A DNA stretch of 41,587 nucleotides, taken from contig NZ_MWQK01000009.1 of NCBI RefSeq assembly GCF_002210425.1, positions 1 through 41,587 of the forward strand, written 5' to 3'. The DNA comes from Fibrobacter sp. UWB2 (GTDB taxonomy: Bacteria > Fibrobacterota > Fibrobacteria > Fibrobacterales > Fibrobacteraceae). Positions 1 to 41,587 of this stretch are shown one piece after another; positions within the stretch are counted from its first letter, which is position 1, and every line of letters starts with the position of its first letter. The translations under genes were made by a program, and so were the position numbers. Under the pieces are notes generated by a model. The model searched no databases. It was not told the origin of the DNA and saw nothing but the letters and a program-made list of their open reading frames with translations.

Positions 1-283
1 AGAAAGAATAATTGCCCTTGCGCGAAAGCGTGATAGAATTCTTGAGGCTCTTGTAAAGGTCATCGCGAAGTTCCATCGCTGCAAATGCGGACTGCACAAG
101 TTCCTTGAGCTTTGCAATCACCGACGCATCCGAAATTACAAAGAAGTGGTTCCCTTGCGCGTTACCGCCCGTAGGGCCGAACTGCCCTGCTTCGGCAATC
201 AATTTCAGCTTTTCAATTTCAACAGGCTGAGCCTTGAACTTTCGCGTACTGCGACGCGTCTTGATATTTTCCAGTGTGTTCAT
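1..283 (-). CDS. Nitroreductase family protein, 3' part cut off by window edge
   Basis: The first 94 residues of a flavin-dependent nitroreductase-like oxidoreductase are visible; the rest lies outside the window. The N-terminus carries the usual family opening, IKTRRSTRKF followed by IAEAGQFGPTGGNAQ, a stretch that in this family contacts FMN phosphate (RRS) and shapes the active site. Members use NAD(P)H to reduce nitro compounds, quinones or enones in the cytoplasm; the natural substrate cannot be told from this fragment. The ATG at 283 is preceded by a strong GAGGAG that overlaps the stop codon of the upstream lipoprotein gene, which ends at 286 only 2 nt away. The two genes are therefore probably co-transcribed and translationally coupled. 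Family call is firm, specific function unknown. Confidence 0.85.
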   Translation of the reverse strand, partial: MNTLENIKTRRSTRKFKAQPVEIEKLKLIAEAGQFGPTGGNAQGNHFFVISDASVIAKLKELVQSAFAAMELRDDLYKSLKNSITLSRKGNYSF

Positions 284-285
284 TT

Positions 286-1380
286 TTACTCCTCAGGTTC
301 TTCTTTCCAGATGCCCGAATACTTTTCGCAATGATAACGGATCCCGTCATTTACAGTAACAGAATCCTTCCTGAACAGGCATACACCAATTACATCTTCC
401 AGTGATGTCTGCAGGCGCCAAAAGCCAAGAGCCTTATCATAGACAAAAGTACGGCCATTATACGAACTATACTCATTGTCGAGCTTGCAATATTCTTCAC
501 TTTCCGACATAAACGTTTCCGAAGAAAGTGCTAGCGAAATCCCGTAGGCACGCTTAAAGAAGTCGTAATCGCAATGGCAGATTCCAAGAACTGAGTCTCT
601 CGAAAAACTCATGAACTGGATGTTCTCAGCCTCGTCATTAAGCACCATAAAGGTTGAAAGGTACGCATCGGCAGACTTCGCCATCAGCGAATCGCTAACA
701 TTCCCTGCCTTGGCAAAATCCTTATAGAACTCATTGAACGTGCTGTAAAATACGCTATCCGAAATTTCATGACGACAATAAATGTACAACAGCAAGCCAT
801 TCAAGCGTTCCGTATTACCGTGATACTCATACACGGTCATGTTGTTCGACATCACGTCATCCATATCCGTATTGAATGCACTTCGCATATCCAAGACAGC
901 CTGGGCTTCCGCCCTTTCAAAAGTACTGTCCTCTTCGAGCATCAAGGTTTCAATACGCCCAGACATTAAAGCCTTGGGAAGGCTCAGTTCCGCTTCGATA
1001 TTGGATTCCTTTAGGCGCACATACTGGGAAAACTCCATTTTTTCATTTTCCCCAAGCGGGAACGTAACCACAAGCTTTATAACCGGGTAGGGATAATCGC
1101 GGTCAACCACCGAGAATATATTTTCTCCCCAGTCATTGACTTTAAGCGCCGCTTCGATAGAATCAATAGGATTGAGCTTTGCATCAAGACTTATGACCTT
1201 GACTTTTTCCGGCTTCATGGTCTTGAGATAACGGACCACACCACGCATATACGTAGGGGAATACTGGACGCCATATTCATCAACACGACCGTAAACGCTT
1301 TCCTCGCCATCCATACAGGAACTTGTAAACAAGCTCAACAGAGCAAGTAGCAGGAACGTGGCCGCTTTTTTAAAATTCAT
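286..1380 (-). CDS. Putative lipoprotein of unknown function
   Basis: A 364-aa protein with a lipoprotein signal peptide: a Lys-containing n-region, a hydrophobic stretch, then the lipobox LFTSSC, so the mature protein would start at Cys22 and be lipid anchored. I recognise no domain in the remainder. It is acidic and mixed alpha/beta in appearance, with an N-terminal segment (about residues 50-130) rich in beta-type sequence such as VIKLVVTFPL and a longer, probably helical central part. A GGGAGAA Shine-Dalgarno lies just before the ATG, and a TATATTTA box about 19 nt upstream of the ATG could be its promoter. It is followed 2 nt later by the nitroreductase start. Probably a lineage-specific Fibrobacter envelope protein; no function is proposed. 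Confidence 0.8.
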   Translation of the reverse strand: MNFKKAATFLLLALLSLFTSSCMDGEESVYGRVDEYGVQYSPTYMRGVVRYLKTMKPEKVKVISLDAKLNPIDSIEAALKVNDWGENIFSVVDRDYPYPVIKLVVTFPLGENEKMEFSQYVRLKESNIEAELSLPKALMSGRIETLMLEEDSTFERAEAQAVLDMRSAFNTDMDDVMSNNMTVYEYHGNTERLNGLLLYIYCRHEISDSVFYSTFNEFYKDFAKAGNVSDSLMAKSADAYLSTFMVLNDEAENIQFMSFSRDSVLGICHCDYDFFKRAYGISLALSSETFMSESEEYCKLDNEYSSYNGRTFVYDKALGFWRLQTSLEDVIGVCLFRKDSVTVNDGIRYHCEKYSGIWKEEPEE

Positions 1381-1443
1381 AATTTCTCCCTATTTTTTGT
1401 AAATATACAAACTCTATTTAGAACAGAGTATATAAAACAGACA

Positions 1444-1463
1444 ATCCGGCCTAAAGGCCGGAT
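1444..1463 (-). terminator. Hairpin downstream of argA, probable terminator
   Basis: A perfect inverted repeat of 9 bp (ATCCGGCCT / AGGCCGGAT) with a 2-nt loop lies 80 nt past the argA stop. On the minus strand it is followed by TGTCTGTTTTATA, a moderately U-rich tail. Probably an intrinsic terminator, weaker than the others in this window. Confidence 0.55.
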
Positions 1464-1543
1464 GAAATGTTGAAAGGCGGTGATAATAAACGAAATATGC
1501 GCCGTTTACAACAAGATTCGTGCCGTTTATAAATGCGCGCGAA

Positions 1544-2899
1544 TTACTTGTTCAATGGGAGCATCAAGATTCTGGACTTGCGTTTCTGATTGTAATGTTC
1601 ACGCTTGCTCTTCGGCAATTCTTCGACAGTACCATCTTCGAATCCGAGCTGGTAGAACCAATCGAGAGCCTGCGTCGTGAGCAAGAACAAAGTCTTGTAG
1701 CCCTTCATGCGACCCAGTGAAATCAGGTGGCGCACGATGGCTTCGCCAATGCCGGACTTGCGGTAGTTCGCACCGACTGCAATTCCCGCAACTTCGGCCA
1801 TGCCGTCTTCGAAGGCATGGAGTGCGCCACAGCCATGGATGCTATTGTCAATGCTATAGACAACGTAATCTTCCAACTTTTCGGAGATGGAATCCTGCGT
1901 ACGCGGTACAAGGTAACCCTTCGCAATGTAATCCTGCATGATGCGGAGGATATCCGGAATGTCTTCGATTGTCGCCGGGCGGATACTGGAGTACTGGTTC
2001 GCGTACACCATGGTTCCGTCACCGCGGGCGGAGAACACTTCCTGCAGCACGCTACCCTGGAATTCACCACTCAACAGGTGAACGCGGTTCGCACCGGCTT
2101 CGCATGCATGGATGGCATTCATCAAGTAATCCATCTGCGCAAAGTCAAGCACGTCGGAGTTGAGTTCCAAGAGCTCCTTCGCCTGATCGATATCCATTGC
2201 CGAAATAAGCCCGTTATCGGTCGGTTCCAGGTGCTTCGTATTCTTGCCCGTCACAAGGCCTTCGAGCTTGATACCGCTTTCGCTTCCGATAAAGAAGAGT
2301 TTCCCGACCTTGAGGTACTTGCAAAGTTCCGTCGCCAGTTCTGTACTCGAAATGTTGTAGGCGTGTCCAATCTTGTTCCAGCCAATCGGCGGAATGATCG
2401 GCACGAACTTCTCGTTCATGAGCTGTTCGAGCAAGTCGCGCTGGATGCGTTCGATACGGCCGGTACGCATATAGTCGATACCGTTGATGACACCCATGCT
2501 GCGAGCCAAAATCCAGTTGCCTTGAATGCCACTGAGGCCGCTTGCCGTAAGGTGACTCATGATGCGCTGCGCAACACCCAAGGAAGCCTGCTCCACAAGC
2601 GGGAGCGCCTCTTCGTTCGTGAGTCTTACGCCGTTATGAAATTCCGTCTCAAGGTCCCAGGCCTTGAGCTGAGCGTCGATGCTATTTCGCGTGCCCGGCA
2701 CGATAATGATGCGAATGCCCGCCTTATGCAAAAGGGCGATATCGCGCATCAGCACGGGGAACATCGGATGGTCCATCAGGCTATCGTCAATTTTCAGGAC
2801 GAAAAGCTGGCCCTTGAACCTATCCATGTAGCCAAACACTTCCCGGATGAATCCGGCAACTTCGAAGTGCTGAGAATAAAAATCGGACGCTGTACTCAT
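1544..2899 (-). CDS. argA: N-acetylglutamate synthase (amino-acid N-acetyltransferase)
   Basis: Catalyses acetyl-CoA + L-glutamate to N-acetylglutamate, the first committed step of arginine synthesis. The 451-aa length matches classical ArgA (about 440 aa). The first ~290 residues form an amino-acid-kinase-like domain (LFVLKIDDSLMDHP, then IRIIIVPGTRNSID, and PIIPPIGWNKIGHAYNISS), which in this family binds arginine for feedback control. Residues from about 305 on form a GNAT domain (RPATIEDIPDILRIM) with the acetyl-CoA loop YRKSGIGEAI and a C-terminal TLFLLTTQALDWFYQLGF. The ATG has no Shine-Dalgarno; a TACTTTTT box ends 5 nt upstream, suggesting a leaderless message. It lies just after the terminator of the FKBP gene, so it is probably a single transcription unit. 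Confidence 0.92.
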   Translation of the reverse strand: MSTASDFYSQHFEVAGFIREVFGYMDRFKGQLFVLKIDDSLMDHPMFPVLMRDIALLHKAGIRIIIVPGTRNSIDAQLKAWDLETEFHNGVRLTNEEALPLVEQASLGVAQRIMSHLTASGLSGIQGNWILARSMGVINGIDYMRTGRIERIQRDLLEQLMNEKFVPIIPPIGWNKIGHAYNISSTELATELCKYLKVGKLFFIGSESGIKLEGLVTGKNTKHLEPTDNGLISAMDIDQAKELLELNSDVLDFAQMDYLMNAIHACEAGANRVHLLSGEFQGSVLQEVFSARGDGTMVYANQYSSIRPATIEDIPDILRIMQDYIAKGYLVPRTQDSISEKLEDYVVYSIDNSIHGCGALHAFEDGMAEVAGIAVGANYRKSGIGEAIVRHLISLGRMKGYKTLFLLTTQALDWFYQLGFEDGTVEELPKSKREHYNQKRKSRILMLPLNK

Positions 2900-2904
2900 A
2901 GCTT

Positions 2905-2912
2905 AAAAAGTA
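2905..2912 (-). promoter_or_regulatory. TAnnTTTG-like promoter box of argA
   Basis: TACTTTTT on the minus strand ends 5 nt before the argA ATG. No Shine-Dalgarno lies in between, so the transcript would start at or next to the A of the ATG. No clear upstream TTTG is seen at the expected distance. Confidence 0.45.
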
Positions 2913-2918
2913 GCAACA

Positions 2919-2947
2919 GAAAAAGCGAAGGACAGAACATCCTTCGC
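2919..2947 (-). terminator. Intrinsic terminator of the FKBP gene
   Basis: Perfect 8-bp stem GCGAAGGA / TCCTTCGC with a 7-nt loop, followed on the minus strand by TTTTTCTG. It lies 25 nt past the FKBP stop codon and immediately before the argA promoter box. Confidence 0.85.
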
Positions 2948-2971
2948 CATTTGAACAAATATTTGGCGTTT

Positions 2972-3790
2972 TTACTTCGCCGGGAAAACCTGCAGCAGTT
3001 CCACCTCGAACACAAGGAGCGAGTTAGGCGGAATTGACGGCGGAGCACCCGCCTCGCCGTAGGCAAGCGCACTCGGAATCCAGGCCTTCACCTTCTCGCC
3101 GACCTTCATTTCCAGGAGCAGGTCCTGCCAGCCTTCGATTACGGAAGTCACCGCAAATTCCATCGGGGCACCGCGCTTGACGCTATTGTCAAATTCCGTA
3201 CCGTTGAGGAGCGTACCCACGTAATGGACCTGGACCTTGTCGGTTGCCTTAGGCTTAATACCCGTGCCTTCCTTGAGCATGATGTACTGTACACCCTTCT
3301 TTGTCACCCAGACTCTCGGGTCCTGGGCATTCTTTGCCAAAAACGAAGCCTGGTCACTAAGAGCCTTGCGTGCCGCGGCAGCCTCGTCGATATCCTTTTG
3401 CATCTGCATCTGGTTGAGGAGGTCCTGAAGAGCGGCTTCGGACTGGGAATCCGTCATGAGGATTTCACGGCTGGAATCGAGCACATCGCGCATGGCATCC
3501 ATAAGGACGTCTAGCTTTACAGGCACATTGATATTGGAAAGGGCTCTGCCAAAGTCAACACCTAGCGCATAACTGTAGCGGTCAACCGCATTGTCCAAAA
3601 AGACCTTCTGTTCGTGAGTTTCGCTAGGTTCCGGTATGGGCGTCAACTCGGGGACACTGGGAGCCACATTGACCTTGAGAGTATCTGCGGAAGGAGTGCT
3701 CGGATTAACAGCGGGTGCAGGCTTACTGCCACCACAGGCTACTAAAGCACCCCCCACAATAAATACTGGCAAATAACGAAAAATTTTCAT
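2972..3790 (-). CDS. FKBP-type peptidyl-prolyl cis-trans isomerase, lipoprotein
   Basis: A 272-aa envelope folding helper of the FkpA/Mip type. It starts with a lipoprotein signal peptide ending in the lipobox LVAC (Cys19), then a Pro/Ser-rich spacer to about residue 60. Residues ~65-150 form the helical dimerisation domain typical of Mip-like proteins (YSYALGVDFGRALSN...), and ~170-270 form the FKBP catalytic domain with VQVHYVGTLLNGTEFDNS, GWQDLLLEMKVGEK and IPPNSLLVFEVELL. The family catalyses cis-trans isomerisation of prolyl bonds in periplasmic or outer-membrane proteins. A GGAT about 8 nt before the ATG can serve as ribosome binding site. It has its own terminator. Which client proteins it serves cannot be seen from the context. 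Confidence 0.92.
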   Translation of the reverse strand: MKIFRYLPVFIVGGALVACGGSKPAPAVNPSTPSADTLKVNVAPSVPELTPIPEPSETHEQKVFLDNAVDRYSYALGVDFGRALSNINVPVKLDVLMDAMRDVLDSSREILMTDSQSEAALQDLLNQMQMQKDIDEAAAARKALSDQASFLAKNAQDPRVWVTKKGVQYIMLKEGTGIKPKATDKVQVHYVGTLLNGTEFDNSVKRGAPMEFAVTSVIEGWQDLLLEMKVGEKVKAWIPSALAYGEAGAPPSIPPNSLLVFEVELLQVFPAK

Positions 3791-3933
3791 AAAAAGGATC
3801 CAGTCCTATATTTTGTCCCTTAAAAATACTTTTTTTGGCCAAAAAACGGGAAAAAATATGAGGAATATCTCTAATTTACTATAAATGTAAAGAAAAACAC
3901 ACACTACCCCTTTAAAATAGCTTACTTTTTTGC

Positions 3934-3941
3934 TATCTTAG
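3934..3941 (+). promoter_or_regulatory. Promoter box of the 81-aa gene
   Basis: TATCTTAG preceded by a T-rich run lies 20 nt before the ATG at 3962, with an AAGGA Shine-Dalgarno in between, giving a leader of about 15 nt. It resembles the TAnnTTTG boxes elsewhere in the window. Confidence 0.4.
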
Positions 3942-3961
3942 CACCGAAAGGAAAATTTACA

Positions 3962-4207
3962 ATGAAAAACAGCTTTAAGTGTTATATTGATTCTGCAACA
4001 GCTCAAAAAAAGCTGTTCGATGAATCTATTGATAACGTTAAAGATTCCTTAGTGAAAGTTGTAGCGGAATCTACAGTTAAGAGCGATGTGCAACTTTTTA
4101 AGAAGCCGGAACCGGTTTACTCTTCAACTGGCTGGCTTAAGGGCGCCCTCTCCTATCCGTGGGCAATCGTAAGCGTCATCATCCCATCGATTCTCGAAAA
4201 CCTTTAA
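3962..4207 (+). CDS. Small protein of unknown function (81 aa)
   Basis: I do not recognise this protein. The first 50 residues are polar and probably helical with many Lys, Asp and Ser; the C-terminal 25 residues, from GWLKGALSYPW to SILENL, are hydrophobic and could be an amphipathic or membrane-inserting helix. There is no signal peptide. The gene looks real because it has a promoter-like box, an AAGGA ribosome binding site with good spacing, and a clean intrinsic terminator 29 nt after the stop, making a compact single-gene transcription unit. It is the only plus-strand gene among minus-strand neighbours here. Codon use is ordinary for the region. Confidence 0.65.
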   Translation: MKNSFKCYIDSATAQKKLFDESIDNVKDSLVKVVAESTVKSDVQLFKKPEPVYSSTGWLKGALSYPWAIVSVIIPSILENL

Positions 4208-4235
4208 TTTGAAGTTTACACTTCAACTCCGAAAC

Positions 4236-4264
4236 GCCCGCCCCAAGCGGGCTTTGTTTTTTTA
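4236..4264 (+). terminator. Intrinsic terminator of the 81-aa gene
   Basis: GCCCGC, a 5-nt loop, GCGGGC, then TTTGTTTTTTT. A textbook intrinsic terminator 29 nt after the stop codon. Confidence 0.9.
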
Positions 4265-4369
4265 AAGAATATTCCTTTGCTGTTTTTCAAATCAAATCGC
4301 GCGATAGCAAATCAACTAAAAAGATAACAGGCTATCGTTGTGAGAATAAAAGCGTCGGCCAAGGTATTG

Positions 4370-4490
4370 TCTTCGCAGTAGCGTGCAAAACGAGAGTCGC
4401 GGGCGACTGCTTGCAGGCGCACATGACCGAGTGAAGCCGCTGACGCCGTAGGCGTCAACTCCGAGCTGGGGCCCCGCCCGCATGACGTAC
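4370..4490. other. GC-rich structured intergenic stretch
   Basis: The 4265-4562 spacer holds no gene I can support. Its middle is GC-rich and contains two perfect short hairpins: AGTCGC-gg-GCGACT at 4395-4408 and TGACGCC-gta-GGCGTCA at 4441-4457. The flanks are AT-rich. It could be a dispersed intergenic repeat, a gene remnant or a small structured RNA; there is no promoter or terminator that frames it. Confidence 0.3.
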
Positions 4491-4514
4491 TTTTTCACTA
4501 TTTAAAAAAAGACC

Positions 4515-4545
4515 TTTGGCGGTTAGCCTATTTTTTTTATTTTTG
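4515..4545 (+). promoter_or_regulatory. Bacteroidetes-type promoter of folD
   Basis: TTTG at 4515-4518, exactly 19 nt, then TATTTTTG at 4538-4545. This is the full -33/-7 pattern known from Bacteroides (TTTG-N19-TAnnTTTG). The predicted leader is about 12 nt and includes the ACGGAG ribosome binding site before the ATG at 4563. Confidence 0.65.
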
Positions 4546-4562
4546 GGAAAAACGGAGATTTT

Positions 4563-5402
4563 ATGGCAGCACTCATTCTCGATGGCAAGGCTCTTGCCAA
4601 GACTACTGAAGAAGAACTCAGCGCCCGCGTGGCAAAGCTCAAGGAAAAGACCGGCAAGACCCCGATTCTTGCAACGATTCTCGTGGGCGACGACCCGGCA
4701 AGCGCCACTTACGTCAAGATGAAGGGTAATGCTTGTGCTCGCGTGGGCATGGAAAGCATCCGCGTGGTGATGGACAAGAACACCACGACCGAAGAACTCC
4801 TCAACAAGATTCAGGAACTCAACGAGAACCCGAACGTGCACGGCATCCTCTTGCAGCACCCGGTTCCGCGCCACATCGACGAACGTGCCGCCTTCGAAGC
4901 TATTGACGCCCGCAAGGACGTAGACGGTGTGACCTGCCTCGGCTTTGGCCGCATGTCCATGGGCGAGCGTGCTTACGGCTGCGCAACGCCGGCCGGCATC
5001 ATGCGTCTCCTCAAGGCTTACAACATTCCGCTTTCTGGCAAACACGCTGTAGTCGTTGGCCGTAGCGCCATCCTCGGAAAGCCGATGGCCATGATGCTCC
5101 TCAACGCGAACTGCACCGTGACCATTTGCCACAGCAAGACCGAAAACCTTCCGGAATTTGTGAAGCAGGCAGACATCCTCGTGGGTGCCGTCGGCAAGCC
5201 GGAATTCATCAAGAAGTCCTGGATCAAGCCGGGTGCAGTCGTCGTGGACGCTGGTTACCATCCGGGTGGCGTGGGCGATATCGAAAAGGGTCTCGAAGAA
5301 GTCGCATCCGCATACACTCCGGTTCCGGGCGGTGTCGGCCCGATGACCATCAACACCCTCATCTACCAGAGCGTGGAATCCGGCGAATCCCTCATTAAGT
5401 AA
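4563..5402 (+). CDS. folD: Bifunctional methylenetetrahydrofolate dehydrogenase / methenyl-THF cyclohydrolase
   Basis: Interconverts 5,10-methylene-THF, methenyl-THF and 10-formyl-THF with NADP, feeding purine and formyl-Met synthesis. At 279 aa it is of normal length. The catalytic segment [19 protein letters not shown] carries the Tyr and Lys of the active site; GILLQHPVP supplies the conserved Gln, although QHPVP differs from the more common QLPLP; DVDGVT supplies the Asp. The NADP-binding half has [17 protein letters not shown], and the family ends with [13 protein letters not shown] Cys-containing GCATPAGIM stands where PCTP is usual, an accepted variant. It has its own promoter and an ACGGAG ribosome binding site. 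The next gene follows after a dispersed repeat. Confidence 0.95.
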
Positions 5403-5411
5403 CAGCAAAGT

Positions 5412-5497
5412 TATTCTGAGCGAAGTGCCAAAGAATCAAATGTTCATACAGTGTCATCCTGAGCGAAGTGCCGCAAGGCACGAAGCCGAAGGATCCA
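5412..5497 (+). repeat. Two copies of a dispersed intergenic repeat (GTCATCCTGAGCGAAG type)
   Basis: A short copy (5412-5438) reads TTATTCTGAGCGAAGTGCC and ends AAAGAATC. A longer one (5453-5497) reads GTCATCCTGAGCGAAGTGCC, GCAAGGCAC, GAAGCCGAAGGATCC, including a GTGCC/GGCAC hairpin. Related copies occur near 11424, 17676 and 28872. When translated it gives the 'CHPERSAARHEAEGSS' string that often falsely extends gene starts. Confidence 0.8.
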
Positions 5498-5508
5498 GTT
5501 ATTTCTGG

Positions 5509-6459
5509 ATGATCAGCGATTTAATGAAAGGCGCCCTCGTGGCGCTTTTCGCTTTATGCACATTGTGGCCTGCACAAGCTAGTGCCGCATCCGAGCTCCA
5601 AAAGCAGATGGTGCGTGACATGAAGAAATGTGGCAGCACCACCGAAGAAGTCACTTGCGTTATCGAAGGCAAGGACGGCTGGCTCTTTTTGCAAGAAAGC
5701 CTGCTGAACGCCACCAAGCGCTGGAATGACAACACGCCGCAAATCATCGCGTTCAAGGACTCTCTCGAAGCGCGTGGCATCAAGCTCATTGTCGTACCCG
5801 TTCCTGATAAACTCTTAGTTGTCCCTGAACAGTATTCCGACAAGGCAAAAAAAGGAATCAAACTCCCGCAATACAAGAAATGGGTCGACAAGCTCCGCAA
5901 GCATAACGTGACTGTCATTGATGCGCTTGAAAACCTCAAGGACCTCCACAAAAAACTCGGCACCGAAACGCCCATGTTCGAGCCGTACGAAAGCCACTGC
6001 ACAGGCCCTGCAAGACTCGTGCTCGCCAACATGGCAGCCGATTCCATCGCACCGCTCCTCTACGGCATGAACCGCAAGCGCTACCCGATGCGCGATACCA
6101 TCGTCGATGGCACCGGGAATCTCTACGACTTGCTCCATGGCAACGAAATTGAGTACAAAATAAAAGAACAAAAAGTTTTAGGCACCGACGGCTACAAGTA
6201 TCGCGGTTCCAAAAAAGCACCCATCGTCGTCATCGGCGATAGTAACGTCGGCCAGGGAAAATCTTACGGAGCGCAAATCGGCGCATACATCGCAGCAGCG
6301 ACAAGCGTCGAAACATATTCCATCAGCAAAGTCGGCGGTGGCAACATCGGACCGCAAATGTTCAAAGGCAAAAAGAGCTTTTTAGAAGGCAAAAAAGCAG
6401 TCGTCTGGGTTTTTGACGGCCGCGAACTTTACGGGCATTTCAAGGCGCCGGAATTTTAA
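5509..6459 (+). CDS. AlgX/AlgJ-like SGNH hydrolase-fold exported protein
   Basis: About 316 aa with a signal peptide (MKGALVALFALCTLWPAQASA). The body opens with GKDGWLFLQ, the hallmark start of AlgX/AlgJ acetyltransferase-like domains, has the segment FEPYESHCTGPA where the family usually has a D-x-H-W motif, and VVIGDSNVGQGKSYG with the GDS nucleophile block. Such proteins O-acetylate or bind exopolysaccharides in the periplasm, normally with an MBOAT partner that is not seen here. In-frame codons reach back to 5425, but that extension is translated repeat sequence, so the start is 5509 or, more typical for the signal peptide, 5524. The Asp-to-Glu and Trp-to-Cys changes in the His motif leave activity uncertain. 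Confidence 0.75.
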   Translation: MISDLMKGALVALFALCTLWPAQASAASELQKQMVRDMKKCGSTTEEVTCVIEGKDGWLFLQESLLNATKRWNDNTPQIIAFKDSLEARGIKLIVVPVPDKLLVVPEQYSDKAKKGIKLPQYKKWVDKLRKHNVTVIDALENLKDLHKKLGTETPMFEPYESHCTGPARLVLANMAADSIAPLLYGMNRKRYPMRDTIVDGTGNLYDLLHGNEIEYKIKEQKVLGTDGYKYRGSKKAPIVVIGDSNVGQGKSYGAQIGAYIAAATSVETYSISKVGGGNIGPQMFKGKKSFLEGKKAVVWVFDGRELYGHFKAPEF

Positions 6460-6474
6460 AAACCGCTGAGTTTT

Positions 6475-7827
6475 TTAAATGGATTTTGCTATTCTCTCAG
6501 CAATTGATCCAATCTTTTCATATGACAGCGCACGGCAGAGTTTATCTGTAAATTTTCCATATTTACGATAAAGAAAATTAAACGTAAAATAAGAAGCTCT
6601 CACACTTTTCGATTCTGGACACCGACGTATTATATTTTTCAGGCTATATATTTGCTTGTATATCCAAAGATAACCTTGATACAGTTCCTGTTTAGTCATT
6701 CCTTTCGGTTGATAAACCACATGAGCGGTATTGTAAAGCGAGAGGTCTTCAGTCAAAATTCTTCCTTCAGCTTTCATCCTGTCATAGAGAGCCGTCCCAG
6801 GATAAGGAGTCAGAATGTGCGACGTAACCGTTTCAATTTTATTTTTCACAATCCAGTCAAGCGTTGTTCTAAACGTTTCGGGAGAATCTCCGTCTAGCCC
6901 GAATACAAAACTTGCATTAATCATTATTCCTTTTTCATGAATCGCCCTAATCGCCTTTTCGTATTCCTGCGTATGGTTCTGCACTTTATGAACACCACGT
7001 ACAGATTCTGGATTGATGCTTTCAAAACCGATAAATAAACTTTGGCACCCCGATTCTTTCATCAAGTCAAGCATTTCTTCGTCAAAGGCGGTATTGATGG
7101 ATACCGCTGCTCTCCATTTTAAATGCAAAGGCATGATTTCTTTAAGAAACTGTTTCGTCCATTTCGGGTTTCCCGCAAAATTATCATCGATAAACATGAT
7201 ATGCCTTGAACGAACCGCTTTGATATCAGCCAGAACATCTTCGATATTACGATTTACATATTGATGCGCTTTTGCGCTGTTATAACAAAAATCACAACGG
7301 AAGGGGCAACCACGGCTCGTATGCACAACATGGCAATACAAATATTCACCTTTTTTTAGAAAATCGTATGCTGGCGAAACGATTTGATTCCCTTCGAGCG
7401 CCTTTTGGCAACGATAGACTGGTTTTAAATTATTTTCCTGAAAATCCTTGATAATCTGCGGCCACGTTCCCTCAGCAGCTCCGATACAAAGTACATCAAA
7501 AACATTTTCCGGAATGGTATCATAAGCTGTAGTTATATGAATCCCTCCGGCAACAACGATACAGCCTTTTTCACGAAAATGCCGAGAAATCTCGATTGCC
7601 CTCGGCAAAGTGTCAACCGTGACCGAAATCCCGACAATATCAGGCGTATCGTCATAATGAATTTGTTGAATATTCTCATTTTCTAATTGCACTTGGTGTT
7701 CTTTTCGAACAAGATTTACAATCGTAAGCAAACCTAGAGGAGGCGCCATATGCAACTTGATATCCGTATCCATCGGACGACGGTACATCTTAGGTTGAAT
7801 CAATTTAATCAACAAACTCTTTTTCAT
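6475..7827 (-). CDS. B12-binding-domain radical SAM protein
   Basis: A 450-aa protein with an N-terminal cobalamin-binding-type Rossmann domain (about residues 1-140, PPLGLLTIVNLV, DIVGISVTVDT, VVAGGIHITT) and a radical SAM core whose 4Fe-4S cysteines are C174, C178 and C181 in SRGCPFRCDFCYN. Further typical pieces are FIDDNFAGNPKW and SFVFGLDGDSPETF. Family members perform radical methylations, cyclisations or rearrangements on lipids, tetrapyrroles or natural products; the substrate here is unknown. Base composition is clearly more AT-rich than the neighbours (AAA, ATT, TTT codons), suggesting recent acquisition. It begins 18 nt after the SIR2-like gene stop, so co-transcription is possible; the ribosome binding site is weak. 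It converges on the AlgX-like gene 15 nt away. Confidence 0.85.
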   Translation of the reverse strand: MKKSLLIKLIQPKMYRRPMDTDIKLHMAPPLGLLTIVNLVRKEHQVQLENENIQQIHYDDTPDIVGISVTVDTLPRAIEISRHFREKGCIVVAGGIHITTAYDTIPENVFDVLCIGAAEGTWPQIIKDFQENNLKPVYRCQKALEGNQIVSPAYDFLKKGEYLYCHVVHTSRGCPFRCDFCYNSAKAHQYVNRNIEDVLADIKAVRSRHIMFIDDNFAGNPKWTKQFLKEIMPLHLKWRAAVSINTAFDEEMLDLMKESGCQSLFIGFESINPESVRGVHKVQNHTQEYEKAIRAIHEKGIMINASFVFGLDGDSPETFRTTLDWIVKNKIETVTSHILTPYPGTALYDRMKAEGRILTEDLSLYNTAHVVYQPKGMTKQELYQGYLWIYKQIYSLKNIIRRCPESKSVRASYFTFNFLYRKYGKFTDKLCRALSYEKIGSIAERIAKSI

Positions 7828-7845
7828 TTACTTTATTATGGCAAT

Positions 7846-8829
7846 TTAAAGTTTTTCCAAGAATTCCTTCGCGTCGCAAGATTCGACGAGATTTTCACCA
7901 AGCAGTTTCTGCAAGCGCTGCAAGTCATTGCGGCCATCGTGTTCAAAGACGACCACCTTCTTGAAGCGGTCACGGTGGCGCAACAGGAATTCCAGATTGT
8001 TGATGTCCGTCTTCGGGAAACCGTAACCGATAAAGTAAATCTCTTCGGCGTTTTTCAAGTAGTAATCGGCCTTGGACCAAAGCAAGTTGAAAAGACTCCC
8101 ACGCAAGAACGATTCCTTGGCGTGCGCCATCGGGATGAATATCGGAGTATCCTCGCAGTAGATGGGGAAACTGCGGTCTTGAGGCTCGACTTCGCAGACG
8201 TTTTTGAGGTCGAGTTCGTCGCTTGCGCCCTTGACAGGGAACCAGTTGAGAGAACCGTGCAATTTGATAAGGTCTATGGTGCGGTTGGATTTACCGCGTT
8301 TTGCCGAGCGGTCAGCAGGGTCAATTTTAACACCGTAATCCACAGAAACTTGTTCGCGAAGTTCCTTATCCTTGGCAATCGCAGTTTCAATCAGCGTGTC
8401 GTAATTGAACGAGAGCAAGAGTGTTTCACGGGAACCTGACGCCGAATCGTTTTCGCAAGACACCAAAAATTTCTTGAGAATCGCAGCAGCAGATTCGTCA
8501 AGCACATCGTTATCGCGACGGATAACGCTTGCAATAAAGCGCAACAGTTCAAAACGGAGCGACGCATGGTAAAGGCGTTCACGCTCACCTGGGAAAATCT
8601 GCGCCGAGAGAATGGACGTCGCCAAAGGCTCAATGCCAAGGTAATCGCTATCGCCGTTGCAGAGCGTCAAAAAGCGCTTGCAGTAATCGCGAAAATGCGG
8701 GAACTCGTCCGGGATTCCAAAAGGGATAAGCTCGTTCAAGTCGCGGAGCGTAGGCATCTGCGGCGAGAAGGACTTGCTGAAACCAGAACCAAGTACAAAA
8801 ATACGGCGATAACAATTCGACTGCATCAT
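7846..8829 (-). CDS. SIR2-like domain protein
   Basis: A 327-aa cytoplasmic protein with the SIR2-like Rossmann fold found in bacterial NADases and uncharacterised deacetylase relatives. Visible motifs are FVLGSGFSKSF (residues 11-21, nucleotide loop), LLSFNYDTLIE (138-148), IKLHGSLNW (188-196, with the conserved His191) and FIGYGFPKTD (266-275). These match the SIR2_2 group used as NAD+-depleting effectors in several phage-defence systems, but no recognisable defence partner (Argonaute, TIR, HerA, bNACHT) lies next to it, so the role is open. The start has no Shine-Dalgarno; a TACATTAA box ends 4 nt before the first of two consecutive ATGs. The AT-rich radical SAM gene follows on the same strand. 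Confidence 0.8.
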   Translation of the reverse strand: MMQSNCYRRIFVLGSGFSKSFSPQMPTLRDLNELIPFGIPDEFPHFRDYCKRFLTLCNGDSDYLGIEPLATSILSAQIFPGERERLYHASLRFELLRFIASVIRRDNDVLDESAAAILKKFLVSCENDSASGSRETLLLSFNYDTLIETAIAKDKELREQVSVDYGVKIDPADRSAKRGKSNRTIDLIKLHGSLNWFPVKGASDELDLKNVCEVEPQDRSFPIYCEDTPIFIPMAHAKESFLRGSLFNLLWSKADYYLKNAEEIYFIGYGFPKTDINNLEFLLRHRDRFKKVVVFEHDGRNDLQRLQKLLGENLVESCDAKEFLEKL

Positions 8830-8833
8830 ACCG

Positions 8834-8841
8834 TTAATGTA
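8834..8841 (-). promoter_or_regulatory. Promoter box of the SIR2-like gene
   Basis: TACATTAA on the minus strand, 4 nt before the ATG, inside the 34-nt gap after the histidine phosphatase stop. It predicts a leaderless transcript separate from the upstream pair. Confidence 0.4.
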
Positions 8842-8863
8842 TAATTTTTAAGCGAAAATGAAC

Positions 8864-9541
8864 TTAAAAATGAAGCCAGCCCGTTTCCATGGCTGTGATG
8901 GGTGTGACTTTCACGTTACCTTTTTCAGGGCGTTCAAATGCAAGGCCCGTCAAGAAGTTCATCCAGCATTTCGGCTGGAACTTCAAATTACAAAAATGCG
9001 AGAGACACGGAACCGTCCAGGCATCGTGCGTCACGAAGATGTTGAAACGCGAATCGCCTTTTGCAAACATCATCTCACGCATCTGTTCGGCACGCTCATG
9101 AAGCGGCCAAAACGCATCGTGCTCGCCGGAGTCTAGCCATTCACAGATACCTTCGTAAAAGCCTTCTCGCAAAGTCTGCTCGTATGCAGTCACATCTCGG
9201 ACAAAGAAATCGCCAAGTTCATTCAGCGGCGTGACATTCACCGAGGCGCCCGAGCATACTCCAAAGCCAGCGAGCTTGCGGCCCTCGCCAATGCACTTCG
9301 CGGTTTCCATACAACGCCCGACCGGGCTCGAAAAGTACACCGCATCGCCAATGGCAGGAATCATTTTGCCAAGCGCTACCGCCTGGCGGCGCCCAGAATC
9401 CGTAAGCCCCACATGCGCACCAAAATCCTTGTCATCCGGCGTGATGTGGTTGCGTTCGGCATGGCGCAACAGCAGATAAATTTTAGAGTTCCAGTCAACC
9501 TGGGCAAAAAAATCTGAAATTTGTACAAAATCGTTAGTCAT
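8864..9541 (-). CDS. Histidine phosphatase family protein
   Basis: A 225-aa cytoplasmic enzyme of the phosphoglycerate-mutase-like superfamily. The catalytic motif is RHAER at residues 26-30 (the usual RHG/RHAE form, with the phospho-accepting His), followed by GLTDSGRRQAVALG and SSPVGRCMETA, which hold the conserved arginines. The second catalytic His is in IFVTHDAWTVP near residue 175. Such enzymes hydrolyse phosphate esters of varied small molecules or proteins; the substrate cannot be deduced. It starts 6 nt after the PAP2 phosphatase stop and lacks a clear Shine-Dalgarno, so it is probably translated by coupling in a two-phosphatase operon. Confidence 0.85.
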   Translation of the reverse strand: MTNDFVQISDFFAQVDWNSKIYLLLRHAERNHITPDDKDFGAHVGLTDSGRRQAVALGKMIPAIGDAVYFSSPVGRCMETAKCIGEGRKLAGFGVCSGASVNVTPLNELGDFFVRDVTAYEQTLREGFYEGICEWLDSGEHDAFWPLHERAEQMREMMFAKGDSRFNIFVTHDAWTVPCLSHFCNLKFQPKCWMNFLTGLAFERPEKGNVKVTPITAMETGWLHF

Positions 9542-9547
9542 TGTTCG

Positions 9548-10093
9548 TTAGCCCGCGATTGCAGCAGAAATCGGGATCCACAAAGCGTGTCCGAGCGCAA
9601 AACTCAAGATGCCAAGCAAGAATCCGCAGACGATATCCGAAAACCAGTGCACGCCAAAGTACACGCGCAAAAGACCCCACGTGAGCGGCAACAGCATCAT
9701 GATCCATCCGTACTGCGGCACGCAATAAAACACCGTGCTCGCCACCGCCAGATTGTTCATCGTATGGCCCGACGGAAAACTGTACTTGTCGAGCGGCGGA
9801 ACCTCCGCCTTGATTTGCGGGTTGGCGGCAAACGGGCGCGGACGCTTAGTGCTGAGTTTGACGCCTTCGTAAATGAGAAGGCTCATCGCAAGCGAAACAA
9901 GAGCCTGCCAAAGAATCGGCAAAAAACTTTCCCAACCAATTTTCCAAATCAAAAACGCAATGAACAAAGCCCAAATATAGCCGTCACCGAGACGCACGTA
10001 AAAGCGCAACCAGCCATTCACCTTGCGCGAAAAATGGCGATTGGTCCAGTAAACCGAAACACGATTGTCAAAATCAAAAATTTTCTTCAACAT
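9548..10093 (-). CDS. PAP2-type membrane phosphatase
   Basis: A 181-aa integral membrane phosphatase. The three signature parts are all present: KLSTKRPRPF (Lys and Arg of motif 1), PSGHTMNN (motif 2 with catalytic His) and RVYFGVHWFSDIVCG (motif 3, with the nucleophilic His and its Asp). Several hydrophobic segments alternate with these. PAP2 enzymes of this size dephosphorylate undecaprenyl diphosphate, phosphatidylglycerol phosphate or lipid A intermediates on the outer face of the inner membrane. The exact substrate is not predictable. The ATG has a TACATTTA box ending 5 nt upstream and no Shine-Dalgarno. The histidine phosphatase gene follows 6 nt after the stop. Confidence 0.88.
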   Translation of the reverse strand: MLKKIFDFDNRVSVYWTNRHFSRKVNGWLRFYVRLGDGYIWALFIAFLIWKIGWESFLPILWQALVSLAMSLLIYEGVKLSTKRPRPFAANPQIKAEVPPLDKYSFPSGHTMNNLAVASTVFYCVPQYGWIMMLLPLTWGLLRVYFGVHWFSDIVCGFLLGILSFALGHALWIPISAAIAG

Positions 10094-10098
10094 CGGGT

Positions 10099-10106
10099 TA
10101 AATGTA
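10099..10106 (-). promoter_or_regulatory. Promoter box of the PAP2/histidine phosphatase pair
   Basis: TACATTTA on the minus strand ends 5 nt before the PAP2 ATG with no ribosome binding site between, again predicting a leaderless message. Confidence 0.45.
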
Positions 10107-10155
10107 GATTTTTACGCTCGCCACACTGCGCCAAAATTCCTATTTTATCAAGCGA

Positions 10156-10161
10156 TATAAT
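10156..10161 (+). promoter_or_regulatory. Possible -10 element of ackA
   Basis: A perfect TATAAT lies 16 nt before the ackA ATG, upstream of an AAAGGA ribosome binding site. No convincing -35 element is seen, so the leader would be only about 10 nt. Confidence 0.35.
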
Positions 10162-10177
10162 CTATAAAGGAAATCCC

Positions 10178-11359
10178 ATGCGCGTACTCGTTCTCAACTG
10201 CGGCAGCTCCTCTGTGAAATTTGCTGTCATCGATACAAAGACCCAGGAATCCATCGCTAGCGGCCTCGTCGAAAATATCGGCGTGAACGGCCACACCAAG
10301 GCTAAGGGTCCTGAAGGCAAGATTGACTTCAACTTCGACTGCCCCACGCATGCCGAAGCTGTAGACCAGGTCAAGAAGTTCCTTGACGCCCAGAAGCTCA
10401 CCGACACGATTGAAGCCATCGGCCACCGCGTCGTGCATGGCGGTAAGTACATCAAGAGCGAAAAGGTCTCTCAGGAAGTCATCGACTACATCCGCAGCAT
10501 CACGCTCTTTGCCCCGCTCCACGAACCGGCACACGCAACCGGCATGGAATGCGCTACCAAGTTCTTCCCGGGTCTCCCGCAAGTCGCCGTGTTCGATACG
10601 GCTTTCCACCAGACCATGCCGCAGAAGGCTTACCTCTACGGTATCCCGTACAAGTTCTATGAAAACGACGGCATCCGCCGCTACGGCGCCCACGGCACAA
10701 GCCACCGCTTCGTGACCGCCGAAGCTTGCAAGGTTCTCGGCACCAAGCCCGAAGAAACCTGCCTTATCACAGCTCACCTCGGCAACGGCTCCAGCTGCTC
10801 CGCCATCTTGAACGGCCAGTGCGTCGATACCACGATGGGCTTCACCCCGCTCGAAGGCCTTATCATGGGTACCCGTTCCGGTAGCCTCGACCCGGCAATT
10901 CTCTTCTACATCGCTAAGAAGTACGGCGAAGAATACGGCACCATCGACAAGCTCGACCACCTCGTTAACAAGGAATCCGGCTTGCTCGGTCTCTCTGGAC
11001 TTTCTAACGACATGCGTACGCTTACGCAGGCAGCAAGCGAAGGCAATAAGCAGGCTCAAATCGCCCTCGACGTCTTCTGCTACCGCCTCACCCGCGAAAT
11101 CGGCGGCATCGCCATGGCTCTCCCACGCATTGACGCCATCGTCTTCACGGGCGGCATCGGCGAAAACAGCTTCTACGTCCGCAAGCAGGCTCTCGACAAC
11201 CTGAAGCTCCTCGGCTACCAGGTCGACGAAGAACGCAACCTCAAGAGCGGCAAGGAATCCAACCACCTCATCACGAAGGATGGCACGCCGAAGGCAATCG
11301 TCGTTGCAACAAACGAAGAATTGCTCATCGCTCTCGACACCGAAGCACTGGTGAAGTAA
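10178..11359 (+). CDS. ackA: Acetate kinase
   Basis: Makes ATP from acetyl phosphate and ADP, releasing acetate, a main fermentation end product of this kind of organism. The 393-aa length is normal (about 400). It opens with MRVLVLNCGSSSVKFAV (Asn7-type phosphate loop), has GHRVVHGG with the conserved Arg, VFDTAFHQTMP, ITAHLGNGSS, LEGLIMGTRSGSLDP and, near the end, VFTGGIGENS. The open frame extends far upstream, but only the ATG at 10178 has a ribosome binding site (AAAGGA, 7 nt) and matches the family start. Phosphotransacetylase (pta), often adjacent, is not in the window. A strong terminator follows the stop codon. Confidence 0.95.
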   Translation: MRVLVLNCGSSSVKFAVIDTKTQESIASGLVENIGVNGHTKAKGPEGKIDFNFDCPTHAEAVDQVKKFLDAQKLTDTIEAIGHRVVHGGKYIKSEKVSQEVIDYIRSITLFAPLHEPAHATGMECATKFFPGLPQVAVFDTAFHQTMPQKAYLYGIPYKFYENDGIRRYGAHGTSHRFVTAEACKVLGTKPEETCLITAHLGNGSSCSAILNGQCVDTTMGFTPLEGLIMGTRSGSLDPAILFYIAKKYGEEYGTIDKLDHLVNKESGLLGLSGLSNDMRTLTQAASEGNKQAQIALDVFCYRLTREIGGIAMALPRIDAIVFTGGIGENSFYVRKQALDNLKLLGYQVDEERNLKSGKESNHLITKDGTPKAIVVATNEELLIALDTEALVK

Positions 11360-11384
11360 CGCTCGCTTTATGCATATAAAGAAA

Positions 11385-11413
11385 GGCTCCGCAATGCGGA
11401 GCCTCTTCTTTTT
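11385..11413. terminator. Bidirectional terminator between ackA and the cadherin-like gene
   Basis: Perfect 8-bp stem GGCTCCGC / GCGGAGCC with a 3-nt loop. On the plus strand it is followed by TCTTCTTTTT and on the minus strand by TTTCTTTATA, so it can serve both convergent genes. Confidence 0.9.
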
Positions 11414-11423
11414 GAATTTAACG

Positions 11424-11457
11424 GGATCCTTCGCGGTCCAAGACCGCTCAGGATGAC
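11424..11457 (-). repeat. Copy of the dispersed GTCATCCTGAGCG repeat
   Basis: Read on the minus strand: GTCATCCTGAGCGGTC, TTG, GACCGCGAAGGATCC. The core forms a perfect 6-bp hairpin (GCGGTC/GACCGC, 11433-11447). Same family as at 5412-5497. Confidence 0.75.
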
Positions 11458-11469
11458 GCACGCAGTGCG

Positions 11470-14400
11470 TTACTTAATCGTCCAAGTCTGGTTATTGACG
11501 CGGAGGATCTTGCGGCCCTGCACCTGGGCAGAAGCGCCAAGCACTTCAGCCGGGTTCACCGGGAGCTTTGCATTCCAGACCACGCGGCCCTTCATGTCCA
11601 TGATCTTAGCCGTACCGCGCTTTGCCATCACGGCATTCTGCCAAGTATTCTTCACCTTAGCAATCTGCGGCTTCAAGCCAAGACGTTCGCCCACAACGAT
11701 GTAAAGCGGGATCACCACGCCAGACTTGCTCGGGTCCGTCACCTTCACGCCAAGAGCGTACTTTGAACCTTCCTTGAACTTGACGCCTTCAGCGGCATTC
11801 ACGCTAAGTTCAGAGCCCTTGACCGAGATTGTCATGTACTTTGTCAATGCGCTCGTTTCGTTCGGCGTAAACGTGAGTTCGTCACCGTCCACATCAAAAA
11901 CAAGCGTATCCAAATTCCACTTGACCTTCCAATCAGACAATCCGACATAGACCGTATCCGCATGCAGCAGCACCGGCTTGTCGTTCACCGGAGTGATGTT
12001 CACCAGGAACTCGAAGCTCTTGGAGCCAGACTTCTTGTCCGTTGCCGTTACGACCACGTAGGCCTTGCCGCAAGAATCCGGGACAGAATTGACTTCGAGA
12101 ATACCCTTGTCCGTAATTTCGACCTTGAGTTTTCCATCCTTGCTCTTTGCGGAATAAGTCAACGAATCGCCTTCCGGATCCTTGAACCAGGATGCCACAA
12201 CAGCCTTCGTGTACTTCAAAGCTCTTGTCGACGGGAAGTCTTCGGTCACAGTCGTATCGAGCGTTTCCGGCTTCACGACAACAGTCGGAAGCAAGTTGCG
12301 CTTGTCGATCACGATAGTCACAATAGCGGGCTTAGACTTCGTACCGTTGACAACGGCATAGTAGCCGAAGTAATCGATGCCTTCAAAGCCTTCTTCCGGC
12401 TTGTACGTGAAGCTACCATCTTTACTGAGGGTAAGCGTACCGTGAGCAGGCTTCTGCGCAAGTTCTGCTTCCATGCCCTTCGTGACACCTTCAGGATAAG
12501 TGTCGTTGGCAAGGACGCCCTTCTTTGCATCCACGGTCAGAGTACTGTCGTTAAACGTAGTGTACTCATCCTTTACAGCCTGAGCCACATCCTTCGGGGA
12601 GATGAGTTTCACATACAGGTTCACGCCCACAGAATCACTACCATCAGATGCGTAGAAGAAAATCGTTGCAAGGCCCGTTGCGCTTGTCACCGGCTTCAGA
12701 GAAATGTAATAGTAGCTTGCGTTCACGCTATCAACAGCCGGGATAATCTTTGTTCCCTTAACATTGTAGGTGAGCTCCTGCGTACCTTCCGTAACTTCAC
12801 GGTCGCTAAAGACCAAGGACTTAGCCGGAATCTTGATTTGCTTCACGGTATCTTCGTCGAAGTCCATATCGAGAGCAAGCGTATCCTTAAGGAACGTGCT
12901 ATCAGCAATGGTCACTGTCGGCTTTGCGTTAATCGGCAACACATGGATAACCACGGTACCCTTGTTACTGATCATTTCGTGGTTTGCGGTTTCCACAAGC
13001 ACATAGGTCAACGTGTCATCGCCACGGAAATCCTTTTCCGGAGTGTAGACGAACGAACCCAGCTGCGAGAATTCCGTCAACTTACCATGCTTGGTAGAGT
13101 CGATAGGCACGACCAAGAAGTCATCGCCGTCCAAATCGGTACCTAGCGTTGCAAGGCCGCGGACAATCGGAACGATGAGGTCGCCACCTTCCTGCATCTT
13201 GAATTCGGTATCAGCAGCAAACGGAGGCGTATTCGAATCCTTGATTGTAACACCGAAGTTGACATGGACCAAATCCGAATTTCCATCCGTAGCATAGACA
13301 GTAAGAATAAAGGTCGTATCCTTCTTGACTCCCGAAGGAACAATCTTGAGGGTATCCTTCAAGGTAACCTTATCGATTGCCGTGAGAACCTTCATCAACT
13401 TTGCAGACATGTCGACCACAAACGTAAGCTTGTCATTATCCTCGTCGGCAAACAGGTCGGCAAGAGCAATCTTCAACGTATCGGCTTCCAGTATGGTATC
13501 CAAATAGGTCACTTCAACATTGTACGGATCAAGCACAACCGTCGGGTGGTTTTCTGCAGGAGGATCATCCGGGCATTCCGGGTCACCCGGACAAGTCGGA
13601 CCGACAGGACCGTCGGAAACTGCGGTAACTATAACGTTAAATTGAGCCTTTACAGAAGAACCTTCGCTGCTCAATGCAAAGACATTAAGCGTCAAGGCTG
13701 TGTCGCTTTCAATATTTCTAGACACAAAGACAAGCGTATCCTTCAAAGTCGGGGCATCTGTCGGCTTGACCTTCGTCAAGATATTGGCAGGCATCGAAGT
13801 CGCAATCGTAATCTCGTCATTTTCACCCGCAGAGAACACCGCCGAAAGAGGAATCTTCAAGGAATCCGTTTCCTTGATCGTTACGGTCTGGGCCTTGTTA
13901 TACGGTTCAAGTACCGAGAGAGAGGGCTCTTCAATAACCGATCCGCATTCGCCGAGAGAAATGCCAGAAATCGTAATGACGTTTTTATGCCTAGTGGCAT
14001 CGCTCGTTTCAAAGCTATTGGCATGGCCAGCCTTATAGCTCATCTGGATGGCAAGCTGTTTCGTCAAATCCAGCGAGGCAGTCTCGCCCCAGCCTGCTTC
14101 CTGGGCGAAATTCTGGAAATCAATATACCTAGAAGTAAATGTTGATGCAGCAGGGAGGTCCGTGCCATAATAATTGTAGTCCGTAATCGTAGACTGTTTC
14201 AAGTCCAAACGGAACTGGCGATCAGCCTTATAGGTAATGCAAAGACCGGAATGAGACGAAAGGTCTACATCGACATCTTGCTTATTGGTCTGTTTCCATG
14301 CAAAACCGAAACCTGCGACACTGTATTGGTCAGAATTAAGGTCCAATTCTACAGAAAATTGCTTATACCCGTCATCGGTATCGGAAAGGGTACCTTTTGT

Positions 14401-14547
14401 ATTCGGTTCCGGCTGGGCATAGCTAAACCAGTATGCCGGCTGCATGTCATTGCCTTTCTGCTTATCAAAACTCCAAACCGTCGAGCCGGCAAAACCCATT
14501 GTCGTGCCAGCCAACGCCATCACCAAAGATAAGGATAGCGATTTCAT
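11470..14547 (-). CDS. Large secreted cadherin/Ig-like protein with CBM11-like N-terminus
   Basis: A 1025-aa exported protein. After a signal peptide (about residues 1-20), residues ~21-190 resemble a CBM11/CIA30-type beta-sandwich (SGLCITYKADRQFRLDLKQ, then FTSRYIDFQNFAQEAGWGE), the type that binds glucans. An acidic Pro/Cys-rich linker (GPTCPGDPECPDDPP) leads into about six cadherin/VCBS-like modules recognisable by D-G-D calcium-type motifs (DLDGDDFLVVP, DPEGDSLTYS, DVDGDELTF), 'GSFTYKPEEGFEGID' and 'NDKPV'. The last ~50 residues (AKIMDMKGRVVW... TWTIK) resemble a type IX secretion sorting domain. A GAGGAG ribosome binding site precedes the ATG. Probably a surface protein in plant cell-wall binding; no catalytic domain is visible. 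Confidence 0.8.
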   Translation of the reverse strand: MKSLSLSLVMALAGTTMGFAGSTVWSFDKQKGNDMQPAYWFSYAQPEPNTKGTLSDTDDGYKQFSVELDLNSDQYSVAGFGFAWKQTNKQDVDVDLSSHSGLCITYKADRQFRLDLKQSTITDYNYYGTDLPAASTFTSRYIDFQNFAQEAGWGETASLDLTKQLAIQMSYKAGHANSFETSDATRHKNVITISGISLGECGSVIEEPSLSVLEPYNKAQTVTIKETDSLKIPLSAVFSAGENDEITIATSMPANILTKVKPTDAPTLKDTLVFVSRNIESDTALTLNVFALSSEGSSVKAQFNVIVTAVSDGPVGPTCPGDPECPDDPPAENHPTVVLDPYNVEVTYLDTILEADTLKIALADLFADEDNDKLTFVVDMSAKLMKVLTAIDKVTLKDTLKIVPSGVKKDTTFILTVYATDGNSDLVHVNFGVTIKDSNTPPFAADTEFKMQEGGDLIVPIVRGLATLGTDLDGDDFLVVPIDSTKHGKLTEFSQLGSFVYTPEKDFRGDDTLTYVLVETANHEMISNKGTVVIHVLPINAKPTVTIADSTFLKDTLALDMDFDEDTVKQIKIPAKSLVFSDREVTEGTQELTYNVKGTKIIPAVDSVNASYYYISLKPVTSATGLATIFFYASDGSDSVGVNLYVKLISPKDVAQAVKDEYTTFNDSTLTVDAKKGVLANDTYPEGVTKGMEAELAQKPAHGTLTLSKDGSFTYKPEEGFEGIDYFGYYAVVNGTKSKPAIVTIVIDKRNLLPTVVVKPETLDTTVTEDFPSTRALKYTKAVVASWFKDPEGDSLTYSAKSKDGKLKVEITDKGILEVNSVPDSCGKAYVVVTATDKKSGSKSFEFLVNITPVNDKPVLLHADTVYVGLSDWKVKWNLDTLVFDVDGDELTFTPNETSALTKYMTISVKGSELSVNAAEGVKFKEGSKYALGVKVTDPSKSGVVIPLYIVVGERLGLKPQIAKVKNTWQNAVMAKRGTAKIMDMKGRVVWNAKLPVNPAEVLGASAQVQGRKILRVNNQTWTIK

Positions 14548-14590
14548 TTTTAAACTCCTCTAAGATTTCAACACCAAGACCCATTCAGTG

Positions 14591-14598
14591 TAAATCTA
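14591..14598 (-). promoter_or_regulatory. Promoter box of the cadherin-like gene
   Basis: TAGATTTA on the minus strand, 43 nt before the ATG, lies inside the loop of an ACCCATT/AATGGGT inverted repeat (14579-14613). No TTTG is found 19 nt upstream. Leader about 38 nt with a GAGGAG ribosome binding site. Confidence 0.35.
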
Positions 14599-14639
14599 TA
14601 TTATGCAATGGGTTTTGTCACTAGGGGAGCTAAAAAAAA

Positions 14640-16496
14640 TCATCCCAAATTGTCAAGGGCTTCAAAGCGCTCATAGGCCTGTTCGAGCAGCGCCTCGTCA
14701 TCGGCAATCTTTTTCTGGAGTTCCACGATGAGGGTCGCGTTCGTGTAGACCTCGGGCTTGGAAAGTTCCAGCTGGTAATCGGCAATTTCCTTTTCGAGTT
14801 TTTCGATTTTTTCGGGGAGGGCGGCGTATTCGCGCTCCTCGTTGTAGCTGCGTTTTTTCTTTTTCGCGGGAGCGGGGGCCGCAGAGGCGGCGCCGGCGCC
14901 AGCATTTGAGCGGGCCTGCTTTTCGGCTTCGCGTTCAGCGGCCAGGCGGGCGGCCTGGGCGGCTTCCTTGTCGCGAATCTTCTTGTTCGCCTCGTAATCG
15001 GAGTAACCGCCGACCGCTTCAAAGACATGCCCGCCATCTTCGATGGCGAGGATGCCGGTCGCCACGGAGTCGAGGAAGGCACGGTCATGACTGACAGTCA
15101 GGACGGTGCCGTTATAGTCCGCTAAAAGTTCCGCCAAAAGGTCGAGGGTTTCCATGTCTAGGTCGTTCGTCGGTTCGTCAAGCACCAAGACGTTGCTCGG
15201 GTGGCTAAAAAGGCACGCGAGCAAAAGTCGGTTGCGTTCACCACCGCTCAGCGCACTGATCGGGCCGCGGGCGCGATCTGCCGAGAACAAAAAGTCTTGC
15301 AAATAACTTAACACATGGCGTTTGACGCCGTTGAGCGTGATATAGGCTTGGCCGTCACCGATATTTTCGATAAGCGACTTGTCTTCGCGCAAACGGGTAC
15401 GCATCTGGTCAAAATATGCAATATGGAGGTTACTGCCCAAGCGGACATCACCCGATTCCGGTTGGAGTTCGCCGAGAATCAAACGCAAGAGAGTCGTCTT
15501 GCCGGATCCATTCGGCCCCACAATGCCTATGCGGTCGCCACGGCTGATTTCAGTCGAGAGGTCGCTAATAAGCGGGCTCCCGTCGTACGAATAGCTCACG
15601 TTCTTGAGGCGCGCAACGAGGCGCCCGGAACGGTCGGCTTCCGTAATCTGCATGTTCACATTGCCTGTACGGGAGCGGCGAGCCGCGCGTTCTTCGCGCA
15701 TTTTAATCAAGGCGCGGACTCGCCCCTCGTTGCGCGTACGGCGGGCCTGGATGCCCTTGCGGATCCAGACTTCTTCTTCGGCCAATTTCTTATCGAAAAG
15801 CGTATTCGCCTTTTCTTCTTCGGCAAGCGCCTGGTCCCTGAACTGCACAAACTTGTCGTACGGGAAGTCCCAGCTGCGCACGCGACCGCGGTCAAGCTCA
15901 AAAATGCGGGTTGCCGTACGGCGGACAAACGCACGGTCATGGCTTACAAACATCACCGCGCAATTCAGGCGCGTCACAATCCCTTCCAGCCACTGGATGG
16001 CCGGAATGTCCAAATGGTTCGTCGGTTCATCGAGTAAAAGCAAGTCCGGGTCTTCGGCCACGGCACGTGCGAAAAGCACACGGCGCTTCTGACCACCGCT
16101 CAGGCTGTCGTAAGGAGCATCCGCATCAATACCCGTCTTGCCGAGAATTGCTTCGGCTGTAGCATTATGCGCCCCATCATCCAGAATCTTTTTGGAAATC
16201 ACGGAACCACCGCTCACCACGGACACGCGGCCCATCACAATGTCGCGAACAGTCCCGTCGAGATGCGCCGGGATTTCCTGGATCATGCGGGAGACCTTGA
16301 GCCCCGTCTTCTTTACGATTTCGCCGGAATTTGCTTCCATCTCGCCGGTCAGCACCTTCAAAAGCGTGCTCTTGCCCTCGCCATTACGGCCCACAAGGCA
16401 AATGCGGTCACCCGCCTCAATATCGAACGAGACATTATCCAAAAGCGGCGGACCGCCAAAACGCAGCAAAATATTCTGAACCGACAAAATGGGCAT
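14640..16496 (-). CDS. uup: ABC-F family ATPase, Uup type
   Basis: A 618-aa soluble ABC-F protein with two nucleotide-binding domains and no membrane part; the family acts on the ribosome or on DNA-related processes. NBD1: Walker A GRNGEGKST, signature LSGGQKRRV, Walker B LLLLDEPTNHLD. NBD2: Walker A GPNGSGKTT, signature LSGGERNRL, Walker B VLVLDEPTNDLDMETLDLL, the last being typical of Uup. The interdomain linker is long and basic (IRKGIQARRTRNEGRVRAL), and the C-terminus is an Ala-rich spacer plus coiled coil, as in Uup's DNA-binding tail. The ATG at 16496 has an AGAAGGG ribosome binding site at 7 nt; an in-frame TTG 6 nt earlier sits too close to it. It is divergent from the barrel gene. 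Confidence 0.85.
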   Translation of the reverse strand: MPILSVQNILLRFGGPPLLDNVSFDIEAGDRICLVGRNGEGKSTLLKVLTGEMEANSGEIVKKTGLKVSRMIQEIPAHLDGTVRDIVMGRVSVVSGGSVISKKILDDGAHNATAEAILGKTGIDADAPYDSLSGGQKRRVLFARAVAEDPDLLLLDEPTNHLDIPAIQWLEGIVTRLNCAVMFVSHDRAFVRRTATRIFELDRGRVRSWDFPYDKFVQFRDQALAEEEKANTLFDKKLAEEEVWIRKGIQARRTRNEGRVRALIKMREERAARRSRTGNVNMQITEADRSGRLVARLKNVSYSYDGSPLISDLSTEISRGDRIGIVGPNGSGKTTLLRLILGELQPESGDVRLGSNLHIAYFDQMRTRLREDKSLIENIGDGQAYITLNGVKRHVLSYLQDFLFSADRARGPISALSGGERNRLLLACLFSHPSNVLVLDEPTNDLDMETLDLLAELLADYNGTVLTVSHDRAFLDSVATGILAIEDGGHVFEAVGGYSDYEANKKIRDKEAAQAARLAAEREAEKQARSNAGAGAASAAPAPAKKKKRSYNEEREYAALPEKIEKLEKEIADYQLELSKPEVYTNATLIVELQKKIADDEALLEQAYERFEALDNLG

Positions 16497-16556
16497 AAAC
16501 AAACCCTTCTATAATTACTTTTTCCCATTGAAAAATAGAAAATTCGTTTAATTATC

Positions 16557-16564
16557 TAAATTTG
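16557..16564 (+). promoter_or_regulatory. Promoter box of the Omp85-like gene
   Basis: TAAATTTG, a full TAnnTTTG match, ends 6 nt before the ATG at 16571 with no Shine-Dalgarno between. It overlaps the alternative upstream TTG at 16562, arguing against that start. Confidence 0.5.
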
Positions 16565-16570
16565 GGCGAA

Positions 16571-17662
16571 ATGCGTTTTTTTGTTAAAAAGCTACTGGCT
16601 CTAGCAGCCTTCGCCTCGCCCGCATTTGCGGGGGCTGAAGCCGATTCGACGGACAACTTCCAGCGTTTTTCCGCCGTCCCGATACTTGGCTACACCGAAG
16701 AAACGCAATACCAGTTCGGCGCCATGGCCATCATTTTCTTCCGCCCAGACGCCGAAGGCGAAAAAGCCACCGAGCTAGACCTCTCTTTTTACGGTACCTC
16801 GAGAAAGCAGCTTACAAGCTCATTCTCGCCCAAGTTCTTTTTCCTAAACAACCGCATTTCGGGCAACCTGGAAATCCACTACGAGGACTGGGTCGGAAAC
16901 TATTTTGCACGTAAGAACAACCCCGATATCGACGACTACCGCAAGTTCGACCGCCAGACATTCTATGTCAAGACGCTGACCAAGACAAACTTTGGCACAA
17001 AGCAGTGGATCCCCGGCCTCAATTACGGGCTGTTCCTCGAATTAAACCATACAAACGTCGATTTTAGTAACTACCAATACCACGGGACCATCGAAGAGCC
17101 CACAAATACAAACGGCTGGCGCAACGGCATCGGCTACCACCTCTCGATAGACACCCGCGATAACACCAACTGGGCACGTCACGGCTACCTGGTCCAGTGG
17201 GGGCACTATTTTTACAACAAGGGAATCGGCAACTACAGCTACACCCATCAGGAACTTGACATCCGCGGCTACAGCGAATTCATCTGGAACACATCCATGG
17301 CCGTCGGATTCCTTTGGCAGCGCGTAGATGGAGACGCCCCGTTCGACAAGCTCGCCGGCTCGGACGGCCTCAAGCGGTTCCGCGGCGTCGAAAGGAACTA
17401 CTTCTACGGGGAGCAGGCCTTGTTCCTGCAAGTGGAATTCCGCAAAAAGCTGTTCTGGCGCCTCGCCGGGGACATCTTCTTCGAAGGTGGAAAGACGGGC
17501 GACTACTTCAGCGACCTTATGCGTAACAAGTGGCACAGGAGCCTGGGCTTCGGGGGGCGGTTCGCCCTCAACAAGAAGGAAAACCTGTACGCACGCTGCG
17601 AACTTTCATGGGTGGACTTCAAGAACGTCGGCATGACGATGTACGTCCGCGACGCATTCTAA
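16571..17662 (+). CDS. Omp85/BamA-TamA-like outer-membrane beta-barrel protein
   Basis: A 363-aa protein with a signal peptide (MRFFVKKLLALAAFASPAFAGA) and otherwise alternating aromatic/polar beta-strands typical of an outer-membrane barrel. Near residue 280 it has LKRFRGVERNYFYGEQALFLQVEFR, matching the conserved RG(F/Y)-type loop and following strand of the Omp85 (surface antigen D15) family, and it ends in an aromatic residue (VRDAF) as barrel substrates of Bam do. There are no POTRA repeats before the barrel, so it is a barrel-only member, a type whose role (transport, lipid or protein export) is mostly unknown. Predicted leaderless start at ATG 16571. Confidence 0.75.
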   Translation: MRFFVKKLLALAAFASPAFAGAEADSTDNFQRFSAVPILGYTEETQYQFGAMAIIFFRPDAEGEKATELDLSFYGTSRKQLTSSFSPKFFFLNNRISGNLEIHYEDWVGNYFARKNNPDIDDYRKFDRQTFYVKTLTKTNFGTKQWIPGLNYGLFLELNHTNVDFSNYQYHGTIEEPTNTNGWRNGIGYHLSIDTRDNTNWARHGYLVQWGHYFYNKGIGNYSYTHQELDIRGYSEFIWNTSMAVGFLWQRVDGDAPFDKLAGSDGLKRFRGVERNYFYGEQALFLQVEFRKKLFWRLAGDIFFEGGKTGDYFSDLMRNKWHRSLGFGGRFALNKKENLYARCELSWVDFKNVGMTMYVRDAF

Positions 17663-17675
17663 CACTAGACTTCAC

Positions 17676-17709
17676 TGGTCCCTTCTGGCTTCGCCATCAG
17701 GGTGACGAG
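17676..17709. repeat. Diverged copy of the dispersed intergenic repeat
   Basis: The stretch with GGTCCCTTCTGGCTTCGCCA followed by TCAGGGTGAC resembles the minus-strand form of the GTCATCCTGAGCG...GAAGGATCC family, with several changes. Confidence 0.45.
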
Positions 17710-17712
17710 AAA

Positions 17713-17747
17713 CAAAAAGCGGACGCAAACCCAAGGTCTGCATCCGC
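17713..17747 (-). terminator. Terminator of nuoA
   Basis: On the minus strand GCGGATGCA pairs with TGCGTCCGC (one G-U pair) around an 11-nt loop, followed by TTTTTGTTT. On the plus strand the same arms have a C-A mismatch, so it mainly serves nuoA. Confidence 0.7.
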
Positions 17748-17781
17748 CATTTTGAGATAGAATAATCAACAGTTTTAAGGA

Positions 17782-18174
17782 TTAGTCCTTAACGCTATTC
17801 CAATCCAGGACGCCCTTCTTCAAGAGGTAGATGTAACCTGCTTCGAGAATCAGGAGGAAGCCGAGGAGGATGAACAAGAGTTCCCAGCCGCCAGCGAGGA
17901 ACTGGATTGTCCAGGGATAGATAAAGGCGACTTCGAGGTCGAACACCAAGAAGAGCATTGCCACCATGTAATACTTCACCGGATAGCGTTCGTTTGCCGT
18001 ACCGGAAACGTGAGCCAGACCGCATTCGTAGGCAGAGCCCTTAATAATAGTATGCTTGATCTTGCCCGGGTGCAAGAACCAGTTGGCAAGAAGAAGAATC
18101 GTCGGGATGCAAAGGGCCATGATCACGAGAATCGTCATGGCAAAGGTGGTGTCGAAAATTTCAACATTGCTCAT
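17782..18174 (-). CDS. nuoA: NADH-quinone oxidoreductase subunit A (NDH-1 subunit 3)
   Basis: A 130-aa membrane subunit of respiratory complex I, located in the proton-pumping arm next to the quinone channel. It has three hydrophobic helices (about residues 10-32, 68-90 and 95-118). The loop after helix 1 holds the conserved SAYECGL motif, and helix 2 has the diagnostic FLVFDLEVAFIYPW with the conserved Asp and Glu. Unlike the usual nuoABCD... order, nuoB does not follow: the gene ends in its own terminator facing the barrel gene, and no other nuo gene is in the window. Start: ATG without Shine-Dalgarno, with a TATCTTTG box ending 8 nt upstream. Confidence 0.92.
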   Translation of the reverse strand: MSNVEIFDTTFAMTILVIMALCIPTILLLANWFLHPGKIKHTIIKGSAYECGLAHVSGTANERYPVKYYMVAMLFLVFDLEVAFIYPWTIQFLAGGWELLFILLGFLLILEAGYIYLLKKGVLDWNSVKD

Positions 18175-18182
18175 AGTGATTC

Positions 18183-18190
18183 CAAAGATA
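18183..18190 (-). promoter_or_regulatory. Promoter box of nuoA
   Basis: TATCTTTG (full TAnnTTTG match) on the minus strand, 8 nt before the nuoA ATG. A TTGATG lies about 20 nt upstream. The 69-nt intergenic space also holds the divergent promoter of the FISUMP gene. Confidence 0.5.
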
Positions 18191-18229
18191 GTAAAAAAGT
18201 TTTTGCTACATCAATTCTTTTTTGTAAAC

Positions 18230-18237
18230 TATATTTG
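18230..18237 (+). promoter_or_regulatory. Promoter box of the FISUMP lipoprotein gene
   Basis: TATATTTG (full match) ends 6 nt before the ATG at 18244 with no Shine-Dalgarno between, predicting a leaderless transcript. Confidence 0.5.
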
Positions 18238-18243
18238 GTAATC

Positions 18244-19137
18244 ATGAAGAAAAAAATTCTGTCTTTAGGTTTTATAGGGGTCTCCACCCTCTTTTGGGCC
18301 TGCGCGGACGATACAAGTCCAGTAGCGCCGCCTCCGACGTCGTATACAGAGTCCTCGTCTTCCGTTTTTGTAGGAACCTCCTCCAGTTCTGCACAACAGC
18401 AAACAACGCCTACATATTCCTCCTCTGCCACGTCTAAAGACCCGGCAGTCAAGCACGTAGTCGTCACCGAACCTGCTCCAGGCGTCAACTATCCCGACAT
18501 CTACAACAAGGAAGTATTCTGCTTTACCGAAGGCTGTGAAAAGACTGTCACGCCGCCTTCGTCTTCTTCCAAAGCTCAGGCCACCTCGTCTTCGAACGGC
18601 GGCGGCATCACCATCGACGCTCCGGAAAACAAGGCTCCGACTGTAAACGGCCTCACGATGACCGACACCCGCGACAACAAGACCTATACACTTGCACAGG
18701 TCGGCGGCAAGCTCTGGATGGCCCAGGACCTCAACTACGAAGGCTCTACCGGCGAATGCTATAACGAAGTCGCCGCAAACTGCGCCTCGAACGGAAGACT
18801 CTACACCTTCAATTCCGCACAGAGAGCATGCCCGAGCGGCTGGCGCCTCCCCAACAGAGAAGAAGCCCAGGCAGCCATCAATGACGAATCTTACCCGTGG
18901 AGCTACAGCGGCCGCTGCAAGGACGGCGACTGCAACTTCCTCGGCCAGATGGGTTTCCACTGGACATCCGCAACCCCGCAGGATGGCGACAAGAACTTTG
19001 ATTCCAACGTCGGCGACAACTACACGGTTATCATCGTGGAAAAGGAACCCGAATACGCCGGCGAAAACAAGGAACTCAAGTTCTTCCAGGTCGACGCAAA
19101 GAACAAGCGCTTCAGCGTACGCTGCGTCCAGGAATAA
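18244..19137 (+). CDS. FISUMP-domain lipoprotein
   Basis: A 297-aa lipoprotein with a Fibrobacter major paralogous (FISUMP, Fib_succ_major) domain. The signal peptide ends in the lipobox LFWAC (Cys20). Residues ~21-135 form a low-complexity Ser/Thr/Pro linker with several SSSS runs, as expected for a surface-exposed tether. The C-terminal domain (about 140-297) has the family pattern: TDTRDNKTYTLAQVGGKLWM, AQDLNY, a Cys-containing GECYNEVAANC, NGRLYTFNSAQRACPSGWRL, and the closing RFSVRCVQE. Function of the domain is unknown; it is abundant in Fibrobacter and may act in surface recognition. In-frame codons exist further upstream but the signal peptide and promoter box fix the ATG at 18244. 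Confidence 0.9.
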   Translation: MKKKILSLGFIGVSTLFWACADDTSPVAPPPTSYTESSSSVFVGTSSSSAQQQTTPTYSSSATSKDPAVKHVVVTEPAPGVNYPDIYNKEVFCFTEGCEKTVTPPSSSSKAQATSSSNGGGITIDAPENKAPTVNGLTMTDTRDNKTYTLAQVGGKLWMAQDLNYEGSTGECYNEVAANCASNGRLYTFNSAQRACPSGWRLPNREEAQAAINDESYPWSYSGRCKDGDCNFLGQMGFHWTSATPQDGDKNFDSNVGDNYTVIIVEKEPEYAGENKELKFFQVDAKNKRFSVRCVQE

Positions 19138-19160
19138 AAACGAATTTCCTCCTTACACTA

Positions 19161-19193
19161 AAGACTCCGCGCAAGCGGAGTCTTTTCCTTTTT
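19161..19193 (+). terminator. Intrinsic terminator of the FISUMP gene
   Basis: Perfect 10-bp stem AAGACTCCGC / GCGGAGTCTT capped by a GCAA tetraloop and followed by TTCCTTTTT. Confidence 0.92.
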
Positions 19194-19220
19194 GGGCAAA
19201 AGCAACCCCTGCAACTTTAC

Positions 19221-19228
19221 TAAATTCA
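19221..19228 (+). promoter_or_regulatory. Possible promoter box of the K+ channel subunit gene
   Basis: TAAATTCA, a weaker TAnnTTTG-like match, ends 5 nt before the ATG at 19234; no Shine-Dalgarno is present. It lies after the FISUMP terminator. Confidence 0.35.
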
Positions 19229-19233
19229 TATTT

Positions 19234-20637
19234 ATGCTACGTTCAAAGTACCAGATGCTCGCGGATTCACTCTCCGAGAACATTTTCAAGACAAGGACCC
19301 AGGCCAACCCCATCATGCTGGTGGTGCTCGCCTACCTTTTGCTCATCGCTATCGGCACGGCGCTTTTAAGTTTGCCCCAGGCAAGCACCCGTCCGGTAAG
19401 CCTTATCGAAGCGTTTTTCACCTCCATGTCTGCCGTCTGCGTCACCGGGCTCTCCGTTGTCGATATTTCCTCTACATACACCGATATTGGCCACTGGTTC
19501 ATCGTCGTCCTCATGCAGTTTGGCGGGCTCGGTATCATGACCGCGTCTACAACGCTCATCTTGCTTGCCGGCATGCACCCCGGCTTTAGCCACCAGTCCG
19601 TATTCTTCTCAGAATTCACGCAAGAAGGCAACATCGATGCAGGCCGCATCCTCCGAGCCGTGATCCCCTTTACGTTTGTCCTTGAACTCATCGGCGGCAC
19701 CGTCTACTTCACGCAGTTCGAATCGATGGAGCTGTACGACCGCATTTTGTGCTCAGTCTTCCAGGCCGTCAGCTCCTTCTGCGGCGTGGGCTTTACGTTG
19801 TTCCCCAACTCGCTCGAAGGCTTCCAGTACAACCCTGTCATGAACATCACCACCTGCATCCTCGTGTTGGCAGGCGGTTTCGGATTTTTGGCCATTGCAG
19901 AACTGCGCTACATCTTCGACTTCAAGCACAAGGAAATCCGGCGCGTTTCTTTGCACACCCGCATCGCGACCTACGGGACCATCATCGTCATCGTCGCAAG
20001 CATTCTCGTCTTCTCGTTCACCGAATGGAACAACCTCTTTAGCGGACACACCATAGGCGAGAACGCGCAATCCGTATTGTTCATGGCATTCTCAAGCCGT
20101 ACGGCAGGGCTCAACTCCGTAAACATCCCCGACCTCACGCAGGCATCGCTATTCTTCTTTATCATCATCATGTTCATCGGCGCAAACCCCGGTAGCTGTG
20201 GCGGCGGCATCAAGATTACGACCGCAGCGGTCATCGGGCTTTTGGGCATAAACAGGCTCCTCGGCAGGGAAAAGACCCAGGTCATGGGCCGCACCATTCC
20301 GAACAACACCGTCGACAAGGCCATTCGAATTTTCGTGGTTGCCATGGTCGTGATTGCATCAGCAACGCTCATCCTCCTCTGCACCGAAATTCCCTCCGGC
20401 ACCGCCTACTCCGCCAACAGTTCCCCGTTCCTCAAAATCCTATTTGAGGTCGTGAGCGCGTACGCCACGTGCGGACTCTCGATGGGGCTCACCGAAGAGC
20501 TCTCCACAGTCGGAAAAATCATCATCTGCGGCGTGATGTTCATTGGACGAATGGGCCCGCTGTTCCTCATTTCGGCAGTCGCAGGCAAGCTCCAGGACAC
20601 CGCTTGGTACGCCGAAGAAGATATAATGGTCGGTTAA
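19234..20637 (+). CDS. ktrB: Potassium uptake channel subunit, TrkH/KtrB family
   Basis: A 467-aa inner-membrane K+ translocating subunit built of four M1-P-M2 repeats. The four selectivity-filter loops are visible: SAVCVTGLSVVD, SSFCGVGFTLFPNS, FSSRTAGLNSVN and SAYATCGLSMGLT, each with the conserved central Gly. The intramembrane gating loop region GANPGSCGGGIKITT is also present. Length and the small one-domain-pair partner next door fit KtrB better than the longer Trk systems, so uptake is probably Na+-assisted and nucleotide-gated. An in-frame TTG at 19192 exists, but it lies in the tail of the preceding terminator; the ATG at 19234 is preferred. The regulatory subunit gene starts 20 nt after the stop. 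Confidence 0.9.
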   Translation: MLRSKYQMLADSLSENIFKTRTQANPIMLVVLAYLLLIAIGTALLSLPQASTRPVSLIEAFFTSMSAVCVTGLSVVDISSTYTDIGHWFIVVLMQFGGLGIMTASTTLILLAGMHPGFSHQSVFFSEFTQEGNIDAGRILRAVIPFTFVLELIGGTVYFTQFESMELYDRILCSVFQAVSSFCGVGFTLFPNSLEGFQYNPVMNITTCILVLAGGFGFLAIAELRYIFDFKHKEIRRVSLHTRIATYGTIIVIVASILVFSFTEWNNLFSGHTIGENAQSVLFMAFSSRTAGLNSVNIPDLTQASLFFFIIIMFIGANPGSCGGGIKITTAAVIGLLGINRLLGREKTQVMGRTIPNNTVDKAIRIFVVAMVVIASATLILLCTEIPSGTAYSANSSPFLKILFEVVSAYATCGLSMGLTEELSTVGKIIICGVMFIGRMGPLFLISAVAGKLQDTAWYAEEDIMVG

Positions 20638-20645
20638 CTTAATAC

Positions 20646-20653
20646 TATATTTA
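20646..20653 (+). promoter_or_regulatory. Possible internal promoter box before the K+ regulatory subunit
   Basis: TATATTTA ends 4 nt before the ATG at 20658, in the 20-nt gap after the channel gene, where no Shine-Dalgarno exists. It could give an extra leaderless transcript of the regulatory subunit. Confidence 0.4.
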
Positions 20654-20657
20654 AATT

Positions 20658-21317
20658 ATGGCTTCTAGACAATTCGTTATTATCGGTCTTGGAAATTCGG
20701 CAAACTACCTTGCCCGTCACTTGACGTCGCTGGGTCATGACATCATGGTCATCGACTCGCATCCCGAAAAAGTCCAGGACTTCGCAAGCATGGTCTCGCA
20801 AGCTGTTGTCGCCGACAGTACCCGTAAAAAGCAGCTCGCCTCCATCCCGTCTTTGACCAAGGCGGATAGCGTCATCGTCTGCATCGGTGATAATTTGGAA
20901 GCATCCCTCCTCACCATCCTGAACCTGAAAGAACTCGGCGTAAAGCACATCATCGCAAAGTCGAGCAGCGCCGAACACACGAGCATTTTGGAAAAGCTCG
21001 GCGTCACAGACATTTTCCACCCGGAACGCGATGCCGCCATAAGCCTTGCCGAACGCTTGAACCGCCCGAACATGGTCGACTTCCTCCCGTTCATGGAAGG
21101 CTACTCCATCGTAGAAATCGTCTGCCCCAAGAACTTTGTCGGTAAAACGCTTAAGACCTTGTCGCTCACGCACAAGTACGGCGTGCAGGTTATCGCCATC
21201 CGCGACCCGCAAGAGCCGACTCCCAAGATTGGTAACATCGCAGACGTCATCCTGCAAGAAGACGACGTGCTGTTCATCATCGGCCCGAACGAAGCCCTCG
21301 ATAAATTAAAAGACTAA
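20658..21317 (+). CDS. ktrA: Potassium uptake regulatory subunit, TrkA/KtrA (RCK) family
   Basis: A 219-aa cytoplasmic RCK protein that forms the nucleotide-sensing ring under the K+ channel. Residues ~1-130 are the RCK_N Rossmann domain, opening with FVIIGLGNSANYLARHL (GxGxxG-like loop) and an acidic residue at the end of strand 2 (VIDSHPEKV), which binds the ribose of NAD(H)/ATP. Residues ~140-219 are RCK_C (IVEIVCPKNFVGKTLKTL ... VLFIIGPNEAL). The size of one RCK_N plus one RCK_C is that of KtrA, half that of E. coli TrkA. Its stop codon overlaps that of the convergent Fur-family gene. Confidence 0.92.
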   Translation: MASRQFVIIGLGNSANYLARHLTSLGHDIMVIDSHPEKVQDFASMVSQAVVADSTRKKQLASIPSLTKADSVIVCIGDNLEASLLTILNLKELGVKHIIAKSSSAEHTSILEKLGVTDIFHPERDAAISLAERLNRPNMVDFLPFMEGYSIVEIVCPKNFVGKTLKTLSLTHKYGVQVIAIRDPQEPTPKIGNIADVILQEDDVLFIIGPNEALDKLKD

Positions 21318-21733
21318 TTTATTCCGCCCTCACCGACGGCGCACTTGTCGCACAATCCGAACATATAGAGCGAAGTCCCCTGCAAGGTAAAGCCTGCAGG
21401 AATCATTTGTGTGCAATCTGGCGGCGCCACAAAGATATCATAGACCTTGCCGCACTTTTTGCACTTGAAATGGCTATGCGGAGAGCAGTCCGCATCGTAG
21501 CGCAAGAAGCCATCGCCAAAATCCAGCGAAATCGCGAGATTGTTTTCTAGCAAAAGCTCCAATGTATTGTAGACCGTCGTGCGCGAAAGCGACGGGTATT
21601 TTGGCAAAAGTGCCATATAAATTTCATCGACCGTCGGATGAGTCTTGACTCCCCGCAGGTAATGATAGACACAGCCCCTCTGCAGCGAAGGCCTAATGCC
21701 GTGATCCTTGAGTATGCTTGCTGTATCCTGCAT
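21314..21733 (-). CDS. perR: Fur-family transcriptional regulator, probably PerR type
   Basis: A 139-aa metal-dependent repressor. The N-terminal winged helix (IRPSLQRGCVYHYL, then LSRTTVYNTLELLLEN) binds DNA; the C-terminal part carries the metal sites: DADCSPHSHFKCKKCGKVYD with the His cluster and first CxxC, and LCDKC with the second CxxC of the structural zinc. The rubrerythrin gene directly upstream on the same strand points to peroxide sensing (PerR) rather than iron or zinc control; sequence alone cannot prove this. Only the ATG at 21733 has a ribosome binding site (AAGGAGTG); codons further upstream run through the rubrerythrin terminator and are not coding. The stop overlaps the ktrA stop tail to tail. 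Confidence 0.87.
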   Translation of the reverse strand: MQDTASILKDHGIRPSLQRGCVYHYLRGVKTHPTVDEIYMALLPKYPSLSRTTVYNTLELLLENNLAISLDFGDGFLRYDADCSPHSHFKCKKCGKVYDIFVAPPDCTQMIPAGFTLQGTSLYMFGLCDKCAVGEGGIN

Positions 21734-21762
21734 ATCACACTCCTTTTCCTCAAACATTCCAT

Positions 21763-21802
21763 AAAAAAGCGGCCCCGCACGCCCTGAGACGTCCGGAACC
21801 GC
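21763..21802 (-). terminator. Terminator-like hairpin between rubrerythrin and perR
   Basis: On the minus strand GCGGTTCCG pairs imperfectly with CGGGGCCGC around an 16-nt loop and is followed by TTTTTTATG. It probably ends most rubrerythrin transcripts, with some reading into perR. Confidence 0.65.
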
Positions 21803-21816
21803 ACCACACTCCAATC

Positions 21817-22374
21817 TTACTTGAAGTAGCGACCGAGCAAGCCCTGGAAAGCAGAGCCGTGGCGAGCCTCGTCCTTGCACATTTCATGAACGGTATCATG
21901 GATGGCATCGTAGCCGAGTTCCTTGGCGCGCTTTGCGAGAGCGAGCTTGCCTTCTGTTGCACCCGCTTCAGCAGCTACACGGAGTTCGAGGTTCTTCTTG
22001 GTGTCGGCATAGACGACTTCGCCCAAGAGTTCTGCGAACTTGGCAGCATGTTCAGCTTCTTCGAAAGCAATGCGCTTGTAAGCTTCGGCCACTTCCGGGA
22101 ATCCTTCGCGGTCCGCCTGGCGGCTCATCGCAAGGTACATACCTACTTCGGTACACTCACCTGCAAAGTTCTCACGGAGGCCCTGTACCACTTCGGCATC
22201 CAAACCCTGAGCGACACCGACCTTGTGTTCGTCAGCCCAGACGATCTTGCCAGCAGCAGGCTGTTCCACCTTTTCGAAGAACTTGCTCTTCGGAGCGTGA
22301 CACTGCGGGCATTCTTCCGGAGCTTCCGGACCCATATGAACATAACCGCAAACTTTGCAAACCCAGACCTTCAT
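21817..22374 (-). CDS. rbr: Rubredoxin-rubrerythrin fusion (reverse rubrerythrin)
   Basis: A 185-aa non-haem iron peroxidase that reduces H2O2 in anaerobes. The domain order is reversed relative to classical rubrerythrin: an N-terminal rubredoxin domain with [13 protein letters not shown] and [11 protein letters not shown] supplies the Fe(Cys)4 centre, and the ferritin-like di-iron domain follows. The di-iron ligands are visible in [24 protein letters not shown] and [11 protein letters not shown]. Reverse rubrerythrins are known as strong peroxidases in clostridia. The gene has an AAGGAGAAG ribosome binding site, directly preceded by a TTCCGC/GCGGAA hairpin (22386-22400). It heads a unit with the PerR-type regulator. 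Confidence 0.92.
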
Positions 22375-22385
22375 ATCTTCTCCTT

Positions 22386-22400
22386 TTCCGCAATGCGGAA
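22386..22400 (-). promoter_or_regulatory. Hairpin touching the rubrerythrin ribosome binding site
   Basis: TTCCGC, 3-nt loop, GCGGAA forms a perfect 6-bp stem in the 5' leader; its 3' arm runs straight into the AAGGAG Shine-Dalgarno. It may stabilise the mRNA or tune translation. Confidence 0.45.
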
Positions 22401-22441
22401 TTAAATGAAAAATTCGTTTTAAATTTGTTCTTGTTTTTGTA

Positions 22442-22463
22442 ACAATTACAAATATATAATTAT
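22442..22463 (-). promoter_or_regulatory. Rubrerythrin promoter with overlapping candidate operator
   Basis: TATATTTG (22449-22456) is a full promoter-box match with CTTG 19 nt upstream. It is exactly flanked by the inverted arms ATAATTA and TAATTGT (one mismatch), an AT-rich palindrome of the kind bound by Fur/PerR proteins, and the PerR-type gene is next door. The predicted leader is about 68 nt. Confidence 0.45.
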
Positions 22464-22539
22464 TTCAAATATTATCAAGTCGAAATAACCACTTTTTTAT
22501 AAATATTCATTAAAATTTCGAAAAACGCACGATAAAGGC

Positions 22540-22564
22540 AAAAAAAAACGACCCGTTCGGGTCG
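22540..22564 (-). terminator. Terminator of the 192-aa exported protein gene
   Basis: Perfect 7-bp stem CGACCCG / CGGGTCG with a 2-nt centre, followed on the minus strand by nine T residues. It lies 30 nt past the stop. Confidence 0.9.
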
Positions 22565-22593
22565 AATTACTTTTTCAAGTATTTGCGAGAGCG

Positions 22594-23172
22594 TTAGAAC
22601 ACTGCCGCTTCAGCCGGCTTTTCGCGAGTGCGCTTGGCTTCGGCTTCCGTAGCGAGCTGGCGATGCGTCACAGAACCTACGGCATAATAGCGGTTGCCCT
22701 TCTGGATTACTGCAGTATAAGCATCGAGAGCCTTCACCGAGAACCATTCCTGGTACAGGTTATGCACGTTTTCCTTGAGGTTCGAGGTCTCGCTGATTGC
22801 CGGAGTACCCGAAGCCTTGCCATACTTGAGCGTAAACTGGTCAGACATATAGGCCACGGCTTCAAAAGTCTTGCTCAAACGAGCACGTTCGACACGGCCT
22901 GTACGGATTTCAAAGGCATAGAACTTGTCGTTCTTGTTGAAAATGAAATCGACCTGAACCGGCAGTTCGCCGAACATATATACAGGGATAACCACGCGTT
23001 CGCCAATTCCAGTCTGGCCGTAAGGTTCGTAACCTTTTTTCATCATTTCTTCAATGACGGTTTCGCGGGTGGAGCCAAACGGAATGCCGGCAAAATTATT
23101 CTGAGACTGTGCCTGCACATGAAGCGAAAGCACAAGAATCAAAAAAGTTATGACGATTCCAAACTTGGACAC
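22594..23172 (-). CDS. Exported protein of unknown function (192 aa)
   Basis: A small exported protein with a signal peptide (hydrophobic residues 5-17, cleavage near VQAQS). The mature part starts NFAGIPFGSTRETVIEEMMKKGYEP, a pattern typical of periplasmic 'GxxFGxSxxEV' beta-alpha modules that occur in many uncharacterised envelope proteins, followed by beta-rich sequence (VQVDFIFNKNDKFYAFEI). No catalytic motif is recognised. The start is a GTG at 23172 with a strong GAGGAG ribosome binding site. The promoter (TTTG-N20-TATCTTTT) is upstream and a terminator follows, so it is a single-gene unit, divergent from aroC. Confidence 0.8.
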   Translation of the reverse strand: MSKFGIVITFLILVLSLHVQAQSQNNFAGIPFGSTRETVIEEMMKKGYEPYGQTGIGERVVIPVYMFGELPVQVDFIFNKNDKFYAFEIRTGRVERARLSKTFEAVAYMSDQFTLKYGKASGTPAISETSNLKENVHNLYQEWFSVKALDAYTAVIQKGNRYYAVGSVTHRQLATEAEAKRTREKPAEAAVF

Positions 23173-23194
23173 GATAGACTCCTCTAGATATTGT

Positions 23195-23226
23195 AAAAGA
23201 TAGTAAACTTTTTCTAAGTAAGCAAA
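23195..23226 (-). promoter_or_regulatory. Bacteroidetes-type promoter of the 192-aa exported protein gene
   Basis: On the minus strand TTTG (23223-23226), 20 nt, TATCTTTT (23195-23202). The leader is about 17 nt and contains GAGGAG. Confidence 0.5.
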
Positions 23227-23263
23227 AATTTTTCATAAAAAAAAGTTTTTTTGGTCCAGAATT

Positions 23264-23271
23264 TATATTTG
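23264..23271 (+). promoter_or_regulatory. Promoter box of aroC
   Basis: TATATTTG (full match) ends 5 nt before the aroC ATG; no Shine-Dalgarno is present, predicting a leaderless message. Confidence 0.5.
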
Positions 23272-23276
23272 GTCAC

Positions 23277-24362
23277 ATGTCAAGCACGTTTGGAAAGATT
23301 TTTTCTGTCACAACATGGGGTGAATCCCATGGTCCCGCTGTCGGTGCAGTCCTCGATGGATGCCCCGCCGGCCTCCCCATTAATGAAGAAATGATTCAGG
23401 CAGAACTGAATCGCAGGCGCCCGGGCCAGGGGAAACTCACGACCCCGCGTAACGAAAAAGATACGGTAAAGATCCTTTCCGGCGTTTTCGAAGGCAAGAC
23501 GACTGGCACGCCCATCTCGTTCGTCGTTTTTAACGAAGACCAGCATAGCAAAGACTATGCCGATATCGCCAAGTGGTACAGACCGGGACACGCAGACCTC
23601 TGCTACGACCTCAAGTACGGGTTCCGCGATTACCGCGGCGGCGGCAGAAGCTCTGCCCGCGAGACCATCGGTCGCGTAGCCGCAGGCGCCGTCGCGAAAG
23701 CATTCTTGAAGACCGTCGCAGGCACGGAATTCCTCTCTTGGGTATCTTCCGTCGGCACTGTCGATGGAGCCATGCCCGACTTGAACACGCTCACGCTTGA
23801 CCAGATTGAAGCGTCCCCCGTCCGCTGCCCGGATGCAGACGCCAGTGCCAAGATGGAACAGGCCATCCTGGAGGCGAAGTCCAATGGCGATAGCGTCGGC
23901 GGAACAGTCGCACTCCTCGTGAAGAACGTCCCGGCCGCCCTCGGCGAACCGGTGTTCGACAGGCTCGACGCACTCCTCGCACAGGCAATGCTTTCCATCC
24001 CGGCATGCAAGGGTTTTGAAATTGGAAGCGGCTTTGCCGCAGCTCGTATGCACGGCAGCGAGCACAATGATGAAATTTATGTCGACGGCAACACCTACCA
24101 CACGCGTACTAACAACGCGGGTGGTAGCCTTGGCGGCATCTCCAATGGTGAGCCAATCTATTGCCGTATGGCGTTCAAGCCGACCGCCACGATTTCGCAG
24201 TTGCAGAAGACCGCCGGCCGCGGTTACGAGAATGGTGAACTTGCCGCCAAGGGAAGGCACGATCCTTGTGTTGCCGTCCGCGCTCCCGTGATTGTCGAAA
24301 GCATGGCAGCCCTCGTGCTCGCAGACCTCTACCTGCAACAGAAGCGCAATTGTCTTGACTAA
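23277..24362 (+). CDS. aroC: Chorismate synthase
   Basis: Converts 5-enolpyruvylshikimate-3-phosphate to chorismate with reduced FMN, the last shared step of aromatic synthesis. The 361-aa length is typical. Signatures are TTWGESHGPAVGAVLDGCPAG at the N-terminus (with the catalytic His), RRPGQGKLTTPRNEKD, and HADLCYDLKYGFRDYRGGGRSSARET, followed by NNAGGSLGGISNG. The rest fits the FMN and phosphate sites, and no key residue is missing. It lacks a Shine-Dalgarno but has a close promoter box. The LpxK-like gene follows after 61 nt that hold a palindromic repeat. Confidence 0.96.
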   Translation: MSSTFGKIFSVTTWGESHGPAVGAVLDGCPAGLPINEEMIQAELNRRRPGQGKLTTPRNEKDTVKILSGVFEGKTTGTPISFVVFNEDQHSKDYADIAKWYRPGHADLCYDLKYGFRDYRGGGRSSARETIGRVAAGAVAKAFLKTVAGTEFLSWVSSVGTVDGAMPDLNTLTLDQIEASPVRCPDADASAKMEQAILEAKSNGDSVGGTVALLVKNVPAALGEPVFDRLDALLAQAMLSIPACKGFEIGSGFAAARMHGSEHNDEIYVDGNTYHTRTNNAGGSLGGISNGEPIYCRMAFKPTATISQLQKTAGRGYENGELAAKGRHDPCVAVRAPVIVESMAALVLADLYLQQKRNCLD

Positions 24363-24378
24363 GAGCTTATGAAAAGGT

Positions 24379-24402
24379 GATGCCGGATCGGAGTCCGACA
24401 TG
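24379..24402. repeat. Palindromic intergenic repeat between aroC and the LpxK-like gene
   Basis: ATGCCGGA, 6-nt loop, TCCGACAT (one mismatch) is a member of the ATGCCSGN...NSGGCAT hairpin family also seen near 26949, 28855 and 36693. It contains the ATG at 24400, which argues against that codon being the start of the next gene. Confidence 0.5.
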
Positions 24403-24423
24403 ACAAGTATCAGAGCATTACCA

Positions 24424-25317
24424 ATGACTCTCTTTGCAAAACCTTTCCGCCTTGTCGCAGCCGCATTCTACCGGATTGCGTACAAGTTGCACCACAAGCT
24501 CTTTTTGCGGCCGCAACCGCCCATTCAAACTCCTGTCATCATCGTCGGGAGCTATTTGGCAGGCGGCGCCGGCAAGACCCCATTTTCCATCTGGCTTGCC
24601 AAGCGCTTTCAAGAACAAGGTAAACGAACAGCCATCCTTTGCCATAGCGCCGCATGGGATGAATTTGTCATGATGCAGCGGGAATTTCAATCTGCCGAAC
24701 TTTCACAAATAAAAGTCTTTACGACCAGGAACCGTTACAAGACCGCCAAGGAAATTCAGGACAAGTTCGACATCATCCTCTGCGATGACGGATTCGAAGA
24801 TTCCCGTTTCACAGGTGTGCGCTACATTTGCCTTGATTGGCAAGAGCCGCCAACATCCTGGAAAAGCCTCATGCCCGCCGGTCCATTCCGCAGCTTAAAG
24901 CAAGACCACGACGAGAATAAAATCGTTCACCTCCGTTGTTTCGATTCAAAGTCCCAAGCGCCCGACGTTCGTTTCTACATTAAATCCATAACAAATTACG
25001 TTCCCGGAACGCCATTATCCGCCACAATCATTTGCGGCCTCGGATCGCCCAAACGCTTCATCGACGATGTCCACGCATTCACAAAATCGACCGAAAAAGC
25101 AGCCTGCATCCACATCGAAAAAATGATTATCCGCCCCGACCACGACAAAAATTTCGCACAAGTTGTCCAAAACGAGTTTTCTCGCGGCAACGACATTATC
25201 ATCTCTCAAAAAGATGCCTGCAGGTTGCCACAGACAATCCTTGCCCACCCCCAAGTCCACATTGCGATTCAAGAAATCGAAGTTTCTGACAAAATTTTAA
25301 AGGAATTGCCTTTATAA
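24424..25317 (+). CDS. LpxK-like tetraacyldisaccharide 4'-kinase family protein
   Basis: About 297 aa. After an N-terminal membrane-associated helix (FRLVAAAFYRIAYKLHHKLFL) comes VIIVGSYLAGGAGKTPF, the P-loop of LpxK (family form VGNxxxGGxGKTP), with Lys and Thr intact. A second block, CDDGFEDSRF, stands where LpxK has DDGFQH; here the His is replaced. The C-terminal half has the ICGLGSPKRFID segment typical of the family. LpxK phosphorylates the 4' position of the lipid A disaccharide at the inner face of the membrane. The altered DDGF motif lowers confidence that the reaction is the same. The ATG at 24424 is chosen because the earlier one lies in a repeat. Probably co-transcribed with aroC. 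Confidence 0.72.
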   Translation: MTLFAKPFRLVAAAFYRIAYKLHHKLFLRPQPPIQTPVIIVGSYLAGGAGKTPFSIWLAKRFQEQGKRTAILCHSAAWDEFVMMQREFQSAELSQIKVFTTRNRYKTAKEIQDKFDIILCDDGFEDSRFTGVRYICLDWQEPPTSWKSLMPAGPFRSLKQDHDENKIVHLRCFDSKSQAPDVRFYIKSITNYVPGTPLSATIICGLGSPKRFIDDVHAFTKSTEKAACIHIEKMIIRPDHDKNFAQVVQNEFSRGNDIIISQKDACRLPQTILAHPQVHIAIQEIEVSDKILKELPL

Positions 25318-25354
25318 TCAATTAGAGACCTGATAACTTTTCCCTTTTTTATTG

Positions 25355-25362
25355 TATTTTTA
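25355..25362 (+). promoter_or_regulatory. Promoter box of the RavA-like gene
   Basis: TATTTTTA following a T-rich run, 24 nt before the ATG at 25387, with an AGGGAG ribosome binding site between. Confidence 0.35.
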
Positions 25363-25386
25363 AAGCAAGAACTAGGGAGAAAAGCT

Positions 25387-26895
25387 ATGAACTTGCGTCA
25401 GCGTTTTGCCGAACTTATCGAAATAATTACCAAGGACATTCCCGAAAGAGAATACTATGTGCAGTTGGGATTTCTCACCGCACTTATCCAGGAACCTTTC
25501 TACTTGTACGGCCGTCCCGGCTGCGGAAGCTCCCTTTTCATCCGCAGGATTTCGAGCGCATTCAAGGACGCAAGGATTTTAAAGCTCGGTAAAAAGCAAA
25601 GGCAGCTCCCCGACAACATCAATGATTTCAACCTGATCATCTTTGACAACTTCACGCCTAACGATGAACAGAGCAAGAACAATCTCCAGATTGTCATCCA
25701 CGATCACGAAAAGAATTCCATCATCATCTCGGGCGACCAAAAACCGGAATCCGCATTGAGCCGTTCCGAAGTGAGCGACCAGGTGACGCTCACCATCATG
25801 CTCCCCGACAGCATTTCTTCCGATGCCCTCTGCAAGTTGCTCCAGCTCCACGGCACCGACAGTAACGTCACCGTCCCGCCGGCACTCGCCATCAGCGCCG
25901 AAGAACAGACGCAGTGGATTCAGGCCATCAGCAAGGTAACGCTTTCACCGAACACGCTCGCCGTCATCGGCAAGGTCGCAGAGACCTGCGAAAAGAACTG
26001 CGTCTACGTGCCTATCCGCAGGTGGCTCGCCCTCTCGAACATGATCAAGGCCATAGCATTCCTCAACGGCCGCGCCGAAACAAAGCTTATCGACACGTTC
26101 TTCCTCGGGACATCCATCTGGGGCCGCAGCGCATCGAACACCGCCATTTCCGAAAGCTACAAGCAAATTCTCAAAGCCCAACTTTACAAGAACACGCCGA
26201 GTCTTCTCGATACGCCTTATGACGCAAGCGACTTGCTTATGCGCGTGAACCGTCTCGTCCACAGTTCGAACAACCTCTACGAGACCAAGCCGTTCAACGG
26301 AGAAAAGTGCCTCGCCTACCGCATCACCATTGCAGGCGAGTCCGTACCGCTTTACGCCCCGCTCAAGTACATCGAAACGGAAAAGGATTTCAACCCCTAT
26401 AACGAGCTCCGTCAAGTCGAAAAGCGCGTTGTCTGCAACTACCACGGAACATCGAACTGCACAATCACCATCGACCCACAAGTGCGCACAAGCGGGCTCC
26501 GCAGCTCCATCAACCAATCCAATTACAATTGCACCAAGTTCGAGGAATTCGGTACACTCCCGACTTACATCTTGAGAGAAAACGCTCCCGAAATCATCGA
26601 AGAGAAAAAGGTCCTCCGCGATACGCTAACTGCCGAAATCAAGGAATCCATGGAACGCGAAACGGCAAACCTCGTCGCTCTTCGTAATACGTATAAGCTA
26701 TTTAACGAATCGAAGGACGACCTGTTCTGTTTCAAGCAGATGTTCAACGCCGTTCAAGACGATATCAAGGCCCAGTTCGACAACACGGCAAATATCATCA
26801 AGACCATCAAGAAGGCAAGCGAAGCTATCGCCTCGCTACCGAACAATATGCTCAAGACACCAAATCTCGTCGGCAGGCCACAATCAAAGTCCTAG
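25387..26895 (+). CDS. RavA-like MoxR-type AAA+ protein with degenerate ATPase motifs
   Basis: A 502-aa protein whose layout matches E. coli RavA (498 aa): a short N-terminal helical start, an AAA+ core, a helical region with ITLSP-type and 'RRWLALSNMIKAIAFLNGRA' segments closely like RavA's [20 protein letters not shown], then a beta-rich middle and a C-terminal coiled coil. The nucleotide site is however broken. Walker A reads GRPGCGSS (residues 42-49), with Ser in place of the essential Lys. Walker B reads LIIFDNF, with Asn in place of the catalytic Glu. The segment between them is about 20 residues shorter than in RavA. It therefore probably does not hydrolyse ATP and may be a scaffold. 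No viaA partner is seen. Own promoter, AGGGAG site and terminator. Confidence 0.7.
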   Translation: MNLRQRFAELIEIITKDIPEREYYVQLGFLTALIQEPFYLYGRPGCGSSLFIRRISSAFKDARILKLGKKQRQLPDNINDFNLIIFDNFTPNDEQSKNNLQIVIHDHEKNSIIISGDQKPESALSRSEVSDQVTLTIMLPDSISSDALCKLLQLHGTDSNVTVPPALAISAEEQTQWIQAISKVTLSPNTLAVIGKVAETCEKNCVYVPIRRWLALSNMIKAIAFLNGRAETKLIDTFFLGTSIWGRSASNTAISESYKQILKAQLYKNTPSLLDTPYDASDLLMRVNRLVHSSNNLYETKPFNGEKCLAYRITIAGESVPLYAPLKYIETEKDFNPYNELRQVEKRVVCNYHGTSNCTITIDPQVRTSGLRSSINQSNYNCTKFEEFGTLPTYILRENAPEIIEEKKVLRDTLTAEIKESMERETANLVALRNTYKLFNESKDDLFCFKQMFNAVQDDIKAQFDNTANIIKTIKKASEAIASLPNNMLKTPNLVGRPQSKS

Positions 26896-26948
26896 GCCGC
26901 ACAATCTACAAACCAGGCAAAAAGCTGAAACACGCCATTTGTCTCGCC

Positions 26949-26980
26949 ATGCCCGCTAATGTGCGGGCATTTCCTTTTTT
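26949..26980 (+). terminator. Terminator of the RavA-like gene
   Basis: Perfect 8-bp stem ATGCCCGC / GCGGGCAT with a 6-nt loop followed by TTCCTTTTTT. It belongs to the dispersed ATGCCCG palindrome family, here acting as a normal terminator. Confidence 0.88.
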
Positions 26981-26989
26981 ATAAAAAAT

Positions 26990-26997
26990 TATATTAG
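26990..26997 (+). promoter_or_regulatory. Promoter box of the SLT-like membrane protein gene
   Basis: TATATTAG ends 4 nt before the GTG at 27002; no Shine-Dalgarno exists, and the preceding terminator T-run sits just upstream. Confidence 0.4.
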
Positions 26998-27001
26998 CAA
27001 C

Positions 27002-27952
27002 GTGAACTTAATTCTCCTCTGGGCGGCTATCGCATTACTTTGGCTGATATGCATCTGCATGACAAAAAAAGGTCGTGCAGTCATCCGCATTCTCTGGAGG
27101 AGCATCAAGGTAAAATTCACCATCATTGCTTGCGCCTTGGGGATTGCGGCCATCACGACTGCCTACGCCACACACCCCGAAGAGGCCCCGCGCCCAACCA
27201 TCGACGAGCGCCTCGAATACCAGAAGTACACCACGTCGGCAATTCAAAAGCTTTGCGACCAAGGCGAACTCATTATCGATATGAACTGTAACCTCGACAG
27301 CGCGGCTGCAGAACTTGCCTACATCCTCCCTACCGTCATCAACAATTACAATCTCGTCGTCACGCGCCCCACGACACCGATTCTCGAAAAGATCAAGGAC
27401 ACGCTCCAAATCAAGATGATCGGCTACAAGAAATTTAGGAACAGGGGCATCCGCCTCACTAAAGCGCTACAACGCGATCTCGGCATCCGTTACGATATCG
27501 AAATCATTTCCGAAGACACGGACCACACACTGAAAATCACATACAACGGAAAGCGCTGGGACAGCGAACATCTTTGCAACTTGCCCGTCCTTGAAGCTTG
27601 CCTTCGCGAACGCACGGATCCTGCCGTCCTCATGTCCATCATCCACCATACTTCCGGATTCCAGATGAACTATCAAGGCAAAAACAATACGTCTGGGCTC
27701 CTGGCACTCGATACAGGCAAGGGTTTAGAACAAATTGACTTAGGCGCCCGCCGCCTCAAAAAAGTTCTCGCATCTTCACCCACGCTCGCCGACGCAGTCG
27801 CGCAATTCTATCCCGGCACAGAACATCGCAACAGGTTCGAGAACTGGCGCAAGGACCCACAAAAGCATTACTGGGTTGGGCAAGTCCTCACAGACATTCA
27901 GTATTACCGCAGCAACGGAATGACGCTCAAGCCACGCAAGCGCGTAGAATAA
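27002..27952 (+). CDS. Membrane-anchored protein with degenerate lytic-transglycosylase-like domain
   Basis: A 316-aa protein with two hydrophobic N-terminal segments (residues ~4-20 and ~39-56), then a soluble part. Residues ~95-180 look like a small alpha/beta domain. Residues ~203-275 match the SLT fold pattern: DPAVLMSIIHHTSGF, NNTSGLLAL, DLGARRLKKVL and LADAVAQFYPG, corresponding to the ESGF, GAxGLMQ, N-x-x-x-G-x-x-YL and AAYNxG blocks of Slt enzymes. Thr217 replaces the catalytic Glu, so it is probably not a functional peptidoglycan cleaving enzyme, though it might bind glycan. It starts with GTG, apparently leaderless. The gene converges on a lipoprotein gene 6 nt away. The SLT assignment is my reading of the pattern. 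Confidence 0.6.
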   Translation: MNLILLWAAIALLWLICICMTKKGRAVIRILWRSIKVKFTIIACALGIAAITTAYATHPEEAPRPTIDERLEYQKYTTSAIQKLCDQGELIIDMNCNLDSAAAELAYILPTVINNYNLVVTRPTTPILEKIKDTLQIKMIGYKKFRNRGIRLTKALQRDLGIRYDIEIISEDTDHTLKITYNGKRWDSEHLCNLPVLEACLRERTDPAVLMSIIHHTSGFQMNYQGKNNTSGLLALDTGKGLEQIDLGARRLKKVLASSPTLADAVAQFYPGTEHRNRFENWRKDPQKHYWVGQVLTDIQYYRSNGMTLKPRKRVE

Positions 27953-27958
27953 GCACTT

Positions 27959-28447
27959 TTATTTTATCGGTTGATCCCAAGGATAATTCACAAGCGAAGA
28001 ATCCTTTGGACCGACATTTAAAACAACTTCTTTAGGAAACGTTCCATAAACTCCCGAATGTTTCGATGGAGTTAAAGCAAAGTACGTAATTGTATATAAC
28101 GGGAAAGTCGTCAGCACATCACCTAACACTTGCAAGCCCTGTCCCGAAGTAGAAGGCGGATTCCAGCCACTCAAAGCGCTTCCAGATGATGAAGTGTCTC
28201 CTTCTCGATATACATTCACACCGCCATAAATAACACCATTCTTACGGACTTGCAAATAGACATGGTCATCATTCGTCATAGTCTTCACAACGCAATTGTC
28301 GCTTGTCGCACAAGCCAATTTACCATCGCAGTAAATAGAATAATCGTCACGACCATCAGCAACACGCACAGCTATAGAAGCGCTCATGCACCCGACAAAC
28401 AAAAGAGAAAGAATAAGCAACAAACAATATTTCACTTTACGCCCCAC
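27959..28447 (-). CDS. Putative lipoprotein of unknown function
   Basis: A 162-aa protein with a lipoprotein signal peptide ending in the lipobox LFVGC (Cys20). The mature part includes SIYCDGKLACATSDNC, with three Cys that could form disulphides, then a Ser/Gly-rich stretch and a short hydrophobic FPLYTITYFAL. No family recognised. Starts at GTG 28447 or, with the better-spaced GGGG ribosome binding site, at GTG 28435. It lies 9 nt after the small exported protein gene on the same strand, so the two are probably one operon. Composition is more AT-rich than the ABC-F gene nearby. Confidence 0.7.
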   Translation of the reverse strand: MGRKVKYCLLLILSLLFVGCMSASIAVRVADGRDDYSIYCDGKLACATSDNCVVKTMTNDDHVYLQVRKNGVIYGGVNVYREGDTSSSGSALSGWNPPSTSGQGLQVLGDVLTTFPLYTITYFALTPSKHSGVYGTFPKEVVLNVGPKDSSLVNYPWDQPIK

Positions 28448-28456
28448 TGCATAAAC

Positions 28457-28804
28457 TCACTTTATCTTGCGAGAAACGTAACTGACAATAGGAATAAAGT
28501 CGTTCGGCTCATAAGCGATGTGCCCGTAATTCCAAACGAGCTTTCTATCCTTATTTCTTTTTTCGATAATAACAGCCACACCGACTTCTTCTCTAATCAA
28601 CTTAATTTGCAATAGATAATCGCAATCATCTTTTTTAGGAACGATGGCATAGCCATCTATCGTTGCATATTCCTTGACCAGCGCAACAATTCTTTTTGCG
28701 TAATCGCTGTGGACACCATGCAGCTGCACAGGCAAAATAAAGTATTCTGTCTTCGCCCACAAAGCAGATGCAAACAGCAATGTTATCGCAACAAATCGGA
28801 ACAT
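28457..28804 (-). CDS. Small exported protein of unknown function (115 aa)
   Basis: A short protein with a signal peptide (MFRFVAITLLFASALWA) and a mature part with alternating beta and alpha segments (YFILPVQLHGV, DCDYLLQIKLIREEVGVAVII). The DCDYLLQIK motif recalls small periplasmic proteins that sense or bind at the outer membrane, but I do not recognise a family. Codons further upstream in frame lack a signal-peptide context; the ATG at 28804 has a TATATTAG box ending 4 nt upstream and no Shine-Dalgarno, fitting the leaderless pattern. First gene of a two-gene unit with the following lipoprotein. Confidence 0.7.
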   Translation of the reverse strand: MFRFVAITLLFASALWAKTEYFILPVQLHGVHSDYAKRIVALVKEYATIDGYAIVPKKDDCDYLLQIKLIREEVGVAVIIEKRNKDRKLVWNYGHIAYEPNDFIPIVSYVSRKIK

Positions 28805-28808
28805 GTAT

Positions 28809-28816
28809 CTAATATA
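28809..28816 (-). promoter_or_regulatory. Promoter box of the 115-aa exported protein gene
   Basis: TATATTAG, identical to the box before the GTG at 27002 and at the same 4-nt distance from the start codon. Confidence 0.4.
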
Positions 28817-28854
28817 ACATTTATCCGCACAAACGCCTAACCCACGCACGTATC

Positions 28855-28900
28855 ATGCCCGCTAGAGCCTGTCCTAAGCGAAGTCGAAGGATGCGGGCAT
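28855..28900. repeat. Composite repeat: ATGCCCGC palindrome enclosing a GTCCTAAGCGAAG element
   Basis: ATGCCCGC (28855-28862) and GCGGGCAT (28893-28900) form an 8-bp stem whose loop holds CTGTCCTAAGCGAAGTCGAA followed by GGAT, a copy of the other dispersed repeat. The unit lies just past the ABC-F stop but lacks a T-run. Confidence 0.7.
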
Positions 28901-28914
28901 CTCCCTTCAATTGA

Positions 28915-30801
28915 CTAGTCTAACTTGTACTTGTCTTTCGCGGCCTCGAGTTCGGCACTCGCCTTTTCCCAAGCGGCGTAAAGTTCTTCTGTCAGCTTCT
29001 TGTTTTCGTCCATGTCTTTAGCAATGGACGTAATCGCATTGCCGTCGCCCGATTCCGAGGCGGCCACAAGTTTTGCTTCAAGTTCGCCGCCAATGGCTTC
29101 GGCCTTCGCAATTTCAGCTTCGAGGCGGGCAGTCTCTTTTTCAAGCGGCTTGATGACCTTGCTGCGTTCGGCAATGTAGTCTGCTCGCGCCCTGCGGTCT
29201 TCCTTGGTGCGCGGCGTCGAACTCACGGGCTTGTCGTCCGTGACGTCGATATTCGAGACCTTGATATTTGCAGAGTTCGAGCCGCCCGGCTTCTTTTCAG
29301 AAGCCCAGCCAACCTTTTCAAGGAAGTCCGCATAAGTGCCTTCGAAGATACGGCACTTACCACCGTCGAAGACGATGAGGCGCGTCGCAAAAGCGTGCAG
29401 CAGTTCTTCGTCATGCGTCACGACAAGTGCGGTACCATCGTAATCTTCAAGCGCATCAATCAAGCTCTCGATGCTTTCCATGTCCAAGTGGTTCGTCGGT
29501 TCGTCAAGCAAAAGCATGTTGCTTTCGTTCGCCAAAATCTTGCCTAACAGCACACGACTGCGTTCACCACCCGAAAGCACCTTGACCTTCTTCATGGCAG
29601 TATCGCCGCTGAACATCATCACGCCCGCGAGGCTACGCGCACGGCTCTTCTGTGACACATCCGCAATCGCACTTGCAATTTCTTCTTCGACCGTATTTTC
29701 AAGATTCAGACGGTTGATGTTCGTCTGACCAAAGTAATTTATCTTGAGGTTCGGGTTGTAATTGATTGTACCCTGGGTCGGTTCAAATTCCTTGGCAATC
29801 AAGTTCAAAAGCGTCGTTTTACCGCGACCATTCGGGCCGATAATTGCAATGCGGTCGCCCTTGAACACTTCCAACTCGAGGTCCGAAATCAGCTCCGGAC
29901 CGTAGCCGTTTTCGTTCTTGTACGCAAAAGAAAGCCCATGAATCTGGAGCATGCGCTTGCCCGGGAATTCCGCGTTCTTGAAATTGAAATCCAAGTTGCG
30001 TTCGTGCGTGAGGCGCTCGCCCGTCGCAAGCTTTGCAGCCGCCTTGATTTTTGACTGCACCATCGCAGCTTTCGCCGCCTTGTAACGGAAGCGTTCGATA
30101 ACACGCTCGAGCTGTTCCTTTTTACGCTGCTCGTTTTCTTGCGTGCGCATTGCCACTTCTTCTTCTTCGGCAATCGTCTCGCGCAGCTTTTCGACCGTCC
30201 CCTTGACCTTGCGCATCTTGTGGCGGTGAATCCCCACCGTATGCGTGCAGACCTCGTCCATAAAGTGGTGGTCATGCGTAATCAAGAGCACTTCGCCCTT
30301 CCACGCGCGCAAAAAGCGGCTAAGCCAGCGCATGGAAACAATGTCCAGATAGTTCGTCGGTTCGTCCAGCAAAAGCATGTCCGGTTCCGACGCCAAGACC
30401 TTCGCCAAATTCAAACGGATCTGGAAACCACCCGACAAAAGCATCGGGTCTTTCTGCATGCTCTCTTCGTCAAAGCCAAGACCAAAGAGAATCGCCTCGA
30501 CCTTGTGTTCTTCGAGCCAGCCGTCCTCATTCACCTTGAGCACGCTGCACGCCTCTTCGTGAACCGTCGGGTGCGTGAACTTGATGTGCTGCTGCAAATA
30601 GCCAATCGTATAGCCCTTCGGGATGTCGATGTTACCGCCATCGAGACATTCCTGCCCGAGAATCATCTTGAAAAGAGTCGATTTGCCGCAACCGTTGCGA
30701 CCAACAAGACCGACGCGTTCATGGTCGGCAACAAGCATGCTAGCGCCGTCCAAAAGGACCTGCATGCCAAAAGACTTAGATACATTCTGAATTTGAATCA
30801 C
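28915..30801 (-). CDS. ABC-F family ATPase, EttA/YheS-like
   Basis: A 628-aa soluble twin-ATPase that by family acts on ribosomes. NBD1: GRNGCGKST, LSGGFQIRL, LLLLDEPTNYLD. NBD2: GPNGRGKTT, LSGGERSRV, LLLLDEPTNHLDMES. The linker between them is long and charged (EEEEVAMRTQENEQRKKEQ), and the C-terminus is a Lys/Glu-rich coiled coil (~residues 550-628), as in YheS-type members. The frame stays open to 30900, but that stretch runs through the terminator of the upstream gene. The natural start MIQIQNVSKSFG uses GTG at 30801, which has a TATCTTTG box ending 5 nt upstream and no Shine-Dalgarno. Second ABC-F gene in the window; paralogue of the one at 14640-16496. Confidence 0.88.
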   Translation of the reverse strand: MIQIQNVSKSFGMQVLLDGASMLVADHERVGLVGRNGCGKSTLFKMILGQECLDGGNIDIPKGYTIGYLQQHIKFTHPTVHEEACSVLKVNEDGWLEEHKVEAILFGLGFDEESMQKDPMLLSGGFQIRLNLAKVLASEPDMLLLDEPTNYLDIVSMRWLSRFLRAWKGEVLLITHDHHFMDEVCTHTVGIHRHKMRKVKGTVEKLRETIAEEEEVAMRTQENEQRKKEQLERVIERFRYKAAKAAMVQSKIKAAAKLATGERLTHERNLDFNFKNAEFPGKRMLQIHGLSFAYKNENGYGPELISDLELEVFKGDRIAIIGPNGRGKTTLLNLIAKEFEPTQGTINYNPNLKINYFGQTNINRLNLENTVEEEIASAIADVSQKSRARSLAGVMMFSGDTAMKKVKVLSGGERSRVLLGKILANESNMLLLDEPTNHLDMESIESLIDALEDYDGTALVVTHDEELLHAFATRLIVFDGGKCRIFEGTYADFLEKVGWASEKKPGGSNSANIKVSNIDVTDDKPVSSTPRTKEDRRARADYIAERSKVIKPLEKETARLEAEIAKAEAIGGELEAKLVAASESGDGNAITSIAKDMDENKKLTEELYAAWEKASAELEAAKDKYKLD

Positions 30802-30806
30802 GAAAC

Positions 30807-30814
30807 CAAAGATA
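30807..30814 (-). promoter_or_regulatory. Promoter box of the EttA/YheS-like gene, fused to a terminator T-run
   Basis: TTTTTTTATCTTTG: the T-run of the upstream terminator is continuous with a full TAnnTTTG match that ends 5 nt before the GTG at 30801. Confidence 0.5.
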
Positions 30815-30846
30815 AAAAAAGCGACCCCCACGCTAATGGGAGCCGC
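30815..30846 (-). terminator. Terminator of the 379-aa exported protein gene
   Basis: On the minus strand GCGGCTCCC pairs with GGGGGTCGC (two G-U pairs) around an 8-nt loop, followed by seven T. Confidence 0.82.
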
Positions 30847-30869
30847 TCCTAAAATCAGGCGACCAGAGA

Positions 30870-32009
30870 TTACTTCCAGTCGAGAACTTCGCGGTTCCAA
30901 GAAACCGGAGAACCCGTCATGATCAATTTCTTATCAAAGCCGCTGCCATTGCTCATCTGCTTTGCAATAAAGCCAGACTTGTACATGGTAGCCTTCTTGC
31001 CGTCCTTGTTCTTGCCGTCATAGACGATGTCAAAGCCGACCCATCTGTAAAGGACAAAGCCGAAGAAGTTTCTGCGGTATTCCCAAGAGTCGCTCGTGAT
31101 GATGAGCTTCTTCACCTTGTAGCCCTTCACGAGAGCCTTGAGTTCCTTTTCAATCTTCGGACCCTTCCAAGTCTGCTTCGGGAGGTCAGCCATCTTGACC
31201 GGAGTCGGGCCACGCTTGATAGCTTCCTGAACTTCTTCGATCGGAGACTTGCCCACGATTTCCTTGAAGTCAGTCACTTCAACTTCGTAGAACTTTTCCG
31301 GGAAGGCAACGCCCTTGTAAACGCCCTGATCGATATAGCCGTATCCTTCCGGCACATAGAAGAACTTGCCGCCCTTCTTGTAAACGAAAGCCATTGCAAA
31401 AGCGTTCTTGTCGTTGTACTTCATGATGGAGCCAAAGCGGTATGCGCGCACGAATTCGCTTTCACCCTGTTCCTTGTCAGACGGGCCAATCCAGCGGGAC
31501 TTGAGATTTCTGATATCGTTGTCCTTCGTGATCATGTAGACTTCAGCCGGCAATTCGCCTTCGACCATCGTCTTGGTGGTATCGTCGATCTTCTTCGGAT
31601 CCCAGTCATACACGAGAGCCTTCGGGGTATTCGGGGTCGGGCCATCGACAACCGGCTTGCCAAAGCACTTCACGCACTTTGCAACATGGTCCTTCCAGAA
31701 GACGACATTGCTGTCGGCATCCCTATAAAGAACGTCGTAGTTCAAGACATCCGGTTCGCGTTCTTCGGCAAGTTCATCCGTGTGGATAAACACCTTGATG
31801 ATGCCCTTTTCCTTGTTGTCCTTCCAGTGGTAGAAAACGCGTTCGAGGTAACGGTTAGAAATATCGGCGCCCACCGGGAGTTCGCTTCTAGCCATCGTCG
31901 GCTTGTCAGAAGCAGGGGCCAAAGCGGCATCGGCAGGGACGTCATCCTGAGCATTCGCCATGGAGAAGGCGAAAAGTCCTGCGGCAAGAGTCTTGAGAAT
32001 CAGTTTCAT
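30870..32009 (-). CDS. Exported protein of unknown function (379 aa)
   Basis: A secreted or periplasmic protein with a clear signal peptide (MKLILKTLAAGLFAFSMANA, cleavage before QDD). I do not recognise a domain. The mature part begins with an Ala/Pro/Asp-rich spacer and continues with mixed alpha/beta sequence rich in Lys, Asp, Trp and Tyr (YHWKDNKEKGIIKVFIHTDEL, WKDHVAKCVKCFGKPV with a CxxC pair, SRWIGPSDKEQGE). The CxxC could be a disulphide or metal site. The ATG at 32009 is preferred over the upstream in-frame ATG at 32033 because it starts the signal peptide and has AAGG upstream. It has its own terminator. A 10-bp-phased TCAACA triplet lies about 150 nt upstream. Confidence 0.8.
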   Translation of the reverse strand: MKLILKTLAAGLFAFSMANAQDDVPADAALAPASDKPTMARSELPVGADISNRYLERVFYHWKDNKEKGIIKVFIHTDELAEEREPDVLNYDVLYRDADSNVVFWKDHVAKCVKCFGKPVVDGPTPNTPKALVYDWDPKKIDDTTKTMVEGELPAEVYMITKDNDIRNLKSRWIGPSDKEQGESEFVRAYRFGSIMKYNDKNAFAMAFVYKKGGKFFYVPEGYGYIDQGVYKGVAFPEKFYEVEVTDFKEIVGKSPIEEVQEAIKRGPTPVKMADLPKQTWKGPKIEKELKALVKGYKVKKLIITSDSWEYRRNFFGFVLYRWVGFDIVYDGKNKDGKKATMYKSGFIAKQMSNGSGFDKKLIMTGSPVSWNREVLDWK

Positions 32010-32159
32010 TCCATTCAACCTTACGGGTTCCAAATGACAAACGACATTCCCGGCGAACCCACATTAGCCAAGAATGCGCATTTTTTTGAACAATGTAAAT
32101 AAAAAAGAAACGTTTGGCAATAAATTATCACGAAATTACTACAAAAAACTTTAAAGCCT

Positions 32160-32189
32160 TCAACAGTTTTCAACATCTATCAACACCCA
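32160..32189. repeat. Three TCAACA repeats at exact 10-bp spacing
   Basis: TCAACAGTTT, TCAACATCTA, TCAACACCCA begin at 32160, 32170 and 32180, one helical turn apart. A fourth copy in inverse orientation (TGTTGA) is at 32278-32283. The 32034-32293 spacer holds no gene; it is AT-rich and lies upstream of the 379-aa exported protein gene. Confidence 0.6.
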
Positions 32190-32293
32190 TTGTAAATAAA
32201 ACAAGGGTATAAAGAAAACCCCGCGTGTAACCCGTTAAGATTCAAAGAGTTACTTTCTGCGAGGCTTATTCTTAAACTGTTGATAAGTTGTGG

Positions 32294-35200
32294 TTATTTA
32301 TTTCCGTGGCGGCGAACGCCCAAGTTGAACGTTTCGTCATACTTCCCGACAACATTTGCGTCGGAGAAAATCTTGAACCGGAGTTTTGCAATGAACACTC
32401 CCGTCCCGACAAAACGTCCCTTGTCGCTGCGGGCATCCCACATCAAGAACACGTTGCCCGGATTGTCCACGCAGTCCGTCCCAAATATCGCCTTGTCGTT
32501 GCAAGCCACCTCGCCCGTCTTGGAATTGACAAAATGCCCAAGGCTCGAGAAGTATTCCACTTCCCACTTGATCTTGACCTTCGAAAGGGCAACATCGCGG
32601 GATTCACTGGTATTCAGCAATAACGATTTCCCGACTTCACTCAAGTCAAATGTAATCAGTTCGCCCGGAAGACCCGTTTCCGCAATAACATCCTTGATAT
32701 CCTTCGACACATCAACACGCACAGGCGCAATATCGTCCTTGTACGGCCACTTTTCCGGAGTCCAGTTTGCAGGGTCTACACCCACAACGCCCGGCGATTC
32801 CACACCAACACGCTGCTCGCCTTCAATACGGCGCCACGGGTTGTCCACATGCGGCACGTTTCCGTTCAGGTCCGGCAAGACACCCGGAATCAGGCGCACC
32901 ATAAAGCCCACATCCGGTAATATTGTGAAATCGGTCTTCGTAAAGAGCACGTCGTAGTAATTGCTCTTTCGAGAAGGCGTAATAGACATGACAGACAGAA
33001 GCGACGGATCCACCAATTGACCAGTCTTGTCCTTGAATTCCAGGAACTGCACCCCGTTCAGCAAATCGGCCTGAGTCGCTTCGCTAATGTACACAGTCAG
33101 CTTGTTGACAGTGCTAGATATAGGCTTCACAATCGGCTTGTCTATAAGGATAGCGCCCATGCGGTCTTCAATGGCAAGGCCATCCAGGCTAAGCTGGGTC
33201 ATCTGGCCCGTTTCCTTGTCCATGTACGTGTAATGGTACCTGAAGGATCCCTGGTAAAGTTCCTTATCGCCCCCTGTAAAGACCTTGTTCTGCAAGCTAT
33301 CCGCATGGATGGCAAGGCTCTGTTCAGTCTGCATCAGCAAAGCGACATTTTCCACAGACGCGACCGTGCGCCAGTCATCGCTACCAAACGTCCATGCAAT
33401 CGTATCCGGAATCGTCTCACCAAACGGCTTGTTGAACACAACCGCAATACTATCAAGCACGCCATCGCCATTGCGGTCATAAGCTTCGCCCAAACTTGCA
33501 AACGGCACAGGCGGTTCCTTGAAGTGGATGTTCTTCCACGCAATAACGTTTGCGACACCGCTTCCAGAGATTTCAAAGCTAGCATTCGTCACCGAAGAAT
33601 CGCCAACCACGTAGAACTTCGCGACACCCGTAGAATCGGTCATCAGCTTGTTCACGCGCTGCTTCTTTTCGTCCAGGAAACTTATCGGGAACGATGTCGT
33701 CAAGTCAAGCACCGCAAAGCAGTCCTTGCAGAGGTTCGTAATGTAGAACACGCCCACCTGCAAAGGCACCGTATCCGGGTAAGCCACATGAGTCAAAAGC
33801 GTATCATTTGCACTTCCGTCAAACGGGAGGCCACGCAAGCTGTAACCCGTCGGGTCAAACACCTTGATGGAATCCGGGCTGAAGAACACATCCACAAAAG
33901 CGATATCCGGAAGCGGATAAGCCGGCACCGTAAAGTACACTTCGCTAGACTGCGTCATGTCGCTAGCCAAGAAGAACTGCAACATGTAGGAGCCCGGCGC
34001 CAAGGAACGCTTGCGCACAATTTCCACCGTGTCAATCACAAAACCTGCCATATTCTCGTCAATGTTGATTCCCGCAATCGAGCCCGGCAAAAGTTCCATG
34101 CCGGTAGACGGAATCCTCTCGTCATCGCCAAAAAGTACAAACGAGGACTGTGCAGGCATCGTATCGATCTTAGACGTGCTAGAAACATCGCAACTGATAG
34201 ATTCATCCATCAACAGCTGCAAAATGCTGTACTTGATTGTTCCATCGGTCGTCTTTTCTTCCACCGGGTAATACGTCTTTTGCGTCTGCAAGTTGATGGA
34301 CGTGCGCATCTTGAAATTCGATCCTGTCGCATTGCGTTCCGAGAAGAAAATGTGGAACGGGTATTCACGGCCTTCGACAAGCTTCAACGACGGGTCATTC
34401 TGGCCAATCGTATCCAAGTTCACGCCGCCCTCGACAGGGCTATGGCAACCGCCGATATCCACGACAAGGCGGTTATTGATAAACACCCACACATCGTCAT
34501 CGCCACGGAATTCAAAGTACTGGCCTTTCACGTACTTGAACTGTGCCGAGACCTTCATTGCAAAGCTGTAGTTGTGACGGCATCCCTGAATATTCCAGTC
34601 AAATTTCGGATTCAAGACCGTCTTTGCCGAATCGAGGTACTGCAAGTCATCAATCGGGTAGAACCCCGGATTAATCGTGTCATTGCAATCGCCTTCTTCG
34701 TTCGTGAAGTCCGCCTGCCAAAAGCCTTCTTCATCAAGCGTAAGGCTAATATCGCGACAGACACCATTCTTGTATTCATTACCAGCAGCATCCTTCGCCA
34801 CCACCTGCGGGATAAACCACTTCTCGATTTCACGAGCGGCAGAACACTGTGCCCACGGATAGACAAGCGAGTCCACACGCGCAGGGGCGCCATTCACAAG
34901 CGTATCCTGCACCATGCCCGGCACATGCCCCGAGCAAGTCTTCAACTCCGCAATTTCGCCATTCTGGTTCAAGCCCATAATAGTCGTATAGGCATTACCC
35001 TGGTAAATACCGCCAAAGTCTACGTCAATGCTATCGTCATGCGATTCACCCGCCCAGTCCACAACGAGCGCCGAAATCTTGAGAGACGGGCAAATGCCGA
35101 GAATGCCCGGATAGCGTGTCGTATCGCTCGGCTCGTAACGCTGTTTCGGATTCGGGTAAACCCAGACCGTATCGTGCAACGCCATGAGAGAATCCAAGGA

Positions 35201-36571
35201 AATCAGAGAATCAAGATTGTCGAGTTCTGCAACAACCCCCTTGCCACCATAGCGCTCCATACCAAAAGTCTGCTTAAAGTAAACGCGCCAATCTGTCGCA
35301 TGCTTGTAGACCGTACCCGTGTACCAGCCACACGTATCCGCAAGCGGGCCCATCTTGATAACATCACCCGTAGACTCAATCACCACTGAAGGCGACTGGT
35401 TTTCCCACGGGCTCTTCAAGCGGATAACCTTGGGCTCCGGCGGGTAAAATGCCAATTCAAACGTCTCGAGCGAAGTCGAGGTATAGAACCACGTCTCGTA
35501 AATACCGGTCGGGAAAAAGTCACTTGCACGCGGGCGCAACGAATCCTGGAAATACGGATGCTGGGGCCAGTCATTGCTACCGCGCAGAATCTGCACTGTC
35601 GACATCTGCGAATTCCACTGGGCAGAACCCACAAGCGAATCCGCAAAATCGATATGGCGCCAGTACTTGTACTCGCCTTCGGAACTAAGCCCCGTCGGCG
35701 CATTCAAAATGTTGTTGTCAATCTTGATATAGAACGTGCTATCACGGAATGTCGTGTTCGTACGCCACGGGTGGTAAATGTGCAATCTACGAGTCGGGTC
35801 AAAGCATTCGCCCGTCGTCCCGATTGTAGTAGAGACCACAGGATTGGGGAGCGTACCGTCGACATACAACGTATCCCCTAGCTGCAAGTACCCGGCAAAG
35901 TCCACAGAAGAATCCTTACTTGCAGGGACCGTGTACCACGGCGCCTTGTAACGCACAAAATAGGCCATCAAAAGCGGGTTTGACTCAATCATCGAAGGCG
36001 TAAGCGCACCGTAGAACCAGCCGCACTTTTCCTCATCGCCCTCGTTAAAGCGCATCAGCACGGAATCCGCACCGAAAATCATCTGTGGCAACACCTTGTT
36101 GCCCCACGGGCTCTTGAACCAGACAATCTTGGAACCCGGCGCCATGAAAGACTTTTTGTAGGACTTGTCCTTCGTATCGGTATAAAGCCAGATTTCCGTT
36201 TCCGTACCAAAGAAAGCAGTAATACGAGTCTTCCCGCCCTCGGTCCAGGAGACGCAATTGTTGTTATTGTAGTTGTAGTCGTCGGTATTCGGGCAGGCCT
36301 TGAATTCAAAATCCTGCCAGTCCTGGAAATCGGCAACCGTCTTGCCCGTCCATGTGTAAGAATACCAGTTATCGCCTTCGCTTTGCATCATTGTCCGGGA
36401 ATTAGCGCCAAAACCCGGATTGTAATCCGTCACGCCACCGACAATATGCGGAGTATAGCCTGAAGCAGTCGCATCATCGCGAAAAGGCGACTGTAAATGA
36501 ATTGTCAAATCCGCCCACGCAGAGACAGTCAGCAGTAACGAGGCGACAATACCCAAACAACCGTGTTTCAT
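32294..36571 (-). CDS. Fibro-slime domain surface protein B (1425 aa)
   Basis: A giant exported protein with a signal peptide (to about residue 20, ...VSAWA) and no membrane segment. The N-terminal ~480 residues contain repeated 'KSPWxN ... CGW(F/Y)xG' modules (FKSPWGNKVLPQMIFG near 150, LKSPWENQSPSVVIES near 385). The fibro-slime domain, a PA14-like beta fold, is at about 675-765: FKYVKGQYFEFRGDDDVWVF, NNRLVVDIGG, NLDTIGQNDPSLKL, YPFHIFFSERNATGSNF. Ig-like parts follow, and the end (GTGVFIAKLRFKIFSDA) resembles a FlgD-like Ig module. Such proteins are linked to the outer surface and cellulose adhesion in Fibrobacter. It is a paralogue of the gene at 36731-41107, with a conserved 5' leader. 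Ribosome binding site GAGGGTG. Confidence 0.85.
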   Translation of the reverse strand: MKHGCLGIVASLLLTVSAWADLTIHLQSPFRDDATASGYTPHIVGGVTDYNPGFGANSRTMMQSEGDNWYSYTWTGKTVADFQDWQDFEFKACPNTDDYNYNNNNCVSWTEGGKTRITAFFGTETEIWLYTDTKDKSYKKSFMAPGSKIVWFKSPWGNKVLPQMIFGADSVLMRFNEGDEEKCGWFYGALTPSMIESNPLLMAYFVRYKAPWYTVPASKDSSVDFAGYLQLGDTLYVDGTLPNPVVSTTIGTTGECFDPTRRLHIYHPWRTNTTFRDSTFYIKIDNNILNAPTGLSSEGEYKYWRHIDFADSLVGSAQWNSQMSTVQILRGSNDWPQHPYFQDSLRPRASDFFPTGIYETWFYTSTSLETFELAFYPPEPKVIRLKSPWENQSPSVVIESTGDVIKMGPLADTCGWYTGTVYKHATDWRVYFKQTFGMERYGGKGVVAELDNLDSLISLDSLMALHDTVWVYPNPKQRYEPSDTTRYPGILGICPSLKISALVVDWAGESHDDSIDVDFGGIYQGNAYTTIMGLNQNGEIAELKTCSGHVPGMVQDTLVNGAPARVDSLVYPWAQCSAAREIEKWFIPQVVAKDAAGNEYKNGVCRDISLTLDEEGFWQADFTNEEGDCNDTINPGFYPIDDLQYLDSAKTVLNPKFDWNIQGCRHNYSFAMKVSAQFKYVKGQYFEFRGDDDVWVFINNRLVVDIGGCHSPVEGGVNLDTIGQNDPSLKLVEGREYPFHIFFSERNATGSNFKMRTSINLQTQKTYYPVEEKTTDGTIKYSILQLLMDESISCDVSSTSKIDTMPAQSSFVLFGDDERIPSTGMELLPGSIAGINIDENMAGFVIDTVEIVRKRSLAPGSYMLQFFLASDMTQSSEVYFTVPAYPLPDIAFVDVFFSPDSIKVFDPTGYSLRGLPFDGSANDTLLTHVAYPDTVPLQVGVFYITNLCKDCFAVLDLTTSFPISFLDEKKQRVNKLMTDSTGVAKFYVVGDSSVTNASFEISGSGVANVIAWKNIHFKEPPVPFASLGEAYDRNGDGVLDSIAVVFNKPFGETIPDTIAWTFGSDDWRTVASVENVALLMQTEQSLAIHADSLQNKVFTGGDKELYQGSFRYHYTYMDKETGQMTQLSLDGLAIEDRMGAILIDKPIVKPISSTVNKLTVYISEATQADLLNGVQFLEFKDKTGQLVDPSLLSVMSITPSRKSNYYDVLFTKTDFTILPDVGFMVRLIPGVLPDLNGNVPHVDNPWRRIEGEQRVGVESPGVVGVDPANWTPEKWPYKDDIAPVRVDVSKDIKDVIAETGLPGELITFDLSEVGKSLLLNTSESRDVALSKVKIKWEVEYFSSLGHFVNSKTGEVACNDKAIFGTDCVDNPGNVFLMWDARSDKGRFVGTGVFIAKLRFKIFSDANVVGKYDETFNLGVRRHGNK

Positions 36572-36605
36572 TCAACACCCTCTTTATTCTGCCCACACTT
36601 TAGTT

Positions 36606-36636
36606 TAAAGATATATTCAAGACAAAGATTTTCAAA
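36606..36636 (-). promoter_or_regulatory. Bacteroidetes-type promoter of fibro-slime gene B
   Basis: On the minus strand TTTG (36633-36636), 19 nt, TATCTTTA (36606-36613). Leader about 30 nt with a GAGGG ribosome binding site. Confidence 0.6.
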
Positions 36637-36647
36637 ACGCTATAAGT

Positions 36648-36680
36648 AAAAAAAAATAAAACCCCGCACCATGGCGGGGT
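36648..36680 (-). terminator. Terminator of fibro-slime gene A
   Basis: ACCCCGC / GCGGGGT stem with a 6-nt loop, followed on the minus strand by TTTATTTTTTTTT. Confidence 0.85.
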
Positions 36681-36692
36681 AATACATCTGTC

Positions 36693-36713
36693 ATGCCCGA
36701 CCTGATCGGGCAT
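36693..36713. repeat. ATGCCCGA palindromic repeat after fibro-slime gene A
   Basis: ATGCCCGA, 5-nt loop, TCGGGCAT, preceded by TGTC and followed by CTCC. Same hairpin family as at 24379, 26949 and 28855. Confidence 0.7.
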
Positions 36714-36730
36714 CTCCTTCTTGAACTGAA

Positions 36731-39700
36731 TTACTTGATCTTCTTTGTTCCGGTCTTGTACTTTTCGTTGCGGCGGATACCGAACGTGAACGTTTCTTCG
36801 CCCTTGCCCACGACTTCCTTGTCCGAGAAAATCTTGAACTTGAACTTCGCGATGTACACGCCCGTTCCAACCATGCGGCCCTTGTCACTCATGGCATCCC
36901 ATTCGAAGAACATGTTGCCCGCATTCTGGATACAGTCCGTACCAAAAATAGTCTTGTCGTTGCAAGCGAACTCGCCCTTGACCCAGTTCACGTACTGGCC
37001 CAAGCTCGAGAAGAACTCGATGTCCCACTTCACCTTGACCTTGCTCAAGACTTCATTGTATTCAGGAGTACCCGGCTTCAAATTACCGGCGCCAAGCACC
37101 TGGGTCGTCGCATAATCATCAAGCTGGAACTTGACCAACACGCCCGGCAAGCCCTTCTCCTGGATAATCTCTTTCAGGGTCAGGTCCTTGTCGACGCGGA
37201 GCGGAATCACATCGTTCGTATCACCCGGCCACGGATTTTCGTCAAACATACCCGGATTGACCGTCACGACCTTCGGACGTTCCGTCTCGAGCGGCTGTTC
37301 GCCTTCAATACGGCGCCACGGATTCAATTCGTGCGGCGTATTGCCATTCTTGTCCGGCAAGACTCCCGGAATCAGGCGGATCTGGAAACCAACTTCCGGA
37401 GCAATGAAATCGATAGTCTTTCTGAACATCAAGTCATAGTAATCGCTTTCACCGTTAGGAGTAGCACCGACCAGCAAGAACTTCGACTGATCGACAATTT
37501 CTCCATTCTTGTCCTTCAGCTCGATAAACACGTTAGAAGTGAGGTAACTGCTATTGCAAGCTTCGGAGAGCTTGATGGTCACCTTGACTGCATTGTCCGA
37601 GATAATCTTGAGCATCGGCTTTTCAAGGATGATTGCACCAATCTTATCCTGGATCTTCGAGTAAAGCGTTTCAGATTCCTGAGTCGAGCCCGTCGCTTCA
37701 TCCAGGTAAATGTAATGGTAGCGGAAATTACCTTCCACAATGTTCTTCGAATCGCCTGTGAAGACAGAATCAATCAAGCTATCTGCCGTGATGACGACCG
37801 TAGAATCGTTCTTGACGAAGTTTCCGATATCTTCAAAAGAACTGTACTCGTGCCAATCCTTGCTGCCAAAGTTCCAGGCAATCACATCGAGGTCGTGTTC
37901 TGCAAGAGCGCCATATTCGAACGGGATATAGATACTGTCTGCAACACCATCGCCATTGCGGTCGTAGATGCCACCCGTCTTGGCCAGCGGCACTTCCGGA
38001 TCCTTGAAGTTGATGTTGTCCCACTTGAGCGAATTCTTGACACCGCTAATGCCCACGACGCTGAACGAAGCACCGCTGATAGCGCCTTCACCCACCACGT
38101 AGAAGCGGGCACGGCCGGTTTCATCCGTTTCAACCGTGTTAATCTGCTGGTCGAGTTCGTTATAGAACGTCAAACGTGCATCTGTCGGCTTCAAGTCCAG
38201 CACGACAAAGCAGTCCGTGCAGATTTCGCCCATGTAAGTCACCATGATTTCGAGATACGTCATTTCCGGATAGCGCACGTGAGTCATCAAGGTATCGTTC
38301 GTGCCCGTGATAATCTTTTCACCTCTCAAGTTCTTGCCCGTCGGGTCAAAAGTCTTGAGGCTGCCATCGGAACTTTCGTTGAACACGTCCACAAACGCGA
38401 TTTCCGGCTTTTCGTATTCAGGAACCGTAAATTCGTAGGCGTCGTTCAAGCCCATATCGCTTTCATAGTAGAAGTACAGAACATACGTACCCGGCTGCAA
38501 CGAGCGCTGGCGCTTGATTTCATCGATATTGATCGAGAAACTGGACCTGTCATCGTTAATCAGGATACCGCCGTAGTTCAAACCGACACTCAGTTCTGCC
38601 GCTTCGGAGAAATTACCGCCATCGAGGTAGAATACAGACGGGGCATCTGTCGTATCGACCAGTGCCTTGGCATTCGGGTCGCAGCTGACAGCTTCGGCAT
38701 CCATCTTGAGTCTCAAGATACCCGTGATATCGTTCTTCTTGGTATCGTTGATTGTCGTAAGATAGGTGTTCTGCTTCTGCAAATTGATGGAGGTACGCAT
38801 CTTGAAGTTCGACCCCGTCGCATTGCGTTCGGCGTAGAAGATATGGAACGGATATTCACGACCTTCCTTCAAGGCGAGCGTCGGATCGTTCTGACCAATC
38901 GTATCAAGATTTACAGCGCCTTCCACCTTTTCATGCACACCGCCGATATCCACTACGAGCCTGTTATTGACATAAACCCACACGTCGTCGTCACCGCGGA
39001 ATTCAAAATACTGACCCTTCACATACTTGAAGCTTGCGGAGACCGCCATGGTATAGCCATAGTTGTGCTTGCAAGTGTCATTCTTGCCGTTGGCCTCGCC
39101 AGCCCACTTGACCCATCCTTCGACATCCCAGTCAAATTTCGGATTTTTAATAGTTTTGGCAGAATCCAAATATTCAAAATTATCCAGCGGGAAAAATCCC
39201 GGGCTTACCGGGTCATTGCAGTCACCCGATTCATTCGTGTAGTCGGCATACCAGAACCCTTCGTTGTCAAGCTGGAGTTCAATGTCCTGGCAGCGGGAGT
39301 TCGTATATTCCTTGCCACCGACCTTGGCAACAACTTCCGGCACAAACCACTTGTCAATCTCGTGACCTGCAGCGCACTTGCTCCACGGGAAATCTGTAGA
39401 ATCCACTCGTGCCGGGCGACCATTTACAAGCGTCTGCTTCACCATGCCCGTTACAGTTCCGGCCTGGCAAGAACTATCCGTCCCGACCTTAGTATAGGCA
39501 TTACCGCCAAACACATGGCCAAAGTCAATATCAATACTGTCGTGATGGCTTTCACCAGCCCAGTCAATAAGCATTGCAGAAATCTTCATGCTCGGGCAAT
39601 CGCCAAGACGGCCAACCGGGAACTTGGACGAAGCATCCGGACGGCTATAGCTCTTGTTCTTCTCGGACGGGAAAACCCAAGCGGTATCACGAGTGCTCAG

Positions 39701-41107
39701 CAAGGAATCCAAATTGATCAAAAGTTCAACTTCGTTGCCTTCACGGACAACGCCCTGCATCGAGTACTTCTCAAGGCCAAAGCTCTGCTTGAAATAAATT
39801 TTCCAATCAGAGGCGTGCTTGTAATACGTACCTTCGAACCAGCCACAGGTATCCTTCGAGAATGTCGACATCCTCACGACATCATTATTATTGTCGCTAA
39901 CCACAAACGAAGTCGGCGTATTCTTCCACGGGCTAAGCAGGCGCACGACCTTGCGTTCGAGCGGTGCATAAGAAATATCAACATCTTCCATTGTGGAGCT
40001 CGCGAAGAACCAAGCTTCATAAACACCAGACGGGAACAAGTCGCTTGCAGCCGGGCGATTCTTATCACTGAAATAGTGAATCTTGATATTTTCATTGAAA
40101 CTACGGGTGAACTGCACCTTTGCATCTGCAGATTTCCAGGCCGCTGTAGAAACAAGAGAATCCGAGAAAGTCACAGAAAGCCAGTACTTATAATCCTTGT
40201 CTAAAGAAAGCGGTTCCTGTGCAGGTCCTGCAATAGTCGTATCTGCACCACGGATTGAATCCTGTCTCACACCATCTATACTGATATAAATCGAGCTATC
40301 GCGATAAATGCTGTTGGTACGCCACGGATTATAAACATGCAACGTTCGGCTATTGTCGAAGCAATCGCCAACAGTACCCATATTCGTCCCGACAGAAGGC
40401 GTTGCCAGAGTACCATCAACATAGATAGTATCCTTTTTCTTCTCGAGGGCAGCACTCAATTCGATAATCTGCTTCTTGTCTGCAGGGACGCTCAACCAAG
40501 GCGCATTATTACGATAGAAAACAGCCGTGCGGAGAATATGCCTATCCAGCATATCCTGAGTAAGACCTGCATAGAACCAGCCACACTTCGTCTTGTCTTC
40601 AGAGAAATGCATCAGGACCGTATCTTGCCCAAAGACCATCTGCGGCAAAGCCTTATTGCCCCACGGGCTCTTGAACCAGACGACCTTGGATCCCGGAGCC
40701 ACAAAGGACTTCGTATAAGTTCCCGTCTCGGCATCCGTATAAATCCAGACTTCCTTGCTTCCATCAAAGAAATCACGGAAATTAAAAGTGTCGCCTTCCG
40801 CCCAGTCTACGCAAGTAAGATTACTGGTCGTGCCTTCCGGGCATGCCTTGATGCTAAACGATTCTGTCGCCAAAAAGTCAGAAAGGGACGATTTCCATGT
40901 ATAAGAATACCAGTTGTCACCTTCATCCTTCATTATAGTAGATGAAGTCGCCCCGACATCGGGCTTAACAGCATTCCCAACAACATGAGGAATATATTTA
41001 GAAGTAGCAGCTACGCCAAAAGGAGACTGCAAATGAACAGTCAAATCAGCAAAAGCCGAAGACGCAACAGCGCCAAAAATACAAAAAGCCAAATACAGGT
41101 GTCTCAT
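36731..41107 (-). CDS. Fibro-slime domain surface protein A (1458 aa)
   Basis: Paralogue of protein B with the same architecture throughout: signal peptide (to about residue 20, ...SSAFA), the opening DLTVHLQSPFG, 'KSPWGNKALPQMVFGQD' module near 147 and 'LSPWKNTPTSFVVSD' near 391, the segment IDWAGESHHDSIDIDFG near 515, the fibro-slime PA14-like domain at about 690-775 (FKYVKGQYFEFRGDDDVWVY, NNRLVVDIGGVH, YPFHIFYAERNATGSNF), Ig-like parts, and a C-terminal FlgD-like segment (GTGVYIAKFKFKIFSDK). It ends in a short basic tail. Ribosome binding site AAGGTGAG. It has its own promoter and terminator, so the tandem genes are separate units. Probably displayed on the cell surface for adhesion to plant fibre; that role is inferred from the family. 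Confidence 0.87.
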   Translation of the reverse strand: MRHLYLAFCIFGAVASSAFADLTVHLQSPFGVAATSKYIPHVVGNAVKPDVGATSSTIMKDEGDNWYSYTWKSSLSDFLATESFSIKACPEGTTSNLTCVDWAEGDTFNFRDFFDGSKEVWIYTDAETGTYTKSFVAPGSKVVWFKSPWGNKALPQMVFGQDTVLMHFSEDKTKCGWFYAGLTQDMLDRHILRTAVFYRNNAPWLSVPADKKQIIELSAALEKKKDTIYVDGTLATPSVGTNMGTVGDCFDNSRTLHVYNPWRTNSIYRDSSIYISIDGVRQDSIRGADTTIAGPAQEPLSLDKDYKYWLSVTFSDSLVSTAAWKSADAKVQFTRSFNENIKIHYFSDKNRPAASDLFPSGVYEAWFFASSTMEDVDISYAPLERKVVRLLSPWKNTPTSFVVSDNNNDVVRMSTFSKDTCGWFEGTYYKHASDWKIYFKQSFGLEKYSMQGVVREGNEVELLINLDSLLSTRDTAWVFPSEKNKSYSRPDASSKFPVGRLGDCPSMKISAMLIDWAGESHHDSIDIDFGHVFGGNAYTKVGTDSSCQAGTVTGMVKQTLVNGRPARVDSTDFPWSKCAAGHEIDKWFVPEVVAKVGGKEYTNSRCQDIELQLDNEGFWYADYTNESGDCNDPVSPGFFPLDNFEYLDSAKTIKNPKFDWDVEGWVKWAGEANGKNDTCKHNYGYTMAVSASFKYVKGQYFEFRGDDDVWVYVNNRLVVDIGGVHEKVEGAVNLDTIGQNDPTLALKEGREYPFHIFYAERNATGSNFKMRTSINLQKQNTYLTTINDTKKNDITGILRLKMDAEAVSCDPNAKALVDTTDAPSVFYLDGGNFSEAAELSVGLNYGGILINDDRSSFSINIDEIKRQRSLQPGTYVLYFYYESDMGLNDAYEFTVPEYEKPEIAFVDVFNESSDGSLKTFDPTGKNLRGEKIITGTNDTLMTHVRYPEMTYLEIMVTYMGEICTDCFVVLDLKPTDARLTFYNELDQQINTVETDETGRARFYVVGEGAISGASFSVVGISGVKNSLKWDNINFKDPEVPLAKTGGIYDRNGDGVADSIYIPFEYGALAEHDLDVIAWNFGSKDWHEYSSFEDIGNFVKNDSTVVITADSLIDSVFTGDSKNIVEGNFRYHYIYLDEATGSTQESETLYSKIQDKIGAIILEKPMLKIISDNAVKVTIKLSEACNSSYLTSNVFIELKDKNGEIVDQSKFLLVGATPNGESDYYDLMFRKTIDFIAPEVGFQIRLIPGVLPDKNGNTPHELNPWRRIEGEQPLETERPKVVTVNPGMFDENPWPGDTNDVIPLRVDKDLTLKEIIQEKGLPGVLVKFQLDDYATTQVLGAGNLKPGTPEYNEVLSKVKVKWDIEFFSSLGQYVNWVKGEFACNDKTIFGTDCIQNAGNMFFEWDAMSDKGRMVGTGVYIAKFKFKIFSDKEVVGKGEETFTFGIRRNEKYKTGTKKIK

Positions 41108-41146
41108 ATAACACTCACCTTTTAGTTATTCCACACCCGTAAGTTT

Positions 41147-41177
41147 AAATTTACATCTTTTTTTGTAAAAAAACAAA
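41147..41177 (-). promoter_or_regulatory. Bacteroidetes-type promoter of fibro-slime gene A
   Basis: On the minus strand TTTG (41174-41177), 19 nt, TAAATTTA (41147-41154). The region just downstream, TTTAAACT...GTGTGG...AATAA...AAAGG, is shared with the leader of fibro-slime gene B. Confidence 0.6.
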
Positions 41178-41179
41178 AA

Positions 41180-41498
41180 TATTAAAAAAAAAAGAAATCT
41201 TTTTCTGCAAAATTATGTATAGAAAATCCATTTCGCAAATTCCGCGAATAAAGCCCCCGAAAAAGACCACTAAACAAGCACAAACAAATTAACAAACTAG
41301 GTTTAAAACAAATTCATTTACGAGTTTCATAACCTGTAGAATGAATACCTTCACATATCAAGAGACGGCATCAAAAGGTGTCTTTAGGACAAACGCAATT
41401 TAGGGGATAATTGGGGAGTGCCACGGAAATCGCACTTGCCCCGGACCACAGCGCATCGCGTGATTCATGGAAGCGGCGGACGGTGCGCACAAAAACGA
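41180..41498. other. Intergenic spacer between fibro-slime gene A and the rRNA operon
   Basis: No gene is supported here. The part to about 41400 is AT-rich. The part 41400-41490 is GC-rich and contains one clear hairpin: GGGG AGTGC ... GCACT tg CCCC (41413-41442). No tRNA cloverleaf is recognisable. Confidence 0.6.
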
Positions 41499-41530
41499 AG
41501 AGGCCCCCCGCCATGTCGGCAGGGGGCCTC
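41491..41530 (-). terminator. rRNA operon terminator
   Basis: On the minus strand GAGGCCCCCTGCC pairs with GGCGGGGGGCCTC (one mismatch) and is followed by TTCGTTTTT, directly after the 5S sequence. Very stable, as usual for rRNA operons. Confidence 0.88.
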
Positions 41531-41534
41531 GAGA

Positions 41535-41587
41535 ATCCAGCGGCGACCTACTCTCCCGGGCCCGGGGGCCAGGTACCATCGGCGATC
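41535..41587 (-). rRNA. rrf: 5S ribosomal RNA, 3' part
   Basis: The minus strand reads GCCGATGGTACC, TGGCCCCCGGGCCCGGGAGA, GTAGGTCGCCGCTGG, matching the 3' third of bacterial 5S rRNA (conserved GCCGATGGTA and GAGAGTAGG). The 5' part and the rest of the rRNA operon lie outside the window. The 3' end is placed by analogy with the 14 nt that follow GAGAGTAGG in E. coli. Confidence 0.88.

Follow-up and report, generated by a model that had tools for sequence, protein, structure and literature searches.

Duplicated fibro-slime proteins of Fibrobacter sp. UWB2 carry N-terminal modules of predicted carbohydrate-binding fold and share a leader element

Fibrobacter lacks a cellulosome, and the way in which it stays attached to cellulose is a standing question for which fibro-slime proteins are leading candidates. 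The genome of F. succinogenes S85 contains 10 fibro-slime genes, including the pairs Fisuc_1326/1327 and Fisuc_1474/1475 (PMC3079729). In batch culture, 8 of the 10 genes are upregulated on cellulose (PMC4668043), and later growth-rate-controlled work describes the majority of the fibro-slime genes as constitutive (PMC6204037). Gong and colleagues, as cited in PMC4668043, blocked 62% of the adhesion to cellulose with antibodies to fibro-slime protein. All seven of the ten proteins that were measured occur in the extracellular medium, some of them also in the outer membrane (PMC4668043). The accessible excerpts of these reports assign the S85 family a surface or extracellular location and a proposed role in cellulose adhesion. 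The same excerpts describe the fibro-slime/PA14 domain only, with no mention of N-terminal CBM-like modules, a Cys pair or a shared leader. None of the listed open-licence PMC titles concerns the structure of the N-terminal modules, and no report combining fibro-slime with starch binding was found in the open-licence PMC literature. Fibro-slime adhesins as such are already known; the module identity, the Cys pair and the shared leader are described here as new.

The window analysed here, a 41,587-nucleotide stretch from Fibrobacter sp. UWB2, contains two fibro-slime genes as same-strand neighbours, with open reading frames at the expected coordinates on the minus strand, on which all features given below also lie. 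Gene B (36731–41107; 1458 residues) is the upstream, faster-evolving copy, and gene A (32294–36571; 1425 residues) is the downstream, slower-evolving copy. The two proteins align end to end with 741 identities in 1470 positions (50%; 1441 bits by BLASTP), which bears out the whole-length likeness proposed in the initial annotation. Each contains a fibro-slime/PA14 domain (A, 34289–34576; B, 38780–39070) that exceeds the cut-offs of both TIGR02148 (138.6 and 141.1 bits; cut-off 45) and PF07691 (40.1 and 40.6 bits; gathering cut-off 24). A and B resemble the S85 fibro-slime proteins in this domain, in their large size and in their arrangement as neighbouring copies. Fisuc_1979, the best-studied cellulose-binding member, resembles in size and signal length a different paralogue of this genome (L097, 1551 residues) rather than A or B. 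It is rather probable that A and B are paralogous outer-surface adhesins, exported by a type IX system, whose modules bind plant-cell-wall glycans, not starch, and hold the cell to the fibre. From the N- to the C-terminus, each would display four CBM25/26-like β-modules, the PA14/fibro-slime domain and a stalk of β-domains on the surface.

The N-terminal structure model (pLDDT 82.6) resolves the region of KSPW and CGW motifs into four predicted β-modules, M1–M4; in a second model, the fibro-slime part is of low confidence. M1 occupies 36146–36514 in A and 40703–41050 in B. M2 (35798–36136 in A and 40355–40693 in B) has the pattern FKSPWGN...CGWF...C in both proteins, and M3 (35444–35797 and 39965–40354) is of the PWRTN type. 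M4 reads SPWEN...CGWY in A (35108–35440) and SPWKN...CGWF in B (39617–39961). In M2 and M4, the SPW and CGW residues vary little or not at all. M4 adopts the CBM25/CBM26 β-sandwich fold in the predicted model only, where it matches CBM25 (2c3x) with a Z score of 10.6 and a root-mean-square deviation of 2.1 over 85/94 residues, and CBM26 (2c3h) with a Z score of 10.1. The best Foldseek match is also a CBM26 module (6b15; E 3.8e-6). The predicted M2 fold of A is closest to the CBM41 α-glucan modules 6az5 (Z 8.7) and 2j72 (Z 8.3), at sequence identities of 10% and 3% and with no sequence-level match. M1 of A has CBM20 (2z0b; Z 8.2) as its best structural match.

The initial annotation could not name these modules, and at the level of Pfam this still holds. 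None of the eight single A and B modules exceeds a Pfam cut-off, the two faint matches being CBM26 (E 0.029) and a zinc finger (E 0.2), both in M1 of B. The CBM26 match (PF16738) is the only one to this family among the eight modules and scores 14.9 bits, below the gathering cut-off of 28.1. A profile search of PDB sequences retrieved no CBM, with one chance match for M4 (E 1.1) and none for M2. By predicted fold, in contrast, the KSPW modules have carbohydrate-binding modules as their top matches: M4 matches CBM25/CBM26 and M2 matches CBM41, and M1 leads to CBM26 via distant homologues. Six distant M1 modules, picked because of their CBM26 match, score 22.7–27.3 bits against this family (6/6; 4e-6 to 1.1e-4), and M1 is linked to distant M1 at 98.5%. 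A phmmer search with one distant M1 returned agglutinins (E 0.42) and R. bromii Amy12 (8.8) and was not used. M2 and M4 are linked by hhalign at 97.7%; the links of M1 to M4 (12.3%) and to M2 (17.0%) and of M4 to distant M1 (9.1%) are weak, and no sequence link from M3 to M2 or M4 was found. Relatives of these modules are found in 106 of the 167 Fibrobacterota genomes, and in 33 of 34 distant loci the module sits before the fibro-slime domain. Predicted to be a row of modules with a CBM fold that recur across much of the phylum, the N-terminal half offers defined, expressible fragments for binding work.

The modules differ from CBM26/CBM25 starch-binding modules, which M4 resembles in its predicted β-sandwich (Z ∼10) and M1 through PF16738, in their sub-threshold sequence scores, in the CGW...C pair of M2 and M4, in their position beside a fibro-slime domain rather than an amylase and in a missing site Trp. 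CBM25 and CBM26 bind sugar on an aromatic platform that includes Trp. Judged by text pattern and not by superposition, the Trp that a starch site should have between the PW and GW motifs is present in none of the 128 M2/M4-type modules of the genus and none of the 26 M1 modules, and in 7 of 9 modules of family f5. Because this Trp is kept in 0/128 genus modules, glycan binding by the modules is only putative. The same absence makes it very improbable that the modules are true starch- or glycogen-binding CBM25/26 modules and that the proteins bind α-glucans, as does a search, controlled with B. subtilis as the positive case, that gave no CBM26 match over the cut-off in any of the 167 Fibrobacterota genomes. 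That assignment would agree with the fold matches to CBM25, CBM26 and CBM41, several of which were solved with α-glucans, and with the distant M1 modules, of which the six picked for their CBM26 match all score against this family and four of five aligned keep W(W/Y)PG.

The two Cys residues of the CGW...C pair occur together. Among 161 modules, with kin counted separately, 128 modules coming from the genus and the partner Cys sought in the tail with a permissive text pattern, 152 contain both residues, none contains one alone and nine contain neither. Judging from this pattern, the pair probably clamps each CGW module to the next segment by a disulfide. The nine Cys-less modules come from two lineages, seven from family f5 and two from G085. 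Most of those in f5 are not the final module ahead of the fibro-slime domain, and part of the Cys pattern may therefore reflect position. In G085, a fibro-slime match follows the Cys-less module of locus L140, and none is in view at L153.

A role of the modules as structural spacers or protein–protein contacts, with the fibro-slime/PA14 domain alone binding glycan, is somewhat unlikely. It draws on the missing Trp (0/128), on the proposed multi-protein complex in which the excerpted text of PMC6851124 places fibro-slime proteins and on conservation among A orthologs, which is highest in the fibro-slime domain (94% versus 78–87% for the modules). It is opposed by the carbohydrate-binding modules that head the structural matches, by the near-invariance of SPW and CGW, and by the repetition of the module in other Fibrobacterota, with three copies in one frame. 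In the adhesin reading, M1–M4 would most likely bind wall glycans and so anchor the cell to the fibre. As a tentative extension, on which we place limited confidence, the PW...CGW module may be an unclassified Fibrobacterota carbohydrate-binding family from the CBM25/26 line that lost the α-glucan Trp, acquired a Cys clamp and shifted to binding cellulose or other glycans of the wall, and may be the part of the fibro-slime adhesins, so far missing, that does the binding.

Both proteins appear, as judged by eye, to begin with a signal peptide. At the opposite end, B has a sub-threshold FlgD-Ig-like domain (36734–37240), and the C-terminal domain of A (32297–32761) resembles, in fold only, the type IX secretion system (T9SS) C-terminal domain of PorU (6za2; Z 7.7, root-mean-square deviation 3.7, 102 aligned residues), a score range (Z <8) in which a match may reflect a common arrangement. 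The other matches of the C-terminal model, mostly Ig-rich proteins and glycosidases, were set aside, and the PorU match alone was used, with caution. The Ig-like C-terminus is reminiscent of T9SS cargo, and the genome encodes SprA (1478.6 bits, over the cut-off) and a PorU-like protein, the latter at 358.8 bits against a cut-off of 420 in a search that also gives sub-cut-off matches in Thermotoga maritima and Haloferax volcanii, two of its 14 control genomes. Unlike such cargo, A and B are not among the 52 TIGR04183 matches of the genome, and their resemblance to it is that of a common fold. Passage of A and B across the outer membrane would probably use the type IX system, via the C-terminal Ig-like domain.

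A and B trace back to an old tandem duplication of a single gene. In an 84-protein tree, the 17 A and 14 B sequences each form one clade, and the two clades are mutual sisters with an SH-aLRT support of 100; the tree comes from a fast LG+G4 search in which long branches were flagged, and support is below 80 for 17 of the 81 inner branches. The B stem (0.66) is ∼3.5 times as long as the A stem (0.19). An ancestral gene with its promoter and leader would have been duplicated at the base of one Fibrobacter clade, after which A stayed conserved and B diverged, chiefly in the tip module M1.

The duplication also took in control DNA, as had been proposed. Upstream of A, the promoter-like region and leader (36572–36635) comprise TTGAAA, TATATCTTTAAACT, GTGTGGG and AATAAAGAGG; those of B (41108–41172) comprise TTTACA, TTTAAACT, GGTGTGGAATAAC and AAAAGGTG. 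The leader sequences are TTTAAACTAAAGTGTGGGCAGAATAAAGAGGGTG in A and TTTAAACTTACGGGTGTGGAATAACTAAAAGGTG in B. All 17 A leaders and all 13 B leaders contain GTGTGG, and none of 43 leaders of other relatives does, which indicates that control sequence was copied; in this count, the start codon was picked by rule, and 8 of 81 rows (seven other relatives and one B) were dropped for want of an anchor. The dropped B row does show the GTGTGG motif. Of the common leader elements listed in the initial annotation, GTGTGG is thus invariant among A and B orthologs, whereas TTTAAAC is limited to 6 of 17 A and 3 of 13 B leaders and the last element differs (AAAGAGG in A, AAAAGG in B). TTTAAACT was rejected as a conserved element on these counts. 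The A–B leader alignment scores 34, more than either gene reaches against any of 193 other sampled upstream regions of the same genome (at best 28 and 30), and this value is reached by 7 of 4000 random pairs from a background of mechanically listed open reading frames of at least 200 residues in the window and 20 sampled stretches.

The patterns GTGTGG-AATAA-AGG and TTTAAACT-GTGTGG each have exactly two sites in the 3.53-Mb genome, both at the A and B leaders, and the reversed-pattern controls give 0 and 1 matches; as the patterns were built from the same two sites, these counts show specificity and are no independent test. A looser genus-wide pattern matches in 44 of 80 genomes, many times at other loci, with control matches as numerous in a number of genomes, so the leader pattern is specific only in its own genome. 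These scattered matches, together with GTGTGG being fixed amid varying flanks, which implies function, would suit a regulator or translation site that is common to A and B but was acquired by each independently. Such an origin is quite improbable next to inheritance, given the restriction of the pattern to the two leaders in this genome and the occurrence of GTGTGG in both sister clades and in 0/43 other leaders, as a single gain before the duplication predicts. An Rfam search of 32000–41587 for a structured leader gave nothing at the gathering score. The clade-specific GTGTGG element provides a small target for studying the control of two duplicated adhesin genes.

Each copy may have its own promoter, in line with the initial annotation. 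This is inferred from an intrinsic-terminator-like hairpin between B and A (36661–36680) and a promoter-like site before each gene, although such sites are no more numerous than in shuffled sequences. The ancestral adhesin gene would often have lain directly downstream of an rRNA operon. In the window, a probable 5S rRNA 3′ end, cut by the contig end (41531–41587) and, as a short fragment, left uncalled by Rfam, was recognized by its likeness by eye to L018 (5S at 68–183), and it is followed by a terminator-like hairpin at 41500–41530.

Gene B (36731-41107) and gene A (32294-36571) lie on the same strand of the window, contig C9 of a genome assembled as 15 contigs (3.53 Mb), and each encodes a protein with fibro-slime (TIGR02148) and PA14 matches over cut-off. 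The full-length alignment of the two proteins claimed in the initial annotation is borne out, with 50% identity across 1470 alignment columns. The genome contains nine fibro-slime matches, including a further neighbouring pair on contig C3. The observation on A and B is sound, and the adhesin family itself is already known. In the accessible portions of the literature, fibro-slime genes number ten, with clusters (PMC3079729), and most F. succinogenes strains have 8 to 10 (PMC6291624). Eight of the ten are upregulated on cellulose and the proteins are extracellular (PMC4668043); under controlled growth rate, the majority of the genes are constitutive, with Fisuc_1979, 1474 and 0377 among the most highly expressed (PMC6204037). 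The former 180-kDa cellulose-binding protein is Fisuc_1979 (PMC4619616), and duplications within the class and one member with a flgD domain are reported (PMC4704652). The N-terminal modules are not described in the accessible portions of these six papers or of PMC6851124. As far as searched, what is new is how old and how asymmetric the duplication is, the leader element, the likeness of the modules to CBM25/26, their phylum-wide spread and their cysteine pair.

A model of A residues 20-488 (pLDDT 82.6; pTM 0.70; 26 sequences) contains four β-modules, M1 (LQSPF), M2 (FKSPWGN...CGWF), M3 (YHPWRTN) and M4 (LKSPWEN...CGWY), and its best Foldseek match is CBM26 6b15. In VIA-align comparisons, M4 superimposes on CBM25 2c3x (Z 10.6; rmsd 2.1 over 85 residues) and CBM26 2c3h (Z 10.1), M2 on CBM41 6az5 (Z 8.7) and M1 on CBM20 2z0b (Z 8.2); M3 is reached only by alignments that span two modules and have high rmsd. 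A sequence relationship links M2 and M4 (97.7%), M1 is weakly tied to both, and no sequence tie of M3 to M2 or M4 was found. M1 is tied at 98.5% to the modules that come first in fibro-slime proteins of distant Fibrobacterota, through a profile built from five of six such modules that match Pfam CBM26 (4e-6 to 1.1e-4, all under cut-off). Because the six were selected as the 6 of 167 genomes with a CBM26 match at 1e-3, they show a bridge between M1 and CBM26, not its frequency.

Among 161 unique modules, the cysteine of the CGW motif and a tail cysteine are both present in 152 and both absent in nine; neither occurs alone. The stretch between the PW and GW motifs is presumably where CBM25/26 would carry the sugar-stacking tryptophan. 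No tryptophan is found there in the 128 modules of the genus or in six from other genera of the family, and it is present in 7/9 modules of family f5, 2/6 of f4 and 1/12 of f7 (one f7 module unparsed). M1 likewise lacks it (0/26), and four of five distant M1 modules carry it as W(W/Y)PG. The CBM fold therefore appears to have been kept and the starch site lost en route to Fibrobacter. A 2709-aa fibro-slime frame (L142, L159; contig C238 of genome G164) has three detected tandem modules without the cysteines, at least two of them with the tryptophan.

The M4 profile matches 106 of 167 Fibrobacterota genomes (80 of the 167 belong to the genus) and 18 of 40 genera. A fibro-slime domain follows the module in 33 of 34 module-bearing frames from 15 genomes, within the family and outside it, some loci overlapping the same gene; in the lone exception, L153, no such domain is in view. 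The UWB2 genome has eight M4 matches (five proteins at 1e-3 or better and one weak).

An A-like match (1e-30) is present in 72 of 80 genomes of the genus. In an 84-protein tree, the 17 A rows and the 14 B rows fall into one clade each, and the two clades are sister groups (SH-aLRT 100), with stem branch lengths of 0.19 and 0.66, respectively; the remaining rows are three outgroup paralogues and 50 relatives from mostly single-copy genomes. Ortholog likeness (10 sequences each) is lower for B than for A in every compared domain except the signal peptide and C-terminus, and the gap is largest in M1 (59% vs 87%). Thus, it is B that diverged, with the M1 tip module as its most variable part. A second tandem duplication of this gene, independent of the first, is seen in the non-A/B part of the tree, in another Fibrobacter clade (L064 of G049; L072 of G013), and genome G065 has two copies on separate contigs.

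The proposal that control sequence was copied with the gene is supported by GTGTGG, which lies within 60 nt upstream of the start in 17/17 A, 13/13 B and 0/43 other leaders (8 rows without anchor left out); TTTAAAC (6 A, 3 B, 0 other) is not conserved. GTGTGG is followed by AAWAA in 12 A, 13 B and no other leaders. Its location, with a TATAT-type box on one side and the ribosome-binding region on the other, probably places it in a short 5' leader. In the UWB2 genome, a single one of the 193 upstream regions sampled has GTGTGG, and the combined motif is confined to A and B; a looser pattern is present at other places too in relatives. GTGTGG is best read as gained in the A/B ancestor, copied with the gene and retained in both copies. 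A terminator-like hairpin between B and A (36680-36661) and the promoter-like sites, one ahead of each gene, are consistent with separate transcription; such sites are no commoner than in shuffles (promoters, 12 vs mean 10.3; terminators, 11 vs 10.9), so this reading rests on position. A ATTTTTGTTTTTTTACA-like T-rich tract upstream of B (41164-41200), kept in nearly all 14 B orthologs displayed, may be an UP-type promoter element.

The contig end upstream of B resembles, by likeness to L018, the 3' end of 5S rRNA (41531-41587; below callable length), with a strong hairpin after it. In G144, a one-contig genome from a different genus in the family, the order after 16S-23S-5S is one short ORF, then a full-length relative, then an ORF resembling an ABC ATPase; a second fibro-slime gene lies on the opposite side of the operon. 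A 5S gene was found upstream in four of ten sources (L018, L045, L067, L075) and not in the window, L092 (583 bases searched), L016 (2.3 kb upstream of B), L024 (2.0 kb), L074 or L076. In 36 of 40 loci (hand count; exceptions L074, L076, L078 and L079), a contig end lies no more than ~1.7 kb from the start of the gene (or upstream copy), as would be expected if the assemblies break at rRNA operons. The gene group often lies directly 3' of the operon (window, L163, L018, L045, L067, L075), with no such placing in L016, L024, L165 or L166 as far as the regions reach; no rRNA lies in L165 or L166, which take in the wider surroundings of L076 and L078. The rRNA-adjacent placing is therefore common, not universal. 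Adjoining A, 28915-32033 encodes a 387-aa protein that matches no Pfam family and an ATPase carrying two ABC_tran domains; in G144 and G038, ABC-ATPase-like ORFs with a similar start likewise lie downstream of the gene. F. intestinalis ATCC 43854 has a TPP riboswitch (RF00059; 55.2 bits) 3' of its fibro-slime gene (L024:6511-6616).

The genome encodes SprA (1478.6 bits) and, at 358.8 bits, a PorU-like protein whose score stays under cut-off; 2 of 14 control genomes also give a match under it. A and B are not among the 52 TIGR04183 tails of the genome at 1e-3, and the likeness between the A C-terminal domain and the PorU tail is one of fold only (Z 7.7). For S85, the accessible part of PMC6851124 already proposes that lignocellulose-degrading enzymes are exported by the T9SS. 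The fibro-slime paralogue L098 (734 aa; frame 756 aa) ends in a TIGR04183 tail (G000:C7:104701-104865; 26.0 bits, over cut-off), which supports T9SS export of this one family member.
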